From Cylindrotheca closterium (taxonomy: Eukaryota > Bacillariophyta > Bacillariophyceae > Bacillariales > Bacillariaceae), in assembly GCA_933822405.4 (NCBI GenBank), contig CAKOGP040002014.1, positions 1-64,000 of the forward strand: a stretch of DNA of 64,000 bases, given 5' to 3'. The notes under the pieces are model-generated. The model did no database searches. It was given only the letters and a program-made list of their open reading frames with translations, and was not told where the DNA came from. Both the position numbers and the translations under genes were made by a program. Positions 1-64,000 of this stretch are shown piece by piece (within the stretch, counting starts at the first letter, position 1; every line of letters starts with the position of its first letter).

Positions 1-736
1 ACACTGAGAGTAATACTACTACTAGCAGTTTGGCAAGTGTTTCCTCAATGCCCTTCATGTTGATGGATTATTGTCTGCCTTGTTTACCACTGTTTTATCA
101 AATAAAATAAAATAAAATCAATAACAATTATAAAAGAAGAAAAATATTGCGATTTTCGGTTGCACAAAAAGATGAGAGATTGCGAAACGATCGTGGACTT
201 CTGGCGGTAAAACATTTCCGTTGCTCTTTTTTATTTAATGATTACGTTTTCTTCAATTAAAATTTGGAAGCTTGTCAAATAGTGCGCAGCTATGTACTGA
301 ACCTACGCGTTAACGCTTCACAGAGGAAAGCCCCCCCATGCCGTGAGTTATTCACACAGTCTCCGCCCACGCATATAGCGCTCCAACAAAACGTACTACC
401 AGGTACAGGGTACAGGTGTAGCGCGTGGATCGCAGGCAAAATTCGAAATCTTCGGAGACTGATTGTGTACAGCTACATACTGAATCCACGCGTTTGCGCT
501 TCAAACAGGAAGAGAAAATACCCCTCTTCGTCAAGCAACCCCTGGCGCTGCGGCGCTGGCTAGTCTTGTGGCCAATCTTGTGGCCAATCTTGTTAGCCAC
601 CAATATATCTACCGGTATGTATACCTAGATTCAAGATATTATAGCTACCAGTATTCTATGCACATTGTTTCGTACATCCTGTATTCTACCGGCATAGTTA
701 GTACCCACGACAATACGATCGACATACAGCAGTGCT
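1..736. other. Intergenic stretch, no supported gene
   Basis: Only short, overlapping frames on both strands occur here and none resembles a protein I know. It holds an imperfect direct repeat (separate entry), an A/T-rich AAATA run near 100-120, and a 12-base unit CTTGTGGCCAAT repeated in tandem near 565-590. The last part is the 5' flank of the secreted-protein gene at 737. Confidence 0.5.
282..521 (+). repeat. Imperfect direct repeat, two copies of about 55 bp
   Basis: Copy 1 (about 282-335) and copy 2 (about 462-521) share the order CAGCTA, TACTGAA, CACGCG or TACGCG, GCTTCA and AGGAA at the same spacing. The spacer is about 125 bp. No coding potential links the copies, so this is probably an old local duplication. 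Confidence 0.6.
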
Positions 737-1342
737 ATGGGTCGTTGCATCGCACTTGTGTCGTTGCTGTCGTCGTTACCTCTGCTGGTCACAACGAACA
801 ACCTTGTTGGTGCTTCGTCATGCCCTGAAACATATACATCGTCATCATCATCAGCAGCAGCAGGAGGAGGAGGCAGAATTACGACTACGTTAGACTTTGA
901 CAGCCCTCCGGCAATCGAGAGCGGTTCAACTTTTGGTAGTGTCCGAAGCTACTGTGGCTTTGACTTCAGGCCTCCGCCTTTGGTCGTGGACTGTGCCAAC
1001 AGTGAATGCTTTATTCCAGGAAAGGAGTCTGTCCTCTTCTTTGACAAGCCAACGACCATTGCCCGCACTGATCGGGGGACGTTCTCGCTGGAGAGCTTTC
1101 AGTTCTATAATCACAATGCATCTGTCACAGAATTACACTTCTCCTTCACAACGCAGTTCTCCCAAACGGAAATTGGTCCCATTCCCCTTCCATTTTTATC
1201 TGATAACGGAGAAGAAGCTCAACTCATGCCGCAGTTTTTCGACATGTCCAACGACATTGCATCAGTGACGTTGATTCCAACGTGTCCGGATGGTTTTGCG
1301 TTCTCATTGTCCAGTTTGAAGTTTTCCTACGACACGCCCTGA
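737..1342 (+). CDS. Secreted protein of unknown function (201 aa)
   Basis: A single-exon frame opens with a clear signal peptide: a hydrophobic core at about residues 5-18 after MGRC, with likely cleavage near residue 26. A Ser/Ala/Gly linker (35-46) follows, then a beta-rich-looking module of about 150 residues with four or five cysteines (YCGFDF, DCANSEC, PTCPDGF). There is no second membrane span or retention signal, so export or delivery to the cell surface is likely. I do not recognise the family. The alternating hydrophobic/polar segments in the second half would fit a carbohydrate-binding-type beta sandwich, but that is speculation. The start is the first ATG in frame with the signal peptide. 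Confidence 0.6.
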   Translation: MGRCIALVSLLSSLPLLVTTNNLVGASSCPETYTSSSSSAAAGGGGRITTTLDFDSPPAIESGSTFGSVRSYCGFDFRPPPLVVDCANSECFIPGKESVLFFDKPTTIARTDRGTFSLESFQFYNHNASVTELHFSFTTQFSQTEIGPIPLPFLSDNGEEAQLMPQFFDMSNDIASVTLIPTCPDGFAFSLSSLKFSYDTP

Positions 1343-1855
1343 ACTATATGTAGCTATTGAAAGCAAGCTCTACGATAATGATTGTAGTAGATAACTTTAT
1401 TCCTATGATTGTACCTACCTACGACTACTAGCTATTGCTGCTGGTATCAAGCATGAGGGCCTCACTATCACCAGAGCTTTTCACTGATCGTGACTTTGAC
1501 ATTGCGCTGTGCCTTCTTTTTCATTGTGTGTCTACAACCTCTATATTCTTCCTGCTTCCATACAACATATCTCGCTCCAAGGTGGATTGATTGGATAGAG
1601 GATGTACAAAATAGAGTAATTCAGCCTCTATAGATTCGAGGAGGTGTCCATGGCCATCCGCGGTATTCCTACGCTCCAACCTGGATTGGAAAATAATCCT
1701 TCCTCATATAACTACAGATATATTGATGGTCTATTCTTTTGTAAGGTTTTACATGATTGTTTCTTTCCTATTCCAATCGTCATGCTTGCCACTCGCCAGC
1801 ATACTTGACGGATCCAATCTTATCTCACAACCAACCACAACGGAGGCGAAAAAAA
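1343..1855. other. Intergenic stretch between convergent genes
   Basis: This holds the 3' flanks of the secreted-protein gene (plus) and the Duc1-like gene (minus). I see no conserved frame, RNA gene or strong repeat. Confidence 0.5.
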
Positions 1856-2821
1856 CTATTGCTTTTCTTCTTCTTTACCAGTTGCCTTCATTTCTTCCAA
1901 CAATCGTTCATGCCATACAGGAAACTTACAGATGACCGCTTGGTCATGCTTGTGAAAGATGGCAAACGCCAGAGGTTGTGCATTCATAGTCTTGGTCATG
2001 TCGACCTTGGTTCCCATCGCATGTTGATAGTAGGATCCAAAGCACATGGTATGATCGTACAACTCGATTGTATAGACATGTTCTGGATTCGTACTATACT
2101 TGGACGCATTCTTGGGTTTGGAGAGATAGCTACGACGCTTGGACGACGATGTCTCAATGCCCTTTTTGGGTGGTTTCTCCCCAAACAACAACTTGGTGTT
2201 GTCTTGCAAGTCATTCAGAATGGATTTCTGTGTCAAATCCGGTTCTTCGCCAATAAGATCGACTCGCATAGTCTGTGCCGATCCAAAGGCCGCGAGAATC
2301 TTGGGATTGTCCGAGGTCATGTCCATGATCAAACCAGGCGAAATGGTTTCCATGAATCGTTGATACATGCGCATGATGGCTCCCTTTGGAATCCCGAGAA
2401 AGGGTTTCTCATAGAAATCGCCCATGGCAATATCCGAAAGTGGAATTGACTTGCGAAAGTGTCCTTGCACCACAAATTGATAGTGTCTCTTCTTGCCGTG
2501 AAAGTACTCTTTATGAGATTCGTGAGATGACGACGACGATGATGATGAGGATTCCTCGGATTTGTTGGAATTGTCAGCAGGTCGAGTATGTCCACTGCTG
2601 TCGTCAGGAGGGCTTGTTGTTGGTGGAAGGGGTTTCATACGACAAATCATCTTGCCCACAAAGAGATCGGTTTCAAACTCAATGAAATCACCCAATGGCA
2701 ATGGAGCACCGGCTTCGTAATCCTTGGTGTGCACATCCGGATGCGCACAGAAATAAGCGGGTCGGTGAGGCCATTCTGATGGATCCGTGGAAGGTGGAGG
2801 ACCGCCGCCTTTGATAACCAT
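1856..2821 (-). CDS. Duc1/DUF1769-like protein, copy 1 (321 aa)
   Basis: The protein resembles the DUF1769 (Duc1) family of fungi and protists: N-terminal KGGGPPPSTDPSEWPHRPAY, the VVQGHFRKSIPLSDIAMGD block, the FLGIPKGAIMRMYQRFMETI block and the DMTSDNPKILAAFGSAQ block. The yeast founder acts at the cell cortex and is reported to bind phosphoinositides; a similar membrane-lipid role here is inference. There is no signal peptide or membrane span, so it should be cytosolic. A Ser-rich, variable insert lies at about residues 80-105. The start ATG is followed at once by the conserved KGGGPPP motif, as in the second copy at 54821. It is divergent from the PhoX-like gene at 3320 with a 498-bp shared 5' region. 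Confidence 0.75.
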   Translation of the reverse strand: MVIKGGGPPPSTDPSEWPHRPAYFCAHPDVHTKDYEAGAPLPLGDFIEFETDLFVGKMICRMKPLPPTTSPPDDSSGHTRPADNSNKSEESSSSSSSSSHESHKEYFHGKKRHYQFVVQGHFRKSIPLSDIAMGDFYEKPFLGIPKGAIMRMYQRFMETISPGLIMDMTSDNPKILAAFGSAQTMRVDLIGEEPDLTQKSILNDLQDNTKLLFGEKPPKKGIETSSSKRRSYLSKPKNASKYSTNPEHVYTIELYDHTMCFGSYYQHAMGTKVDMTKTMNAQPLAFAIFHKHDQAVICKFPVWHERLLEEMKATGKEEEKQ

Positions 2822-3319
2822 GCTGTTACTGATTGATTGACTGTTGTAGTTGGTGGAGTGAGAGTATCACGGGTGATGTTTGTGATTACACAACTGAAAT
2901 GTGCGCTGTGTAGGTGAGTTGTTCCGAGAATAATAAACGTTGCTGACGATGAGATGGGATGATGTTCGTTTTTTGCTTCCATCGTTTGATGATGACGTGG
3001 TTTCGATGACCAAACAGTAGGCAGGAGGACACGGTCAAAAAATCAAATGTCGGACATTCGGACATCTTGTCGTACAAGCTTCTGCGAGCCAGCAAGTCCC
3101 AATTTGAAAATATTGTTTATATATTTGACGGTACTTTCTCGGTATGTTTATTTACTTGGATAGAGGTAGGGCCGTTGAAGAAACTTCCAGCGATTGGGCC
3201 GGATCGTGCCAAATCGCGCGCAAATCTATAAATTCGCATCCTACACTTTTTTCTGATGGTCCATTCACTTTAGACCTAACAATACATCATAAGTAACAAC
3301 AGTGCAACCAACCACCATC
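2822..3319. promoter_or_regulatory. Shared 5' region of two divergent genes
   Basis: This separates the Duc1-like (minus) and PhoX-like (plus) starts, so it must contain both promoters. A TATA-like TATAAAT lies at 3227-3233, about 90 bp before the plus-strand ATG at 3320. No other motif stands out. Confidence 0.4.
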
Positions 3320-6300
3320 ATGCCGGAACCTGCTCTCCCGTCAGTTACATATGCAGACTACAAGAGAGCCATACGAGGAAGCAAACGAAAGAATGACACC
3401 TCGCAAAGCAGTAGTGCTTCCATGAAAGAAGAAGCAGTAGCTTATCCTGTTGTCAAATCAAGTAGTAGTTCACAAAATAGCAAAAAGAAAGGACGAACAT
3501 CGATCCATTCGGGCGTGAAAGCAAGCAAAGATTCTTCCTCATTGCTTCAGAACGATGTTGCCACCTCCTCTGCTCAGATAGAGAAAGATGTCAGTCAACA
3601 GAATACTAGTGAGACCAATACGCACAACAACAACAACACTGATCAGCAAGATGAAGGCTTTGAAGTGTTGGAGCAGCAGCATTCAGGTGAGCTGGAAACA
3701 TCGAGCTTGACGATACAACATACCATCTCAGGTGAAAGTGAGAGTCCCTTGGAACAGAAACAGAACAACACAAACAACAACAGAAACAACAGTTGTGACG
3801 AAGGATTTGAAGTCCATGATTCCACTCTCATCATATCGTCACAGCGACAGCAAGGAGAACCACAACATTCCACGGATAATGCCAAGACGGAAGATCCTAT
3901 TCAAATTACAGAGTCCATTTCTTTCAAGTCTGCCGATGATAGCATATTCAGCACAGAAGGACAACAACAGAAGGAATCCCCACCACGGAAAGTTGTTCAC
4001 ACTGCGGCATTAGCATCAGACTCACGACTAAGGTTGTTCACGACGTCCGCCATTGACATGACGGGTTGCATTCGAAAATCTGATTCACCAGAATCTTCTT
4101 CCAACGGTGGTGGCAGTGATAGCACCCGTTCCAACAATATTCGACAGCTGGGATTTCCACACTCTCCCAACAAAAAGAGTAGTAGTCACAGCAGCAGCAG
4201 CAGTCCAGAAAAAGAAGAAGTTTCGTCCGAACCAGGTAAAAGTCTGGATCAAAGATGGCAGGACTTTGGCGCTTCCTTGACCCTATTGGGAGCGCCAGTG
4301 CTCAGCTGGTTTTCGGCAACGACATCGGACGGTGTGGTGGCAAATGATGATGAACAACAAGTAACAACACAGCCTACTACTAGTCACGATGATAAGGACA
4401 AACGAACTAGGCAAGATTCAAATTCGTCAGAGTACGCAGATATGGTCTTGGACACTGCACCAGTGGTGGACGACACGTGTTCTTCGTCCTCGACGGTATC
4501 CAAGAAAAAGATTACTACGTCGTCTCTATCATCTACCGACCAAGGATCCCTTTCCTCGCATGATGGTGTCGTTGGAGAAACTACTCCTCGAGCGCAGATT
4601 GCCTTGCCTCGACAACTGTCCCGCTTATTTAGTGCCAAAGGTGGAGCAGGTGGTGGCGAAAGCGATAACGACAAACAGGATGGCTTCTCCATTGCGGATT
4701 GGTCGCAGAAGACTTGGAACAAAGTGGTCACATCTATTCCTTCCAAGGACGAAAATCCAAAAAGATGGTATCAACTTCTTCTTGGACTCTATCTGATCTC
4801 AGCATCCATTTTCATCACGATAATGGTACTGGTAATGAAATCGGGTGGTGGTACTGCTGCTTTCATGCTTTCCCAAAATAGCAGTGACATTGTGCGATCT
4901 TCCGCTCCTACAGTTACAGCTTCCGTGGTTCCGAGTGACAGCCCATCACTGGTGCCATCCAATATTCCCACCAACTCACCTACCATCACTGGAAGACCAA
5001 CTAGCTCTCGAGCTCCATCCACAGTACCGAGCGAAGCACCATCACACAAGCCTTCCATTGAACCCTCTGGCAATCCTACCATGACTGCCATGCCAACCTC
5101 GGAACCCATGACCTATGTTCCAGGCAAGCTAACCGTTGAATCGAATGGACTCAAATTGAGCGAAGGATTAACCAGTCGCATCATTGCACGATCGGGACAA
5201 AAAGTCTTGCTCGATGGCCGTGGATTTCTTCCAACCAATCAAGAAGATGACTGGAATCATACTACTAGCAGTAGTACTACTACCAATTCCTCCTCAATCG
5301 CTCCATCGTCTTCGCCAACGGCCTGGTCCATTGAATCTGACGAGGTCTTTCATTTCAAACCAGATGGAGCAGCTGCCTATCTGTGGCCCGAAAATGACGA
5401 CTACAATGGAAAAGGTTGGGTATATGTCAGCAATTCGGAAGTTTGGGACCAAGGAGATGGAGGTGTGGGAGCCATTTACTTTGATGATCAGGGAAGAGTC
5501 GTGGATTACAAGATGCTCATCAATGGAACGACTGCAAATTGTTCTGGCGGAAAGACTCCTTGGCATACTTGGGTTACCTGTGAAGAAGCCGATGATGGAA
5601 GAATCTATCAAGTGGATCCATTGGGAATCCGGCCACCAGAAGAAATGACAATTGGAATGGGACAAGGCAAGTGGGAATCCTTTGCCTACGACATTCGTGA
5701 CCAAACCAAGCCACGATACTTTGCCACCGAGGATAAGGATTCCGGAACCTTGAGACGATTCACACCTGATGAGCCGGACTGGGACGATCCATGGACCATG
5801 CTTCAAGCCAATGGCACTGTTGACTTTTTGATATTTGAACCCTTCGACTTGGATGGACGAACAAGTGGTACTTTCTTTTGGACTACCGATCTACGAGCCG
5901 CCAAGGAAAATGCGCGAAGATTCTTCCGAAACTCAGAAGGGATTGATGTCCGAGACAACCAGCTCTTTGTTGTATCCAAAGTCCAGAAAGAACTGTTCAT
6001 TCTGGACTTGGATGCCATGACCTATGAAGTCCATTCCACTGTCGTTGGATTGTTTGATGGTCAGCCAGATCAGATGAAACGACTGATCTCTGACGACGGC
6101 AAGGCTGGAACCAAGCACGACAAGAGTTTGTTGTACTTTTGCGAAGAAGGCGGAAGGAATAATGGAATCCATGCACGAGATAGTTCAGGATGGTACTTCA
6201 CTGTACTCGAGTCTGATACATTGGATGGCGAGACGTCTGGACTTGCCTTTTCTCCAGATGGCAAGCACATGTACTTTTCCTATCAGCACAGAGGCATAAT

Positions 6301-6391
6301 ATTTGATGTATGGCGAGAAGATGGTCGACCATTTCATGGCAAGACGCTCAGCGTCAAGTACCACGAAACCGGTGAAGCCACCATCCGATAA
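3320..6391 (+). CDS. PhoX-like (DUF839) single-span membrane protein, copy 1 (1023 aa)
   Basis: Three parts are visible. Residues 1-480 are a low-complexity Ser/Gln/Asn-rich cytoplasmic region. About 484-510 is one membrane span (LLLGLYLISASIFITIMVLV). About 527-597 is a P-S/P-T stalk of the type common in diatom surface proteins. The C-terminal 420 residues match the PhoX/DUF839 alkaline phosphatase fold, including NCSGGKTPWHTWVTCEE (from Asn740) and a late ETSGLAFSPDG-type motif. Bacterial PhoX enzymes are Ca/Fe-dependent phosphatases; whether this one keeps the metal site cannot be read by eye. The topology puts the domain outside the cell or in a vesicle lumen. The start is the ATG in ACCATCATGCC; a GTG 18 bp upstream is rejected. 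No intron is needed, unlike the paralogue at 60161. Confidence 0.75.
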   Translation: MPEPALPSVTYADYKRAIRGSKRKNDTSQSSSASMKEEAVAYPVVKSSSSSQNSKKKGRTSIHSGVKASKDSSSLLQNDVATSSAQIEKDVSQQNTSETNTHNNNNTDQQDEGFEVLEQQHSGELETSSLTIQHTISGESESPLEQKQNNTNNNRNNSCDEGFEVHDSTLIISSQRQQGEPQHSTDNAKTEDPIQITESISFKSADDSIFSTEGQQQKESPPRKVVHTAALASDSRLRLFTTSAIDMTGCIRKSDSPESSSNGGGSDSTRSNNIRQLGFPHSPNKKSSSHSSSSSPEKEEVSSEPGKSLDQRWQDFGASLTLLGAPVLSWFSATTSDGVVANDDEQQVTTQPTTSHDDKDKRTRQDSNSSEYADMVLDTAPVVDDTCSSSSTVSKKKITTSSLSSTDQGSLSSHDGVVGETTPRAQIALPRQLSRLFSAKGGAGGGESDNDKQDGFSIADWSQKTWNKVVTSIPSKDENPKRWYQLLLGLYLISASIFITIMVLVMKSGGGTAAFMLSQNSSDIVRSSAPTVTASVVPSDSPSLVPSNIPTNSPTITGRPTSSRAPSTVPSEAPSHKPSIEPSGNPTMTAMPTSEPMTYVPGKLTVESNGLKLSEGLTSRIIARSGQKVLLDGRGFLPTNQEDDWNHTTSSSTTTNSSSIAPSSSPTAWSIESDEVFHFKPDGAAAYLWPENDDYNGKGWVYVSNSEVWDQGDGGVGAIYFDDQGRVVDYKMLINGTTANCSGGKTPWHTWVTCEEADDGRIYQVDPLGIRPPEEMTIGMGQGKWESFAYDIRDQTKPRYFATEDKDSGTLRRFTPDEPDWDDPWTMLQANGTVDFLIFEPFDLDGRTSGTFFWTTDLRAAKENARRFFRNSEGIDVRDNQLFVVSKVQKELFILDLDAMTYEVHSTVVGLFDGQPDQMKRLISDDGKAGTKHDKSLLYFCEEGGRNNGIHARDSSGWYFTVLESDTLDGETSGLAFSPDGKHMYFSYQHRGIIFDVWREDGRPFHGKTLSVKYHETGEATIR

Positions 6392-6507
6392 CTTATTTAC
6401 AAATAATTCATAATGAATGCAAAATGCTCTAATAAAAAATAATTCATAAACACAAATGGCAAGCGAAAAGCAATATTATATGTCTAGAAGGTTGATGATT
6501 CTAATTT

Positions 6508-7833
6508 CTATTGCAACATGGCGAACAGCAAACCAAATGCAGTGCAAAAGGAGACTAGTCCCTTGCCGCCAGCCATAAAAGTACTCCCACCACTGTTCAG
6601 TGAGGCAGTTCCTCCTCCTCCTCCATTATCATCACCATCGCCCGCAGTGACACCTTCGTCATCAGCCCCATCATTATTATCATCTGTCACTGGTGGGGGG
6701 TTACTACACTGGCATTGTTCATAGAGAGATTGCCATTCCAAATCGTCCACCCAAAAATCTGTAATCCTGTTGAGTGCCGTAGTCGAATCGCCATCCTCCG
6801 AAAAGACATTATTATTGCCCGTTTTGCAGTCCAACGGCAGCGGTAGGAACTTGAAATAATCCACCAAGTCGGCACAAGTAAACCCCATGGGCGTTTGAAA
6901 CTCCAAATTCCGCGCAGCCTGCTCGTTGGGACAAAAGGTGCAGGTGGGTGCCGTGGGCGAGGCCGAGGGCGGTGGCAAGTCACTGGCGCCCACTGCGGGA
7001 GGCAAGGTCGCAACGCCGTCGGTAGGTGTGGGAGCCGCCGACGTTTGGCATCCACAATAGAGCGATAATGACTGTAATACAGTACAGTCCAACCCATCCG
7101 ACTCGATGAGATAGTCATTCGCTTCCTGGCAGGTTGGAAATTTGGTAGTGCCATTGTTATTGTTGTCGAGACTAATAATACCATCCAGTGTAGGAATGAC
7201 ACTTGTGGATGGAATGACACGATCTGGAAACTGAATGGAACTTCCGTCGGGACATAGTCCAACGCATAACAAGAATGGATTTGGTGCATCAATGGCAGAA
7301 GCATAGTTGCATCCACTAACTGTCCAAGTATCGCAGTTCGTTGCTGTTAGTCGATCACCAGGATATCGTTTGCACCCCGCAAAGTCCATTCCACAAAAGC
7401 TGTAGCATTCACAAGTTTCATTGGCCCTATCCAATAATCCTGTCGTACAAACTAGAGGCAAACAAAATAGATGAGAGAGAGAATATTAATGTGTGTGCAG
7501 TAATGACATGATGATATGATGACATGATGCTTTGATGTTCTTACAATCTGGATTCTGTTGGACGCCACAAGTAGGAAAGTCTACTTGATCACGGCACCCA
7601 CATCGTACTCCCGCCACAATAAGGTCCAGTTCCTTTTCCTCACATTGTTCCACGGTCATGTTTTTGGTCAGTTCATCGACTTCCCCACAAGTCCCCCCTT
7701 TGGGAATGGATCGATCGGATTGGACCAACACTTGATCTTCCGCACACAATCTGCAATGTGGTTCTTGTGCTCCTGAAGTTGCCAGAATGGCAGCAGCCAG
7801 TAGAACTATCATTCCCCTGAGTATTGGTGCCAT
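6508..7833 (-). CDS. Secreted Cys-rich, probably GPI-anchored protein (410 aa, two exons)
   Basis: Exons are 7545-7833 and 6508-7451, joined over a 93-nt GT-AG intron (7452-7544); the split codon becomes Phe in NPDFCTTG. A signal peptide (MIVLLAAAILATSGA) starts the protein and a hydrophobic tail (GLVSFCTAFGLLFAMLQ) after a Gly/Ser/Asp-rich linker ends it, the usual arrangement for GPI attachment. In between are three related Cys modules, each with a CxxC-like start, a TC or TCxE centre and a CxC end (ending CGC, CGC, CQC). The function is unknown; a cell-surface or wall role is inferred from topology. The gene is convergent with the PhoX-like gene (117 bp apart). Confidence 0.7.
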
Positions 7834-8691
7834 TTTCCCCCTTGAATTTATGAATTATGGATCGTGCGTGTGTTGTTGATGTGATGCGGTCGTTGTCGCT
7901 TCTGATCTATTATTGGTTCTTATTATGATCGTCAATATGTGATGTGATGTGACGTGACGTGATGTGTGAAGAAGAACGCTGAGACAATCAAATAATCGAT
8001 GAATGAATCCAACTTGTTTGTCGCTTTCTCTATCTATTCATATTATGACTGGGGACAGTGGCGGTGCTGCTGGTGAAGGTGCTCCACGTTGTTGATGATT
8101 CTTCTAATTCTCGTCGTCACAAGTTAAGTGAAGGTCGACAAAATTTCAAACTGCCAGCTTCCGTTCGGTTTTGGCGGGACTTCTTCCAAAATATTTCGGT
8201 TCGCACTCAACTCACAACTCACAACTCCTTTTATCTCGTCCGCCGCTCGTCCGTCCGATTGCCGATTGCAAGATTGCTAGATTGATTCGTTCGACTAAAA
8301 TGAAAACGGGAGCAGCGTCTGGAAAAAACTACGACCACATTTATGGTTTGGAATTGAATCAGCGGGTCATTTGGGTGTGCAAAGCTTCTGTTCTTAGTTT
8401 CATCGTATAACGGAATATTTTATCAACGATATCATTATGTGTTTGTCATTCCGAACCGCGTCCTAAATCTGCTCGTGAAGAACGACGCCAACGCAATAAG
8501 ATTGGTGCGTTTGCCACCATCCATCCATTGAGTGACGCTATATTGGTTCTGTGGCCAAATTTTTTTCCGCCGTCGCATCCTACCATACGCGAAGCACATA
8601 CACACACACAATCATCACACACTCCTTTCCCTTTCTACCATTATTTTTTGCCAAAGTCTCTCACTTTCTCGCTCACCAAACGAAAACGGAT
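7834..8691. promoter_or_regulatory. Divergent promoter region with tandem CRE half-sites
   Basis: This lies between the GPI-type gene (minus) and family member A (plus). At 7940-7966 is a run of GTGAT/GTGAC units that contains two overlapping TGACGT half-sites (7950-7960), about 117 bp upstream of the minus-strand start. TGACGT is the core bound by bZIP factors, and in diatoms it has been tied to CO2/cAMP response. A CA-rich run (about 8595-8625) precedes member A. Confidence 0.35.
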
Positions 8692-9333
8692 ATGCTTCTC
8701 ATGAACGAATTCTTTGCCAAACTATCGCAAGACGCTGGAGTCACTGAAATATCGATTGTGAGTGATGGAGCCATCACACCACGATCCTGTGCCAGTCGTC
8801 GTCAGCAGCCTCATTCCACGTCACCTTCACGACGCCGAACTAACAGCAATACTGTTACTGCCAAGAAGGATGGAAAGCAACAAAAGTTTGTGCCTAGTCA
8901 ACAACATACGGATAGTGCACCGCCTAGCTATCCGTCCCGTAATCGGGTGGTAGCTAGTAGTAGTATTCATAAGACTAGTGGTGCTGGAAAGCAGAAGGAA
9001 TACGAAAATGGTTGCGTGGAACAACCATCACCACCATCACCACAGACCAGTCGTTGGCACGATTCAAGCAAGAACAGTGAGGCACTCAACAGTACTATTC
9101 GATCATCAATATCATCATCATCATCAACATCATCATCAACAATAACATCAACCACAAGACCAGGCTTTGAGGCTTCAATCATGCCAAATCGTTCAGCATC
9201 TGCAACAACTACACAGAATAATAATATGAAGACAACACCAACAACCACAACAACAGTGCCAGTGACGATACAACCACCAATGGCACCTAGACGGAAACAA
9301 AGCATTGATGAAACACTTCCAGAAGATATGTAG
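8692..9333 (+). CDS. Family member A: Ser-rich protein with N-terminal LA/DN box (213 aa)
   Basis: First of eleven related genes in this window. The N-terminal box reads FFAKLSQDAGVTEISIVSDG, matching other members as F-x-x-L-(A/S)-x-(D/E)-x-G-x(6)-(V/I)-S-D. It is followed by ITPRS, a Ser/Arg-rich region with SAPPSYPSR and SRWHDSS, and a C-terminal RRKQSIDETLPEDM that corresponds to the R-x-x-S-I-(D/E) motif of B, C, H and I. There is no signal peptide or membrane span. I do not recognise a known domain; R-x-x-S motifs suggest phosphorylation by basic-directed kinases (inference). The start is the ATG just before the box. The frame stays open 141 bp upstream, but that part (MAKFFSAV...) has no counterpart in the family. 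Confidence 0.6.
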   Translation: MLLMNEFFAKLSQDAGVTEISIVSDGAITPRSCASRRQQPHSTSPSRRRTNSNTVTAKKDGKQQKFVPSQQHTDSAPPSYPSRNRVVASSSIHKTSGAGKQKEYENGCVEQPSPPSPQTSRWHDSSKNSEALNSTIRSSISSSSSTSSSTITSTTRPGFEASIMPNRSASATTTQNNNMKTTPTTTTTVPVTIQPPMAPRRKQSIDETLPEDM

Positions 9334-9546
9334 TTCTGCTTGAGGTTACTATCTGCATCCATCCACACTACGAAGGAGGGAGGGAGGGAAGGAAGTAATT
9401 TTGTGCAACTTATTACTGATGCTGTTGATGCCGTTGATGCTCTTATTGATTGGATGCATACTGTATGGCCACCAGTGAAGATATACAGCGAAAGGCAAGG
9501 TGGTTGTTCGCTGGATGTGAAAGTTCTTTAGTGTGATTGGGGGCTC

Positions 9547-9590
9547 GATTGATTGATTGATTGATTGATTGATTCGTTGATTGATTGATT
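9547..9590. repeat. GATT microsatellite
   Basis: Tandem GATT units are interrupted once (GATTCGTT). Confidence 0.85.
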
Positions 9591-10282
9591 CATTCGTTCG
9601 ATGTATACCTATATTGATGCTGACGACTACTATACGTATCGATCTGCTGTTGGAACGATTGTGTATGTGTGTTCCTACATTTTCCCGCTTTATAATTTGC
9701 TGCCTGGAGCGAGTATTGTCATGTGATCTATTTACATCCTCTACCGGTAGATAGTAACAACAATCTGGGAGATTTTTGTATATTTATTTTAGAAGAATTC
9801 AAAATCTTTTGACTTTTATATTCATTTTTTTTTAAATAGTAGGATTCTCCTACAGGCAAACATGAATCAACACCATCAATGGATGATGTATTATTCTCTG
9901 CCCGTGCATGGTAGGATACAATAGATAGAGAGTTAGTCATCGTCTATATCTATATATCATCTATATATCATCATCACTAGCAAAATCGTTTGAGATAGAA
10001 AGTGATTTTCAGTGCAACTCTCGTCTCATCTGAACATGGCTATAGATGGATACCAGTGACATACTGTAAATTACAATTTGATTGTACTGTTCTCTTCCAG
10101 CCAGGAAAGAAAAAAAGGTTGTCTGACAATGAAAGCGTGATGGAGACAAATGTTCATTGTTGAAGGAAGCATAACCATCAATCCGAGGAGCTACTGTAGG
10201 CACAGTATTTTCGCGTCGTACCAGCAGAGATACTGTATCATGATTGATTGAATCAGTCATTACACATACAGTAATATCTTTT

Positions 10283-10640
10283 AAAAAGCTCGCATGCAGG
10301 ACCTCAATGATATACCGGGTTGCGCAGAAAGAGTTGTTGTTGTTGTTGTTGAAGCATACTATAACCGCATGAATGAATGACAGGGGCTACCACATCCACG
10401 TCGTACCAGATACGAGTACCGGATGCATTACCTATGGTGCAGTATTGCGTAGGTCTATAGTGTATGGTGCATTATCAATTATCATGACATCCTGAAAAGC
10501 TCCTGCAGGACCTTTACTATATTGGGTTGCGGAGAAGGAGTTGTTGAAGACGAGGATGTTTGGTTATTCAAGCATTATAATATTAATACAACCAAGAATA
10601 AATGACAGGGGCTACCACATCCACGTCATACGCCACACTG
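10283..10640 (+). repeat. Direct repeat, two copies of about 140 bp
   Basis: Copy 1 (about 10283-10418) and copy 2 (about 10494-10640) share AAAAGCTC, GCAGGACCT, GGGTTGCG, GAAGGAGTTGTTG-like, AGCATTATAA-like and AATGACAGGGGCTACCACAT blocks in the same order. Copy 1 has an expanded GTT run. No frame is conserved, so this is probably a non-coding mobile or duplicated unit. Confidence 0.7.
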
Positions 10641-11177
10641 GAGAGTGGAATCATTACCGTTTCGGTCCGGCTGTATGTATCGTATGTGTGCGGTTGCGGT
10701 TTCGAAGTCGCAACCTAACTCTGATCGCAGATGAAGGAAAATCCGTCACTTACACAAGCGTTGTGTTAAGTACGCGGCCACTCAATCGGCATTCCCCTCT
10801 TGCAAATGCACAATTTCGATGCTTTCTCGGCCAATCAAATTGCACTTTGCCGTTTCGCAGGAGGTTTCTTATTTTTTCGGCCGAACCTTTCAAAAAATCA
10901 GTTTTAGATTTATCTTGACGATCGGGAATGATCTGAGAGATTTATCTGGGCTATTATATGTGCAGCAATGAGAAGGATACATTGATATTTAGGGCCCTGG
11001 GGTATTCTCCTCATTCAAATTGATAGATTAGCTCCCTCTAGCACTTTTTCCTCGGACAAAATGAATAAATCGGAAGTCCACGAAGGCCAAATTGAAAATA
11101 AGATTATTTACTTACCATATTCGTCCCACAATTTTGAAAAACTGACAACCAAAACACCCACCCACCCACCAGAAACC

Positions 11178-11816
11178 ATGATGAGGCAATACTTTCAAAA
11201 CCTTGCCGCTGAAACAGGTGTATCTCAAATGACACTTGTAGGCGACAAGGCTAGTTTGCCATATTTCGGTCCTCGCAGAACTTCCTTGTCGATCTCCTTT
11301 GCGTCCTCCTCAAAGGCATCATCGACAAGCAGCAGCAAGAAGTTTCTGGAAGTTTCGGAAGATGACTTTGCTCCAAGCTTTCCCACCCGAAAGCTGAGCT
11401 CTGGTAGTTTGACCTCTCTCGATGATTCATCATCATCTGGTGATGATGATGATAATGATGATGATTCGCAATTGTCCAACTCTCGTTGGGTGTCCACTCC
11501 TACTACCAGATCCAAAAGTTACTCTCCCGTTTCCTTGACCCGAAAATCTCTCAATCGAAAGAATTCTGGTGATCTGTTGGCTGTCGGTACCATCAAGAGT
11601 GTCTTTCTCCGCGACATTATCAATGCTCCAACTGCTGTTGGAGGTGCGAACGAAGAGGCTACTATCAGTACTACGCTCCTGACTCCTCCCAAGAGGAAGG
11701 AGAGTATTGAAGACTCTTTGTTTTGCCTCCACAACGACACTGCTGGTAGTGGTAATGTTCGCCGTTCACGCAGTGCCGATCTTGTGGCACCTCTTGTTTT
11801 TCACAAATGCCTCTAA
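11178..11816 (+). CDS. Family member B: Ser-rich protein with N-terminal LA/DN box (212 aa)
   Basis: The box is MMRQYFQNLAAETGVSQMTL with GDKASLP after it, where other members have DNA-x-x-P. A Ser-rich body with an acidic Asp run (near residue 90) follows. Next comes SRWVSTPTTRSKSYSP, which resembles a stretch of the 7TM receptor tail encoded at 13151-15821, and then PPKRKESIEDSLF, the family R-x-x-S-I-(D/E) motif. The chosen start is the ATG in GAAACCATGATG directly before the box; an in-frame ATG at 11061 would add 39 unconserved residues. There is no targeting signal. The function is unknown; the phosphosite-like motifs suggest a regulated adaptor (inference). Confidence 0.6.
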   Translation: MMRQYFQNLAAETGVSQMTLVGDKASLPYFGPRRTSLSISFASSSKASSTSSSKKFLEVSEDDFAPSFPTRKLSSGSLTSLDDSSSSGDDDDNDDDSQLSNSRWVSTPTTRSKSYSPVSLTRKSLNRKNSGDLLAVGTIKSVFLRDIINAPTAVGGANEEATISTTLLTPPKRKESIEDSLFCLHNDTAGSGNVRRSRSADLVAPLVFHKCL

Positions 11817-13150
11817 ATGGCGCATTCCTCCTTGTGTGGAACAAACAAAACAATTTTGGACCATGTCGGTCTCCAAGCTCCTCCTCTGGTTCCTTGTTAC
11901 TACTACTACTACTACTGCCACTACTCTTGAGTGGCAGTACAGTAGTTAGCTCGGACCATTGACAGCCATATTATCCTCTAGAATCATACAACATACAACA
12001 ATACAAAATATTGCTTTTTTGGCAATTGAAACTGGTGGTGCCACTCGTGGGGCACTGATTCCGAGTTCGAGTTCTATACTACGGTACTGTACTCAAATGC
12101 CTTCTTTTCGGCATTCAGAATCCACATATTTACACATTTTCGATTGCATGTTTTTTATAACAACTATTTTACTTTTAAAAAATCTTTCACTCTTTTACCA
12201 TTGACATGTTACAGTATCATGTTACAGTTGGTATCTACTGTAGCAATATTGGTGAATGAAGGATACTAATGTACTTTAGATCTCTTTCATCGCACAGGTA
12301 CCTACCATCAGGGTGGGAATGACTGGTGACTCACTCTTGTGTATCATAGTTTAGATTATGGTGCAATCACACCAAGTGGCAGATTGTGCCGGTAGTATCT
12401 ATCGACCATTGCGTCTCATCAGAGTCAGTCTGTCAAACAAATATACAGGTATACCGGTATATACCTACTGTACAGTATAACAGCGCGGCACTCCCAAGAT
12501 AAATCTGAAAATATGATATGCATGATCGGAAAGAGGAAAAGTTTGCCAATGGGGGGCTATGAAGCCACGGATGAAAAAGCACTTTTTGTCACATTTCTGT
12601 TCTCCCCTCCCCCCCCGCGCCATGCATAACCTGATTTCGAATACTAAACCCTCCCCGCATTGTTGTTCATATCCCCTCCCCATTATTACATTTCAAAAAG
12701 GACTTTGGAAGCCCATCATGGAAAAAGGATGAGGATGAACCCGCTCTAAAATTTGTCCGCATCACAAAAAGGGTTTCTATGAAACAGAGCGAACTTTGCA
12801 GTTTTTGACGTCCAAAAATCGTTCTAACATTTAACACATTTCTGCGCTAATTTAACTTTCGCAACAAAAGGTGAAAGGTCTACTTAATAACACATTTTGC
12901 AGTAGTCGAAACGCTGGTACACTTCCTTCACTAGTTACGGTATTTTGTTAATTAAAAAAGACTTACCTCTGCCGACTTTCATGTCTGTGTGCATCGTTCA
13001 CGATTTCGCATTTTTTGTTTGCGGTTTCTGAGAACTATACAGAACATTAATTTACCTACCGTATATCACCACTGTTCTATAAAACTGTCAAGCAGACCCT
13101 ACCACCTACCACTGTATGCTATCAACACCCCTCTGAACACTACCGTCATC
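11817..13150. other. Intergenic stretch before the 7TM receptor
   Basis: No supported gene. It holds a hairpin at 11914-11938, a palindromic cluster near 12448-12480 (TACCGGTATA and ACTGTACAGT) and a C-rich run near 12606-12618. The frame of the receptor is open from 12989, but the first part has no membrane or domain features and is treated as 5' UTR. Confidence 0.5.
11914..11938 (+). repeat. Perfect 9-bp inverted repeat (hairpin)
   Basis: ACTGCCACT and AGTGGCAGT flank a 7-base loop, about 100 bp after the stop of member B and just after an ACT run. It could fold in the 3' UTR; function unknown. Confidence 0.7.
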
Positions 13151-15821
13151 ATGGAAGACGCCGAATCATTTCTCCAAACAGTAGGTGAAAGCAGCACACA
13201 ATATGAAGACAGCACGGTGATGATGACGATGATGGCTACTACACAGCAGCCCTTGCCAACGGGTCTCTCTGATGTTCAAGAAATGGTGCTTGCAATTCTG
13301 CCAGTTCCTTCCGCCATCCTGAGTATCTTTGGGTCAACTTGCATCATTTACATGTCCTTGAAGAGTCGATTTGATAAATCGTGGACACCATATACGCGAT
13401 TGCTAATCGGAATGAGCATCTGTGACATTATATCCAGTTTGACATTAGCAGTGGCAGCCTTTATGAGACCTCAGGAGAATGGCCGCGTCTGGGCCTTTGG
13501 GAGTGAAGCCACATGTTCTGCCATTGGACTGTTGACGCAGTTCTCCTATTCCGGTCTCTTTTACAATTCTATGCTGTCATTATACTTTTTGTTGTCCACG
13601 AGATTCAAACTAAAGAACCAAATGATTGCAAAACGATTTGAACCTCTCATGCACTTTTTGTCGTTGGGGTTCCCAATTGTCACGGCGGTTGTGGGAGCAA
13701 TCATGGGCGTATACTCGACAACGACATCCGAATTGGGCTGCTGGGTCAATGATTTTCCCAGAGGGTATGTATAATAATCATGATGTATGATGTGTGATGA
13801 TGACATCATGACATGTGTACCGGTATTACAAGTACTTTTGTCTAACAATTGCTTTCCAACATGCTTTCCAACATGCTTTCCAACATTCATTCATTTATTC
13901 ATTCAGATGCATTGGTGAAGAATGCTTATCCATTACGATAGGATGGTACTATTTCGGCATGCCGTTTCTTATTTCCTTTGCCATTATTGGCCTCAGCAAT
14001 TTGAACATTTTAATCTTTGTTCGGCAAAAGACCAAGAAATCACCAAGTAGTAATAGCAGTGGTCGAGGTCGAGGTCGTGATCATTCCATTACTGCCATTG
14101 GTGATTTGGGCGAAAGCTTTCACTCGAAATCAGGTACCACCACGGCGGGTGGCAATACCAATCCTGTTTCGGCGACCGATGGATCCTTTTGCCCTACCAG
14201 TCCGACGACTACTCTTCGTGATTCGTCGAATCCGCAAGATGGGTCCGCAGCCCGTTATTCACCAGCATCTTCCTTTTCCTTTATCACCATGTCGGGCAGT
14301 TTCAAAAGACAGACTTCGTGGCGAAGCAACAACCACAATAATAATATCAACAAGTCGCGGTCGTCGGTATCGGACTATTCGGATGCCGATGTCCAACGAC
14401 AGCAAATGAAACGACTGCGACTGATCCTATCCCAAGCGCTCTTGTTTGTGGCCAGCTACATCTTTACGGCAGGTTGGTTGGGGTTGCTCCGCATCATCGA
14501 ATCCATGGCCGAGACTCCCGAGGATGAATTGCGAATGGTACATCGAATCTATCCACTCATGGTGATCAATGCCATCATGGCTCCGTTGCAAGGACTTTTT
14601 AATATGCTAGTCTTTATACGACCAAAGTACTTGAAATGGAGGAACGAATATCCAATGGAGAAACGTTCTTGGGTATTCCAAAGGTGCATCTTTGGACGAA
14701 GCGTCCGACCCACCGTTCGATACATGAGTCCGCAACAACAACAACAACAACAACAGAATAAACCAGCAAGGGACGATCAAACAAATCAAAATGACAATCA
14801 TAGTGACAACGAACTGTCGTGGAGGAAAAGTCGCGACACGGAGGACGAGGAACACGAAGATGGTAATGACGAAAAGGTTGTATTGGACAAAAAATTTCAT
14901 TTCCCACGAAGTATGGCGTCTTCCCTGACGGCCAGTATCGGCGACTTTGATCATGTCCTTCCGGAAGGTCAAACAGATGAACGATGGCAAGCTAGTACCA
15001 GTGCTCGCAATCGATGGCACTCGTTGCACTCGAGTGTGGTATCAAGTTTGGAAGTCATTAGTGAACTTTCGGTATCTCTGTTTGAGTCGCATTATCCGAC
15101 ACCTGGCGCAAGCGGTGACGACGACAATGATAATGATGATGAGGTGGACGAAATGGAAAGGACCCACACAGATGACGACGATGAGTTGGATCTGGAAGCC
15201 TCTTTGCCCAGACCACCTCTGCTGAAGACGGGATCCAACCACTCGGAAGATCGCTGGAGTGCTTCCTCGCCGCCTCCCACAACACGTTCGCGCTCCTCTC
15301 CCATACCCATTACTATGCTTTGTAGCCAAAGGACAGACCCCAACGATTCTGCTGACGACCGATGGAGTACTGCCAGTCCCAGATCCGATCGAAGTCCATC
15401 ATCTCATCGCAGTCCTACTCTTCACCGCGGCAATCGATCTCGAGGTAGAAACCCTACTGTTCGCAATGCGGATGGTACTGCTGGTGGTGGTTCGGTCAAC
15501 TCCTCGGACAATCGTTCGGATGGTCGGTGGAGTAGTTCCTCTGCTCGGACTAGTCCTTTGCAACAAGATAGTAGTTTCAGGACGACACACCTGGAAATGC
15601 CACGGCGTCTTGTCAGTGAACAGCAATCCGAATTCAATAGTAGCACTGCTGCTGAAACAACAATACTTGGCGGTAGCATTGCCGAATCCTCCGTGGCATC
15701 TGCCAGCATGACCACTGATAGCAACAGTTCTGGAGAGGACACGCCCTTGCAGCCCCCGACACGACGATTAAGTCCTGGGGCTGAAACTCGTTCCTGTATT
15801 CCCGATGCACCTATTTTGTGA
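13151..15821 (+). CDS. 7TM (GPCR-type) receptor with long repeat-bearing tail (842 aa, two exons)
   Basis: Exons are 13151-13764 and 13907-15821; the 142-nt GT-AG intron restores DFPRGCIGEEC. Seven spans are visible: about 45-69, 83-105, 123-149, 166-188, 215-240, 381-403 and 425-447. Cys122 before TM3 and Cys197 in loop 2 would form the usual GPCR disulfide. The region before TM1 is short and the third cytoplasmic loop is large and Ser-rich. The overall look fits the cAMP-receptor/rhodopsin-like 7TM proteins of protists; the ligand is unknown. The roughly 390-residue cytoplasmic tail has polyGln, acidic runs and five RW motifs (near residues 562, 572, 652, 689, 743; e.g. EDRWSASSP, DDRWSTASP). 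The start ATG follows ACCGTCATC. Donor and acceptor are strong; the acceptor side carries tandem ACATGCTTTCCA units. Confidence 0.75.
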
Positions 15822-16574
15822 ACCATCGATTGATTTGAAACAAAGATTCAATGCGATGATATGTATTATTAAAAAGTAATAGCTTGTTATACTATCGTAC
15901 TACCACATTCTTATTTACCATTTAATAGAAACCGTACTCACATCACGACTATTAATCAAACCCTCCTGTTCCCATCCATAATACCGGTGGCAATTCCTAT
16001 ACTGCACCAGTACGAACCAGTGATGTCAAGTTGTCAAACCCTTCATGATCGATAGAGCGCGGCTTCTTCCTCACCCAATTTAGCGTTGTGACTTTTTTGT
16101 CACTGCTTCCATGTTCATAATTAGAAAAGATTCCAAATTCCGGTGTGCACAACTTTTGTCAAATATTAATTTATATGCATTCCGCTATGCAAGAAACGCA
16201 AAGACCTTTCGAATGCAATAAAAATCATGAGAAACGGAAAGTGTTTTTCCACCCCTTCAAATGCATAATTAAACTTATTTCAGTCTGTTCTAAGTAAATA
16301 GTCCATTTTCTCGGAATAAATTCGCTCGGGTGAACGAACTTTGGTGCACTGAAATTGCTTAATTGAGAACTTACCTATCCTTCGCATCGGCCAATTCTGA
16401 GTTGGTGTCCGTATCCAATAGTATCGCATTCGCGTCAACATTCAATATATGCGTTGGTTTCGTTTCTCTCGTGTGTGTACCGGTACCTGTTGAGCCACAA
16501 AAACGATAAGATCGCAAGTTTTTAGTATTTTTTCCCCGACTAAACAATCATAGCATATTTTTTAACAACTCAAG
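15822..16574. other. Intergenic stretch between receptor and member C
   Basis: I see no gene. It is A/T-rich and carries ACCGGTACC near 16480 and an ACCGGT near 15984. The last 100 bp are the probable promoter and leader of member C. Confidence 0.5.
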
Positions 16575-17846
16575 ATGATTGATATTGTGCAACAGAAACC
16601 CAACACTACGATTGATAACAATAAGACCAATCCCGACAAGATGACCCAGCACAACAAAGACCTCAAGTCTTACTTTGAACAATTGGCAATCGCCAATGGC
16701 GTCAAAGGCTTCAGTTTGGTGATTGATAATGCGCTGACTCCACGATACGATGTCAAGCGGATCTCTGCACCTCCGGCCATCAATGGAGCCACCCGCAAGT
16801 TCCTCTCGCATCATCAAGCCGATGACGACGCAGCTCCTAGTTATCCTTCGAGACGCAGAAGTTCCGGAGTCGAAGCCTTTCAACGAGGAAATGGTTCCTT
16901 TATGCGATGGAGTGCGCCTTCTAGCTTAGAGACAACAAATGCTACCTCTGGCAACCACACCCCCACCAGCTTTGACCGCTTCAGCGCTGGAAGCATGAAT
17001 AAGAATCCTAATTTTCTGGAGACTGTCTTTGATGAAGTCGACAGCATCCTCTATGAAGAAAAAGATGATGATGATGATGATGATGATCATCATCTCTCTG
17101 TGGAATCTGATGAAATTTCCACAGGTGAAAATGAGTCCCAAACGAACGACAACAATGCCCAACATGATGACGATGTCGGAAAACCAAAAGACACTCGCTT
17201 TGACTCCAACATTGGTGGTGGTGGTCAGCCCCCTCGTCCCATGTCAAGACCTCCCGTGACTCCAGTTCCTGATCGGCAGCGCAAAATTGAGCTACCCAAA
17301 CTTCCAGTCCGCCAAGAAAGCATCGATGACTTTAGCACGGCTCTCAACAACCGAGATTCCTCTTCTACTACCATCAGCTTGTCGAGCTCTACTACTGACT
17401 CTCCGTCAACCTTAGTCCCTCCCCTGCAAGCTTCGTTTGCTACCTGTGTTCCGATTGAGGAAACCAGGAGCTGGCACGAAGATGACGAGGATGATGATGA
17501 TGATGATGAGTCAAGCTCCGAAGTGAATCATCATCGACCAATATTTGTCCCACCACCAACAACAAAAGAAGACGATTCCGATAACACAGACTACGGCTAT
17601 GAAGATGCTGATGCTGAACTGGAACGCCAAAATATGGCGAGCAGTCCACCTCCACCATTGGAAGAACCATCACCATCCAATGATGATGAATTCTCAAAGT
17701 ACGGACGCCGCCGACGATCGAGCAATCGTCGTCGTCGCAGTAGTTTGGATACTGGACATACCTTTCGCAATTCCTTCAACTCTGTCAATAGCGGCAGTAG
17801 TGGTGAGGATTCTGGTTCTGGTGAGCTAAAGTCAAGATGGGATTAA
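16575..17846 (+). CDS. Family member C: largest Ser/Asp-rich LA/DN-box protein (423 aa)
   Basis: It shows the full motif order of the family. The N-terminal box is LKSYFEQLAIANGVKGFSLV then DNALTPR. Next come KRISAPPAINGATRK, APSYPSRRRSS, an acidic FLETVFDEVDSILYEE helix followed by an Asp run, PVRQESIDDFSTAL, and near the end RRRSSLDTGHTFRNSF; it ends KSRWD. H and I share every block. The KR-x-S-A-P and R-R-x-S sites look like targets of basic-directed kinases and possibly 14-3-3 binding (inference). There is no signal peptide or membrane span. It looks largely disordered between blocks. The function is unknown. Confidence 0.7.
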   Translation: MIDIVQQKPNTTIDNNKTNPDKMTQHNKDLKSYFEQLAIANGVKGFSLVIDNALTPRYDVKRISAPPAINGATRKFLSHHQADDDAAPSYPSRRRSSGVEAFQRGNGSFMRWSAPSSLETTNATSGNHTPTSFDRFSAGSMNKNPNFLETVFDEVDSILYEEKDDDDDDDDHHLSVESDEISTGENESQTNDNNAQHDDDVGKPKDTRFDSNIGGGGQPPRPMSRPPVTPVPDRQRKIELPKLPVRQESIDDFSTALNNRDSSSTTISLSSSTTDSPSTLVPPLQASFATCVPIEETRSWHEDDEDDDDDDESSSEVNHHRPIFVPPPTTKEDDSDNTDYGYEDADAELERQNMASSPPPPLEEPSPSNDDEFSKYGRRRRSSNRRRRSSLDTGHTFRNSFNSVNSGSSGEDSGSGELKSRWD

Positions 17847-18180
17847 AAGCAGTTTCATCTGCAGAAGGTTGCAAACGTGATCACTATGATCCAGCAACAT
17901 ACATCAGGGAATGGGAAATCAGCTAATATATATCAGCAGTATACTACTATTGATAATGTTATTTCATGAGACTATCACTGTAATTTGGCTATTGTTTGTA
18001 AATGTGAAGTAAATAAAATACATTCAGCTTACTAACAGGACCTATGTACACCATTACGACATCTATTCACACAAGCTCACGTCTCAGATGCCTTGGTAAA
18101 GTTCGGATCATGCAGTGTTATATTCATCATTCATAGAAAAAATCAATACAAATCTATTACCAGTAATATAGTCTATTCTT
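17847..18180. other. Intergenic stretch between convergent genes
   Basis: 3' flanks of member C and the CRM-domain gene. I see nothing further. Confidence 0.5.
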
Positions 18181-18861
18181 TTAGTCTTTAATAATCTGCC
18201 CCCTCTCATCACGTGGCTTCTTGATTCTAGCCTTCCAAGTATTCTTTTGTCCTACGCTGGTGCGAAGAACGAATTTCTTCGGGTGATCATTGTCCAAAGT
18301 AGGACTGTAAATGATGGCCGAATGTCCTTTGTACGATAACATGGCTACCGGCAAAGTAATGTCGTCATTGATCTGACGTTCTTGCTCGTATTCCAATTGC
18401 AAACACAACTTCATGGCCAAATCGTAGGTTAATCGGCGTTCCTCACTCTCACGTGCGAAGCCTTTGATCTGGACTAGTTCGTGCTCATTCAGCAACTTCC
18501 AAATAGATCCCAAAGTTTCATCGGAATAACTTCCCAATTGATCATTTGATGGCAAGACAAAGGATGGGAGTTTCTTTCGGGCTTGTCTCTTGGAGGCTTC
18601 CTTCTTCAGGGCGGTCCGTTGATTCGGAGTGGGAAACTCTACTACCAATTCGTCTTCACTACTCATAATATCATTCCCGGCCCTTTGATGTCCTTCATTG
18701 TTTTTGGGGTCCCATACAACCGAAAGTGAAGACGATGAGGATGAAGTGATGGGGGATGCTGTTGTTCGAAGATCATGGAACGTAAAAGCTGTAGTGGTGG
18801 TGGCCGTCATGGCAACTGACAGAATCAAGATTGCCAATTTATAAGTGCTCTGATTCATCAT
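18181..18861 (-). CDS. Plastid-targeted CRM/YhbY-like RNA-binding protein (226 aa)
   Basis: The N-terminus has a signal peptide (LAILILSVAMTATTTTA) ending in Ala25-Phe26 (TAFTFHDLRTT), the AF junction used by diatoms to send proteins through the ER to the plastid. A basic linker (KKEASKRQARKKLPSF) leads into a domain at about 80-190 resembling YhbY/CRM: LNEHELVQIKGF, a helix with LTYDLAMKLCLQLE, and SYKGHSAIIYSP. CRM proteins bind rRNA or group II intron RNA. The usual GxxG RNA-contact loop is not clear here (the spot reads SNDQLGSYSDE), so binding may be altered. The start is the first ATG pair; a TTG upstream is rejected. It lies inside the family cluster but is unrelated to it. Confidence 0.6.
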   Translation of the reverse strand: MMNQSTYKLAILILSVAMTATTTTAFTFHDLRTTASPITSSSSSSLSVVWDPKNNEGHQRAGNDIMSSEDELVVEFPTPNQRTALKKEASKRQARKKLPSFVLPSNDQLGSYSDETLGSIWKLLNEHELVQIKGFARESEERRLTYDLAMKLCLQLEYEQERQINDDITLPVAMLSYKGHSAIIYSPTLDNDHPKKFVLRTSVGQKNTWKARIKKPRDERGQIIKD

Positions 18862-19426
18862 ACTTCCTTTTTTATACAACTATGTAAGAAGAGTGAATAA
18901 TCAAAATGGCAGCGTACAGTAACGTGATCTGAATGTAACTGATATAGGCTGTGCGTTCAGATGATGTCTTTTCTTCGCGTGTTCTTGTTCAGCTTGATGG
19001 CCAAGGTGACGTCTACGTCTGTCATCTCCGGTATGGATGGACTCAATGGACCAATCTTGAGTGGAACGATATTGTACTGGTACCAGTTTCAACCGCCAGT
19101 AAACCATCAGTGTCACTATAGTGTGAATGCCGGAGAAAGTCCTACTTGTTATCTCTTACCTTTGTATTACACTTTATAATACTGTAGTCGAAAGCACCTC
19201 TATACGACAAGAGAGTAGCTTCTTGTTCACCGTCAGTGGTCCAAGCAAGAAGCTCATGAATCCATATTTCAAAAATATAAATGAGCTTAGCTCTATACTG
19301 TTGAATAAGCAATCGAATAGGCATGCTATAGTGTATAATCTTCAATGAATTGTAATAAAATTTTTCAAAAAGTGGTAGCGTAGGATGGTAGCTCGTTGCT
19401 GGAACAGCGCAACATATGTATCGTTT
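18862..19426. other. Intergenic stretch between CRM gene and member D
   Basis: I see no gene. It includes TGACGTCT near 19005 and a TACCAG/GGTACC-type stretch near 19078. Confidence 0.45.
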
Positions 19427-19891
19427 TCAAAATTTCCATCTAGCTTCTCTTGATATCAAATCGGAGTTTGGGGTGTCATCCTTCACGGAGGTCTCGTTTC
19501 GTGTAGCAATGTTGCGCGAATACTGAAAATGGGATGGATTCAAAGACCAGATATTCTGGGCGTGGTCGTTCTTCGGTGCTGCCACAGCTGCTGCTGCAAT
19601 GACAACCGTTTCAGAATTTGCGAGGAGGCAGACAGCTTCATAATCAACATCCAAGGTTCGCCTTGGCCGACTTGGACACTTGTCGTCTTCCGGACTGACA
19701 ACCGAAAACTTGAGATCCTGCTTTTCATCCGACGAGGAATAGCCACAAGAAGACCGCCGTCGACTGTACTTGTTTTTTTCTTTTTTTCCTTGCTGCTTTT
19801 GTGGAGTTGCTGCATTGTCGACCACGAGCACAAAACAATTTGACCCGTGATGCTCTGAGAGCATACAAAAGTATTCTTGCATAGCAATCAT
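19427..19891 (-). CDS. Family member D: short LA/DN-box protein (154 aa)
   Basis: The box is divergent but recognisable: MQEYFCMLSEHHGSNCFVLV then DNAATPQ. A basic stretch (KKEKNKYSRRRSSCGYSSS) supplies the R-R-x-S site. An Ala-rich hydrophobic patch (VVIAAAAVAAP) lies near residue 105. The protein ends EARWKF, echoing the KSRWD end of member C. There is no targeting signal. The function is unknown. Confidence 0.5.
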   Translation of the reverse strand: MIAMQEYFCMLSEHHGSNCFVLVVDNAATPQKQQGKKEKNKYSRRRSSCGYSSSDEKQDLKFSVVSPEDDKCPSRPRRTLDVDYEAVCLLANSETVVIAAAAVAAPKNDHAQNIWSLNPSHFQYSRNIATRNETSVKDDTPNSDLISREARWKF

Positions 19892-20739
19892 GATTTTATT
19901 GTAGAAGTTGAATTATGTAAAGCTTTGCAAAACTATTATTCGTGAAACCCATTCACAATTTGTGGTCCCTTTTTCCTTTGCAACGGCGGAAAAGCCCGTT
20001 GGGGCGGCTTTTCTGATCACCAGGACTTAAGACATTGTCATTTCTTTCGTCACATCAACTGACTGCCCTATATGCATTTTATGTCCCAGTCATTAGACCA
20101 TTTTGAATTGTCATTTTTAAAAATAAAAAAAAGCAAATATTAAAAAATATCATTGATGACTTTCAACTTTTTAAAAAAAAAACACGTCAATCTCCGATGA
20201 CTAATTTTTTATGGAAAATATGACACGCCACGCACTTTGAACTTTCGGGGCCACCTCTTGCTCGATTGATTGGTTCATTCGCTCTATATACCCTCTACTA
20301 TCTGGTACGAATACCGGTGCAGTAGACAGCTGCTCTGGGGTATGAAACTTCAAACGCACCTGTTTCATTGGGTCAGCCTTGTCCTCTGCAAATTTGGCTC
20401 AGCAGACATTGGGACGAAAAGTCTGTCTGGCTCAACATCACTTGACAAGCCGACAGCATCGATGGATTTTCTCAGTCTGCTTGCTTTGTGCACATTTGGC
20501 TCATAAATATTCTTCTGACAAGCTTTTCACCGAAACATAACACCTTCCTCCTTTAGAGAAAAGGAAAATCCTGTCTCACGAAGATATGTGTACTCTGATC
20601 TACCCGAATCGGTACACGTACTTGTGGTATCTTAAGTTGGATTCAGCACTCACAATCTTTGCGCCAGCACTATGCCGAGCATGAATACCCCGACGGAGTC
20701 TTACTATCCATATTATATCTCGGATCATGCAGGATCGGT
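19892..20739. other. Intergenic stretch with hairpin and start of a duplicated segment
   Basis: A perfect hairpin lies at 19989-20013, A-rich runs at 20120-20185, and the outer part of the E/F segmental duplication begins near 20320. No gene is supported. Confidence 0.5.
19989..20013 (+). repeat. Perfect 8-bp inverted repeat
   Basis: GAAAAGCC and GGCTTTTC surround a 9-base loop, about 100 bp upstream of the start of member D. Confidence 0.65.
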
Positions 20740-21444
20740 TTAGGGTCCCAGGTTCAGTTGGTGGAGCAAGCCGTGCATGATGATGGTCTGCGCAGGCGAC
20801 AAAGATAAAGCACTCTCGTCTTTTGTGCGCTTCGAAAATGGGTCAGATCGTTTCTCCCTTTCATCAGAGTGGTGTCTTCTCCTCGGCCTTTTTATTGTAT
20901 CAGGCAGACTGTGCCTAGTAGTTTGCAGGCAACATTCATCAGAATTCGCTTGTCGCACTGGGAATCTTGTAAGTGAACAATCACACCTTGATGAGTAGAC
21001 AGGCTTTGAGGATGATGGCACAGCTTCCAGGATTACTGCCAAGACATCTTCAGTCGAAGCTTGCAGTGTCATCGCTGTGGATGAGATTCTCAGTCTCATT
21101 GGAGAGATAACTCCTTTATTGTCATCAGAAAAGCTTGCAATGCTGCCGTCACCGGTGTAGGTGGTAAAAGTCTCGTCGACATCATGTTCAGCCGTTTCGA
21201 CCTTGAAACGACTTCTTTCACTGTCACTGCACTTGGCATATGGATTGGACTCAGCTCCAGTCTCGTCGTGGAACGCCAGTGAGGACGATGGGAACACTCC
21301 TTCCCGATGCGGTTCATCCAATTGTGGACGAGGCGAGCTCCGTCGGACAGAGTTATCTGGCGACCTTGCATTGTCGGAAATTAAGATAATTGACGCCGCT
21401 CCCTTCTCCGAAGCAAGTCTCTTGAAATAGCACTGTAGACTCAT
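20740..21444 (-). CDS. Family member E: LA/DN-box protein, tandem duplicate of F (234 aa)
   Basis: The box is LQCYFKRLASEKGAASIILI then SDNARSPDNSVRRSSP. The body carries ERSRFKV, a TEDVLAVILEAVPSS helix, SLTRFPVRQANSDE (the P-x-R-Q site of C), and a basic C-terminus (IKRPRRRHHSDEREKRSD). Compared with F, residues 1-68 and about 156-210 are identical while the middle differs at about 15 positions plus an indel. E also has a 19-residue C-terminal extension not in F. The start is the ATG at the box, where duplication homology begins; the longer in-frame start (21468) is not shared. Confidence 0.65.
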   Translation of the reverse strand: MSLQCYFKRLASEKGAASIILISDNARSPDNSVRRSSPRPQLDEPHREGVFPSSSLAFHDETGAESNPYAKCSDSERSRFKVETAEHDVDETFTTYTGDGSIASFSDDNKGVISPMRLRISSTAMTLQASTEDVLAVILEAVPSSSKPVYSSRCDCSLTRFPVRQANSDECCLQTTRHSLPDTIKRPRRRHHSDEREKRSDPFSKRTKDESALSLSPAQTIIMHGLLHQLNLGP

Positions 21445-22241
21445 TTGCTGCGTGGGTTGAAACTTCAACGCGCCAATATGAAAAGTCGATGTAGCCGCCG
21501 TCTGACGCCAAACACTTCTTGAACCTTTCGCTCAATACTGCAGACTGACCACAGCTCCTTGGGTATCATATGACACTGCGACGCATCTATGAATGCAGCA
21601 GTCGAAAGCTGACGCCGTCTGACGATGCAACACTTCTTGTGCGATTCGACCAATATTGCTTTATCAGTAGACAACTGCTTGGGTGTGAAACTTCAAACGT
21701 ATCTCTCATTGGGTCGGCCTAGTCATCTGCAAATTTGCATCAGCATAGGCAGACATTAATTGGGACGTAAAACGCACATTTGGCTTATAAATATGCTTCT
21801 GCTGATTAGCTTTTCACCAAAACATTATAAAGTTTCATCGCTCCTTCTTCTTTTCGAGAAAGGGAAAATTCTGCCTCACGAAGAAGTGTGTAGCATGATC
21901 TACCGGGGTATCGGTAGTACATGTGGCATCTTGAGTTGGTGGATTAAGCTCTCACAATCCACGCGCCAGCACTGTGTCTAGCATAAAAAGGCCGATGGGT
22001 TCTTCATATCCATGTCTCAGTTAGTAATCTTGGATCATGCGGGATAGGGTTAGGGTCCCAGGTTCAGTTGGCCATACAAGACACAAGGACATGCCATTTT
22101 ACCTGCAATATAAAGAAATTCAAGATGTCTATAGAATGGTCCTTGTATTTCATCTTTCAATGGAATGCATAGCTATTGCATGGTCTAACATGGGCCGCCC
22201 GCGCGCCCATCGAGATGGTCTGCCATAGCCGACAAATCGGA
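21445..22241. other. Intergenic stretch between members E and F
   Basis: This contains the 5' flank of E, the doubled roughly 85-bp stretch, and the downstream half of the second duplication unit. No gene is supported. Confidence 0.5.
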
Positions 22242-22904
22242 CTACAAAGATAAAGCACTCTCTTTTGGGCGCTTCGAAAATGGATCAGATCGTTTCTCCC
22301 TTTCATCAGAGTGGTGTCTTCTCCTCGGCCTTTTTATTGTATCAGGCAGACTGTGCCTAGTAGTTTGCAGGCAACATTCATCAGAATTCGCTTGTCGCAC
22401 TGGGAATCTTGTAAGAGAACAATCACACGATGAGTAGATTGGTTCTGAAGAAGATCTGACAGGCTTTGCGAATGATGGCACAGCTTCCAGGATTACTGTC
22501 AAGACATCTTCAGTCGAAGCTTGCAGTGTCACTGCCGCGGATGGGATGCTCAGTCTCATTGGAGAGATAACTCCTATACTGTCATCAGAAAACCTTGCAA
22601 TGCTGCCGTCACTGGTGTAGGTGGTAGAAGTCTCGTTGACATCATGTTCAGCCGTGTCGACCTTGAAACGACTTCTTTCACTGTCACTGCACTTGGCATG
22701 TGGATTGGACTCAGCTCCAGTCTCGTCGTGGAACGCCAGTGAGGACGATGGGAACACTCCTTCCCGATGCGGTTCATCCAATTGTGGACGAGGCGAGCTC
22801 CGTCGGACAGAGTTATCTGGCGACCTTGCATTGTCGGAAATTAAGATAATTGACGCCGCTCCCTTCTCCGAAGCAAGTCTTTTGAAATAGCACTGTAGAC
22901 TCAT
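22242..22904 (-). CDS. Family member F: LA/DN-box protein, tandem duplicate of E (220 aa)
   Basis: Same layout as E: the N-terminal box, SDNARSPDNSVRRSSP, a helix reading TEDVLTVILEAVPSF, RFPVRQANSDE and a basic tail ending SALSL. An eight-residue-scale indel (RSSSEPIYSS against YSSR) and about 15 replacements separate it from E, all in the middle third. An in-frame upstream extension (MKKPTLHKRRKN...) is basic but absent from E, so the box ATG is preferred. The function is unknown. Confidence 0.65.
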   Translation of the reverse strand: MSLQCYFKRLASEKGAASIILISDNARSPDNSVRRSSPRPQLDEPHREGVFPSSSLAFHDETGAESNPHAKCSDSERSRFKVDTAEHDVNETSTTYTSDGSIARFSDDSIGVISPMRLSIPSAAVTLQASTEDVLTVILEAVPSFAKPVRSSSEPIYSSCDCSLTRFPVRQANSDECCLQTTRHSLPDTIKRPRRRHHSDEREKRSDPFSKRPKESALSL

Positions 22905-23491
22905 GAGGTGTAGCCGTCTTTTCCTTGTGAGTTTTAAGTTATGGACATTGTTTGAATTTTTACGCCGCTTGTGAAGTGTTGGTTTTTTCATCGCTCAGTA
23001 CACGTGTACAGGCTATTACATCGTTTCGCATGAACTCCTCGATTATTTTTTCGTCTGTCAAGAACCTCCTCCTATAAATGGTATTTTATCCGAGAAAAAA
23101 CGCGTTTTAACGATGCATATAGAGATCGTCTGAGAGAACAATGGACCTTTGTACATTTCTTTACGAAGTATGGTACGAGTTCCAAAACGATCTTGGTTTG
23201 TTGGTATATATGCGCGTCATCTTTTTTCTCCCACTCACTTGCCACTCATTTGCCACTTGCCATTCACTTGATTCTAGACCTCATACCTTGGAGCGTCCAT
23301 TGGGCCAATCCTCAACAAAGAACTGGAAACGATGATTCACGTAGATAAATCCCATGCTGCCTTGAGGTGCCACCTGGAATTGCAACTTCGCCTCGAATAT
23401 GGGTAAACTAAGTCCTTGTGAAAGGTAAACATTGCTATAAAAAATTAGCCGAGGGTTCCAACAGAAAATCGAGCCAGTAGAACGGAAGGCC
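22905..23491. other. Intergenic stretch between F and G
   Basis: A/T-rich and without a supported gene. Confidence 0.45.
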
Positions 23492-24109
23492 CTATGACAT
23501 TGCCATACTTCTTGTTTTCTCCACAGGTGAAAGACTGATTGCCTTGAAATGTCGATCATACTGTGGTCTTCTACTTGGCGCTGCAAGCTGAAAAGTTTTT
23601 GGGCACGTATCGATTGGCTGCATGTCGACGGAGACCGTTGTTCTCACGACCGCCGTGGGGCTTTGGAACGAGGACCGTTCGATATCTCCAGATGGTAGAT
23701 ATGTTGGTGCTGATGATGATCTCATCGTCGTAGCTGGCGGTTGTGTTGCACGAAATGCTTGCTCATAGATAATTTCTGTGCGACTAGTTGGCTTGCTAAT
23801 GTGAGAAAAGGCGGAAGAACTTCTTGGGCTTCCGATGCATCTTGTACCATTGCCAGGTTCGGAGATAGGTGCTGACTTGGTTCTTGCTGCAGTATAATCG
23901 TCAGCGTTCTTTACGGTGGACTCTTCACACGACGAAGATGAGGAATACTGATGAGCCTTGGAAGCCATCGCGTGATCACGCTTACGACGGAGGTGCTGGC
24001 CTCTGGCGGTTGATGTTCTTGGCGGTGATCTCGCATTGTCGGAAACAAATGCAATGGAATCAACTCCATTATCCAGCGACAGTTGTTTGAGAAATTGATG
24101 GAGATTCAT
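23492..24109 (-). CDS. Family member G: LA/DN-box protein (205 aa)
   Basis: The box is MNLHQFLKQLSLDNGVDSIA then FVSDNARSPPR, closest to E/F and J. A basic LRRKRDHAM, a Ser run, TKSAPISEP (like the K-R-x-S-A-P block of C/H/I) and SSSAPTYLPSGD follow. The C-terminus is RHFKAISLSPVEKTRSMAMS. No targeting signal or membrane span is seen. The first ATG coincides with the box, which supports the box-proximal starts chosen for E and F. Confidence 0.65.
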   Translation of the reverse strand: MNLHQFLKQLSLDNGVDSIAFVSDNARSPPRTSTARGQHLRRKRDHAMASKAHQYSSSSSCEESTVKNADDYTAARTKSAPISEPGNGTRCIGSPRSSSAFSHISKPTSRTEIIYEQAFRATQPPATTMRSSSAPTYLPSGDIERSSFQSPTAVVRTTVSVDMQPIDTCPKTFQLAAPSRRPQYDRHFKAISLSPVEKTRSMAMS

Positions 24110-25381
24110 TCTGCTTGAGGTCTCTTGTCAGACAGTAGTGTTACTGTTTCAAAATTGTGTGATGTGTGTGGTACATTATCATCTTTTGTTGTTGTTGGGA
24201 AATCGTAGATCCGTTCTCATGTATGCCGAACTGCCGAATATGTGAAGGGAAGATGCACATCGCGGGTACTTTTGGCCGTGAATGTTATTTAGTGTGCTGT
24301 ATAATATACGCGAGCTGTATACGCAATCTTCTGGTTGAACATTTAATACTGGAGAACTCTCTAAAAAATGATCATGCCGACAGGGATACATGCCGAGCGT
24401 TTCCATGCAATAGATTATTCATAAAATATTGAGTTATTGTATATATAGGAAACGAAATGCGACCAGCAGTGGGAAACAATAGCCTTTCTTCGACCCATTT
24501 CCACGATAGAAAATTGGAGGACCAATTCTTGCGTACCAACCAACGCTTGAAGTGACGCAACAAACTCGAGAAGTAAGCACCGTTGATGTTCTGAGAATTT
24601 GACCTGGAAAAGCGATGAAAAAGCTTCGAATCGAAGGATACCGTACCTGGCACAGTACAGTAGGAAAGCGGACAGGATATGAAAGAACTACGGCCCATCG
24701 CAGTCACGACTGCGCCGTTGGGAACGCAGATGTCTTGTAGGTTCGTCTAGTGGGTCCTCGCCCTACAGTATGAAGGTGGGTTAGGGTTAGGTCCTCGCCC
24801 AAAGAAGGTGTAAGTGAAAACATTCGTTGTTGGTTGGTTCACATTCGAATCGCAATCAAAGGAGGGATGTTTTTAGGCCATGCCAACCTCTTGCTTGTTT
24901 GATCTGAAGCTGTGAAGAAGGATAGTAATATTCATCGATATTTTTTCTTTCAGGTGTGTTGGTTGGACGGTACACCAATGTCGGTAAGACAAAATTGTAG
25001 TCTCACGAGGTAGCCGCTATTTCAACCGTACCGGTACACCCTATTCAAATGAAACTTCCCATCAATTTTTGGTAACTTTACATAGAACTACGAATTGAAC
25101 CGTCCAACTTCGAGGTTTCGTTCTGTACTTTGATGTGATTGTGAGAATTCCATTCACAATAAGATTACAATTATGTCACAGCCGCCTAAATGTTAGAAAC
25201 ACAATGCAATTCTTCGTGTTTTATTGGGCTCGAACCGAAGCTTCATTTAACGAACCTCCTGTAATTGCAATTTGTCCCACGATCAACTACCGCGCTCTGT
25301 TGAGAAGGGCTGGAATGTTTGTTGGTTCCTCGTATCTCATAAAAAATTGACGCAAGAAGATATTCGTCAAGATTTGCTACC
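24110..25381. other. Intergenic stretch between divergent members G and H
   Basis: No supported gene. There is a frame of 111 codons on the minus strand (24372-24707) with no recognisable motif. It includes a GGGTTAGGGTTAGG run near 24778 and ACCGTACCGGTACACC near 25026. The last 250 bp resemble the 5' region of member I (see findings). Confidence 0.45.
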
Positions 25382-26350
25382 ATGAACAAAACAAGCCCAA
25401 ACAACAAGATTATGGACAACGCTGAACCAGCCAAGATCCACCAGAGCTCAGATAGTAATAACATGGATCTCAAGTCATTCTTCCAGAAGCTAGCACAAGA
25501 CAATGGTGTTAAAGGATTCAGTTTGGTGACTGACCATGCCGTATGCCAACGTCATGATGTGAAACGAAACTCTGCACCATCCGTCTTCAATGGAGCCACG
25601 CGTAAGGTTCTATCCTCCGACGCGGCACCCAGCTGTCCTCGTCGCCGTATAAGTGACGGAGACTGTGAGCAAACTTCGAAGTTGCTGTTCCTTGAGACGA
25701 TCTTCGATGAGGTGGACAGCATTCTTCACGAGGATGAAGAAGGTAATGACGACCAATCTATTGATTCAAGAGATTTGTCAAATGTGAACCACGTCGCCCA
25801 GGGAAACAACGAGTTTGAATCCTCCTTTCAACGCTTCATCGCAGAACCGTTAGGGGACGAATCTAGGGAATCCAGCTCACGATCTTCAGCTAGTCTGCGT
25901 GAGCAACTCGTTGCTCCTCGACTTCCAATCCGCAAAGGAAGCATTAGCGAGTTCGGTGGCCTTAGAGCTACTCGAACGCTAAGTTCTTGCTCTTTCAATA
26001 CCGCATGCACTACCGCTGAAAGCTCCTTGGAGGATTCTCCAATGATTGCACCGCAGTGTTCAATTGAACTGTCTTGTCCTGCATCACCTTCTCTACAAGC
26101 TCACTCGTGGCAGCGCAAAGAAGGCGATGACTATGAATGTCCAGCATCTGCTCCTACCACAAGGCATGTACTTGATATGAAGGAGATTTTCCTTTCTCCA
26201 CTACGAGATTCGGGATCCAGCCACGGCCGACGGCGTCGACGACGAAGCTCTCGTCGCAACAGCTTAGACACTGGCTTTACCTTTCGCTCTTCCTTCAACT
26301 CCCAATGCTTTGACGAAACAGATGGCGATGACATCCTTTGGGTAGAGTAA
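25382..26350 (+). CDS. Family member H: LA/DN-box protein with complete motif set (322 aa)
   Basis: Blocks in order: LKSFFQKLAQDNGVKGFSLV, then TDHAVCQR; KRNSAPSVFNGATRK; CPRRRISDG; FLETIFDEVDSILHEDE; SFQRFIAEPLGDESRESSSR; LREQLVAPRLPIRKGSI; and RRRRSSRRNSLDTGFTFRSSF. It is co-linear with C and I. The acidic DEVDSIL segment looks helical and may be a protein-contact site. R-R-x-S and K-R-x-S-x-P sites are the best-conserved parts outside the box, pointing to regulation by phosphorylation (inference). The leader just before the ATG (GTCAAGAT...CC) is shared with member K, which fixes the start. Confidence 0.7.
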   Translation: MNKTSPNNKIMDNAEPAKIHQSSDSNNMDLKSFFQKLAQDNGVKGFSLVTDHAVCQRHDVKRNSAPSVFNGATRKVLSSDAAPSCPRRRISDGDCEQTSKLLFLETIFDEVDSILHEDEEGNDDQSIDSRDLSNVNHVAQGNNEFESSFQRFIAEPLGDESRESSSRSSASLREQLVAPRLPIRKGSISEFGGLRATRTLSSCSFNTACTTAESSLEDSPMIAPQCSIELSCPASPSLQAHSWQRKEGDDYECPASAPTTRHVLDMKEIFLSPLRDSGSSHGRRRRRRSSRRNSLDTGFTFRSSFNSQCFDETDGDDILWVE

Positions 26351-27411
26351 ATTAGTTCATTTGTAACCTAGACTGAATTCTTTTTCTCGGAAGGACTATG
26401 TTCTTCTCTGCCCTTAGAACTATTTTCACTATGATTTGGGATGTCTACCCGTCATGCAGCAGTGGCAACCAAGAAGATGCGAAGTAATCATTACTATAGG
26501 AAAATGACAACAAGAAGATGAGAAGCAATCAAAACTATCGGCAAAAGAGGATAGGAATAAAATAGAGTGGAATGACTACATAAATGGTTTAGCTGGTTTA
26601 TTTAGGTGTAGATAATTCCTCATTGTTGAGGACGAGTGGATTGATATTTTCTCTTTCGGCTTGAATTCAATAGAGCCTCGTAGTCACTGTCAATCACAGT
26701 CAAGGCGGCGTCGAGAATATCAATATGGCTAGGTTCATTCAAAGGATCCCAAGGTAGATTTCTTGTTGATGGAATGTCGTTGATGGCTGGGATCCGAATG
26801 AAAATTGTTGAAGGTATCGGCTGTGCCAGCATTCTTGATTGGTCGGTAGATTTGCAGTGGGGGCGTGATGATGGATCTTTCATTTTACTTCTGTGTCACT
26901 TGGTACTGAGAGCGATATTGCAGATTGCGATAATTTATATGAGCTGATTGGAATGGGAAGATATGGCGCAAATTACCTAACCATACTACTTCTTAAAATG
27001 GGTTGGAACTTCGGCTTGGACCTAGTGGTCGTGAAGTGGTGTTTCAACAGTCCTTCAACCAGAAGTACTATTTGACTCCACCGCCAATTTTTTGTCAGTT
27101 ATTGACATCGAAAACTTCTAGAATTTTTACTGTACTTTTGTGTGATTGAGCGAAATTGAGTAAAAGCCGGATTACAAATATGACAAATGGTGTAAAGATT
27201 GGACGTACTATACAGTTCTTCGTGCTTCCTATGGCTCAATCTGACTTTCATCGTGTTCGTTCAGGGTTACAAATTTGTCTTACCAATTTGTCTCACGATT
27301 AGATCTCAGTAATGCAACTTTGTCCTACGAATAGCAGATACGCTGTGATCATTTTCTTTCTCTCAAGAGTTTGCATCCGACATAAAAACACAACATACAC
27401 GATCTGCCGCA
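26351..27411. other. Intergenic stretch between H and I, with one small frame
   Basis: Apart from the small minus-strand frame listed next, nothing is supported. The last 300 bp carry blocks shared with the 5' region of H. Confidence 0.45.
26620..26883 (-). CDS. Small hypothetical protein (87 aa)
   Basis: An ATG-started frame with unbiased composition and a helical-looking stretch (IDILDAALTVIDSDYEALL) followed by a basic SRKRKYQS. It lacks the family box and I do not recognise it. It could be a real small gene or chance. Confidence 0.25.
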   Translation of the reverse strand: MKDPSSRPHCKSTDQSRMLAQPIPSTIFIRIPAINDIPSTRNLPWDPLNEPSHIDILDAALTVIDSDYEALLNSSRKRKYQSTRPQQ

Positions 27412-28341
27412 ATGAACGAAATAAGATCCGAGAACGAGATTGTGGAGAGTGTTGAGTCAACAAAGATTGATCTGGGCCTCAAGACATTCTTCCAGCAACT
27501 TGCAAAGGACAAGAACGTGAAGGGATTCTGTTTGGTTCCAGACAATGCCCGATGCCCGCGTTACAATTTGAAGCGAAACTCTGCTCCTTCAGTTATCAAC
27601 GGAGCTACACGCACGATTCTATCCTACGATGAAGCACCAAATTGCCCTCTTCGCCGTGTCAGCGAAGGTTGCCCTCTTCTGCGCCGTGTCAGCGACGGCG
27701 ACCACGATTCCCACGTTTCGTTGCTGGAAACTATCTTCAACGAGGTGGACAATATTATCCATGAAGTTGATGAGAGTGATGAAGAAAACGATGCCCAATC
27801 TATTTGCTTAAAAGATTCGTCGAACAGAAATCGTGCCATGCATAAAGACGTCGATTTTGATTGTTCATTTCAACGTTTCAGCATGGATCCATCAGGGGAC
27901 GAATCTAGGGAATCGAGCTCACGATCTTCATCGAGTCTTCGTGAGCAACTCGTTGCCCCTCGACTCCCTATTCGTAAAGGAAGCATTGATAGTTTTGTTT
28001 GCTCTGAAACTGCCAATGCGGAAAGCTGTGATTCTTTCAGCGCCACAAGCACAACTGCTGACTGTTCGTTGGACGAAGCTCAGTCTTCTTGGCAGCGCAA
28101 AGAAGATGAATGTCTAGCACCCGCGCCCATCATAAGATATACTATCGATTTGAAGGCCAACTTCGTGTCGCCGCTACAAGGCATGGAGTCTAAGCTTAGC
28201 AAACAGCGACGTCAACGGAGCTCTCGTCGCAACAGCTTGGATACTGGTTTCACGTTTCGCACTTCCTTTACTAGCCGGCGAATCGATGAAGCATCAGATA
28301 ATGAAGACGAGGATAGGCCGAGCAGACTAGTCAATTTGTAA
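27412..28341 (+). CDS. Family member I: LA/DN-box protein with complete motif set (309 aa)
   Basis: Co-linear with H: LKTFFQQLAKDKNVKGFCLV, then PDNARCPR; KRNSAPSVINGATRT; a locally doubled CPLRRVSEG/CPLLRRVSDG; LLETIFNEVDNIIHEVDE; SFQRFSMDPSGDESRESSSR; LREQLVAPRLPIRKGSI; and RQRSSRRNSLDTGFTFRTSF. The block from DESRESSSR to PIRKGSI is almost identical to H, so the two are recent duplicates. No targeting signal is seen. The function is unknown. Confidence 0.7.
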   Translation: MNEIRSENEIVESVESTKIDLGLKTFFQQLAKDKNVKGFCLVPDNARCPRYNLKRNSAPSVINGATRTILSYDEAPNCPLRRVSEGCPLLRRVSDGDHDSHVSLLETIFNEVDNIIHEVDESDEENDAQSICLKDSSNRNRAMHKDVDFDCSFQRFSMDPSGDESRESSSRSSSSLREQLVAPRLPIRKGSIDSFVCSETANAESCDSFSATSTTADCSLDEAQSSWQRKEDECLAPAPIIRYTIDLKANFVSPLQGMESKLSKQRRQRSSRRNSLDTGFTFRTSFTSRRIDEASDNEDEDRPSRLVNL

Positions 28342-28833
28342 TCTAGGTAGACTACCTTTGTCGAAGACAACAAGAGGCTTGCTGTAGCTCGTACTGCTGA
28401 AACTAGATCAACTGATGCAATGCACCGTTGAAGGTTGCCATGCGACATTCAACCGTACTGCGGTATCATCCGCCCGACTCGCCATGCAGCCCTGCTACCG
28501 TGATATCATGAGAAAAATGAAATGAAAAATTATGTAGGTACTTCTATAGACTACTAGAGTATGCCATTTTGCAACGGATCGATATGAAAGAGACAGACTC
28601 ACAGGCGAGAGTCTGATTGACTGTTGATCAGAAAGACGGAGATTGGCATCCAAATCGATAGGGCCTGCCTATTCTGCTGATCTTATCTTGTGCTGACATT
28701 ATCGGCGATCTTTGGCAAGGCTTCATTCCCCAAAGCCATGCTTGGTGGATTTTGTTGATGATGGTCCACTGTCGACTTAATCTTTGTCATACGTTCAGGT
28801 AACTTCAGAATTTTAATGCACTTGCTTCCTCGT
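28342..28833. other. Intergenic stretch between convergent members I and J
   Basis: Nothing supported. Confidence 0.45.
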
Positions 28834-29079
28834 TCAGTATCGACTTGACGGCAGAATGCGGGGCGGGGAAGGTATTCTCTGGCTGCTGATTTCCTTCACG
28901 CAGGAGATAGGAGCAGCAACACCATCAATCGAAGATGGCATCAGTGAAGGGAGGGATCTAGAAGGCCTCGAGATAGAGGACCTTCTTCTTGGTGAAGCTC
29001 TTGGGTTGTCAGATACCAATTCAAACGAATCAGTTCCATATTCCAACGCCAGTTTCTTGAAGTATTCGTGTAGATTCAT
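28834..29079 (-). CDS. Family member J: minimal LA/DN-box protein (81 aa)
   Basis: The box MNLHEYFKKLALEYGTDSFE, then LVSDNPRASPRRRSS, is nearly the same as in G, but the protein stops after 81 residues with only one Ser/Pro-rich segment. It may be a functional mini-version holding just the box and one phosphosite, or a truncated copy. No downstream continuation with family motifs was seen in the next few hundred bases. Confidence 0.5.
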   Translation of the reverse strand: MNLHEYFKKLALEYGTDSFELVSDNPRASPRRRSSISRPSRSLPSLMPSSIDGVAAPISCVKEISSQRIPSPPRILPSSRY

Positions 29080-29828
29080 TATATTTCTTGTTCGGTTTCA
29101 GATATTTGGTGGAAAGTGATGAGACGATACCTTTCACGTTTGTGAGCGTGAGCCTTTTGGACAACATGCGAAACCTTCTCGGTGTTCTTTTTCGTCATCC
29201 AACGATACCACTTATCTAATGAAAAAATGAAGTGGTTGTCAAATTTCGCGAATAACTTGAGCAGAAAGTAGAAATCACGATAAAAAGAGAACTTTCGTCA
29301 GAGTGAGAGAACCAAATGCTATGTAGCTGCTAACAGAATAGGCGAAAGTGTATCTTTTGCGAAAACATACTAAAGATATATATGGTTTCTTTTTTAAATC
29401 ATAGCCACATGACCATAAGTAAAGACCAAACCGTGGGATAAACTTCGACTTTGACTTGAGGAACAAAGGGATCAGAAATCGGAGTCGAATATTTTATAGC
29501 GGGAGCGCAAACGCCTCATTTATTTCTTGAGGAGATGGTGGTTTTGCCCAAATTGATCCATCTACAGTAGAAAAGTGGCTCCTGTACCCTGCTATACGAG
29601 TCAATGCCCTAAGAATCCCCGCCACAAACAACTGCCAAAAGATGGGCGTCTTTGCTTGAAGGAAGTTTTAAACAGCGGAATGATCAAAGAGCCTAATGTA
29701 TTTATAAAAGAGAGACAATACTGCGCTTACAGGTGGAATGATGGAATCCGCAATGATCGTTTGACAAGGCCACTCCAAGACGCATGGAGATGAAACCTTT
29801 CAGACTGCAATTTGCCGATTCTGCACTG

Positions 29829-29884
29829 GTCAGTTGTTGAAACGAAGATGAAAGAATACTTCAATCTTCTTATCGCAACGTCAT
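29829..29884 (-). promoter_or_regulatory. Candidate SECIS element in peroxiredoxin 3' UTR
   Basis: About 96 nt after the stop. On the minus strand ATGA (29884-29881) is followed after nine bases by AA (29871-29870), a six-pair mini-stem GAAGAT/ATCTTC (29869-29864 with 29849-29844), a 14-base loop, and then a strand holding CAAC and ending in TGAC. GTTG/CAAC can pair next to the quartet. The order ATGA, AA bulge, upper stem, TGA is that of a form-2 SECIS, but the lower helix is weak. Confidence 0.35.
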
Positions 29885-29948
29885 TCGCATCCGTACCTAC
29901 AAACTCATAGATTGCAACTCTTACTGTCACTATCAACTGGTGAAATAT

Positions 29949-29979
29949 GAAACTGAGCGCTTTCTCGTGATTCAGTTTC
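29949..29979 (-). repeat. Hairpin directly after peroxiredoxin stop
   Basis: GAAACTGA and TCAGTTTC form a perfect 8-bp stem with a 15-base loop. It lacks the SECIS quartet layout. Confidence 0.6.
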
Positions 29980-30733
29980 TTACTTTGAGGCTTCTATGGC
30001 CTTCAACATGCCTTCCGCCAAAGTATCTTCAGGGTTATCATCACCAGCTGGATCGTCTTCCGATTCCGACACATTAATGGCTTTGATTTCTCCATTGACG
30101 GCATACAAGGCAAAGCGCTTGCATCTACCGACAATACCCTTAGAAATAGGCCCAGGATGAGTGAGCTCCATGTCGAGAGCCTTGGTGAGTTCTCCGGCGG
30201 GATCGGCCATTAGTTGCAACATGGACTGAATGGATTCAGAAACAATTTAGGCGAGGAACATCACGTCATGAGATGAGATGATACAGCTTGTGATAATTCA
30301 ATATGCATTCTCCACACAAATGAATTCGACCTCAGAGTTCACTGCATACTTCAATTTATTTAAAAACGCAAATACAACTTACCAATCCAACCTTTTGGTC
30401 TTTTCCCCAGGCCTGCATCACTGCCCCATCATTTACACAATAGACAATAACAGTTTTGATTCCGGCCTTACGGAGTGCGTCTTGGTTTTCCAAATAATTT
30501 GGAATTTGCTTTGTGGATCAGGTAGGAGTAAAGGCCCCTGGAAGACCGACAAGCAAGATTGATTTGTCCTTGGCAAAGTCGGCCAAGTTGTACTTCTTAG
30601 GAGGAAATCCTTGATGCAACTCCACAGATGGAAGAGAGTCTCCAACAGAAGCAAATGATCGAAGGAAGGACGATGTGGATGGACGAACTGCCCTTGCAGC
30701 AAGGCCGCTGCTCAAACGAGAAGCAAATAGCAT
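29980..30733 (-). CDS. Peroxiredoxin (PRX5/type II-like) with in-frame TGA, probable selenoprotein (198 aa, two exons)
   Basis: Exons are 30383-30733 and 29980-30225, joined in phase 0 over a 157-nt GT-AG intron. An Arg/Ser-rich presequence (about 1-29) suggests mitochondria. The active-site segment reads LPGAFTPT-TGA-STKQIP; in PRX5/PrxII proteins this is PGAFTPTCS, so the TGA (30518-30520, codon 72) replaces the peroxidatic Cys. Downstream, QDALRKAGIKTVIVYCVNDG, VMQAWGKDQ, MADPAGELTKALDMEL and KRFALYAVNGEIKAINV all fit the family. Selenocysteine is the simplest reading: no splice site removes the TGA without removing the active site. Cys99 and Cys152 are possible resolving residues. Peroxiredoxins reduce H2O2 and alkyl hydroperoxides; Sec would change rate and resistance to over-oxidation. 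The alternative is a one-codon pseudogene. Confidence 0.8.
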
Positions 30734-31660
30734 ACCGGTACTGGTGTAGATTAGATGCTACAGTTGACTGAAGTCGATGATGATGTGTCTGTGTAATTGT
30801 GATGATGTCAGCTGTTGCAGAATTTTGGAGTTCCTTACACGTACCAGTACGTGCGCGTGGTTCTTGTGTTCGGTTTCATGCGCACATTATTGCGCATTTG
30901 ACCTCCTCGACTTTTGATTACTTTTTCGAAACGCCCAAACAAATTCGAAATAGCCTCTCTTCTTCGGCTTGCCAAATAATGTTTTACGAAGACGCAAAAA
31001 AGTCAGTACCTACTGTACGTTACGTTACCTGTCACACAAACATTTTCTCTACGGTTCACTCTACAGCCATCGTCTTGCATTCGACCCTTCCCAGTATGTC
31101 CTTGGTAGGGTTTCGGTGAATTCCTTCGCTCGTTTATGTGCGACCGACAGACGATATTGACGAACTGAAACTGCAGAGTCAAGAGCGTACAGTACCGGTA
31201 CTACTGTACGGTGTGGGATGGTTGGATTAGTTGAAACGGTTTGGGCTTATTCTGCTCTGCGACATGGGAGCGTTTTCGCAACTCATCATGTTACTATTAT
31301 TTTTCAATCCTCCTGCCTGGCTTTGCTCGCTCGGATGGATCTATTGGACACAACCTCGGAATAAATGTTACCCGGTAAGTTCGACCAGGTAATGAAATCG
31401 CCTTTCTCACGCCAGTTCCACTTAAAAGTCGAATCGTAATCTTTTCACCAGTGTATGAAAACGGAGAATCTGGAATGTCCTTTGATGGTACGAAATTGAG
31501 TTCAAGATTAGATCTCATACAAGGACTGTAGAAACTACCAGGTACTCGATGCTCACTACTGTACGTATGTATTCGACATCAATTTTGGTTTTGAAATCCA
31601 CCGCCTCACAATCACATTTTCATTTTTACTTTCACAACAGTTTTGTCAAGATCTTCTGCC
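30734..31660. other. Intergenic stretch between peroxiredoxin and member K
   Basis: Contains AGTACCGGTACTACTGTAC near 31190 and one small minus-strand frame (31297-31518, 73 codons, ATG start, no known motif) that I do not call a gene. The final 25 bp match the leader of member H. Confidence 0.45.
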
Positions 31661-32131
31661 ATGAACCGAACAAGATCCAACAACATGGTGAGGAATCTTC
31701 CGGAACACATTCAGATCCAAGGAAGCCCTGATAGTGAAACTTCTGATTGCAAAGTGTATTACAACACAGACCTGAGATCGTTTCTGCATCAACTGGCACA
31801 GGACAGTGGTGATAGGGGCTTCGAGATACTGCCAAAGCATAGATTGACTCCACGATGCAGTATTAAGCGAAATTCTGCACCTCCAGTCATCGACGGAGCT
31901 ACTCGAAAGATGCTCTCGTGTTATGCGGCAGTCAAAAGTCACCGTCGCAAGAGTTGCGAATTTAATCGTCGTGATGGTGGTTGTGCTGAAACCTCAGAAG
32001 TCTTGGCTGCAACTGTCTTTGATGACAAGTTCCTTGAAAGTGTCATCGACGAGGTTGACAGTATTCTCTACGATGATGCTGATGATGATCTTGAAGACGA
32101 TGACATCCAATCCCAATCTGGTTCTGCATGA
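31661..32131 (+). CDS. Family member K: truncated LA/DN-box protein (156 aa)
   Basis: The box is LRSFLHQLAQDSGDRGFEIL, then LTPRCSIKRNSAPPVIDGATRK, RRKSCEF, and FLESVIDEVDSILYDDADDD, all in the order of C/H/I. It then stops at QSQSGSA, before the SFQRF, PIRKGSI and RRNSLDTG blocks. About 100 bp further on, in the same frame, SFQRFSVHP is still readable (32234-32260), matching H/I, so the downstream half looks decayed. The leader (GTCAAGAT...CC then ATGAAC) is shared with H, which fixes the start. It may be a shortened gene or a young pseudogene. Confidence 0.55.
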   Translation: MNRTRSNNMVRNLPEHIQIQGSPDSETSDCKVYYNTDLRSFLHQLAQDSGDRGFEILPKHRLTPRCSIKRNSAPPVIDGATRKMLSCYAAVKSHRRKSCEFNRRDGGCAETSEVLAATVFDDKFLESVIDEVDSILYDDADDDLEDDDIQSQSGSA

Positions 32132-32599
32132 GAAGTTACAGACAAAGATTATCAATCCCCAACAAAGGAAGCGTAACCTTTGTCCCCGCTGTGACAAATT
32201 TTTTTTGACCCGCTTCACTCATTTGCAATCTTAAGTTTTCAGCGGTTCAGCGTGCATCCGCCAAGATTTCAATGATTCTCCTTGACTTCCGGAATGATAC
32301 CGTTGCTAAAATGCACAGTCGGTGGGACGGTGCTCCAGATGATTCTGCAAATCTGAACCCATCCAACTTGCCGGATGCCTGGAACCTCAAACTCTATGAC
32401 CCCGCAATGCGCACACTCGTGTTAGCACAACGGAGAAGTATAGGAATACAGCGCATCCAACTATGCGCTTGACAGGGCATCGCTTCATTACAACTGCAAA
32501 TTAACAAAGTGAAATTTATTGCTATCATTTTCCTTTAACATAGATTCCCTGTCTTCCTCTGCTGAGTAAATTTTATGCTTGACTGAGAGACCAGGCTTT
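32132..32599. other. Intergenic stretch with relic of member K
   Basis: Holds the SFQRFSVHP remnant and a 66-codon frame (32272-32472) without family motifs. It ends with the 3' flank of the Cys-rich gene. Confidence 0.45.
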
Positions 32600-33731
32600 T
32601 TATTTCTTTCCCTTGGCCCACCACGCCTCCTCGTCATCGTCGTCCAAGGTACCACCTTCACTGTCTGCCCCTCTTTCCATCTTTTCAGCAGTCGGAACAC
32701 TGGGTAACGGTTCCCCCTTCTTCATCTCTACATCCATTTGAGCCGAACTGCATCCCATTGCTATCACTTTGACAGACCAGATCCCGCGCCAGATTGTATG
32801 AGCACAAGAAATGCAAGCTCTTCCAGCTCGTCCTCCTTCCTCCGAACACTCTTGAGCCCCCTCACTTTCAGTGGCGCAGCAACCTACTAGACAACTGGCA
32901 CACTTGACACAACATCCCAAGCAGTACAGTTGCGACATGATATTTGAAAAGAATCCAATGCACTTGCGGACTCGAACTTCGGTGGGGTCGTCTCCCAAAT
33001 TGCGCTGTTCCTTGATCATGCGTCTATTGACATCAAAGGAACAGCAGACACTCCAGGCACCAGCAAGACATGTGACTTCGGCACACAAGAAGGCGTTCGG
33101 ACATTTTTCCTAAAGACGAGGTTAGCGTCAGTATGAGGCAATACCGATCGTTACAGAAACACATCCATTACAGATGTAGTTATTCTTACCTCGCCGTAGG
33201 TTCCAGACTTGATGGTGATAGGCATACTGGGACACCTTCTTGCACAGCACTGTGGGCCATCATGATATCCTTGCCATAGTTTATACTTGAAGTGGTGTGA
33301 GACAGGACTGTTTTCAATGCCATCACATACATCCAATATCATCGTCATCATCCATAAAACCTTACCTTGCTCATGTCTCCCTCCAACAATTTTCGTCGCA
33401 TATGCCACTGACCACATGGACAGCATATAGTGTAGAAGCACCATTGTGGGCAAGCCTTGATGGGTGTCTTCATCATTGGTACCTGCCAACCTCCACCGGG
33501 AGGACTCGTCTCTGGTGCTTTAAAGAAGAAGATGCACGGAAAGGCCAGCGGTGATCCAAAGATCCAAATGGCATCAGCGACACATTCCATGAAGGGATTG
33601 ATGGCTTCAAATCCATCAGCAATGCAACCGTAGCATCCATCACATCCACAGCCTTCTGTCCAGAAATCACAGCAAATAGCGTCCACGCACTCTGACGGAG
33701 CGCCGAGTTCTTGTAACATTGCTCGACTCAT
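32600..33731 (-). CDS. Cys-rich PLAC8-like protein (323 aa, three exons)
   Basis: Exons are 33366-33731, 33190-33285 and 32600-33109, all phase 0, separated by two 80-nt GT-AG introns. More than 30 cysteines cluster in motifs such as ICCDFWTEGCGCDGCYGC, CPQWCFYTICCPCG, CCARRC and LYCLGCCVKCASC. Two or three moderately hydrophobic stretches (AIWIFGSPLAFPCIFFF, CFYTICCPCG) could touch membrane. The pattern of paired Cys with a middle NRRMIKEQRNLGDD...KC resembles PLAC8 proteins (plant FWL/cornifelin group; metal handling or cell size), but I am not certain. The C-terminus is acidic with an end DDEEAWWAKGKK. There is no signal peptide. It could equally be a diatom-specific zinc-binding protein. 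Confidence 0.6.
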
Positions 33732-34139
33732 CTTGATGTAATTTGTTGTCAGTTAAGTGAAAGTTCGTGTGAAAAAAAGGCTTTATTTTCTGATTCTGAA
33801 TTGATGCTGAAGTAACGAGCACTATGATTTATTCAATACGGAAGGTTTGACTTCAATTGGTATTGAACTTCTATTGCTTATTTTGACTCTCGATTGTGAA
33901 CAATCAACATGAAAAAATGCCGAAGCTACAGTATGCTGCGTCTCGTTTAGATGATGTCCCGGATTTTCGAATTCAATGGTCATTCGTTGGGCCAACTCTC
34001 CGAGTGACTCCTCCGATCCGAAAACCATCTTGAAATTCTCGATCGGATCTCGAATATGCGGGTACCATATACAGTACTGCAAGAGTTGAAGTTGGTATGA
34101 TAGGTTTAACACCCATGCATCTTCTACTTTTAGTTAACT
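33732..34139. other. Intergenic stretch between Cys-rich gene and signal peptidase
   Basis: A minus-strand frame of 68 codons from ATG (33822-34028) lies here. It has no recognisable motif and follows the signal-peptidase stop closely, so it is more likely 3' flank than a gene. Confidence 0.4.
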
Positions 34140-36008
34140 TCAAAATTTGTTGGATAGCTGAATGCGATCTAGTGGCCAGATCCTCGCTACCGGTTTGCCA
34201 ACAATGTTTTCCTTGGGCAATACACCGAACACACGAGAATCGACCGATACGGCCTTGCAATCACCTACCACATAGGCTTCATCCTCTCCAAGCTCAGCAA
34301 CATTTCTCCCCTTTCCGTTTTTTAGCATCTTATCAATTAGTCTTAGTGGTTCATCTTCGCACAAATCTCGATTGGGTCCCATTGATGGCTTGCCATCAAT
34401 CGTCACCTCCCTCGTCTCATCGTCCAATCGAATATTCTTGTCACCTGGAACTCCCACCAAGCGTTTCACAAAGAGGGATGTTCTAGAAATGGGTCGACTT
34501 TGAGGACTTGATGAGGCAATCAAGTCCGTCAGAGAAGGTGGCGGTCGAAAAAGCACTACATCTCCTCGCTGGGTGCGATCGTACACCCCTGGTAGCTTTT
34601 CCACAAGCAAGACGTCGCCCCGCAGCAATGTAGGTTCCATGCTTGCACTGGGAATGGCATACAAGGACACGAAGGTTCTCAAAAACAGTGCTACTGGAAT
34701 GGGCATGATAGCAACCGCCAAGGCCAACGCATAGGCCTCCCATTCACGCTGAAAGGCTGCCGTGATTCGAGGAATGGCCGAATCCCTATTGAAACGAGTA
34801 GACGTCACATTGGCAAGGAGTTCCGCGTCGACTTCCATCGGCCAGTCTTGAGTCATTCCATTTCGTTGCCAAAGTTGTCGCTGAAGCTTCCATCCACACG
34901 GCCTTAGAGCTAGCTTCGCTCGGTTCTTTTCCTCTTGGCTTGACAGAGAAGATGTGGAGAAGAGTTGGTTTCCATTCCCGTCCGTCATGGTCATGATGCG
35001 GTAGTCAATGCCAGGATACACAAAACTTTCTTTCAGTTTCTCGGCTTGAATGCTTCCTTCCTCCATGGGACGGGGTACGATCACTTCGCCAGCCCGAAAT
35101 TCGCGGGAGGACAATGGTTGGTTGGATGACCGAAGGACATCACCCAAGGCACCCTTGGGAGGAAAGGAAAAGGAAATCCCACTTTGTCGCTTGTCAAAGA
35201 CTGTAATATTTCCTCTGGCACATATTCGACCTAGGCCTTGGCACACTTCACCAGCACTCCATATGCTCGATCCCCAATCGGTCGCTCGGCCGACGGATTC
35301 CACTGCTTCCAATTCGTGACAAAAGGTCATGGCGGCCGACCAGGTAGTGTTGGATTTGGGCAGTCCACCCGAAGTAGAGATTGATAGTATTTCCATATCA
35401 TCATCGCCATCTGCAGCACCGGTATTCTCTTTGGATACGCACAATTGCAAATTCCAGGAAACATCCAGTTCTTCACCATATTCTTTTGGTAGATACCGAA
35501 GATAGGCTGATGCAATACCACCAACGCTGCCAGACCCACTGACATATCGTCCTCTTGGATACAATAGTATTTGAAATAATTCTGTTCCAATATCAAATTC
35601 CTCACTCAGTATACAGTAAGGGATTTCTTCCGACTCTCCTTCAGAAGTAATTCGGTTACCGACTGTGGTTCGATCATTACCTACTAAGCTAGTCACCGGT
35701 CGAGGATCGTTCCACAATTCAATGAATTTATCCCCAAAGGATTCTGGCTTTGGTCTTTTGTTGATCAAAGGAACGGAAAATGAATAGGTGGGGGCATGCT
35801 TATGATCATCATTGCTGAGGAATGCGTCAGGAGAATTCAGAACTGGATTTGTGTTCTTGCTCGTGGTGCTGAGGATGGAAAAGGCATCTACAGTGATGCT
35901 AAAATGAAGCAAGCTGATTATGAAGAGAATATCCCAAGTGTTATGGAACGACTGAAATGGCATTATCAGAAACCTGCACCGAAGCATGGTTGCATATCTG
36001 CGTTTCAT
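34140..36008 (-). CDS. Type I signal peptidase, plastid-type, with extra N-terminal domain (622 aa)
   Basis: The C-terminal 200 residues are signal peptidase I: membrane anchor (LALAVAIMPIPVALFLRTFV), IPSASMEPTL with nucleophile Ser456, RGDVVLFRPP, FVKRLVGVPGD with base Lys515, and GDCKAVSVDSRVFGVLP near the end. The N-terminus has a signal peptide ending VDAFSILS (Ala42-Phe43), the AF junction of diatom plastid proteins, so a thylakoid or plastid processing peptidase is likely. Residues about 75-330 form an extra region with ELFQILLYPRGRY, AYLRYLPKEYGEELDVSWNL and a late WGSSIW, which looks MATH-like; this is a weak call. The frame is open upstream to 36251, but the start before the signal peptide is chosen. 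The acceptor-free single exon reads cleanly. Confidence 0.8.
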   Translation of the reverse strand: MKRRYATMLRCRFLIMPFQSFHNTWDILFIISLLHFSITVDAFSILSTTSKNTNPVLNSPDAFLSNDDHKHAPTYSFSVPLINKRPKPESFGDKFIELWNDPRPVTSLVGNDRTTVGNRITSEGESEEIPYCILSEEFDIGTELFQILLYPRGRYVSGSGSVGGIASAYLRYLPKEYGEELDVSWNLQLCVSKENTGAADGDDDMEILSISTSGGLPKSNTTWSAAMTFCHELEAVESVGRATDWGSSIWSAGEVCQGLGRICARGNITVFDKRQSGISFSFPPKGALGDVLRSSNQPLSSREFRAGEVIVPRPMEEGSIQAEKLKESFVYPGIDYRIMTMTDGNGNQLFSTSSLSSQEEKNRAKLALRPCGWKLQRQLWQRNGMTQDWPMEVDAELLANVTSTRFNRDSAIPRITAAFQREWEAYALALAVAIMPIPVALFLRTFVSLYAIPSASMEPTLLRGDVLLVEKLPGVYDRTQRGDVVLFRPPPSLTDLIASSSPQSRPISRTSLFVKRLVGVPGDKNIRLDDETREVTIDGKPSMGPNRDLCEDEPLRLIDKMLKNGKGRNVAELGEDEAYVVGDCKAVSVDSRVFGVLPKENIVGKPVARIWPLDRIQLSNKF

Positions 36009-36043
36009 GTTGAGAATCCCGATGATTCTTTGTAAAATGATAC

Positions 36044-36051
36044 TGACGTCA
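36044..36051. promoter_or_regulatory. Palindromic CRE (TGACGTCA)
   Basis: A perfect 8-bp CRE 36 bp before the chosen signal-peptidase start, within the 163-bp space between two genes. bZIP proteins bind this site; use here is inference. Confidence 0.35.
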
Positions 36052-36171
36052 GAAGTAGCAAGATCGGGCGACTGTGCTAAAGAATACGATTGGCAGTATA
36101 TTATACCGTAAACAGTTTGTTGGTTGTTGGAATGGAATACGGAAAGATTAAATATGGAAAAGTTATCGCGG

Positions 36172-39100
36172 TTATGATGTTGCTGCTTCTTCTTCAGGGG
36201 CAAGATCGCTGGAAAAGTTGATGACTCTGCCGGTTCCCCGAGGTTGGTCATCTCGCAAATTAATCTTCAAACTCTTTTCAGAGGCCCTCAAAAAGCCAGT
36301 GATAAACTTCTCAGGTACGCTTCCATTCACCTTCTCCCCGCGGCCTTCTTCAAAGGTGAAAAAGTTGAGATCCACATGGGTTCGACCATCCCATACCAAA
36401 ACAACATTGGCAACCTGGCTCGAGTATACAATGAGACCACCATCGCCAACCTTCTGAGTCTTTTCAAACTTTCCAGCAGAGGCGTCAAATCCAGCAGTCT
36501 GAATGGCCGTCTTCAACATCTTGAATAGACCGTCAAACTTCAACTCAACATCAGGTCGATTTGCTTCCAACTGGAAAACATTTTGACGTCCAAGCGGGTG
36601 TTGTTCGGCATATTGCTTCAACCCTGGGGCATTGTCGTAGTCTTTTTGCTCAAAATTGACCGGTTCGAAATCGAAGTCATATGGGAAAAGACCAGCATTG
36701 ATCGTGGTAAGCTCCACCTTCACATCGGTCAGACGTTCCTTGATATTGTGCTCGACAGCTTCCAGACTATACACATACAAGGTGTTGCCACAGTAGACAA
36801 GTCCAATCTCCACAACATCTTCTCCAGCATGAGTCAACTCAAAGACGGCTCTTGCAACAGGGTCATCTCCATGCTGAATGCGATAACGATCCAAAAAGAA
36901 CTTGCGGAACTTTTCTTCCTTTGGTTCGGCCGTAAAGGCCAAGACGACATTGACGGTATTGAGAACGGATTCACGAACTTCGTCGGCATCCAAAATACTA
37001 TTGAAGATTTGCAGCATTTCATAGGGCGCCGAGCTGTCGACCATAAGCATGTCGAACGGCTTGTTGGATTCATTCACAAAATCTTGCCATTGCTCGGCCA
37101 AGGCCTTTTCGCATTGGAACATTTTCTCTTCGCTTTCCAAGGAATCACAGGTTTGGAACTTGAACACCGTCGTGACAAGCGGATTGGAGTCGGCAATATC
37201 AAACGACATGCAGTCCGAACCTTCCAATCCACAAACAACACCAACCGTGACGGTATCATAAGCAGAATCCAAAAGTGTAAAAGTTTGGTTCAGTGCAATT
37301 TCAATGGCACGCTTGGGAATTGGAGCAACATCGGGAGAAGTTTCTCGTTCCTTGCAGTTGCGATTCATATTCGTCACCGTCTTGGAGTATGGTCCAATCT
37401 TCACTTGATCCTCCTTCCAAGTACTGGATCCAAACATACCTCCAACGACAATTTTGTAGGCAGAGACCAAAGAACTCTCTACAGCCTTTGTCAAGGCCTT
37501 CTTCAATGATTTGATTTCAAAAGTCTTGCCCCATAGATTGATATCGAATCCAATATAGTTGTGTTCCGGCCACAAACGTGCGGCAATGTATCCTTCCTTG
37601 AGTACGGCAACCACCAGGTTCCCACTGTAGGCTTTGCTAGGACCCACAGTGAATCCTTGTTCAGTAGCGACATCCTGGAGTAGCTTGACAATCTTGGCCT
37701 TGTCATCGAATGCAATAGAAACCTCTTCGGCATTGACAATTTCCAAAATACCGGCACTGGTGTCTTGCTTGGACGTATCAATGGGTGGAGTAATGGTATC
37801 GCACTTCCCAATCGCCCGGGCATCGTTCTTGCGGTAATCGTGCATCAAATCGAAACGATTGTCATCCTTTGTGAGTGGGGTGTACAGTAGATTGGGGATT
37901 TCGTGATCCTTGGCGTCATCGTGCAAAAAGTCGACCTTGTTACTGCCCAAAGCAACGACTTGGGAGCAAATGATTGGAGAATCGTATAGAATTTGGACCG
38001 TGTAGTCAAAGACATCCGAAAAGTGTTCCAAGTACAGTTCGTTCTTGACAATGACACCATCCTTGTTCAATAGCAACGCCAAAGCATCAAAGACATCCAA
38101 TTCCTTCGTGACGGAAAGGGACATGACGGTTTCGGACAGATCCACCAAGACCAAATCAAAGGATCCCCAATATTCTTCTGGCAGTAGCAACATACTCTTG
38201 GTAGCATCTCCAAACCACCACTCGACACGTTCGTCATCAAAATGAGGCTGGGTTTGAAAATACTTGAAGGACTTTCGTGTAATGGTTTGATCCAATTCCA
38301 ATCCCACCACCTTTTCCAAAGTGGGGTACTTCAAGGCTTCAAACAGAAGCATGGAATCACCACCACCCACAAAGAGGACCCGCTTGACCGTATCAATGAA
38401 TCGTGCCGCATAATGTGTGACAAATTCGTGGTACTGTGGACGGTAGCAGGAACAGATTTGGACAATGTTATCAATATCCATGCACACATCGTCCATTTCT
38501 TCATTATACTCAAATCCAACCGGCTGATAGTTGGTCTGAAGGGATTCCAAGTGCGTGTAATCGTGGAACATCATGACTTCTCCATTGTCGCAAGTAGGGC
38601 TGATATAATCCAAATCATCCGGCTCGTACTTGAGTAGATCGTAGTGATGGTCTCCTTCTTCATACGTCAGTGCTGCCGTGACATTGGTGGCACACGCGGC
38701 ATCTCCGGGACTGGAACATTGGAGTGCACCACCCTGGCTTTCCAATTTGACCTGTTCGTATTGCTTGTCCAAAAACTCGCGGGCAAGTTCCAATGCCAGT
38801 GTATTCCCCTTGTGAAAGTCCCAAATGATTTGCCATTCTCGTTCTGGAATTTTGGGCCATTTGGTCCGATGAAAGTTGAGATTTTGAATCCGTCGTTGAC
38901 GTCGCAATTGTCGTCGGACCCAAACGCGAGCATAGCGAAGGTATTCGTCCTTGGGGATAAAGCGAGTGGGCCAGTCTACAATCTTGACCTCGCCCGTTTC
39001 TTCGTCCTCGTCGATATCAAACTGAATGGTACCACCCAAGTTATTGTAGTACCAACGTTGTGGGTATTCCTCGACAAATCCGTAATCGCGAAGAATTTCT

Positions 39101-40158
39101 GCAGTTTGTTGTTGTTGTTGTTAGATCATCACATATCATAATACACACACCATAATACACACATCCACCTACCTGCAGCACCATAATGAGATCTTCGTCC
39201 TTCACATTCGGCACAAAAATTGTAGGAATTAAAGATTTGTTCTCCCTTTTGAATGGCACGCGACGCCTTGGTAACGTGCGGTGACTCGTGTTCCCAACGA
39301 ATCTCGGTATTGTGATACTTTCCATTCCGATGGTTGTAAAAATCGTATCCCGGAACCATGATATAGTCGTCACTGCGTTGGACTACCAGCAAAGCCGCAT
39401 GCCTGGCCATGTTGTCCCGACGAGATCCGTGACACTTTTGATTAAAATCCAGTTCCAACCTAAATAAGAATTTTAATAAGTGAGTGACTATGATTGTGTC
39501 AGGTAGGCAATATGATGGCGCCAATCGATCATGCAATGTAGATTGTACTACACCACACAAACAGCCACAGCCACATACACACACAGCCACACACACATTG
39601 TACTCACCATTCAATGGGTTCCTCTGGCGGAATACTATCAAAATCAGAAGTCCTGGGATCATTTCCCTGAGGAACCCCCACAATTTCATACAATAGATCC
39701 TTGGCCTTTTCGCTCCAATTGGAAGGCAAATCGTTGTCCGGCTGAGATTTGAGATAGGCTGGATAAGGATGATACTTGGATTTTTCTCCTAGTTTCATCT
39801 CCTTGAGTACAGCTGCTACAGTTCCGCAACACATCTGTCCTTCTTCGTTCTTGTCGTGGCTCTTGATGATCAACTCCCACGGGACGGTCATTAACACTTC
39901 GCCTTCTTCAATATCCTCGACTGCAAAGACGCCCACAGGCGATTGCGTCGAGTTTTCAGTCTTTTGCAAAGCTTGTTTGGGATTGAAATAGCCTCCTTCG
40001 GCGTTGTGAATCCAATCTAAAACAGAAACAGCCATTTCCAAATTGCTGTCCGTGTCCATGATGGTGGCAGCATGGATGGATTGCGGACAAAAAGAAACAG
40101 CCCAGAAAAGAGCGGATAGCATCAGCGGCCATCTTGTGGTAAGCGACAAGAGAGACAT
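36172..40158 (-). CDS. Secreted SET / aminopropyltransferase-like / AdoMetDC-like fusion (1254 aa, three exons)
   Basis: Exons are 39608-40158, 39173-39459 and 36172-39098; introns of 148 and 74 nt give EPIEWLELDFNQ and HYGAAEILRDYGF. A signal peptide (LMLSALFWAVSFCPQSIHA) leads into a SET domain of the LSMT/SETD3 type (about 45-300): VPWELIIKS, VPGYDFYNHRNG, GEQIFNSYNF, LRDYGFVEEYP. At about 515-650 is a spermidine-synthase-type Rossmann fold (RVLFVGGGDS, VVGLELD, DLVLVDLSE). About 729-820 resembles bacterial AdoMetDC (LWPEHNYIGFDINLWG), but the pyruvoyl Ser, the His and the Cys of the usual ESHISIHTWPE...TCG are Gly, Arg and Trp. A second degenerate Rossmann-like part (about 820-1000) and another AdoMetDC-like part (about 1150-1210, VLVWDGRTHVDLNFF) follow. 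Diatom fusions of these enzymes have been linked to long-chain polyamines for silica; that role is inferred here. Confidence 0.75.
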
Positions 40159-40654
40159 GATCTTCTTCTATGATATTGTCTTCTTGTTGCCTACAGTACT
40201 GTACGATATCGGATTTCTTCGATCTACTGTATCTGATTTTAGATTTTCTATTATTAATATATGATGATGCGTGGCCTTTTATTGTTGGCAGCATTGGTTT
40301 TTGGCAGTGTTTGATTCATTCGACTCATCGGATTTGATAATTTCAATTCAAATATCATATGCATGATTGCTGGTACAGACGGACAGGCGCCAGGCTAGCC
40401 TCAACATACAAAAATACACCACAATAACACATTATTTTGTCTCAGGTCAACTTTAGGAGCCTTTAGCACGATTGTATTGATTGCGATTCTACCTCAAGAC
40501 ACATCATACGCTTTTCAATATACTCTAACCTACTGATCGAGCCAATAATCGCTGCAAACGAACCACTCAATCAAAAGCTACCGCACTTTTCATTCCAATC
40601 CAGTTGATTATTTTGAATATATTCCTCCTCCTCATCATACTCATCATCATCATC
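40159..40654. promoter_or_regulatory. Divergent promoter region of SET fusion and DRG1
   Basis: Holds ACAGTACTGTAC near 40195 close to the fusion-gene start, and a TCATCAT-rich leader just before the DRG1 ATG. Confidence 0.4.
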
Positions 40655-42224
40655 ATGTCCGACGTCGAAGCCATCAATTCCAAAATCGCCGAGCTCGAGG
40701 CCGAAATGGCCCGAACGCAAAAGAACAAGGCCACCAACTATCACTTGGGTACGCTCAAAGCCAAGATTGCCAAGCTCAAGTCGGAATTGGTCAATGGACC
40801 GGGTGGCAAGTCGGCGGGAACCAAGAATGCGGAACGTGGATTTGATGTTTCCAAATCAGGAGATACGCGGATCGGGCTTGTGGGATTTCCTGTAAGTAGA
40901 AGAAGTGTGGCTTTCGTGTGTGAGTGTGTGAGGGGAATTCGTGTGTTATTGTGATGTTTGGTGTATATATATGTATACATATTGAAGACATGCATCAACA
41001 CGTATCCATCTGCTGTGGTTGCTATATTGGGGCATTGTAAATGTTGCTCGACGTGTCTCGGTGGCTATAATGTGTGTGTATATCTATATATATATATACA
41101 TATATTGCAAGCAAGCGATTGTAATTCTAACATTCTATTCTTGATTGTCATCCACTACCAATCAATCATCTACTACAACAATTTCTATGATTACTCTGAT
41201 CATTATACAGTCGGTGGGAAAGTCTACGCTCTTGACCAGTTTGACAGGAACTCGATCCGAAGCTGCCGCCTACGAGTTTACTACCCTCACCTGTATTCCA
41301 GGAACCATGAAATACAAGGGGGCCCGCATTCAAGTTTTGGATTTGCCCGGTATCATTGAAGGAGCCGCCGAAAACAAGGGTCGGGGGCGACAAGTCATTG
41401 GTACGGCGCGGACGTGCAACCTGATTTTGGTGGTTTTGGATTCCGGCAAACCCGTGACCCACAAGAAAATCATTGAAGCCGAGCTCTTTAGTTTTGGGAT
41501 CCGCATCAACCAAGAACCACCCAATGTCAAAATAGTCAAAAAGGAAGCCGGTGGCATTGGATATCAAGAACAAGTCATTCAGACCAAGGGAATGAATGTG
41601 GAAGTGGCCCGTTTGGTATGTAAGGAGTACCGAATCAGTTGTGCCGAAATCATATTGCGAGAAGACATTACGGTCGATCAATTCATTGATGTCATTGAAG
41701 GGAACCGGGCGTACATTCCGTGCCTCTATTGCTTCAACAAGATCGATGCCATTACGATTGAAGAACTGGACATTCTCGATCAATTGCCGAATTATGTGCC
41801 CATTTCATCGCAACACTCGTGGAATTTGGATGAATTGATGGAAGAAATATGGAATCGTTGTAATATGGTAAGTCATATGGATCCGATGGTCGGATAGCTA
41901 GATGGCATGGTTTTGTTTGCTGTGCCCCGCAGTGTTTGCTGTAGTAGAATGCATCATGCTCACAGATTTATATACTTTCCACAATCCAAGCTTCGAATCT
42001 ACACCAAACCACAAGGCCAAATGCCGGATTATGACGATCCCGTCATTCTTCATGCAGAAGGACCTTCCATTGAAGAATTCTGCAATCGACTGCACAAGGG
42101 AATCATGGCGCAATTCAATTTCGCATGGGTTTGGGGAAAGTCGGCCAAGCATCAACCGCAACGTTGTGGTAAGGATCATATATTGTGTGATGAGGATATT
42201 GTCCAAATTGTAAAGAAAGGATAA
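40655..42224 (+). CDS. Developmentally regulated GTP-binding protein 1 (375 aa, three exons)
   Basis: Exons are 40655-40891, 41211-41867 and 41991-42224, all phase 0; introns are 319 and 123 nt. The N-terminal helix ([20 protein letters not shown]) and [20 protein letters not shown]-loop, [11 protein letters not shown] (G2), [11 protein letters not shown] (G3), FNKIDAI (G4) and the C-terminal TGS part ([38 protein letters not shown]) match DRG1/RBG1 over the full length (human about 367 aa). DRG1 binds translating ribosomes with DFRP1 and helps relieve stalling. The first intron falls between Pro and Ser of the P-loop. The second acceptor was chosen because it restores LRIYTKP; an earlier CACAG is out of pattern. 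Confidence 0.92.
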
Positions 42225-42485
42225 GCATTAGTAAAATACTAGACGACTGGTGAATAAGGAAACCGAAAGGAATAGTAGTATTGCAATACATAGTCTCAGC
42301 AACTCTTCTCGAGCTTCCATCTCACCATGCAGCATTTCAAGCAAATGGGTTTCGTCTATTTAGTCAAACGTTTTCTCTTCTTAGATATTACCTATCAACT
42401 ACTAATAAATCCAAACCAATATTGGAGATTGATTTGGCAATGTGTTGATCCAATGTAACATGTTATCTATGTTTACGATCAACTA

Positions 42486-45215
42486 CTATTTTACATAGAT
42501 CCCAGGCCGTGAGAACTCTTCTGGGTAATCACCCCATCCTGTAACATCAAAGACCAATGCATTTTCAGGACCGCGAAAATTGTTGGGCTCGCCGCTTCTC
42601 CAAAAACACCCACCAGGTTGCAAACAACCGTCCGCTGTAGTGTAAAATGGGTCAGTTTCGCCTTCCCACTTCCAAACACCATCCGATTCCGAGTCATTGC
42701 CACCAAGAAAATGTACATAGCCAACAGCAGGAGCGACAATTGATACTATTCCTGTGATGCAAAGGTGATCATCTAGATCCTTGACCTTGGCCAAGCTCAT
42801 ACCCATTGCAGTAGCATTACCAACGTGTTCCGCATACGTCATAGAAGGCGCGCAATAGTAAGCTTGTTCTTTGCAAACAGACGATAGCGGCTTTTCATAG
42901 ATTCCAGCTAGGTTCATTGTGGGGTTGAAGTCATTGTAACCAAAGTCATCGTTTGTAGTCGGATGTTCCTTGAATTCCAAAGCAGTCTCCAGTCCTTGAA
43001 AGCTATTCGGTTCTCCTGGATTCCAGAAACAACCCCCAGGTTGCAAACAACCGTCCGTAGCTGTGTAAAATGGGCAATTATCCCCATCCCATTGCCATAT
43101 TCCTGCTGGATCTTGGGCTGCTCCGAGCCACAATCCAACCTCAAAATATTTGTAAATTGCTCGAATTTGTTCATACTCACTAGTATCTCTCACTGTTGCC
43201 AATGTCATCCCGAGAGTGGCAGCGTACGATGTATGGTTGGCACGGGAACTCTCGTCAGGGTTCGCAAAATATAATTTTGGTGTAACAATAGGAAAATAAC
43301 ATGTGGGAATGCTTGATGGGGCATCACTTGGGGCAACGGTAGGTGCCGGACTGGGGCTTATAGAAGGATGCTCTGTGGGACTGCGCGAAGGAGATCTTGA
43401 AGGGGTGGCTGTGGGAAGGGGAGTAGGGTCCGGGACTGGGACCAACGTCGGGGTTTGGGTCGGGGTGGGTGTTGGAAAACGAGTCGGAATCTTGGATGGA
43501 GGGGCTGTGGGACCGGGGGTAGAATCCGGCATAGTTGGACTTGGCGTTGTTGGAGTCAAAGTTGGAACAGCACTTGGAACAGCACTTGGAGCCTTTGAAG
43601 GACCTTTCGTAGGCTCTTCCGTGGTTGGGAATGTGACAGGTTGTCTCGTCGGATCCATCGACGGCATTTCAGAGGGAATCTTCGAAGAAGGATCACTTGC
43701 TGTTGGTGGAAGGGTATCAGCCTCAACCCGTCTTTGGATCGCAATGAGCTTCACGTTCTGGATGACTGAATCTCCAGAAAACACAGCTGATAGTAAGTTG
43801 GGCAAGTCCACATCTTCCAAGATGAGAGAGCTGAGAGCCAAAAAGCTGACATCGCCCTTGAGAAAGAGGTTAAGATCGATTTTTGTACGCTGGCACGGCA
43901 ATTCAGCACCATCTTCACAGGACTCATCCTGCAGCGCGCGTCTCTGCCCCATTGCACCACTGACTAAAGCAGCATTGGCAACCACATACCGAATGCAGCT
44001 CAGTGGTGAATTAGAGTCAACACTATCGCATCCGGCAAGAGAAGGAGTGAATGCCTCCTCAACAAAAGTCAATATTTGGGTTCGCCAAGTGTCCGTCTCA
44101 GGGTTTTCGTCGAACAGTGAAATGTCCAAGACCATTTCAATTTCTTCTAATTTCATTGCGTCCTGGCCTGCAACTTCTCGTTGGCCTCGGATCGCAATAC
44201 AATCGCCCAAAGATGGCGGTTCGAACAAAAGCGAGGTACAGGAGGCCGTGGGAGATTCCGTTGGCGAAGCACTCTGCAGGACGGTTGGATTGTCCGTGTC
44301 AGGATCGGTGTTGATGAGATCGTTTACTTCATTGGACTCTGAAGGGTCATCTTCGCCTTTTGGAATAGCAAAGACCACAACAACCGCAATCACAATCGCA
44401 AGAACGGCACAAATGGCGAACGGAACCAGATACTTCTTCTTGTTTGATGATGAGGGGGGTGGATCTTCAGTTTCCTCTTCAACATCATTGTTTCGGTTAT
44501 CAAGGGTGCGCTTCAAATCGTCCATCTGCTTTTGTATGGCCTTGTTTCTTTCTTCAAGGTTCTGGACTCTATCGTCTTGCTGGTCTTCAACAGCCAAGGC
44601 TTCAAGTCTGTATCCTTCCTCACCGCCTGGAGTATTTGCCACGGGCTCTGTAAGTTTTTGATCATCCGATGCGTTAACTATAGGGAGATCAGCGATCCCC
44701 CCTTCCTTTCCACGCCTACTGGCCTTGCGAGTCTCCTTGTTTTCACGCCTTGATCCGGGCTCAGCTCCAGGTTTGGATGCTCCAGAACCACGTTTACCCC
44801 TAGCTTTGGCTTCTTCATCTCTCTTGGAACGTGACCCGTTTGAAGCGCTATGCGCAGATCTTCCTCCTCTGGCTCTATCCTTCGCATCTTGGTCTTGTCG
44901 GGTTCTACGGGAGTCCGAAGACTTAACCCGTGTTTTATCTCGCTTGGAACGTGGCCGATTGGATTCACTGTGAGCACCTACTTCGGAACGCGAAGACTTT
45001 CCTCTTTCTCTGGCTCTTTCCTTTGCCTCTCGATCTTCACTTGATCGACTGGAAGGATATCTCTTTGAGCGAGACAAACGATTGCTGTGTTCGCTCACGT
45101 CTGGAGCTGCTACGGAAGATCCAGATGACTTTCCTTTGGCACTTTGCTGCTTCGCCTCTTGCTCTTCTCTTGCCCGGCGAGTTCTACGCTCCTTCTTTTC
45201 TTTTTCCTCGTCCAT
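42486..45215 (-). CDS. Single-span membrane protein with two C-type lectin domains (909 aa)
   Basis: Order of parts: a basic, charged N-terminus (1-200) with repeated SSRS/SKRD/REAK units; a short coiled-coil-like stretch (VQNLEERNKAIQKQMDDLKR); a membrane span (about 260-285, YLVPFAICAVLAIVIAVVVVF); a Cys-containing module of unknown type (about 315-500); a P-S/P-T stalk (about 508-635); then two C-type-lectin-like domains (about 638-780 and 780-909). Each lectin domain shows W-(Q/K)-W-(D/E)-G, GCLQPGGCFW and GEPN, with a late YND or WGD. EPN is the mannose-type sugar motif, so Ca-dependent glycan binding at the cell surface is likely (inference). A damaged paralogue lies at 51031-53265. Confidence 0.75.
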   Translation of the reverse strand: MDEEKEKKERRTRRAREEQEAKQQSAKGKSSGSSVAAPDVSEHSNRLSRSKRYPSSRSSEDREAKERARERGKSSRSEVGAHSESNRPRSKRDKTRVKSSDSRRTRQDQDAKDRARGGRSAHSASNGSRSKRDEEAKARGKRGSGASKPGAEPGSRRENKETRKASRRGKEGGIADLPIVNASDDQKLTEPVANTPGGEEGYRLEALAVEDQQDDRVQNLEERNKAIQKQMDDLKRTLDNRNNDVEEETEDPPPSSSNKKKYLVPFAICAVLAIVIAVVVVFAIPKGEDDPSESNEVNDLINTDPDTDNPTVLQSASPTESPTASCTSLLFEPPSLGDCIAIRGQREVAGQDAMKLEEIEMVLDISLFDENPETDTWRTQILTFVEEAFTPSLAGCDSVDSNSPLSCIRYVVANAALVSGAMGQRRALQDESCEDGAELPCQRTKIDLNLFLKGDVSFLALSSLILEDVDLPNLLSAVFSGDSVIQNVKLIAIQRRVEADTLPPTASDPSSKIPSEMPSMDPTRQPVTFPTTEEPTKGPSKAPSAVPSAVPTLTPTTPSPTMPDSTPGPTAPPSKIPTRFPTPTPTQTPTLVPVPDPTPLPTATPSRSPSRSPTEHPSISPSPAPTVAPSDAPSSIPTCYFPIVTPKLYFANPDESSRANHTSYAATLGMTLATVRDTSEYEQIRAIYKYFEVGLWLGAAQDPAGIWQWDGDNCPFYTATDGCLQPGGCFWNPGEPNSFQGLETALEFKEHPTTNDDFGYNDFNPTMNLAGIYEKPLSSVCKEQAYYCAPSMTYAEHVGNATAMGMSLAKVKDLDDHLCITGIVSIVAPAVGYVHFLGGNDSESDGVWKWEGETDPFYTTADGCLQPGGCFWRSGEPNNFRGPENALVFDVTGWGDYPEEFSRPGIYVK

Positions 45216-45667
45216 AATGGATTACTGTACCTTGAAATCTTGAGGTATTTCACACTCAGAAAAGAGAGGATGTGCGAGAGTCCGTTTCAAGCTTAGTCCA
45301 GTTTTTTGAAAATTACAACACGCATGCAAAAGTTCTTTCCGGCTAAAAATTTTGCACCCATCTGACAGTACGGTACTGTACGCTTTGAACTTACCTACAG
45401 TATGATAAAGTCCATCTGATCGTGGAATTGTCGTCTCTCACCCAAATAATTCGCGAGTAATTTGATTAAAGTGGGTTTGCAGTGCCACGTACGGAATCGA
45501 TTATTGTACACGTACCGTGTGCTTTAGATTTATTGTCAAGTGCAAATAACGCCATTCGAATTTGATCCACCGGATAGTTGTGTCCGTGCAGCGCGTAGCG
45601 TCATCCCCGAGCAGGCAACAATATCTTTTGAAACTGAGAATGCAGTTTTGTCAAAACTTGATCGGAA
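45216..45667. other. Intergenic stretch between lectin gene and transposon
   Basis: Holds ACAGTACGGTACTGTAC near 45367. No gene. Confidence 0.45.
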
Positions 45668-45730
45668 ATTCTACCGCGCGTTTGCCTCATATGAGAGGCA
45701 GGGTGTTTGCCTCATATTATGAGGCAGAAT
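45668..45730 (+). repeat. Left terminal inverted repeat of the piggyBac-like element
   Basis: ATTCTACCGCGCG followed by two palindromic TGCCTCAT...GAGGCA units. Confidence 0.65.
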
Positions 45731-45865
45731 ATCGACCCAAAAATCGGATGTACGCACGGACCATCTTGGTATAAAATGAACACAAAAAAACAACAACAAC
45801 ACAACAACAAAAAACTTCGACCATGACAAAACACCTACTTTTGAACACAATAGAAGTAAAATAGA

Positions 45866-47768
45866 CTAATAGACTAATGGTTGTCTAGAAGAATGTTTAT
45901 CAAATAGGTGTTGCCGCCAGCAATCGCGGTTTATTTTAGGACTGCATATGTAGCATTTTTTGTGATTTGGGCTTTTCTCTCGGTCTGTCAAATCCACACA
46001 AGCCAAACACTGGAGGCTTGTCTTCTTGCCACAGCCCTCAATGCAGCATCTACCTTGATATAGCTGCACGTTTCCTGTCCTTTGACCCTCCGCTTGCGTT
46101 TTATTGGAGTTAGATGGATTCCAAGCCCATTCCTTGCAGTGGGACTACCAAAAACCGTGGGTAAATCTGTAGGATTTAGAGGTGGTTTTCGTAAAGACCG
46201 TTGATTGTCGTACCTGTTGTTGATTAGTTCCTCCGCAAGGTAGGAATGGAAGGTTTTCTGTGCCTCTGTTGTATTTGTAGCTCGCTTGTATAAGGCCCAA
46301 GTATCAGTGATGATAATTCCCAACATGGAAATACCCACTCTGATATGCCACAAGTGACACTTCAATTTTTGTTCCAACTGTAGTGTGTCTTGACAATGGC
46401 GGTTTTGCTGATCAACCCTTCCATAGATTGAGCAGTAGACTTCACAAGCCGTTGGCTGTGGTATTTGGAAGTCCACTCGCTCGGGTGCTGTGTACCTGCC
46501 GTTAACTAGTTGTCTCCAACATGTCCGCCAGTACCTTTCCCAACTTCAAGGGATGACGCACTTGCAATGAAATACCTCCGGTCACGATCAACCCAGACAA
46601 ATGCAAGTAGTGTCGGATTGCTGAATCTGCTGATAACCCATTCAAGTCGCCACGGTTTTGTAGCTCAAGACCTGATAGGTATCCCTGGGGATACTACTTC
46701 CTATTTGCTGTCTTGACTACACCAATGAAGTGCATCCCAAGACGGAGCATTTCCTCCTCAGCTGCAACAGAAGCAAAGTATGAGTCAGCACAGACGACTC
46801 TCCAACTGTTATGCAACGGAAGTACCAATTCCTTCATCACCTGGAACCCTGTGGCAGCCCATTGCCTTCTGTAGTTTTGTCTTCTTCCTCTTCATCTCTC
46901 TTTGTAAGCTTCAGACGAAGCATCACACCACTATCACCACACGCCGAATCTTGGATCTCACACCCACTTTCTGTTTTCCTGTCTATCGCAACATAGTTGG
47001 GAAAGCCCTCATTGATCCAATGACCGCCAATGCCATACCATCAGTATAAGACTGAAGGCTCTCGAAGGAAACAAAAGAAGAAAATAGTCCAACCTCGGCA
47101 GCAAAAAACCAGCGTCACATCCATCACAGATCTCATCATTCACTGGAGTCCTCAACAGCCATTCTCGCTGGCGAATGAGATTGCCAATACTAACCCCATC
47201 TGGTTCATCAAACCATTCGAAGCCATGCTGAGTTGCAACTGGCTGTGGTCCCTGTTGCTGTTGTGCCGGCGGAGTTAGGAGGACCGACTGTTGGCCCATT
47301 GTCATGGGTTCTGGTGCCTGTTGCTCATCTGGGACCGATCTTGTATGATTGTTGTGTTCTTCTGGTTGGTTTGGGGGTGTTGTTGGTTGTTGTGGTGACT
47401 GTGGTGGCTGTGGTGGCTGTTGTGGCTGTTGTGGCTGTTGTGGCTGCTCTGGAGCCAGTGGTAGAGCAGGCATCAGATTTTGTGCCGCGACCACTGCTTC
47501 TACTTCCACACCTTGTTGTGGCACAGCAGCTTGGACAACTTCAACGGGAGCAAGACTGACGCTTCTACTGTTGACAGAGGCGAATGGTTGTGTAATTGGC
47601 TTGACCAGTTGCTGTTTGGCCGCAAACAACCTCCTCCACAACTCCAAAAACAGCTTTTGAATTGGCATTGGAGCCATAGCGACGCTTGCACTCGGCCAAG
47701 CTGGTGACCAAGATTGCCCTTGTTGATACTCTTGCCCCTATTGGATGTTTGGGGTTGCTAGGTGCCAT
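45866..47768 (-). pseudogene. piggyBac-like transposase, broken
   Basis: Pieces in order on the minus strand: an N-terminus from the ATG at 47768 (SNPKHPIGARVS, RRYGSNANSKAVFGVV); a Pro/Gln-rich stretch in another frame (up to about 47009) including FEWFDEPDGVSIG; a DDE-type segment VVCADSYFASVAAEEEML and HFIGVVKTANRK (about 46690-46850) followed by an in-frame TAG; the late GRVDQQNRHCQD...ISMLGIIITDTWALYKRA (within 46069-46476); and a Cys-rich zinc-type end (CCIEGC, QCLAC, CYIC). At least one frame change and one stop break it, so it cannot encode an intact protein. The order and motifs fit piggyBac (DDE_Tnp_1_7). Confidence 0.7.
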
Positions 47769-47988
47769 GGTTGGGTCGTTGTAGTTGTCGTTGTGATGGT
47801 GATGATGTCAGTTTTTTTTTGCACACAAAAGCGCATTGAAGCACCTTTGACGAAGAATATCTCCGTCCACAGCAATTTTCAGTTAGTGACCCCATAGAAA
47901 ACATGAAACTTTGAATACCAAGGAATACGCTCTTAAAGCAGGAGGTTTGTTAAACATGTTTACGGTAAATGGGTAGGACTGTCAAAAG

Positions 47989-48034
47989 CTGCCTCATAGG
48001 AGGCATATGCCTCATATGAGGCGCGCGGTAGAAT
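47989..48034 (-). repeat. Right terminal inverted repeat of the piggyBac-like element
   Basis: On the minus strand it reads ATTCTACCGCGCG, then CCTCATATGAGGC and TGCCTCCTATGAGGCA-like palindromes, mirroring the left end. Confidence 0.65.
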
Positions 48035-49204
48035 AGACACAGTAGACACATCCTTATTCTCCATTCCGTTGAGTCGACTATTGTCCTCTGCCTCAGGTAT
48101 ACGAGTAGGTACCGGTAGGTGGTACACGTATAGGTAGGACGTGAAGCACGGTTGGCGGACGGAGTGAAGAGCGTCGAGGACGGAAAGTTGGTTTATCACA
48201 ATGGGAGCCTGCTAGATGACGGAGACACTAGAAGGGGCATAGCTGCACGGTCCCTCGCGACCCTCTGTTTTCTCCCATTTGCACCATTGGCTGCTCAGTA
48301 CCTATTTTGAATTTGTTCCGGATTGATTGATTCGACCTCAGTGCAAAGAACCAGTCTCTAACTTAGTACCTTGATGCTTGTCGCATCACGTCGTACCATC
48401 GGAACAAACGTGCGATTTGTCACCTTTCTTGGAGCCAGAACGTTCGCTATCATGCAACACACCTACTGCTGCAGAGTGGAATGACTTTTTGTGAGATGAT
48501 TTTCCGTTTGCTCTCTGCTTTGCCTCTCGCTCTGCTGTGGAATGACGAGATCAACTTTTGTCTTTTTCCTTCCTTTTCCGATTCCTTGGATGGGCCTTTG
48601 CTACTAACTGTATCATCTGTCATATTTTCTGTACAACAAGCCAAATATCTTCAGTATTGTTATTCTTCAAATGCAATGTTTGCTGCTTTTTATCATTCAA
48701 AATCTTGTTGGAGAGGTTACTCACTCCTCTCGCTCTGCGACGAACGATGAGATACCATGAGAAGTAGAGTACATCTAGGGAGTATAATGTACATGACAAA
48801 GTTGGTTTATATGATTAAGTGGTATCTGATCGAAAATGGAAAAAATGGACAAGAGGGTTAATCCCGATCGGTACCTGGTACTGTAGATTCAGCTGCTTTC
48901 ATATATATCGGGCACACTGGGGAAGAAGGGCGGTAGATGCACTATGAAGTCGCGCAGTACCAAGTATAGTGTGTTGCAAGCTGACTGCACGTATTTTCGC
49001 AACTGAATAAAAAGTCAAATAAGGATTCCACACAAAGAATAAGGCTCGCCAAATTGGCTCACTGATAGACCGTTTTTGCAACTGATTAAAAAGTCAAATG
49101 AATCTCTACTGTAGGCATTGGCTCGCTGAGGATGGACCAACAGATGATTTCATTCAACAGGAACAACTGCACCGGTACCCAGTATGACCTCTAGCTAGTG
49201 TTTC
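48035..49204. other. Intergenic stretch with a short direct repeat
   Basis: No gene supported. A roughly 28-bp direct repeat (GCAACTGAATAAAAAGTCAAA and a close copy) lies at about 48992-49020 and 49072-49099. GGTACCGGTAGG occurs near 48108 and CACCGGTACC near 49170. Confidence 0.45.
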
Positions 49205-50092
49205 TTAATTCAATAGGTCATTTTCTGATCCTATGCAGGAGTCGCAGAAGCGATAATAGTCATACATCTCTGTCAGATGAGCTTCTACCCTGCTCTTCAC
49301 ATCTGTATATTCTGGTTTCCAAATGCATTCGTCACTCTTGTTTCTGTCCTTGTTGGTGGAACGAAGCGCGAAATTCTTCACAGGGTGTCGTCGTGGTTGC
49401 AGAATGTTGCCCATGTAACTCAAATATGGATCGATTGGGATCGCATTGAAACACTTTATCGGCCGTTTGGAATAGTTCATTAATTCGTAGGAGAACCGTA
49501 CATTTGTCTTCAAGTCGCAGCTTCTAATTTCCTTCCTGAGATCCGAAGAGTCGCAATTGAAAATGATATCCTTAAAATTGCACTCCGACATCAGATGCGA
49601 AACACGTTCTCGACATGGAATATGAAACTCCAGCTGATAATCACGCAGTCTCTCCCAAAATTTGAAATCGATTTCATGTGAAATCCAGTCACAATCTTCA
49701 AACCCAATTTCGTTCATGATATCAGGGTGTACCCGGCCACGAGACCAGACACGCTTCGCCTTTAATCCCACCATGCCCTTAGGCGTATTTGCAGTTGTCG
49801 TATTGGAACGAATCCGTTCATTGACCTGATAGTAGTCGTAGGAGTATCCTTTGTGCCCGCAGATACGTTCATATGTTCCTGCTAACTGACAATTTACCGT
49901 TGTCCCAGCTGTTTTTGCCATGTGAACGTGGGCGAAAACTTGTTCAGGTATTTTCCATAGCCGTCCTTTCTGTTGGATGGATGATTTTGAAATTGCAGCA
50001 TTGTTATGGAAATCAAATGACGAAAGCCATATTGTTAACAGCAATAGGATTATCCCCCAGATCAAGCATGTGATCAGAAAAAGGAAGCGCAT
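49205..50092 (-). CDS. Sulfotransferase-like type II membrane protein (295 aa)
   Basis: A short cytoplasmic N-terminus (MRF) is followed by one membrane anchor (LFLITCLIWGIILLLLTIWL), the topology of Golgi glycan-modifying enzymes. FAHVHMAKTAGTTVNCQLA corresponds to the 5'-phosphosulfate-binding loop of PAPS-dependent sulfotransferases (H-x-x-K-T-(A/G)-G-T-T). Eight or more cysteines lie in the lumenal part. The second PAPS (3'-phosphate) motif is not obvious, so the enzyme call is by the first loop and topology only. A likely substrate would be a secreted glycan or glycoprotein; unknown. Confidence 0.6.
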   Translation of the reverse strand: MRFLFLITCLIWGIILLLLTIWLSSFDFHNNAAISKSSIQQKGRLWKIPEQVFAHVHMAKTAGTTVNCQLAGTYERICGHKGYSYDYYQVNERIRSNTTTANTPKGMVGLKAKRVWSRGRVHPDIMNEIGFEDCDWISHEIDFKFWERLRDYQLEFHIPCRERVSHLMSECNFKDIIFNCDSSDLRKEIRSCDLKTNVRFSYELMNYSKRPIKCFNAIPIDPYLSYMGNILQPRRHPVKNFALRSTNKDRNKSDECIWKPEYTDVKSRVEAHLTEMYDYYRFCDSCIGSENDLLN

Positions 50093-51030
50093 TGTGCTTC
50101 TGTCGCGAAAATATGTGCAACCTGGCTTTTTTTCGATGTAAATCCGAAGTCCACAACATTAATATTTGTCCAGGATGAAAAGCTGATGTCGATGACTATA
50201 TATTATACATTGAATATGCGATGATGAATGATGAACCGTGGCGATAAATTCAGATTTTTAGAGAAATCGAAACCACGGAACCGACCAGTTGGACATGAAT
50301 AATAGAAACAGTGCAGTAAAACGTTGTGCAGGGCGGATCAAGTCACCACAAACTTGCTGCTTTCTGTTGTTCTGACGTTATGATGAACTGTGATTGTGAT
50401 GTGTGTCATATATAATTGTCGTCGCGTGCTTCATCAAAATATTCTTTTTTTTATATACGTACAGTATAGTGTACACGTGTACGTGCATATGCGGTTGAAG
50501 GTGCGCACAGTTTCACAACGTCACGCGTTATTATTACATGGCCCTGCTCACGATGAGATCCGGGTCCTTGATGCTTCGAGGATCTGATAGGCTGCCCTAG
50601 GCCCCGATTTGCAAAGAATTGAAAACTACCTATAGAGTCGTTGGTATCAACAGATTGAGTCTGCTCACTTTGTATGACTCTTTTTTGGTGGACTTTTTGT
50701 GTTTGTTTGGCTGATGATCATTGTGTTCACCGAGCAATGCACCACGACGACACCGCCTTCAGTAATGCAGGGATGCCAGTTGCCAGTTACATTGTATATG
50801 GTACATATAAGACGCCGATTCAAATTTGGTTGGTGTCGGATGGCCGTGTTGTGCGTATCTATCATTACCCCTATATTCATTAGTTGCAGGTTGAATTGTC
50901 CCAAATGGATCTTCACTGCTTGCAAGTTGTTTTGTTACGACTTACTTTGTTCCTTTGTGTTTCGTCTCAATCTTTACTAGATCGTCATCGTGAAAAGTAA
51001 TCAATAAGAGTACAGCTAAGGATTGACTAC
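50093..51030. other. Intergenic stretch
   Basis: I see no gene. Contains GTACAGTATAGTGTACACGT near 50460. Confidence 0.45.
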
Positions 51031-53265
51031 TAGTATTTGACATATATTGCGGGTTCTCTTCTCACTTCTGGGTAATCATTCCATTTTGCAAAGCCTTTGG
51101 AGTAAGTCATTGCACCTTCCCCTCCACTGTTGCTGGGTTCGAGCCGGTTCCAAAAACACCCTCCAGATTGCAAACAACCGTCCGCTGTAGTATAAATACC
51201 CACTTCCACACACCTTCCGTCTCCAAATCATTGCCTCCAATCAAGCCAGTACCTAGCATCACCAAGAACTGCTGCTATTTCTTTGATGCAATCGTGATCA
51301 TCTTGATTCTTGACCTTGGCCAAGCTCAAACCCATTTGAGCAGATTTAGCAAGGTGTCCAGCATATGCCATTGAAGGGGCGATGTAGTAAGCTTGTCTTT
51401 TGCAAGACGACGAGAGCGGCTTTTCATATAGTCCAATCCGAAGATTCTGGGGTTGGAAATCGTTCCACCCAAGATTTTCGTTTGACTGCAGTCTCGAATC
51501 AATAGCAACTTCTAGACCGGTGGCTGTTCCGCTTAAATCATTTGGTTCGTTTGGAAGCCAGAAGTATCCTCCAGGTTGCAAACAACCGTCAGCGGTTGTG
51601 TAGAATGGACAATTATCGCCATCCCACGCCCATACTCCTGGTGACTCCAAGGTTGCCCCAAGGACCAAAATTTTATCAAATCCATTGGCTGCGACGGAAT
51701 CAAAATGCGTCAAGATTAGTTCAATCATTTCAGGCTCACTGCTGTCTCTCGCCGTTGCCAATATCATGCCGAAAGTGGCAGCGTAGGTCACATGATCCGC
51801 AAGAGATTTTGCGTCGGTGGTTGCCCAATATACTTTTGGACCGACCATTCAGAAAACACATGTTGGAACGCTTGATGGGACATCACTTGGGGCAACGGAA
51901 GGTTCCTGGCTGCTACTGGGACTGCTCGATGGATGCAACGATGGGACTTGCGAAGGACTTTTCGAAGGGACTCTGGTTGGGATTTTTGAAGGCGTCATCG
52001 AAGGAGTTTTTGATGGACCTGCTGAGGGACTGTTCGACGGACTGTTCAAAGGGCTGTTTGACAACATTGTAAACCGACTGTTTGAAGGACTTGTAGAAGG
52101 TCCAGCCGAAGCAGTGACTGTTGGAATAGGAGTAGCATCCGGAACTGGAACAAGAGTAGGACTTATGGTTGGCGTTTCAGTTGGGACGGGAGTGACATCC
52201 GGCGTCGTTGGGCTCGAAGTATTTGGAAGCGAGCTTGGAACCGAGCTTGGGACCTTCGAAGGCTCTTGCATAGGTTCTTCTGTAGTTGAGAATGCGACAG
52301 GTTTTCTTGTCGGATCCATTGATGGCATGTCAGTGGGACGATCCAAAGAAGGATCAAATCTTGCTCCAATGGGGCTTTTGGCCGGTTGGTGCAAGAGTAT
52401 CAGACTTAACATGCCTGTTGATTGCAAACAGATTCACATTCTTGATGACTGGATCTCCGGGGAACGCAGCTGTTAGTCGTAAGCCTGGCAAATCCACATC
52501 TTCCAAGATAAGAGAAGTCAATCTCAAAAAGCTCACATCATCCAGAATGATGTCCAGGTTTCTGTGTAGCTCGAGCTCCTGAACGTGACCCGTTTGAAGC
52601 GATTTGAGCACCGACCGCAGAACGCGAGGATCTTCCTCCTTCGGCTCTTTGCATTGCCTCTTGATCTGTACTGGTTTGATGGGAATAAGAAGACTTAGAG
52701 CGTGACTCCTTTGCACTGTGAGCACCTACTATAGCTCGGGATGATCTTCCTCTTGTGGTCCCTTGCTTTGCCTCTCGATCTTCATTGGCTCGATGGGAAT
52801 GAGAAGACTTGGAGCGAGATGATTTCCCACCTTTGGTCCTGTTCATCTTTTCATCTCGATCTTCATTGGCTCGATGATGGGAAGAATGAGAAGACTTGGA
52901 GCGAGACGATTTCCCACCTTTGGACCTTTTCCTTTCATCTCGATCTTCCCTGGTTGGGTGGGAATCAGAAGACTTGGAGCCAGACGATCTTCCTCCGTTG
53001 ACCCTTTGCTTTTTGTCTTGATCTTCATTGGTTCGGTGGGAATCAAAAGACCTGGAGCGCGATGATTTCCCACCTTTGGTCCTCTTCTTCTCTAGCTCAT
53101 TGAAAAGGCTCTCTTTTGGAGCAAGAAGAAGGTTTGAGCTTGCTACGCTTATTGCTTTCATCACAATCGCCTACGACGGGAGCAGATTCAGATGTCCCTC
53201 CTCCTGATGTTGCTTTTTGCTTTGCCACTTGTTCTCTGGCGCTCCTTTTGCGTTTTGTCTTCCAT
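51031..53265 (-). pseudogene. Broken paralogue of the double-lectin membrane protein
   Basis: It follows the gene at 42486-45215 piece by piece in changing frames: MEDKTQKERQRTSGKAKS from 53265; SGGGTSESAPVV and the Ser/Arg/Lys repeats; an abrupt jump from ASNGSRS to a DVSFLRLTSLILEDVDLPGL segment, meaning that the membrane span and most of the Cys module are deleted; the P-S stalk; an in-frame TGA after PTCVF (near 51849); lectin domain 1 (VWAWDGDNCPFYTTADG, LQPGGYFW); and lectin domain 2 in a third frame ending WNDYPEVRREPAIYVKY at 51031. Several frameshifts, a stop and a large deletion make it non-functional. Confidence 0.8.
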
Positions 53266-53773
53266 GGAAAAATCTTCTTTGATATCCATAGTCTCGCGAT
53301 GAAGTGAGACTATATACTTTGCAAATTTATGACAAGGTGGTCTATCGGTATCAAAGAAGAAGAATTTGTGAGCGTCACATGATGAAGCCCAAAGATTTCC
53401 AAGCAAAGTTCTTCAAGTCATCGCAAATTTTTCGTTTTTTTCTCTTGCGTGTTGTCACTTTGAAATAGCGCATCCATTTTTATGACCCCGAATGCCTTCC
53501 ACTCATGGGATTTTAATAATACCTGGGATATGCCGCATTTTGTCGTGAATCTGATTAGAGATTGGAGGCAGGCAGGCTTGATCACCCTTTCTGCAGGGGG
53601 GTTGGTGATTCAACATCTTCCGTCGTCATGGAATTCAATCATTGTTTAACACTTCATGGTCTTGGTGGTGTTTTCAATACTCCTGTCTATACTTTTAAAA
53701 ACATTCGTTAAGTGAGACATGATGAAAATCGTCCGCAATTACCGTTACAATTGTACTCAATTACCGTTTAAAA

Positions 53774-53845
53774 TGTTGTCAATTGTCGTCAATTGTTGTC
53801 AATTGTCGTCAATTGTTGTCAACGGTCATAAGGACCATTGACAAC
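53774..53845 (+). repeat. Ten-base tandem repeat joined to an inverted repeat
   Basis: About five units alternate TGTTGTCAAT and TGTCGTCAAT (53774-53822), each giving CAATTG. The end of the array forms an inverted repeat with one mismatch: GTTGTCAACGGTC (53815-53827) against GACCATTGACAAC (53833-53845), loop of five. Confidence 0.75.
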
Positions 53846-54135
53846 AATGTCTGGGTCATTGACGACATTTTTCTTTGTGTCGATGGCTTGCGTGCGCACA
53901 TGCCAATCCAGTAGCAGCTCACGACAAAACGATGGCGATTATTATTGTACGCATGCAATGCCGTCATCTCTCTGCTTGTTAAATACTCGACTGGTCGCTT
54001 TTAATTTGCCCTAAGTCAATTTCATCATGAGAGACTAAGCTAATGCAGAAAAGGGTGAAAATGACCACACGGACTAAAAAGAAATCATAGAAACCCGGAT
54101 CTAGGACAAACTGCGGGGTATCCCTGGTAGTAGCT

Positions 54136-54184
54136 GTAGTACTTTCGCCTTCCATGTCAGTGGTATCGTAGTACTTTCGCCTTC
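54136..54184 (+). repeat. 17-bp direct repeat
   Basis: GTAGTACTTTCGCCTTC occurs at 54136-54152 and again at 54168-54184. Confidence 0.85.
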
Positions 54185-54820
54185 ACCTATAGTACTATAT
54201 TGGCGTATATTGAGAAATGTCTTTATGGGGGTGTGAGGATGTAGGTAGATAATGTGGATGATGAGAGAAGGTGACATGCCCATGTATTGGTGTAACAAAG
54301 TGTAAGTGGATAATGTAATGGTGATTGTGGTTTGTATTTGATCCAAGATACACGGGCGGGGATGATTTATGATATATGAAAAATGTGAGGTAATATACGG
54401 CACGGTATTGAATATCCAATAAAATCTCATACACGCGCTATCTCACGTCTTCACCGCGTGACCCCCATCACAATACGTGCGTGGCGTTATAACTACACGT
54501 AGTGTACTGTCAGCAGAACCGATGCGAATGCTGCGAAACATACAACTGAATATGCGTTATGTGTACCGGTACCAGTTAGTATCGTACCAATACGTGTACG
54601 TGTACGTGTACGACACGCACGTGCGTGGAATTTGAGAGCCGATCGATTGTTTTTATTGCTTGAACAAGCAGGCGTACCTGGTACGCAGACTGACTGGCTC
54701 TTTCTATCGTAACATTTATTATAATAATACCTACTGTACCGGTAGTATTTCCCTCATCGCATCACAAACAATAAGGTGAAGGATCATATCAATATCATAT
54801 CAACAACATCATAGCATAGT

Positions 54821-55801
54821 ATGAAAGTCAAAGGCGGCGGTCCTCCACCTTCCACAGATCCATCGGAATGGCCTCACCGACCCGCTTATATCTGTGCGCA
54901 TCCGGACGTCCAGACACCCCACCACAAAGAAGGATCTCCCTTGCCTTTGGATGAGATTGTCGAATTTGAAACGGATTTGTTTCAAGGGAAAATGATTTGT
55001 CGGCTCAAGCCTGTGCCACCAACACCCGATAAGGACGAAGCGGCAATCCAAGCCCAAGAGGAATATTTTGCGAGTCGCAATACACATTATCAATTCATCA
55101 TTCAGGGACGCTTCAAACGAGAAATTCCATTTTCGGATCTAGTCATTGGAGACTTTTATGAGCGACCCATGCTCGGGGTTCCCAAGGGGCTCTTCATTCG
55201 CATGTACCAGCGATTTTTGGAATCTCTATATCCAGGAATGGTCATGGACATGACCTCGGAAAAGCCAAAGGTCTTTACGCCATTGGCATCGGCACAAATC
55301 ATGCGTGTGGATCTACCTGGAAACGAACCCAATATACACGACAAGGCCGTGCTGCAAGAGATGCATTCCTTGGAAGATACCACCTTACTATTTGAGCATC
55401 CGATCCAACCTCCCACCAAATTGCCACGACCTGGCACGACCACTTCCCCGTCCAAACGACGAGGACATCTTTCCAAACCCAAGAATGCTTGTCATTATCA
55501 GACCAATCCAAATCACATTTACACGATAGAATGGGGCGACGCCGCCATGTGTTTTGGATCTTATTATCAATATGCCGTGGGATTCAAGATTGATCTGGCC
55601 AAGAGTATGAATGCCCAGCCACTTGCGTTTGCAATATTTACTAGACAACAAGAGATTGTCTGCAAATTTCCCATCTGGAACGAACGATTGATTGATGAAA
55701 TGAAAGCGGCGGAAACCATTACGGAAGAGTCTCCAGAAGATGACCCGAGTGACTCGGTAGTAGTAGACCGACCTGACAGTGTATGGCAGTCTTCAGATTG
55801 A
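54821..55801 (+). CDS. Duc1/DUF1769-like protein, copy 2 (326 aa)
   Basis: It aligns with the gene at 1856-2821 over its whole length: KGGGPPPSTDPSEWPHRPAY, FIIQGRFKREIPFSDLVIGD, MLGVPKGLFIRMYQRFLESL, DMTSEKPKVFTPLASAQIMR, KRRGHLSKPKNACHYQTNPN and SMNAQPLAFAIFTRQQ. The Ser-rich insert of copy 1 is missing and the C-terminal tail is a longer acidic one (ESPEDDPSDSVVV). A cytosolic, possibly phosphoinositide-binding protein at the cell cortex, by analogy with yeast Duc1 (inference). The start is fixed by the shared first residues. Confidence 0.75.
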   Translation: MKVKGGGPPPSTDPSEWPHRPAYICAHPDVQTPHHKEGSPLPLDEIVEFETDLFQGKMICRLKPVPPTPDKDEAAIQAQEEYFASRNTHYQFIIQGRFKREIPFSDLVIGDFYERPMLGVPKGLFIRMYQRFLESLYPGMVMDMTSEKPKVFTPLASAQIMRVDLPGNEPNIHDKAVLQEMHSLEDTTLLFEHPIQPPTKLPRPGTTTSPSKRRGHLSKPKNACHYQTNPNHIYTIEWGDAAMCFGSYYQYAVGFKIDLAKSMNAQPLAFAIFTRQQEIVCKFPIWNERLIDEMKAAETITEESPEDDPSDSVVVDRPDSVWQSSD

Positions 55802-56328
55802 TGGACTGTATGGAAGCATCATCATCATCATCATCCTCATCACCATCCTCATCAGGAGCTCGTACATTTAGATTTGTACATACATATCTGAAATCTGAAA
55901 TAGGGGCAGATCTATATTAATAATAGGGTAATATTTTAAAGCATAATGTACCAGTATATAAAAAACAACAAAAAGTAGGAATCTATATACCATGCAACAA
56001 CGCATTGAAAATACCAAAGAAAATAAGTAATGAGCGAACATGTATTAAAATACCAATCAATACATCAACAACACTAACCCTATATAATCCTAATACCCAA
56101 TTTCGCACAAATACAGTTTCACAAGAATGTGATCTGTGAGGTGGCAATATGGTTTCCTATAATGATTGATTGATCGATTGATTGTGTCATTCGTTCGTTC
56201 GTTCATTCGTTCATTCGTTCAATCGTTCAATCGAACTACTCGTTGTTGTCGTTCGTGCGATGATCGATATTCCGATATTGGAAAGACAAATAGGAGCACA
56301 ATCGCTGCGGCCAAGATTTCGACACAGA
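55802..56328. other. Intergenic stretch with simple repeats
   Basis: CAT repeats follow the Duc1-like stop (55818-55850), and GATT/TTCGTTCA repeats lie at 56163-56235. No gene. Confidence 0.5.
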
Positions 56329-57031
56329 TCAAATAGTTTTGCAATCCCCTGGCAACCTCTTCGGCAGTCCATAGGTAAAGTCTTGACCCAATGCATCCAG
56401 TGATACATTATCATTGTTGTTGTTGTTGTTGTTGTTGTCACCATCCTCGTATTTGCCACCGCCATGTACATCAAATGCCAATGCCTCTTCTGCTTTCACT
56501 TTCATTGGCATGTTAAGAGTTCCCATACCAGTATTGTTGTCGTCAACTATTCTCGAAGAATGATAGTGTGGAATCAAATCCATATGATACAAAATGGCAA
56601 TTCCGAGAGACTGCAACCTTGGAAACATCAATAAACTGTAGTGACTGCCCAAAATTTCCAAACAGGGCGAATGATGGTGGTCAATAATAATAACGCAGAC
56701 ATAATAGCCAAGATCCAATCGAAGATCCAATCGAATAAATTGGTACCATCCACAAGATACGCACAATGTAACATTGTTCTTCTGGCTTGTTGTAATAATG
56801 ATTGGCCAATAATAAGTGAGAAGAAATTCCATAAATGGAAATGGGGAATCCCAACAATACAAAGGCACCGGCACTGAACCATGCAATCAAATGCTTGTCA
56901 GTTCCATTGTTCCTCAATTCGTTGGAATATTACCCAATGGCAGCGGCAGTACATGCAACCGTAGACGACCCCAGCAATACGATCGTGGCCAATAGTTTAT
57001 TCATGAACGACAAGAATTGAGATCGACTCAT
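56329..57031 (-). pseudogene. TMEM184/OST-alpha-like membrane protein relic
   Basis: From the ATG at 57031, a hydrophobic start (KLLATIVLLGSSTVAC) reaches an in-frame TAA. Then WFSAGAFVLLGFPISIYGIS, NKPEEQCYIVRILWMVPIYS matches TMEM184 proteins closely. After it the frame ends, the central spans are missing, and in another frame LLMFPRLQSLGIAILYHMDL resembles the last conserved span, followed by a polar tail with an Asn run. A 60-nt GT-AG segment could remove the TAA, but the missing middle remains unexplained, so a pseudogene is most likely. Confidence 0.5.
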
Positions 57032-57619
57032 GATATTCTTTTGTGGTGCTGCGGTATGTATACACGTGTATCATATCAACAGTGCGTGCTACTGTACACT
57101 ACAGCATCATTACATTGTCAGCTACGAGTGTACTGGTATACTATAAAATACTGCAGTGTTTTGCAGTTTCATCATCATCTTTCCTGTTGCATATATTTTT
57201 GTCGCATAAAGATATTTATATTGCATCCGCAATCTAAATCCTCCCGAGACACTTTTTTTGGGCGCTTCTAAATATATCGCAAGAATTCTCCAGGTTTCAT
57301 CAACGGCAGCACATTTCACTAAATCAGATAATTATTTTCTTCTACACATACTTATGCCACGTGTCTTACCCGCCAAAAACTTCGATACGAATCAAAATCT
57401 TCATCTTTTTTATTGCGCACATGGTAAATGGTCAAGCAGTAGAAACAGTCGTACCAAAAACAAACACAATAAACATATTCTATATACAACTTCAATACTA
57501 AGAATAAGAATAGACAAAAGATTGTTGCACAATAGTATCAAACACAACTGACAAACAACAATACAAGATAATCAAGGAATAGTAGGAGGCAAACAACAAC
57601 AACAACAACAACAACAATA
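57032..57619. other. Intergenic stretch before the trypsin-like gene
   Basis: No gene supported. It ends in a CAA-repeat leader (57592-57617) just before the ATG. Confidence 0.5.
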
Positions 57620-59410
57620 ATGACAACGACACGACTACGTCATCATCATCATCATCATTTCTGGTCGTTGTTCGTCACCAGTCTCATTTGCCTGCTAATA
57701 TCGAATGTTGATGCTCGTCGAAATCAACGACAACAACAGCCCAGGATTGTGGGCGGTACCAATGCCAAGCCCGATGAATTTCCCTACTTTGTGCAAATGG
57801 GCAAATGCGGTGGCGTCCTGATTGCACCCGGCATTGTGCTATCCGCCGCCCATTGCATGGAAATTTTTCGGATTGGCGTCTACGTGACGCTGAATCCCCA
57901 CGGCGTCAAGGATCTGTCCTCGAAACGCTTGAAGATTGTGGACCGATATTTTCATCCCTGGTATTGGGACGAATGGGCGAGTTATGATTTTATATTGTTG
58001 CGATTGGAGGAACCCCTTTATTACAATGATGATTCCTTATTCTTATCGACTGAAACCACCACCACCACAACCACCACCACCACAATCACGAAAAATTCCA
58101 ATACCAACACTGACATTGATTTCTCGGTCAATCTGGACGATGCCTTTCCACCTGACAATGTTACATTAACGACCATTGGGTTTGGTACCCTGAAATCGGG
58201 CAGCAATCGATTTCCGGACATTTTGCAAAAGGTGGACTTGACCAGCATGAATTTGGACGATTGCAATGCGACCTTGGAAGGTGAATTGTTGGACGATTCG
58301 TTTTTGTGTGCGGGGACCTATGAGGGTGGAAGAGATTCTTGTCAAGGCGACTCGGGTGGTCCATTGCTTTATGTACGAGGCAATGTCCATATTTTGGTAG
58401 CCTTGGTATCTTGGGGAGAAGGATGTGGTGATGCTGGCATTCCAGGAGCCTATGCTCGTGTCAGCAAAGCCATGCCTTGGATTGAAAAGGTAGTCTGCGA
58501 TTGCTGGAATGTCCAAGGAGCACCCTTTTGTTCGCAATCAATTGTAGCCGCCGACCAGCGACAATCATTGAACAATAACAGCAACAACAGCAACAGCAAC
58601 AACAGCAACAGCAACAGCAGCAACAACAAGAAGAATGAGACGACGACGCTACCACCAAAAGAAGGAGGAGGAGGAGAAGCAGAAGAATTTGAGTGTCCAC
58701 TCTACATTGATCCCAATTGTCAAGACACTCCTGGCTATGTCGATTATGTGGGAGACGTTTGCGCCTGGCACGAAGTCGAAGAGAATCCAGGATGCATCTG
58801 GTATGGAGAATCTCCCGGTGGACCTGGATTTGAAGATTCCAATGCCCAAGGCGAATGTTGTTGGTGTGGTGGAGGCAGTATTATTGTTGACAAACCAAAA
58901 TCACCTCCAATCAAATTTGAACGACATCCGGAATGCATTGACCTAAAAGATTGGAACGATCTATATGGCGACGATTGTGCTTGGTTCGAAGCCAATACGG
59001 ACGAGGGGACTTGCAGTGGGTGGGGAACCATTCGAGGAGGCGCTGGAATGCGGGACATTACACCTGACGAGGCATGTTGTCATTGTGGAGGAGGTATCTT
59101 TCCCACGCCCGCTCCTACCTCACCCGCGCCAACGATCTATGTCGCACCAACGGAATCCATAGCACCAACGCAGACGCCAGTACCATCCTTGGAAGTTGTC
59201 TATGTCGAAAATCCAACACAACAGCCGACGACTGCGACGTCACCACCAGCAAAAGACTCTCAAGCACCAGAACTGAAGGATGATGGATTGAGTGACTCGT
59301 CATCAGCGACTAGTAGTAGTATGAGGAGGAGGAGGATGATGATGGTAGTATCGTCCACCATGAGCATGATGATGATGATACCAATGGTGATAATAGCTAT
59401 AATAATATAG
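57620..59410 (+). CDS. Trypsin-like serine protease with two C-terminal Cys modules (596 aa)
   Basis: A signal peptide with a natural His run (HHHHHHFWSLFVTSLICLLI) precedes PRIVGG (activation after Arg42). Triad: His78 (LSAAHC), Asp123 (SYDFILLRL) and Ser244 (CQGDSGGPL). Asp238 in the S1 pocket predicts cleavage after Lys/Arg. A Thr-rich insert lies at 144-157. After the protease come a Ser/Asn linker and two related Cys modules (about 355-415 and 435-490), each with G-D-x-C-A-W-(H/F)-E and CC-x-CGGG. Last are a P-T stalk and a hydrophobic Met/Ile-rich end, which suggests a membrane or GPI anchor. Likely a surface or secreted protease; the modules may bind wall material (inference). Confidence 0.85.
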   Translation: MTTTRLRHHHHHHFWSLFVTSLICLLISNVDARRNQRQQQPRIVGGTNAKPDEFPYFVQMGKCGGVLIAPGIVLSAAHCMEIFRIGVYVTLNPHGVKDLSSKRLKIVDRYFHPWYWDEWASYDFILLRLEEPLYYNDDSLFLSTETTTTTTTTTTITKNSNTNTDIDFSVNLDDAFPPDNVTLTTIGFGTLKSGSNRFPDILQKVDLTSMNLDDCNATLEGELLDDSFLCAGTYEGGRDSCQGDSGGPLLYVRGNVHILVALVSWGEGCGDAGIPGAYARVSKAMPWIEKVVCDCWNVQGAPFCSQSIVAADQRQSLNNNSNNSNSNNSNSNSSNNKKNETTTLPPKEGGGGEAEEFECPLYIDPNCQDTPGYVDYVGDVCAWHEVEENPGCIWYGESPGGPGFEDSNAQGECCWCGGGSIIVDKPKSPPIKFERHPECIDLKDWNDLYGDDCAWFEANTDEGTCSGWGTIRGGAGMRDITPDEACCHCGGGIFPTPAPTSPAPTIYVAPTESIAPTQTPVPSLEVVYVENPTQQPTTATSPPAKDSQAPELKDDGLSDSSSATSSSMRRRRMMMVVSSTMSMMMMIPMVIIAIII

Positions 59411-60160
59411 TAAAAAGTTGTGATAGTCCTACTGATCGTATGGTGACCTCTACTAATGATAGTTGTATAATATGATTACACTTATTTTAATACTCATATA
59501 CTCATATTATAGTATAGTAGTATTACTCCTTGAGTCAGTCGTCCCCGATTCAAGTTTACAGATCACGACTACCAGGTACCATAGGTACGATACACTTGTG
59601 GGTCTGGTTTGGGCGGCGGGTCCGGAGTAGGAATCAATCTTTATATATAAAATATATATTGTGCTACCGATAGCTAGATGGCATCCATCCAGACAGACAC
59701 GAGAGGTGCTGGCGTCCCATTGCACCGACCCATAAAATGCGCCTACATTCCAGTAGGTACATAGAAAAGTCACAAACACATTGGCGGAAGCAGTCCTGTG
59801 AATTTCATCGTTCGTCGGATTTTGGTGTGGTGACAACGGACAGCAATGAGAGTTTACTTAGAGAAATGCTATTTGAAAATGGTCGCATCTCGAAACTCAC
59901 TTACGGCATTTTGAAAATTCGGGGACAAGCACATACAAATTCCCTCTTAGACTCATTGGACTTGCATCCAATTTGACAAGAGTGAGTTCTAAATCGTTGC
60001 ATGTGTGGATTGGACCACGGCAACTTTCTTCGGCCGATTCCCCAAACCGGATCATCATTATCAATATTGCACAACGTTGGAATAATTGTTTTTTGGTTTG
60101 TTCACATCTCACACAAATCATTATTGATATCATTTTATATATCATTGAACAATTCACACA
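59411..60160. other. Intergenic stretch between trypsin-like and PhoX-like genes
   Basis: No gene supported. Short A/T repeats near 59640-59665. Confidence 0.45.
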
Positions 60161-62497
60161 ATGACAATGTCTCCACAACACTCTCGGCAACACTCTCATC
60201 AAGCAGAAGCACAAGCAGAAGCAGAAGCAGAACAACGAGCCATCGAAGACGCAAGTTGTCATCAATCGGCTGCCAGTTGGATTGACTTTACGTCGTCTTG
60301 GAATGCTTTCAACAGCACTGCCAGCAATTGGTGGGAATCTGCTGCAGCTTCTTGGCAACCAACCTTGCGAGAAGAACATGAAGGTGACTTTCCATCAACA
60401 CTACCGGTAGCGCCTGGTTCTCCAGCTTCCTTTCACACGGCTCACAATAATACTGGCAATGATGAGAGTGGCAATGGACATGGACATGGACATGGACATG
60501 GACAGGGATATGATGGCAGTTACTTGGCCCGAGTCAAACAAGATGCCAACCGTCATCCCTATCATTCCAAGTCCAAGTCCAAGTTCAAGCAGTCCAATCA
60601 TCGAGGCAATCACAATAACAATAACAATAACCATAATGCACCATCGCCAAGTCAAGCGATGCGCTTGAAGGAATTGTCCAAGCTTTCCAGCCACACGGTG
60701 GATTCTTCGTCGTCCTTGAGTGATGTACAACAAGAAGGAGACAACCAATATAACTCTTCTTGGTACGCTCAAGGTGGAAGTCGACTCCAAGTCTTTCCAT
60801 CCAATCATAATGGTCGACGCCACCGGGAAGGGGCACAACCAGAGGACGGCGACGACGACTACGACTATCCTCACAAGCCTTCCTCACACCACTTTTGTTT
60901 TGGAATCGCCAACAAGTCCAACAAGTACAAGTTTGCAGTCTTGTTGGTGGTCCTTGCCATTCTTGCCTGTGTCGCAATCATCACTCTCACGTCGGTGGAC
61001 ATTTCCAAAGATAGCAACAACCTTGACAATAACATGGATAACAATGGTACCAACAACAGCAACAATGACAGTCAGAATTTGCTGGCCAATAATGGTGTTC
61101 CAACCAAGGCACCCACTCAAACACCTTTTCCATTGGCCACTTCCAATCCAACACCATTCCCCACTACCAGTGCTCCCACCACTCCTCCTACCGAGGAAAC
61201 CATTCTCACGTACATTCCGGGCAAGCTCAATGTAAGATCCAATGGATTGCTCTTGTCCGAAGGTTTGACCTCAAGAGTCATTGCCATTTCGGGACAAGCC
61301 GTCGAATTGACGGGATTGCCACCCTTGCAAACTGCCACTACTACTAGTAGTGGTGGTACAAATCAAGGCGCGTCCTCGTCATTGTCCGAATTGCAATATT
61401 ACAAATCCACCCAAGGCTTTCATGAGAAACCAGATGGAGCTGCCGTCTTTCCATGGGCCGAAACCGGAGGATGGGTCTATGTGAGTAACAGTGAGGTGAA
61501 GGAAGAAGGTCAAGGGGGAGTCGGAGCCATTTACTTTGATAAGGAAGGCAAGGTTGTGGATTATCAACGATTGTTGGATGGAACCACCATGAATTGCAGT
61601 GGTGGACCAACACCCTGGGGAACATGGGGTAAGTTCTATCGAAATATGATATCATAATATACATCTTATGGATACCAACTAAATGACTCACATTCATCTT
61701 CTTCTTGACTCCACACAGTGACTTGCGAAGAAGTCGATGGTGGCAAGGCCTATCAAGTGGATCCCTTTGGGATTCGACCTCCCGAATTACTTTCGACGCT
61801 CGATACGGGATTCTTTGAAGCCTTTGCGCACGATACTCGCAACAAGGACAAACCAGCCTTTTATGTCACCGAAGACAAGGAACGAGGACCCTTGCGCAAG
61901 GTCGTTCCGGACAATCCCGACTGGCAAGATCCGTGGCAAATTCTGCATGGCGCGGGAACTCTCGAGTACCTCGTCTTGCAACCAGATCCACAAGATCCCA
62001 ACAACATGTCGGGAACCTATTATTGGACTACCGAACGAGAAGTCGCCAAGGTCAATTCGCAACAATATTACAAACATTCCGAAGGCATTGATGTTTACAA
62101 CCATGAATTATTCTTTGTTTCCAAGGAACAAAAGGAACTCTTCATCTTGAATCTTGATGATGGCACGTACAAAGTCCATACGACCGTCTCGGGGATCTTT
62201 GATGGACATCCCGATCAAATGAAACGTTTGATTCACAACGGGTTGTTGTATTTCTGTGAAGAGGGTGGCAAGGAAAATGGCGTCCATGCACGCGATGAGA
62301 ATGGTTGGTTCTTTACCATTGCCGAAAGCGATACCTTGAGTGATGAGACTACCGGATTGGCCTTTTCACCAGATGGTATGCACATGTACGTGTCGTATCA
62401 ACACAATGGACTCATTTATGATATCTATCGAGAGGATGGTTTGCCCTTTCATGGACGGACCTTGAATGTCAAGTATCATCAAATTCAACAACGATAG
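60161..62497 (+). CDS. PhoX-like (DUF839) single-span membrane protein, copy 2 (748 aa, two exons)
   Basis: Exons are 60161-61628 and 61719-62497, with a 90-nt GT-AG intron that splits Val490 in GTW-V-TCEE. A low-complexity cytoplasmic part (1-255) includes an EAQAEAEAE run and a GHGHGHGHG run from a GGACAT repeat. A membrane span (about 257-280, FAVLLVVLAILACVAIITL), an Asn/P-T stalk and a PhoX/DUF839 domain (351-748) follow: NCSGGPTPWGTWVTCEE, YYWTTEREVAKVNSQQYYKH, FCEEGGKENGVHARDENGWF, ETTGLAFSPDG. It is a paralogue of the gene at 3320, which has no intron at this point. Phosphatase activity outside the cell or in a vesicle is inferred from the family. Confidence 0.8.
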
Positions 62498-62856
62498 AAG
62501 AAGAAGAAAAAGAAGAATAGATGAAACAATGAAACGATGAAACTATGAGCAATCCCTGTACATTCAAAAATACAAAAGAGACGACGATTCCATAGCACCC
62601 GAATGAACCAAAATCGGGAGCAAGTGGTACTATTCATTCATAATAACGCTTGGTCAGAAATCCTGTAGAAAGAACACTGACTATGCAAGAAACTTACGAT
62701 TTTGTAGCTACAGTACTACCAAAATGCATAAACAAACATATTTTTAGTATACTATTTTATTAGTATATCTTAGCAAGTATGAACATTAGACACGTACTGG
62801 CACATTCTAGTTTCGTTCTATTATAATATTAAAAATAATACATCATTTTTTATCTT
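62498..62856. other. Intergenic stretch between convergent genes
   Basis: A purine-rich GAA run follows the PhoX-like stop. Nothing else. Confidence 0.5.
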
Positions 62857-63678
62857 TTAATCGTAATGACCCATTTCTTGCATCTTCATCAAGAATTGAA
62901 TCGCTCGTGATCGTCGGGCAATTTCAATGGGAGTGCTATCGGCTCCTTCCATGGGCATGTTGGGATCATGACCAGCTTTGACCAAGGCTTCTCCGCCAAT
63001 GGCCAAATTGTTGCTTGCCATTCGGTGCAAGGCAGTGTAACCATAGGTATCTTGTTGGTAAATATCAGCGCCAGCATCAATCAATACTTGGGTGGACAGT
63101 TGATTGGTCTTCGACATGCCGCAGGTGTGCAAGGGACGGGCTCCACCCGTGCTGATTTCTTCTTTGAGTTCCGGATAGTCCTTTAGAATTTCTTGGACCT
63201 TGGTTGGCCCCATTTGAATGGCCTTGGACATTAAGGAATATCCAGTTCCATCGTAGATTGGTCCAGGACGAGGATTGTGATTTTGATATTGCTTTCCAAT
63301 CAAAACATTGCCACTTTCGTCTCGTTTTACAGAACCGCTGTAAATTCCAGCTCCGACCGTATCCGCATAAGGATCAAAGCCTTCGTTGTCCGTCTGACCA
63401 GGAAGTCCATAATGTTCCGCCATTCCTGGGGCATAGGGATCGTGGGTGATGCGGACTCCGTCCTTGCGGTAGTACCCGTCTGATTTGATCTCATTAGTAG
63501 CCGACGATGATGATGAGGATGACATCATGACGATCAAAGAGGCTGCAGCGAATTTGTGTGTCGATGAATGATAAGAATGAGAATGACGCAACAATAGTGG
63601 GAATGATTGGGAAGGCTTATGGTTCAAGACGGAAAGAAGGAATAACAATGAAGGCTTGCAAGGAAACATTACTTTCAT
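62857..63678 (-). CDS. Ankyrin-repeat protein with N-terminal presequence (273 aa)
   Basis: The N-terminus (PSLLFLLSVLNHKPSQSFPL) is hydrophobic and followed by a basic, Ser-rich stretch, so organelle import is possible. The Ser-Phe step resembles but does not equal the Ala-Phe plastid signal. Residues about 60-140 are a Gly/Tyr/Pro-rich region with repeated DPY and GIY-type units (HDPYAPGMAEHYGLPG, FDPYADTVGAGIYSG). The C-terminal half has three ankyrin-like units, clearest in GYTALHRMASNNLAIGGEAL, ARPLHTCGMSKTNQLS and STPIEIARRSRAIQF. Ankyrin units bind other proteins; the partner is unknown. Three nearby in-frame ATGs exist; the first is used. Confidence 0.7.
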   Translation of the reverse strand: MKVMFPCKPSLLFLLSVLNHKPSQSFPLLLRHSHSYHSSTHKFAAASLIVMMSSSSSSSATNEIKSDGYYRKDGVRITHDPYAPGMAEHYGLPGQTDNEGFDPYADTVGAGIYSGSVKRDESGNVLIGKQYQNHNPRPGPIYDGTGYSLMSKAIQMGPTKVQEILKDYPELKEEISTGGARPLHTCGMSKTNQLSTQVLIDAGADIYQQDTYGYTALHRMASNNLAIGGEALVKAGHDPNMPMEGADSTPIEIARRSRAIQFLMKMQEMGHYD

Positions 63679-64000
63679 TGGCGTTGGATGTACTGGAATT
63701 AGACGAGATATATACCATAGTACCTATTTTAATACTGATGATGATTTTATACGATGAGTTGGTAATTTTCTTTGGTCGATGACGTCATTTATTCCCGTCT
63801 CCATTGGAATCATTCATTCACGAATAAGACAGTCCCTGGACAGACCGCATTGACGCGCCACGCGTGCAATGCAAATGGGTTGACGATCGTGTTAAATTTT
63901 CCTCGTTGGAAACCTTTTGATATTAGAAGACAATGGCGATAGCAATGACTAATAGTACAGCCATGGTGCGAAACCAACAATGCGACCATGGAGAACAAAA
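63679..64000. promoter_or_regulatory. 5' region of the ankyrin gene with palindromic CRE
   Basis: A perfect TGACGTCA lies at 63780-63787, about 102 bp before the ankyrin start. No gene is supported between here and the window end. Confidence 0.4.

Follow-up and report, generated by a model that had tools for sequence, protein, structure and literature searches.

The window, a stretch of 64,000 nucleotides from contig C468 of the Cylindrotheca closterium genome (47.6 Mb in 572 contigs), carries on its minus strand a two-exon gene for a PRX5/PrxII-type peroxiredoxin (PRX), which starts with an ATG at 30733, ends with a TAA at 29980 and lies among the long open reading frames (ORFs) listed in Table 1. 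Frame 0 of exon 1 is interrupted by a TGA in the context LPGAFTPT-TGA-STKQIPNYL. When a few bases on either side of the junction were tried, the intron proved to be the sole frame-keeping GT-AG pair, and its removal joins AWGKDQKVGL to SMLQLMADP. The spliced translation comprises 198 amino acids with the TGA as sole interruption, no other lesion and intact splice sites, so that both the coordinates and the reading given in the preliminary description (a PRX5-like remainder across a clean intron, with the TGA as the single lesion of the gene) are correct. By eye, the N-terminus encoded by exon 1 resembles a mitochondrial presequence.

Table 1. Features of the PRX5 locus and neighbouring long ORFs (positions are those of the window).
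Feature	Position	Strand	Remarks
PRX5 gene, exon 1	30383..30733	minus	residues 1–117
In-frame TGA	30518..30520	minus	codon 72, peroxidatic position, proposed selenocysteine
Cys99 codon	30437..30439	minus	YCVND; coordinate from codon number and sequence
Intron	30226..30382	minus	GT-AG, 157 nt
PRX5 gene, exon 2	29980..30225	minus	residues 118–198 and TAA stop
Weak SECIS candidate	29829..29884	minus	AATGAC core 97 nt from the first base of the stop
Long ORF	3302–6391	plus	PhoX domain
Long ORF	34140–36251	minus	signal peptidase S26 domain
Long ORF	36172–39039	minus	spermine synthase and AdoMet decarboxylase domains
Long ORF	57620–59410	plus	trypsin domain

With a Cys put in place of the TGA, the window protein matched the Pfam family Redoxin (PF08534) with 79.7 bits against a curated cut-off of 26.6 (E = 2.4e-22), and its best solved relative by sequence was human PRDX5 (E about 5e-26); no family was matched in NCBIfam. 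The two proteins share the PGAFTP motif and the catalytic position and show a gap-free alignment between the catalytic residue and VND. The catalytic Cys of human PRDX5 falls on codon 72, where the window gene has a TGA for which we propose selenocysteine (Sec), in line with the earlier statement that PRX5/PrxII enzymes have a Cys at exactly that place. The PGAFTPT core in front of the catalytic residue is invariant in an alignment of 39 rows. The remaining cysteines differ. The resolving Cys of human PRDX5 is presumably the C-terminal one; because Cys99 and Cys152 are the only cysteines of the window protein, such a C-terminal resolving Cys, by which animal atypical 2-Cys PRX5 enzymes are recognised, is absent from it. 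Human PRDX5 also has a Cys 25 residues past the catalytic one, where the window protein has a Val, and Cys99, two residues beyond, aligns with a human Ser. The solved relatives further include HI0572 of Haemophilus (1nm3), which we take to be a hybrid of Prx5 and glutaredoxin (Grx); unlike such hybrids, the window gene lacks a Grx domain in Pfam. Among the homologues, P0005 fuses Grx to PRX5 and has W (probably TGA) in the peroxidatic position.

When the genome was searched with the window protein, six places matched, five of which belong to three TGA-bearing genes (the two exons of the window gene, L001 and the two exons of L004) and the sixth to L048. The TGA stands at the same catalytic codon on three contigs, C468 (window), C224 (L001) and C58 (L004). 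L001 reads LPGAFTPT-TGA-SSRQVPGY and, with a late intron removed, ends in GKDEL, which is an ER-retention signal. In L004, LPGAFTPT-TGA-SSRQ is followed by an intron starting four codons past the TGA and then by VPGYLES, and the protein begins with MMFFSGLAIGLMATSASAFSA, containing an ASAF-type motif of the kind that we take to direct proteins to the diatom plastid. Judged by eye from their termini, the three enzymes would be placed in the mitochondrion (window gene), the ER (L001) and the plastid (L004). The same search found no PRX5 paralogue with Cys; a functional Cys paralogue, combined with a missing SECIS, had been named beforehand as speaking against a selenoprotein. L048 (contig C212) is divergent, with 34% identity, and its site holds neither Cys nor TGA; four other peroxiredoxins found with the Redoxin search (L002, L003, L005 and L007) have kept their Cys. 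In several PRX5-like homologues (P0125–P0127, P0129, P0130 and P0141), the catalytic position is occupied by Ser, Glu or Ala; together with L048, these proteins are perhaps catalytically dead relatives.

Among the 120 homologues listed of 1,417, the residue at the catalytic site is W in 94, Cys in 20 and Arg in one, and the site is missing, skipped or garbled in the remaining five. The W probably stands for a TGA that was read as Trp by the gene caller, a reading that agrees with the three PRX5 genes read as DNA. The comparison of homologues for Cys or UGA at this codon, which had been suggested as a check, thus gives W (probably TGA) in those 94 and TGA in the two paralogues. Similarity extends across both sides of the codon: identity to the closest homologue, P0001, is 0.94 over the 71 residues before and 0.92 over the 126 residues after the TGA, and for the six homologues compared it ranges from 0.55 to 0.94 before and from 0.65 to 0.92 after. 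Of 575 bacterial PRX5 relatives that matched, 80 were kept, and all of these have Cys; P0112 of Cylindrotheca fusiformis combines a true Cys with a KDEL end. A pattern was matched by 16 stretches of viral contigs, none of which encoded a relative. In a quick tree comprising 161 rows and counting W as Sec, at least 13 changes between Sec and Cys are needed; 43 of 201 proteins had been dropped before tree building because their site was unreadable or their residue was neither W nor C.

The expectation that gene callers would damage such genes is confirmed by eight named diatom gene models from which the codon is absent: P0008 of N. inconspicua, in which six residues are left out; P0167 of C. closterium itself, which is the ER paralogue L001 minus 23 residues; two Bacillariaceae sp. 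MAG proteins (P0085 and P0168); P0185 of Seminavis robusta; P0162 and P0179 of Nitzschia sp. Nitz4; and P0188 of Chaetoceros neogracile. In addition, the transcriptome proteins P0048, P0052, P0128 and P0131 have odd residues right at the site.

The genome also encodes components of the Sec machinery. A search for tRNA-Sec gave 11 matches, five of them above the cut-off, and ARAGORN assigns SeC(tca) to four copies in tandem on contig C168 and to one copy on C124; the best match below the cut-off is read as tRNA-Ser. The four tandem genes lie within about 550 bases (C168:176390–176933), and five tRNA-Sec genes are, to our knowledge, unusually many. The gene for the Sec synthase SepSecS is present as well, with one TGA in its second segment, where the TGA-bearing stretch may be an intron. 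Internal TGAs recur in other selenoprotein-type genes: five of seven GPx matches have one, read at the catalytic position, the MsrA gene L041 has one at its active site, and the SelT-like L026 and the SelM/Sep15-like L042 have one each. None of the four AhpC-TSA_2 matches in the genome has an in-frame TGA. The 11 selenoprotein-type genes examined terminate with TAA (nine) or TAG (two) and never with TGA, compared with 57 TGA among 144 long-ORF ends (Fisher's test, 0.007), the latter being ends of ORFs and not of verified genes.

For the SECIS element, which had been proposed as a check, the outcome is divided: a weak candidate hairpin was found 3′ of the window gene (Table 1), and a match to the Rfam model was not. 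The candidate has the layout A(TGAC), stem-loop, (TGAC), with AA following the first eight bases of the stem-loop, and no other (A/C/G)ATGA than its AATGAC core at +97 occurs in the first 420 nt counted from the stop. The helix of the candidate is short or broken, its stem energy of −11.5 kcal/mol is equalled by 10% of shuffled sequences (P = 0.10), and folding of 211 nt around it gives a z of 0.03. Relaxed scans keep the 5′ core (29883) constant and pair it with two alternative 3′ partners, ending at 29829 or 29799, so that the structure may take either form. The Rfam model SECIS_1 had no match in the window, in the gene or in the genome, where the best 133 of 915 candidates were scored. This silence probably means little: the TGA-bearing GPx genes do have good SECIS-like hairpins here, so the model appears insensitive in this genome.

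A strict home-made scan returned nothing in the 3′ flank of the window gene but hairpins near L018, L019, L026, L004, L017 and L020, and one in an intron of L001. Weak hairpins were also found in the 1.5 kb beside controls of the Cys type or free of internal stops (L002, one; L003, one with −12.3 kcal/mol; L005, L021 and L024, two each; L007, none), and a hairpin alone therefore proves little. When 10 core sites were subjected to the shuffle test, four formed no stem by the rule applied (GPx17, GPx20, GPx22 and SelT26) and the P values of the other six ranged from 0.003 (GPx19) and 0.040 (GPx18) up to 0.140, including the 0.100 of the window gene. AATGAC occurs at most 156 nt from the stop in eight of the 11 selenoprotein-type genes, the window gene among them, versus 13 of the 144 long-ORF ends (Fisher's test, 3.8e-6), with the proviso that the motif was picked after the data had been seen and that the ORF ends may share loci with the 11 genes. 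Counted from the first stop-codon base, the cores of the three PRX5 genes start at 85–103 nt, that of L004 being CATGAC. It is plausible that a real SECIS lies 3′ of the PRX5 genes, the hairpins described being candidates for it. The best SECIS-like hairpin of L001 (positions 1978–2027 of L001, on contig C224) lies in its last intron and not in the 3′ UTR; it has a 13-bp stem, AA in place, a TGAT/TGAC core and −16.1 kcal/mol, and a background of 128 kb contained no candidate combining a stem of at least 12 bp with −16 kcal/mol or less. As many loci were scanned, this hairpin may be due to chance; if it is real, Sec insertion would hinge on intron retention.

An in-frame TGA can arise in ways that do not involve Sec. 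Were the gene a pseudogene or truncated allele, with the TGA a simple nonsense mutation and everything behind it untranslated, the lack of a proven SECIS would be expected; yet the same TGA stands at the same codon of three separate genes, which makes this reading very unlikely, and the closest homologue is about as similar after the TGA as before it, further lesions are missing, the splice sites are intact, and the residue in 94 of the 120 listed homologues is W, not Cys. An error of sequencing or assembly for TGC or TGT is barely credible, since the codon is identical on C468, C224 and C58 and those W residues come from other data sources.

That W would favour a changed nuclear code, in which TGA stands for Trp or some further residue instead of Sec. 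Trp at the peroxidatic site would permit no peroxidase chemistry, however, and the enzyme would be inactive; moreover, TGA ends 57 of the 144 long (unverified) ORFs, genes for tRNA-Sec(tca) and SepSecS are present, and in-frame TGAs are found at active-site positions of GPx- and MsrA-type genes, so that we give a changed code very little credence. Finally, the TGA segment could be a short unrecognised intron, its removal yielding a protein without active-site residue, as P0167 and the seven other named diatom models would have it. Against this, the excised piece varies from model to model (six residues in P0008, 23 in P0167), the pieces take with them all or part of the otherwise invariant PGAFTPT core, and the segment is in frame in the 94 listed homologues with W, most of them from metagenome-type sources. 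Such an intron is accordingly highly improbable.

We are therefore left with great confidence in a PRX5/PrxII-type peroxiredoxin that has Sec as its catalytic residue 72 and is probably located in the mitochondrion. The selenoprotein proposed in the preliminary description is upheld by the three TGA-bearing paralogues, the W in most listed homologues, the Sec machinery and the other TGA-bearing genes. In the proposed mechanism, the UGA would be read by tRNA-Sec through its TCA anticodon, with a SECIS hairpin of the 3′ UTR as guide. In peroxiredoxins, the catalytic residue attacks the peroxide and the resulting acid intermediate is then resolved by a thiol. Sec72 would accordingly convert H2O2 or an organic peroxide into water or an alcohol via a selenenic acid, for which the resolving thiol might be Cys99 or an external one (glutathione/glutaredoxin or thioredoxin); the Grx-PRX5 fusion P0005 hints at glutaredoxin as the reductant.

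Cys99 lies 27 residues past the TGA, where Cys-type homologues mostly have Ser or Ala. It is present in 83 of 97 W/TGA-type versus four of 20 Cys-type proteins in a first set, and in 113 of 124 versus 10 of 30 in a larger one, the 124 including three rows from C. closterium itself and seven W-type rows without readable site being excluded. After correction for kinship on the quick tree of 161 rows, the association is not significant (median p 0.25); seven independent pairs on well-supported branches give a mean of 2.7 concordant, 0.1 opposite and 4.2 without difference. The link between Sec and Cys99 is for this reason a lead only. Cys152, in the motif RCKR, shows no link with the site type (83 of 97 W/TGA-type versus 17 of 20 Cys-type proteins) and is lacking in L004. 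The resolving Cys of plant enzymes is presumably located two residues before the Cys99 position and that of animal enzymes at the C-terminus; Cys99 matches neither place and tends to be absent from Cys-type forms. That the diatom Sec-PRX5 constitutes a distinct catalytic type, with Sec72 resolved by Cys99 and all PRX5 of the cell, in mitochondrion, plastid and ER, committed to selenium, is possible but in our view rather doubtful.

COG1225 is, as we understand it, the BCP/PrxQ group and not PRX5. The bacterial Sec peroxiredoxin is reported to belong to COG1225 and to have a TXXU motif (PMC1088965), and its Sec sits at the TxxU site, as does the proposed Sec of the window protein. Counterparts are also known from algae. 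One published survey assigns two selenoprotein peroxiredoxins to Thalassiosira pseudonana, one to a first species of Ostreococcus and three to a second (Lobanov et al, 2007; PMC2375036). Another puts the selenoprotein genes of diatoms at 20 to 44 and ranks PRX with the Sec proteins that are most widespread in algae (Jiang et al, 2020; PMC7539508). These are likewise peroxiredoxin selenoproteins of eukaryotic algae including diatoms and, by their description, likely belong to the same PRX5 subfamily. Among the literature records available, those on C. closterium and selenoproteins amounted to a review on algal systems biology. The selenoprotein had been called new, which holds for the gene itself; its kind is not new, because Sec peroxiredoxins were reported from T. 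pseudonana in 2007 (PMC2375036) and from algae again in 2020 (PMC7539508).

If the selenoprotein reading is true, the PRX5 of this diatom would depend on selenium in apparently three compartments. The active site is lost in at least eight public diatom gene models and is written as Trp in databases of predicted proteins, and surveys of diatom antioxidant capacity or of marine selenium demand may thus miss these enzymes. The Cys enzyme P0112 of C. fusiformis and the KDEL-type TGA gene of C. closterium form a natural pair in which the benefit of Sec could be studied.
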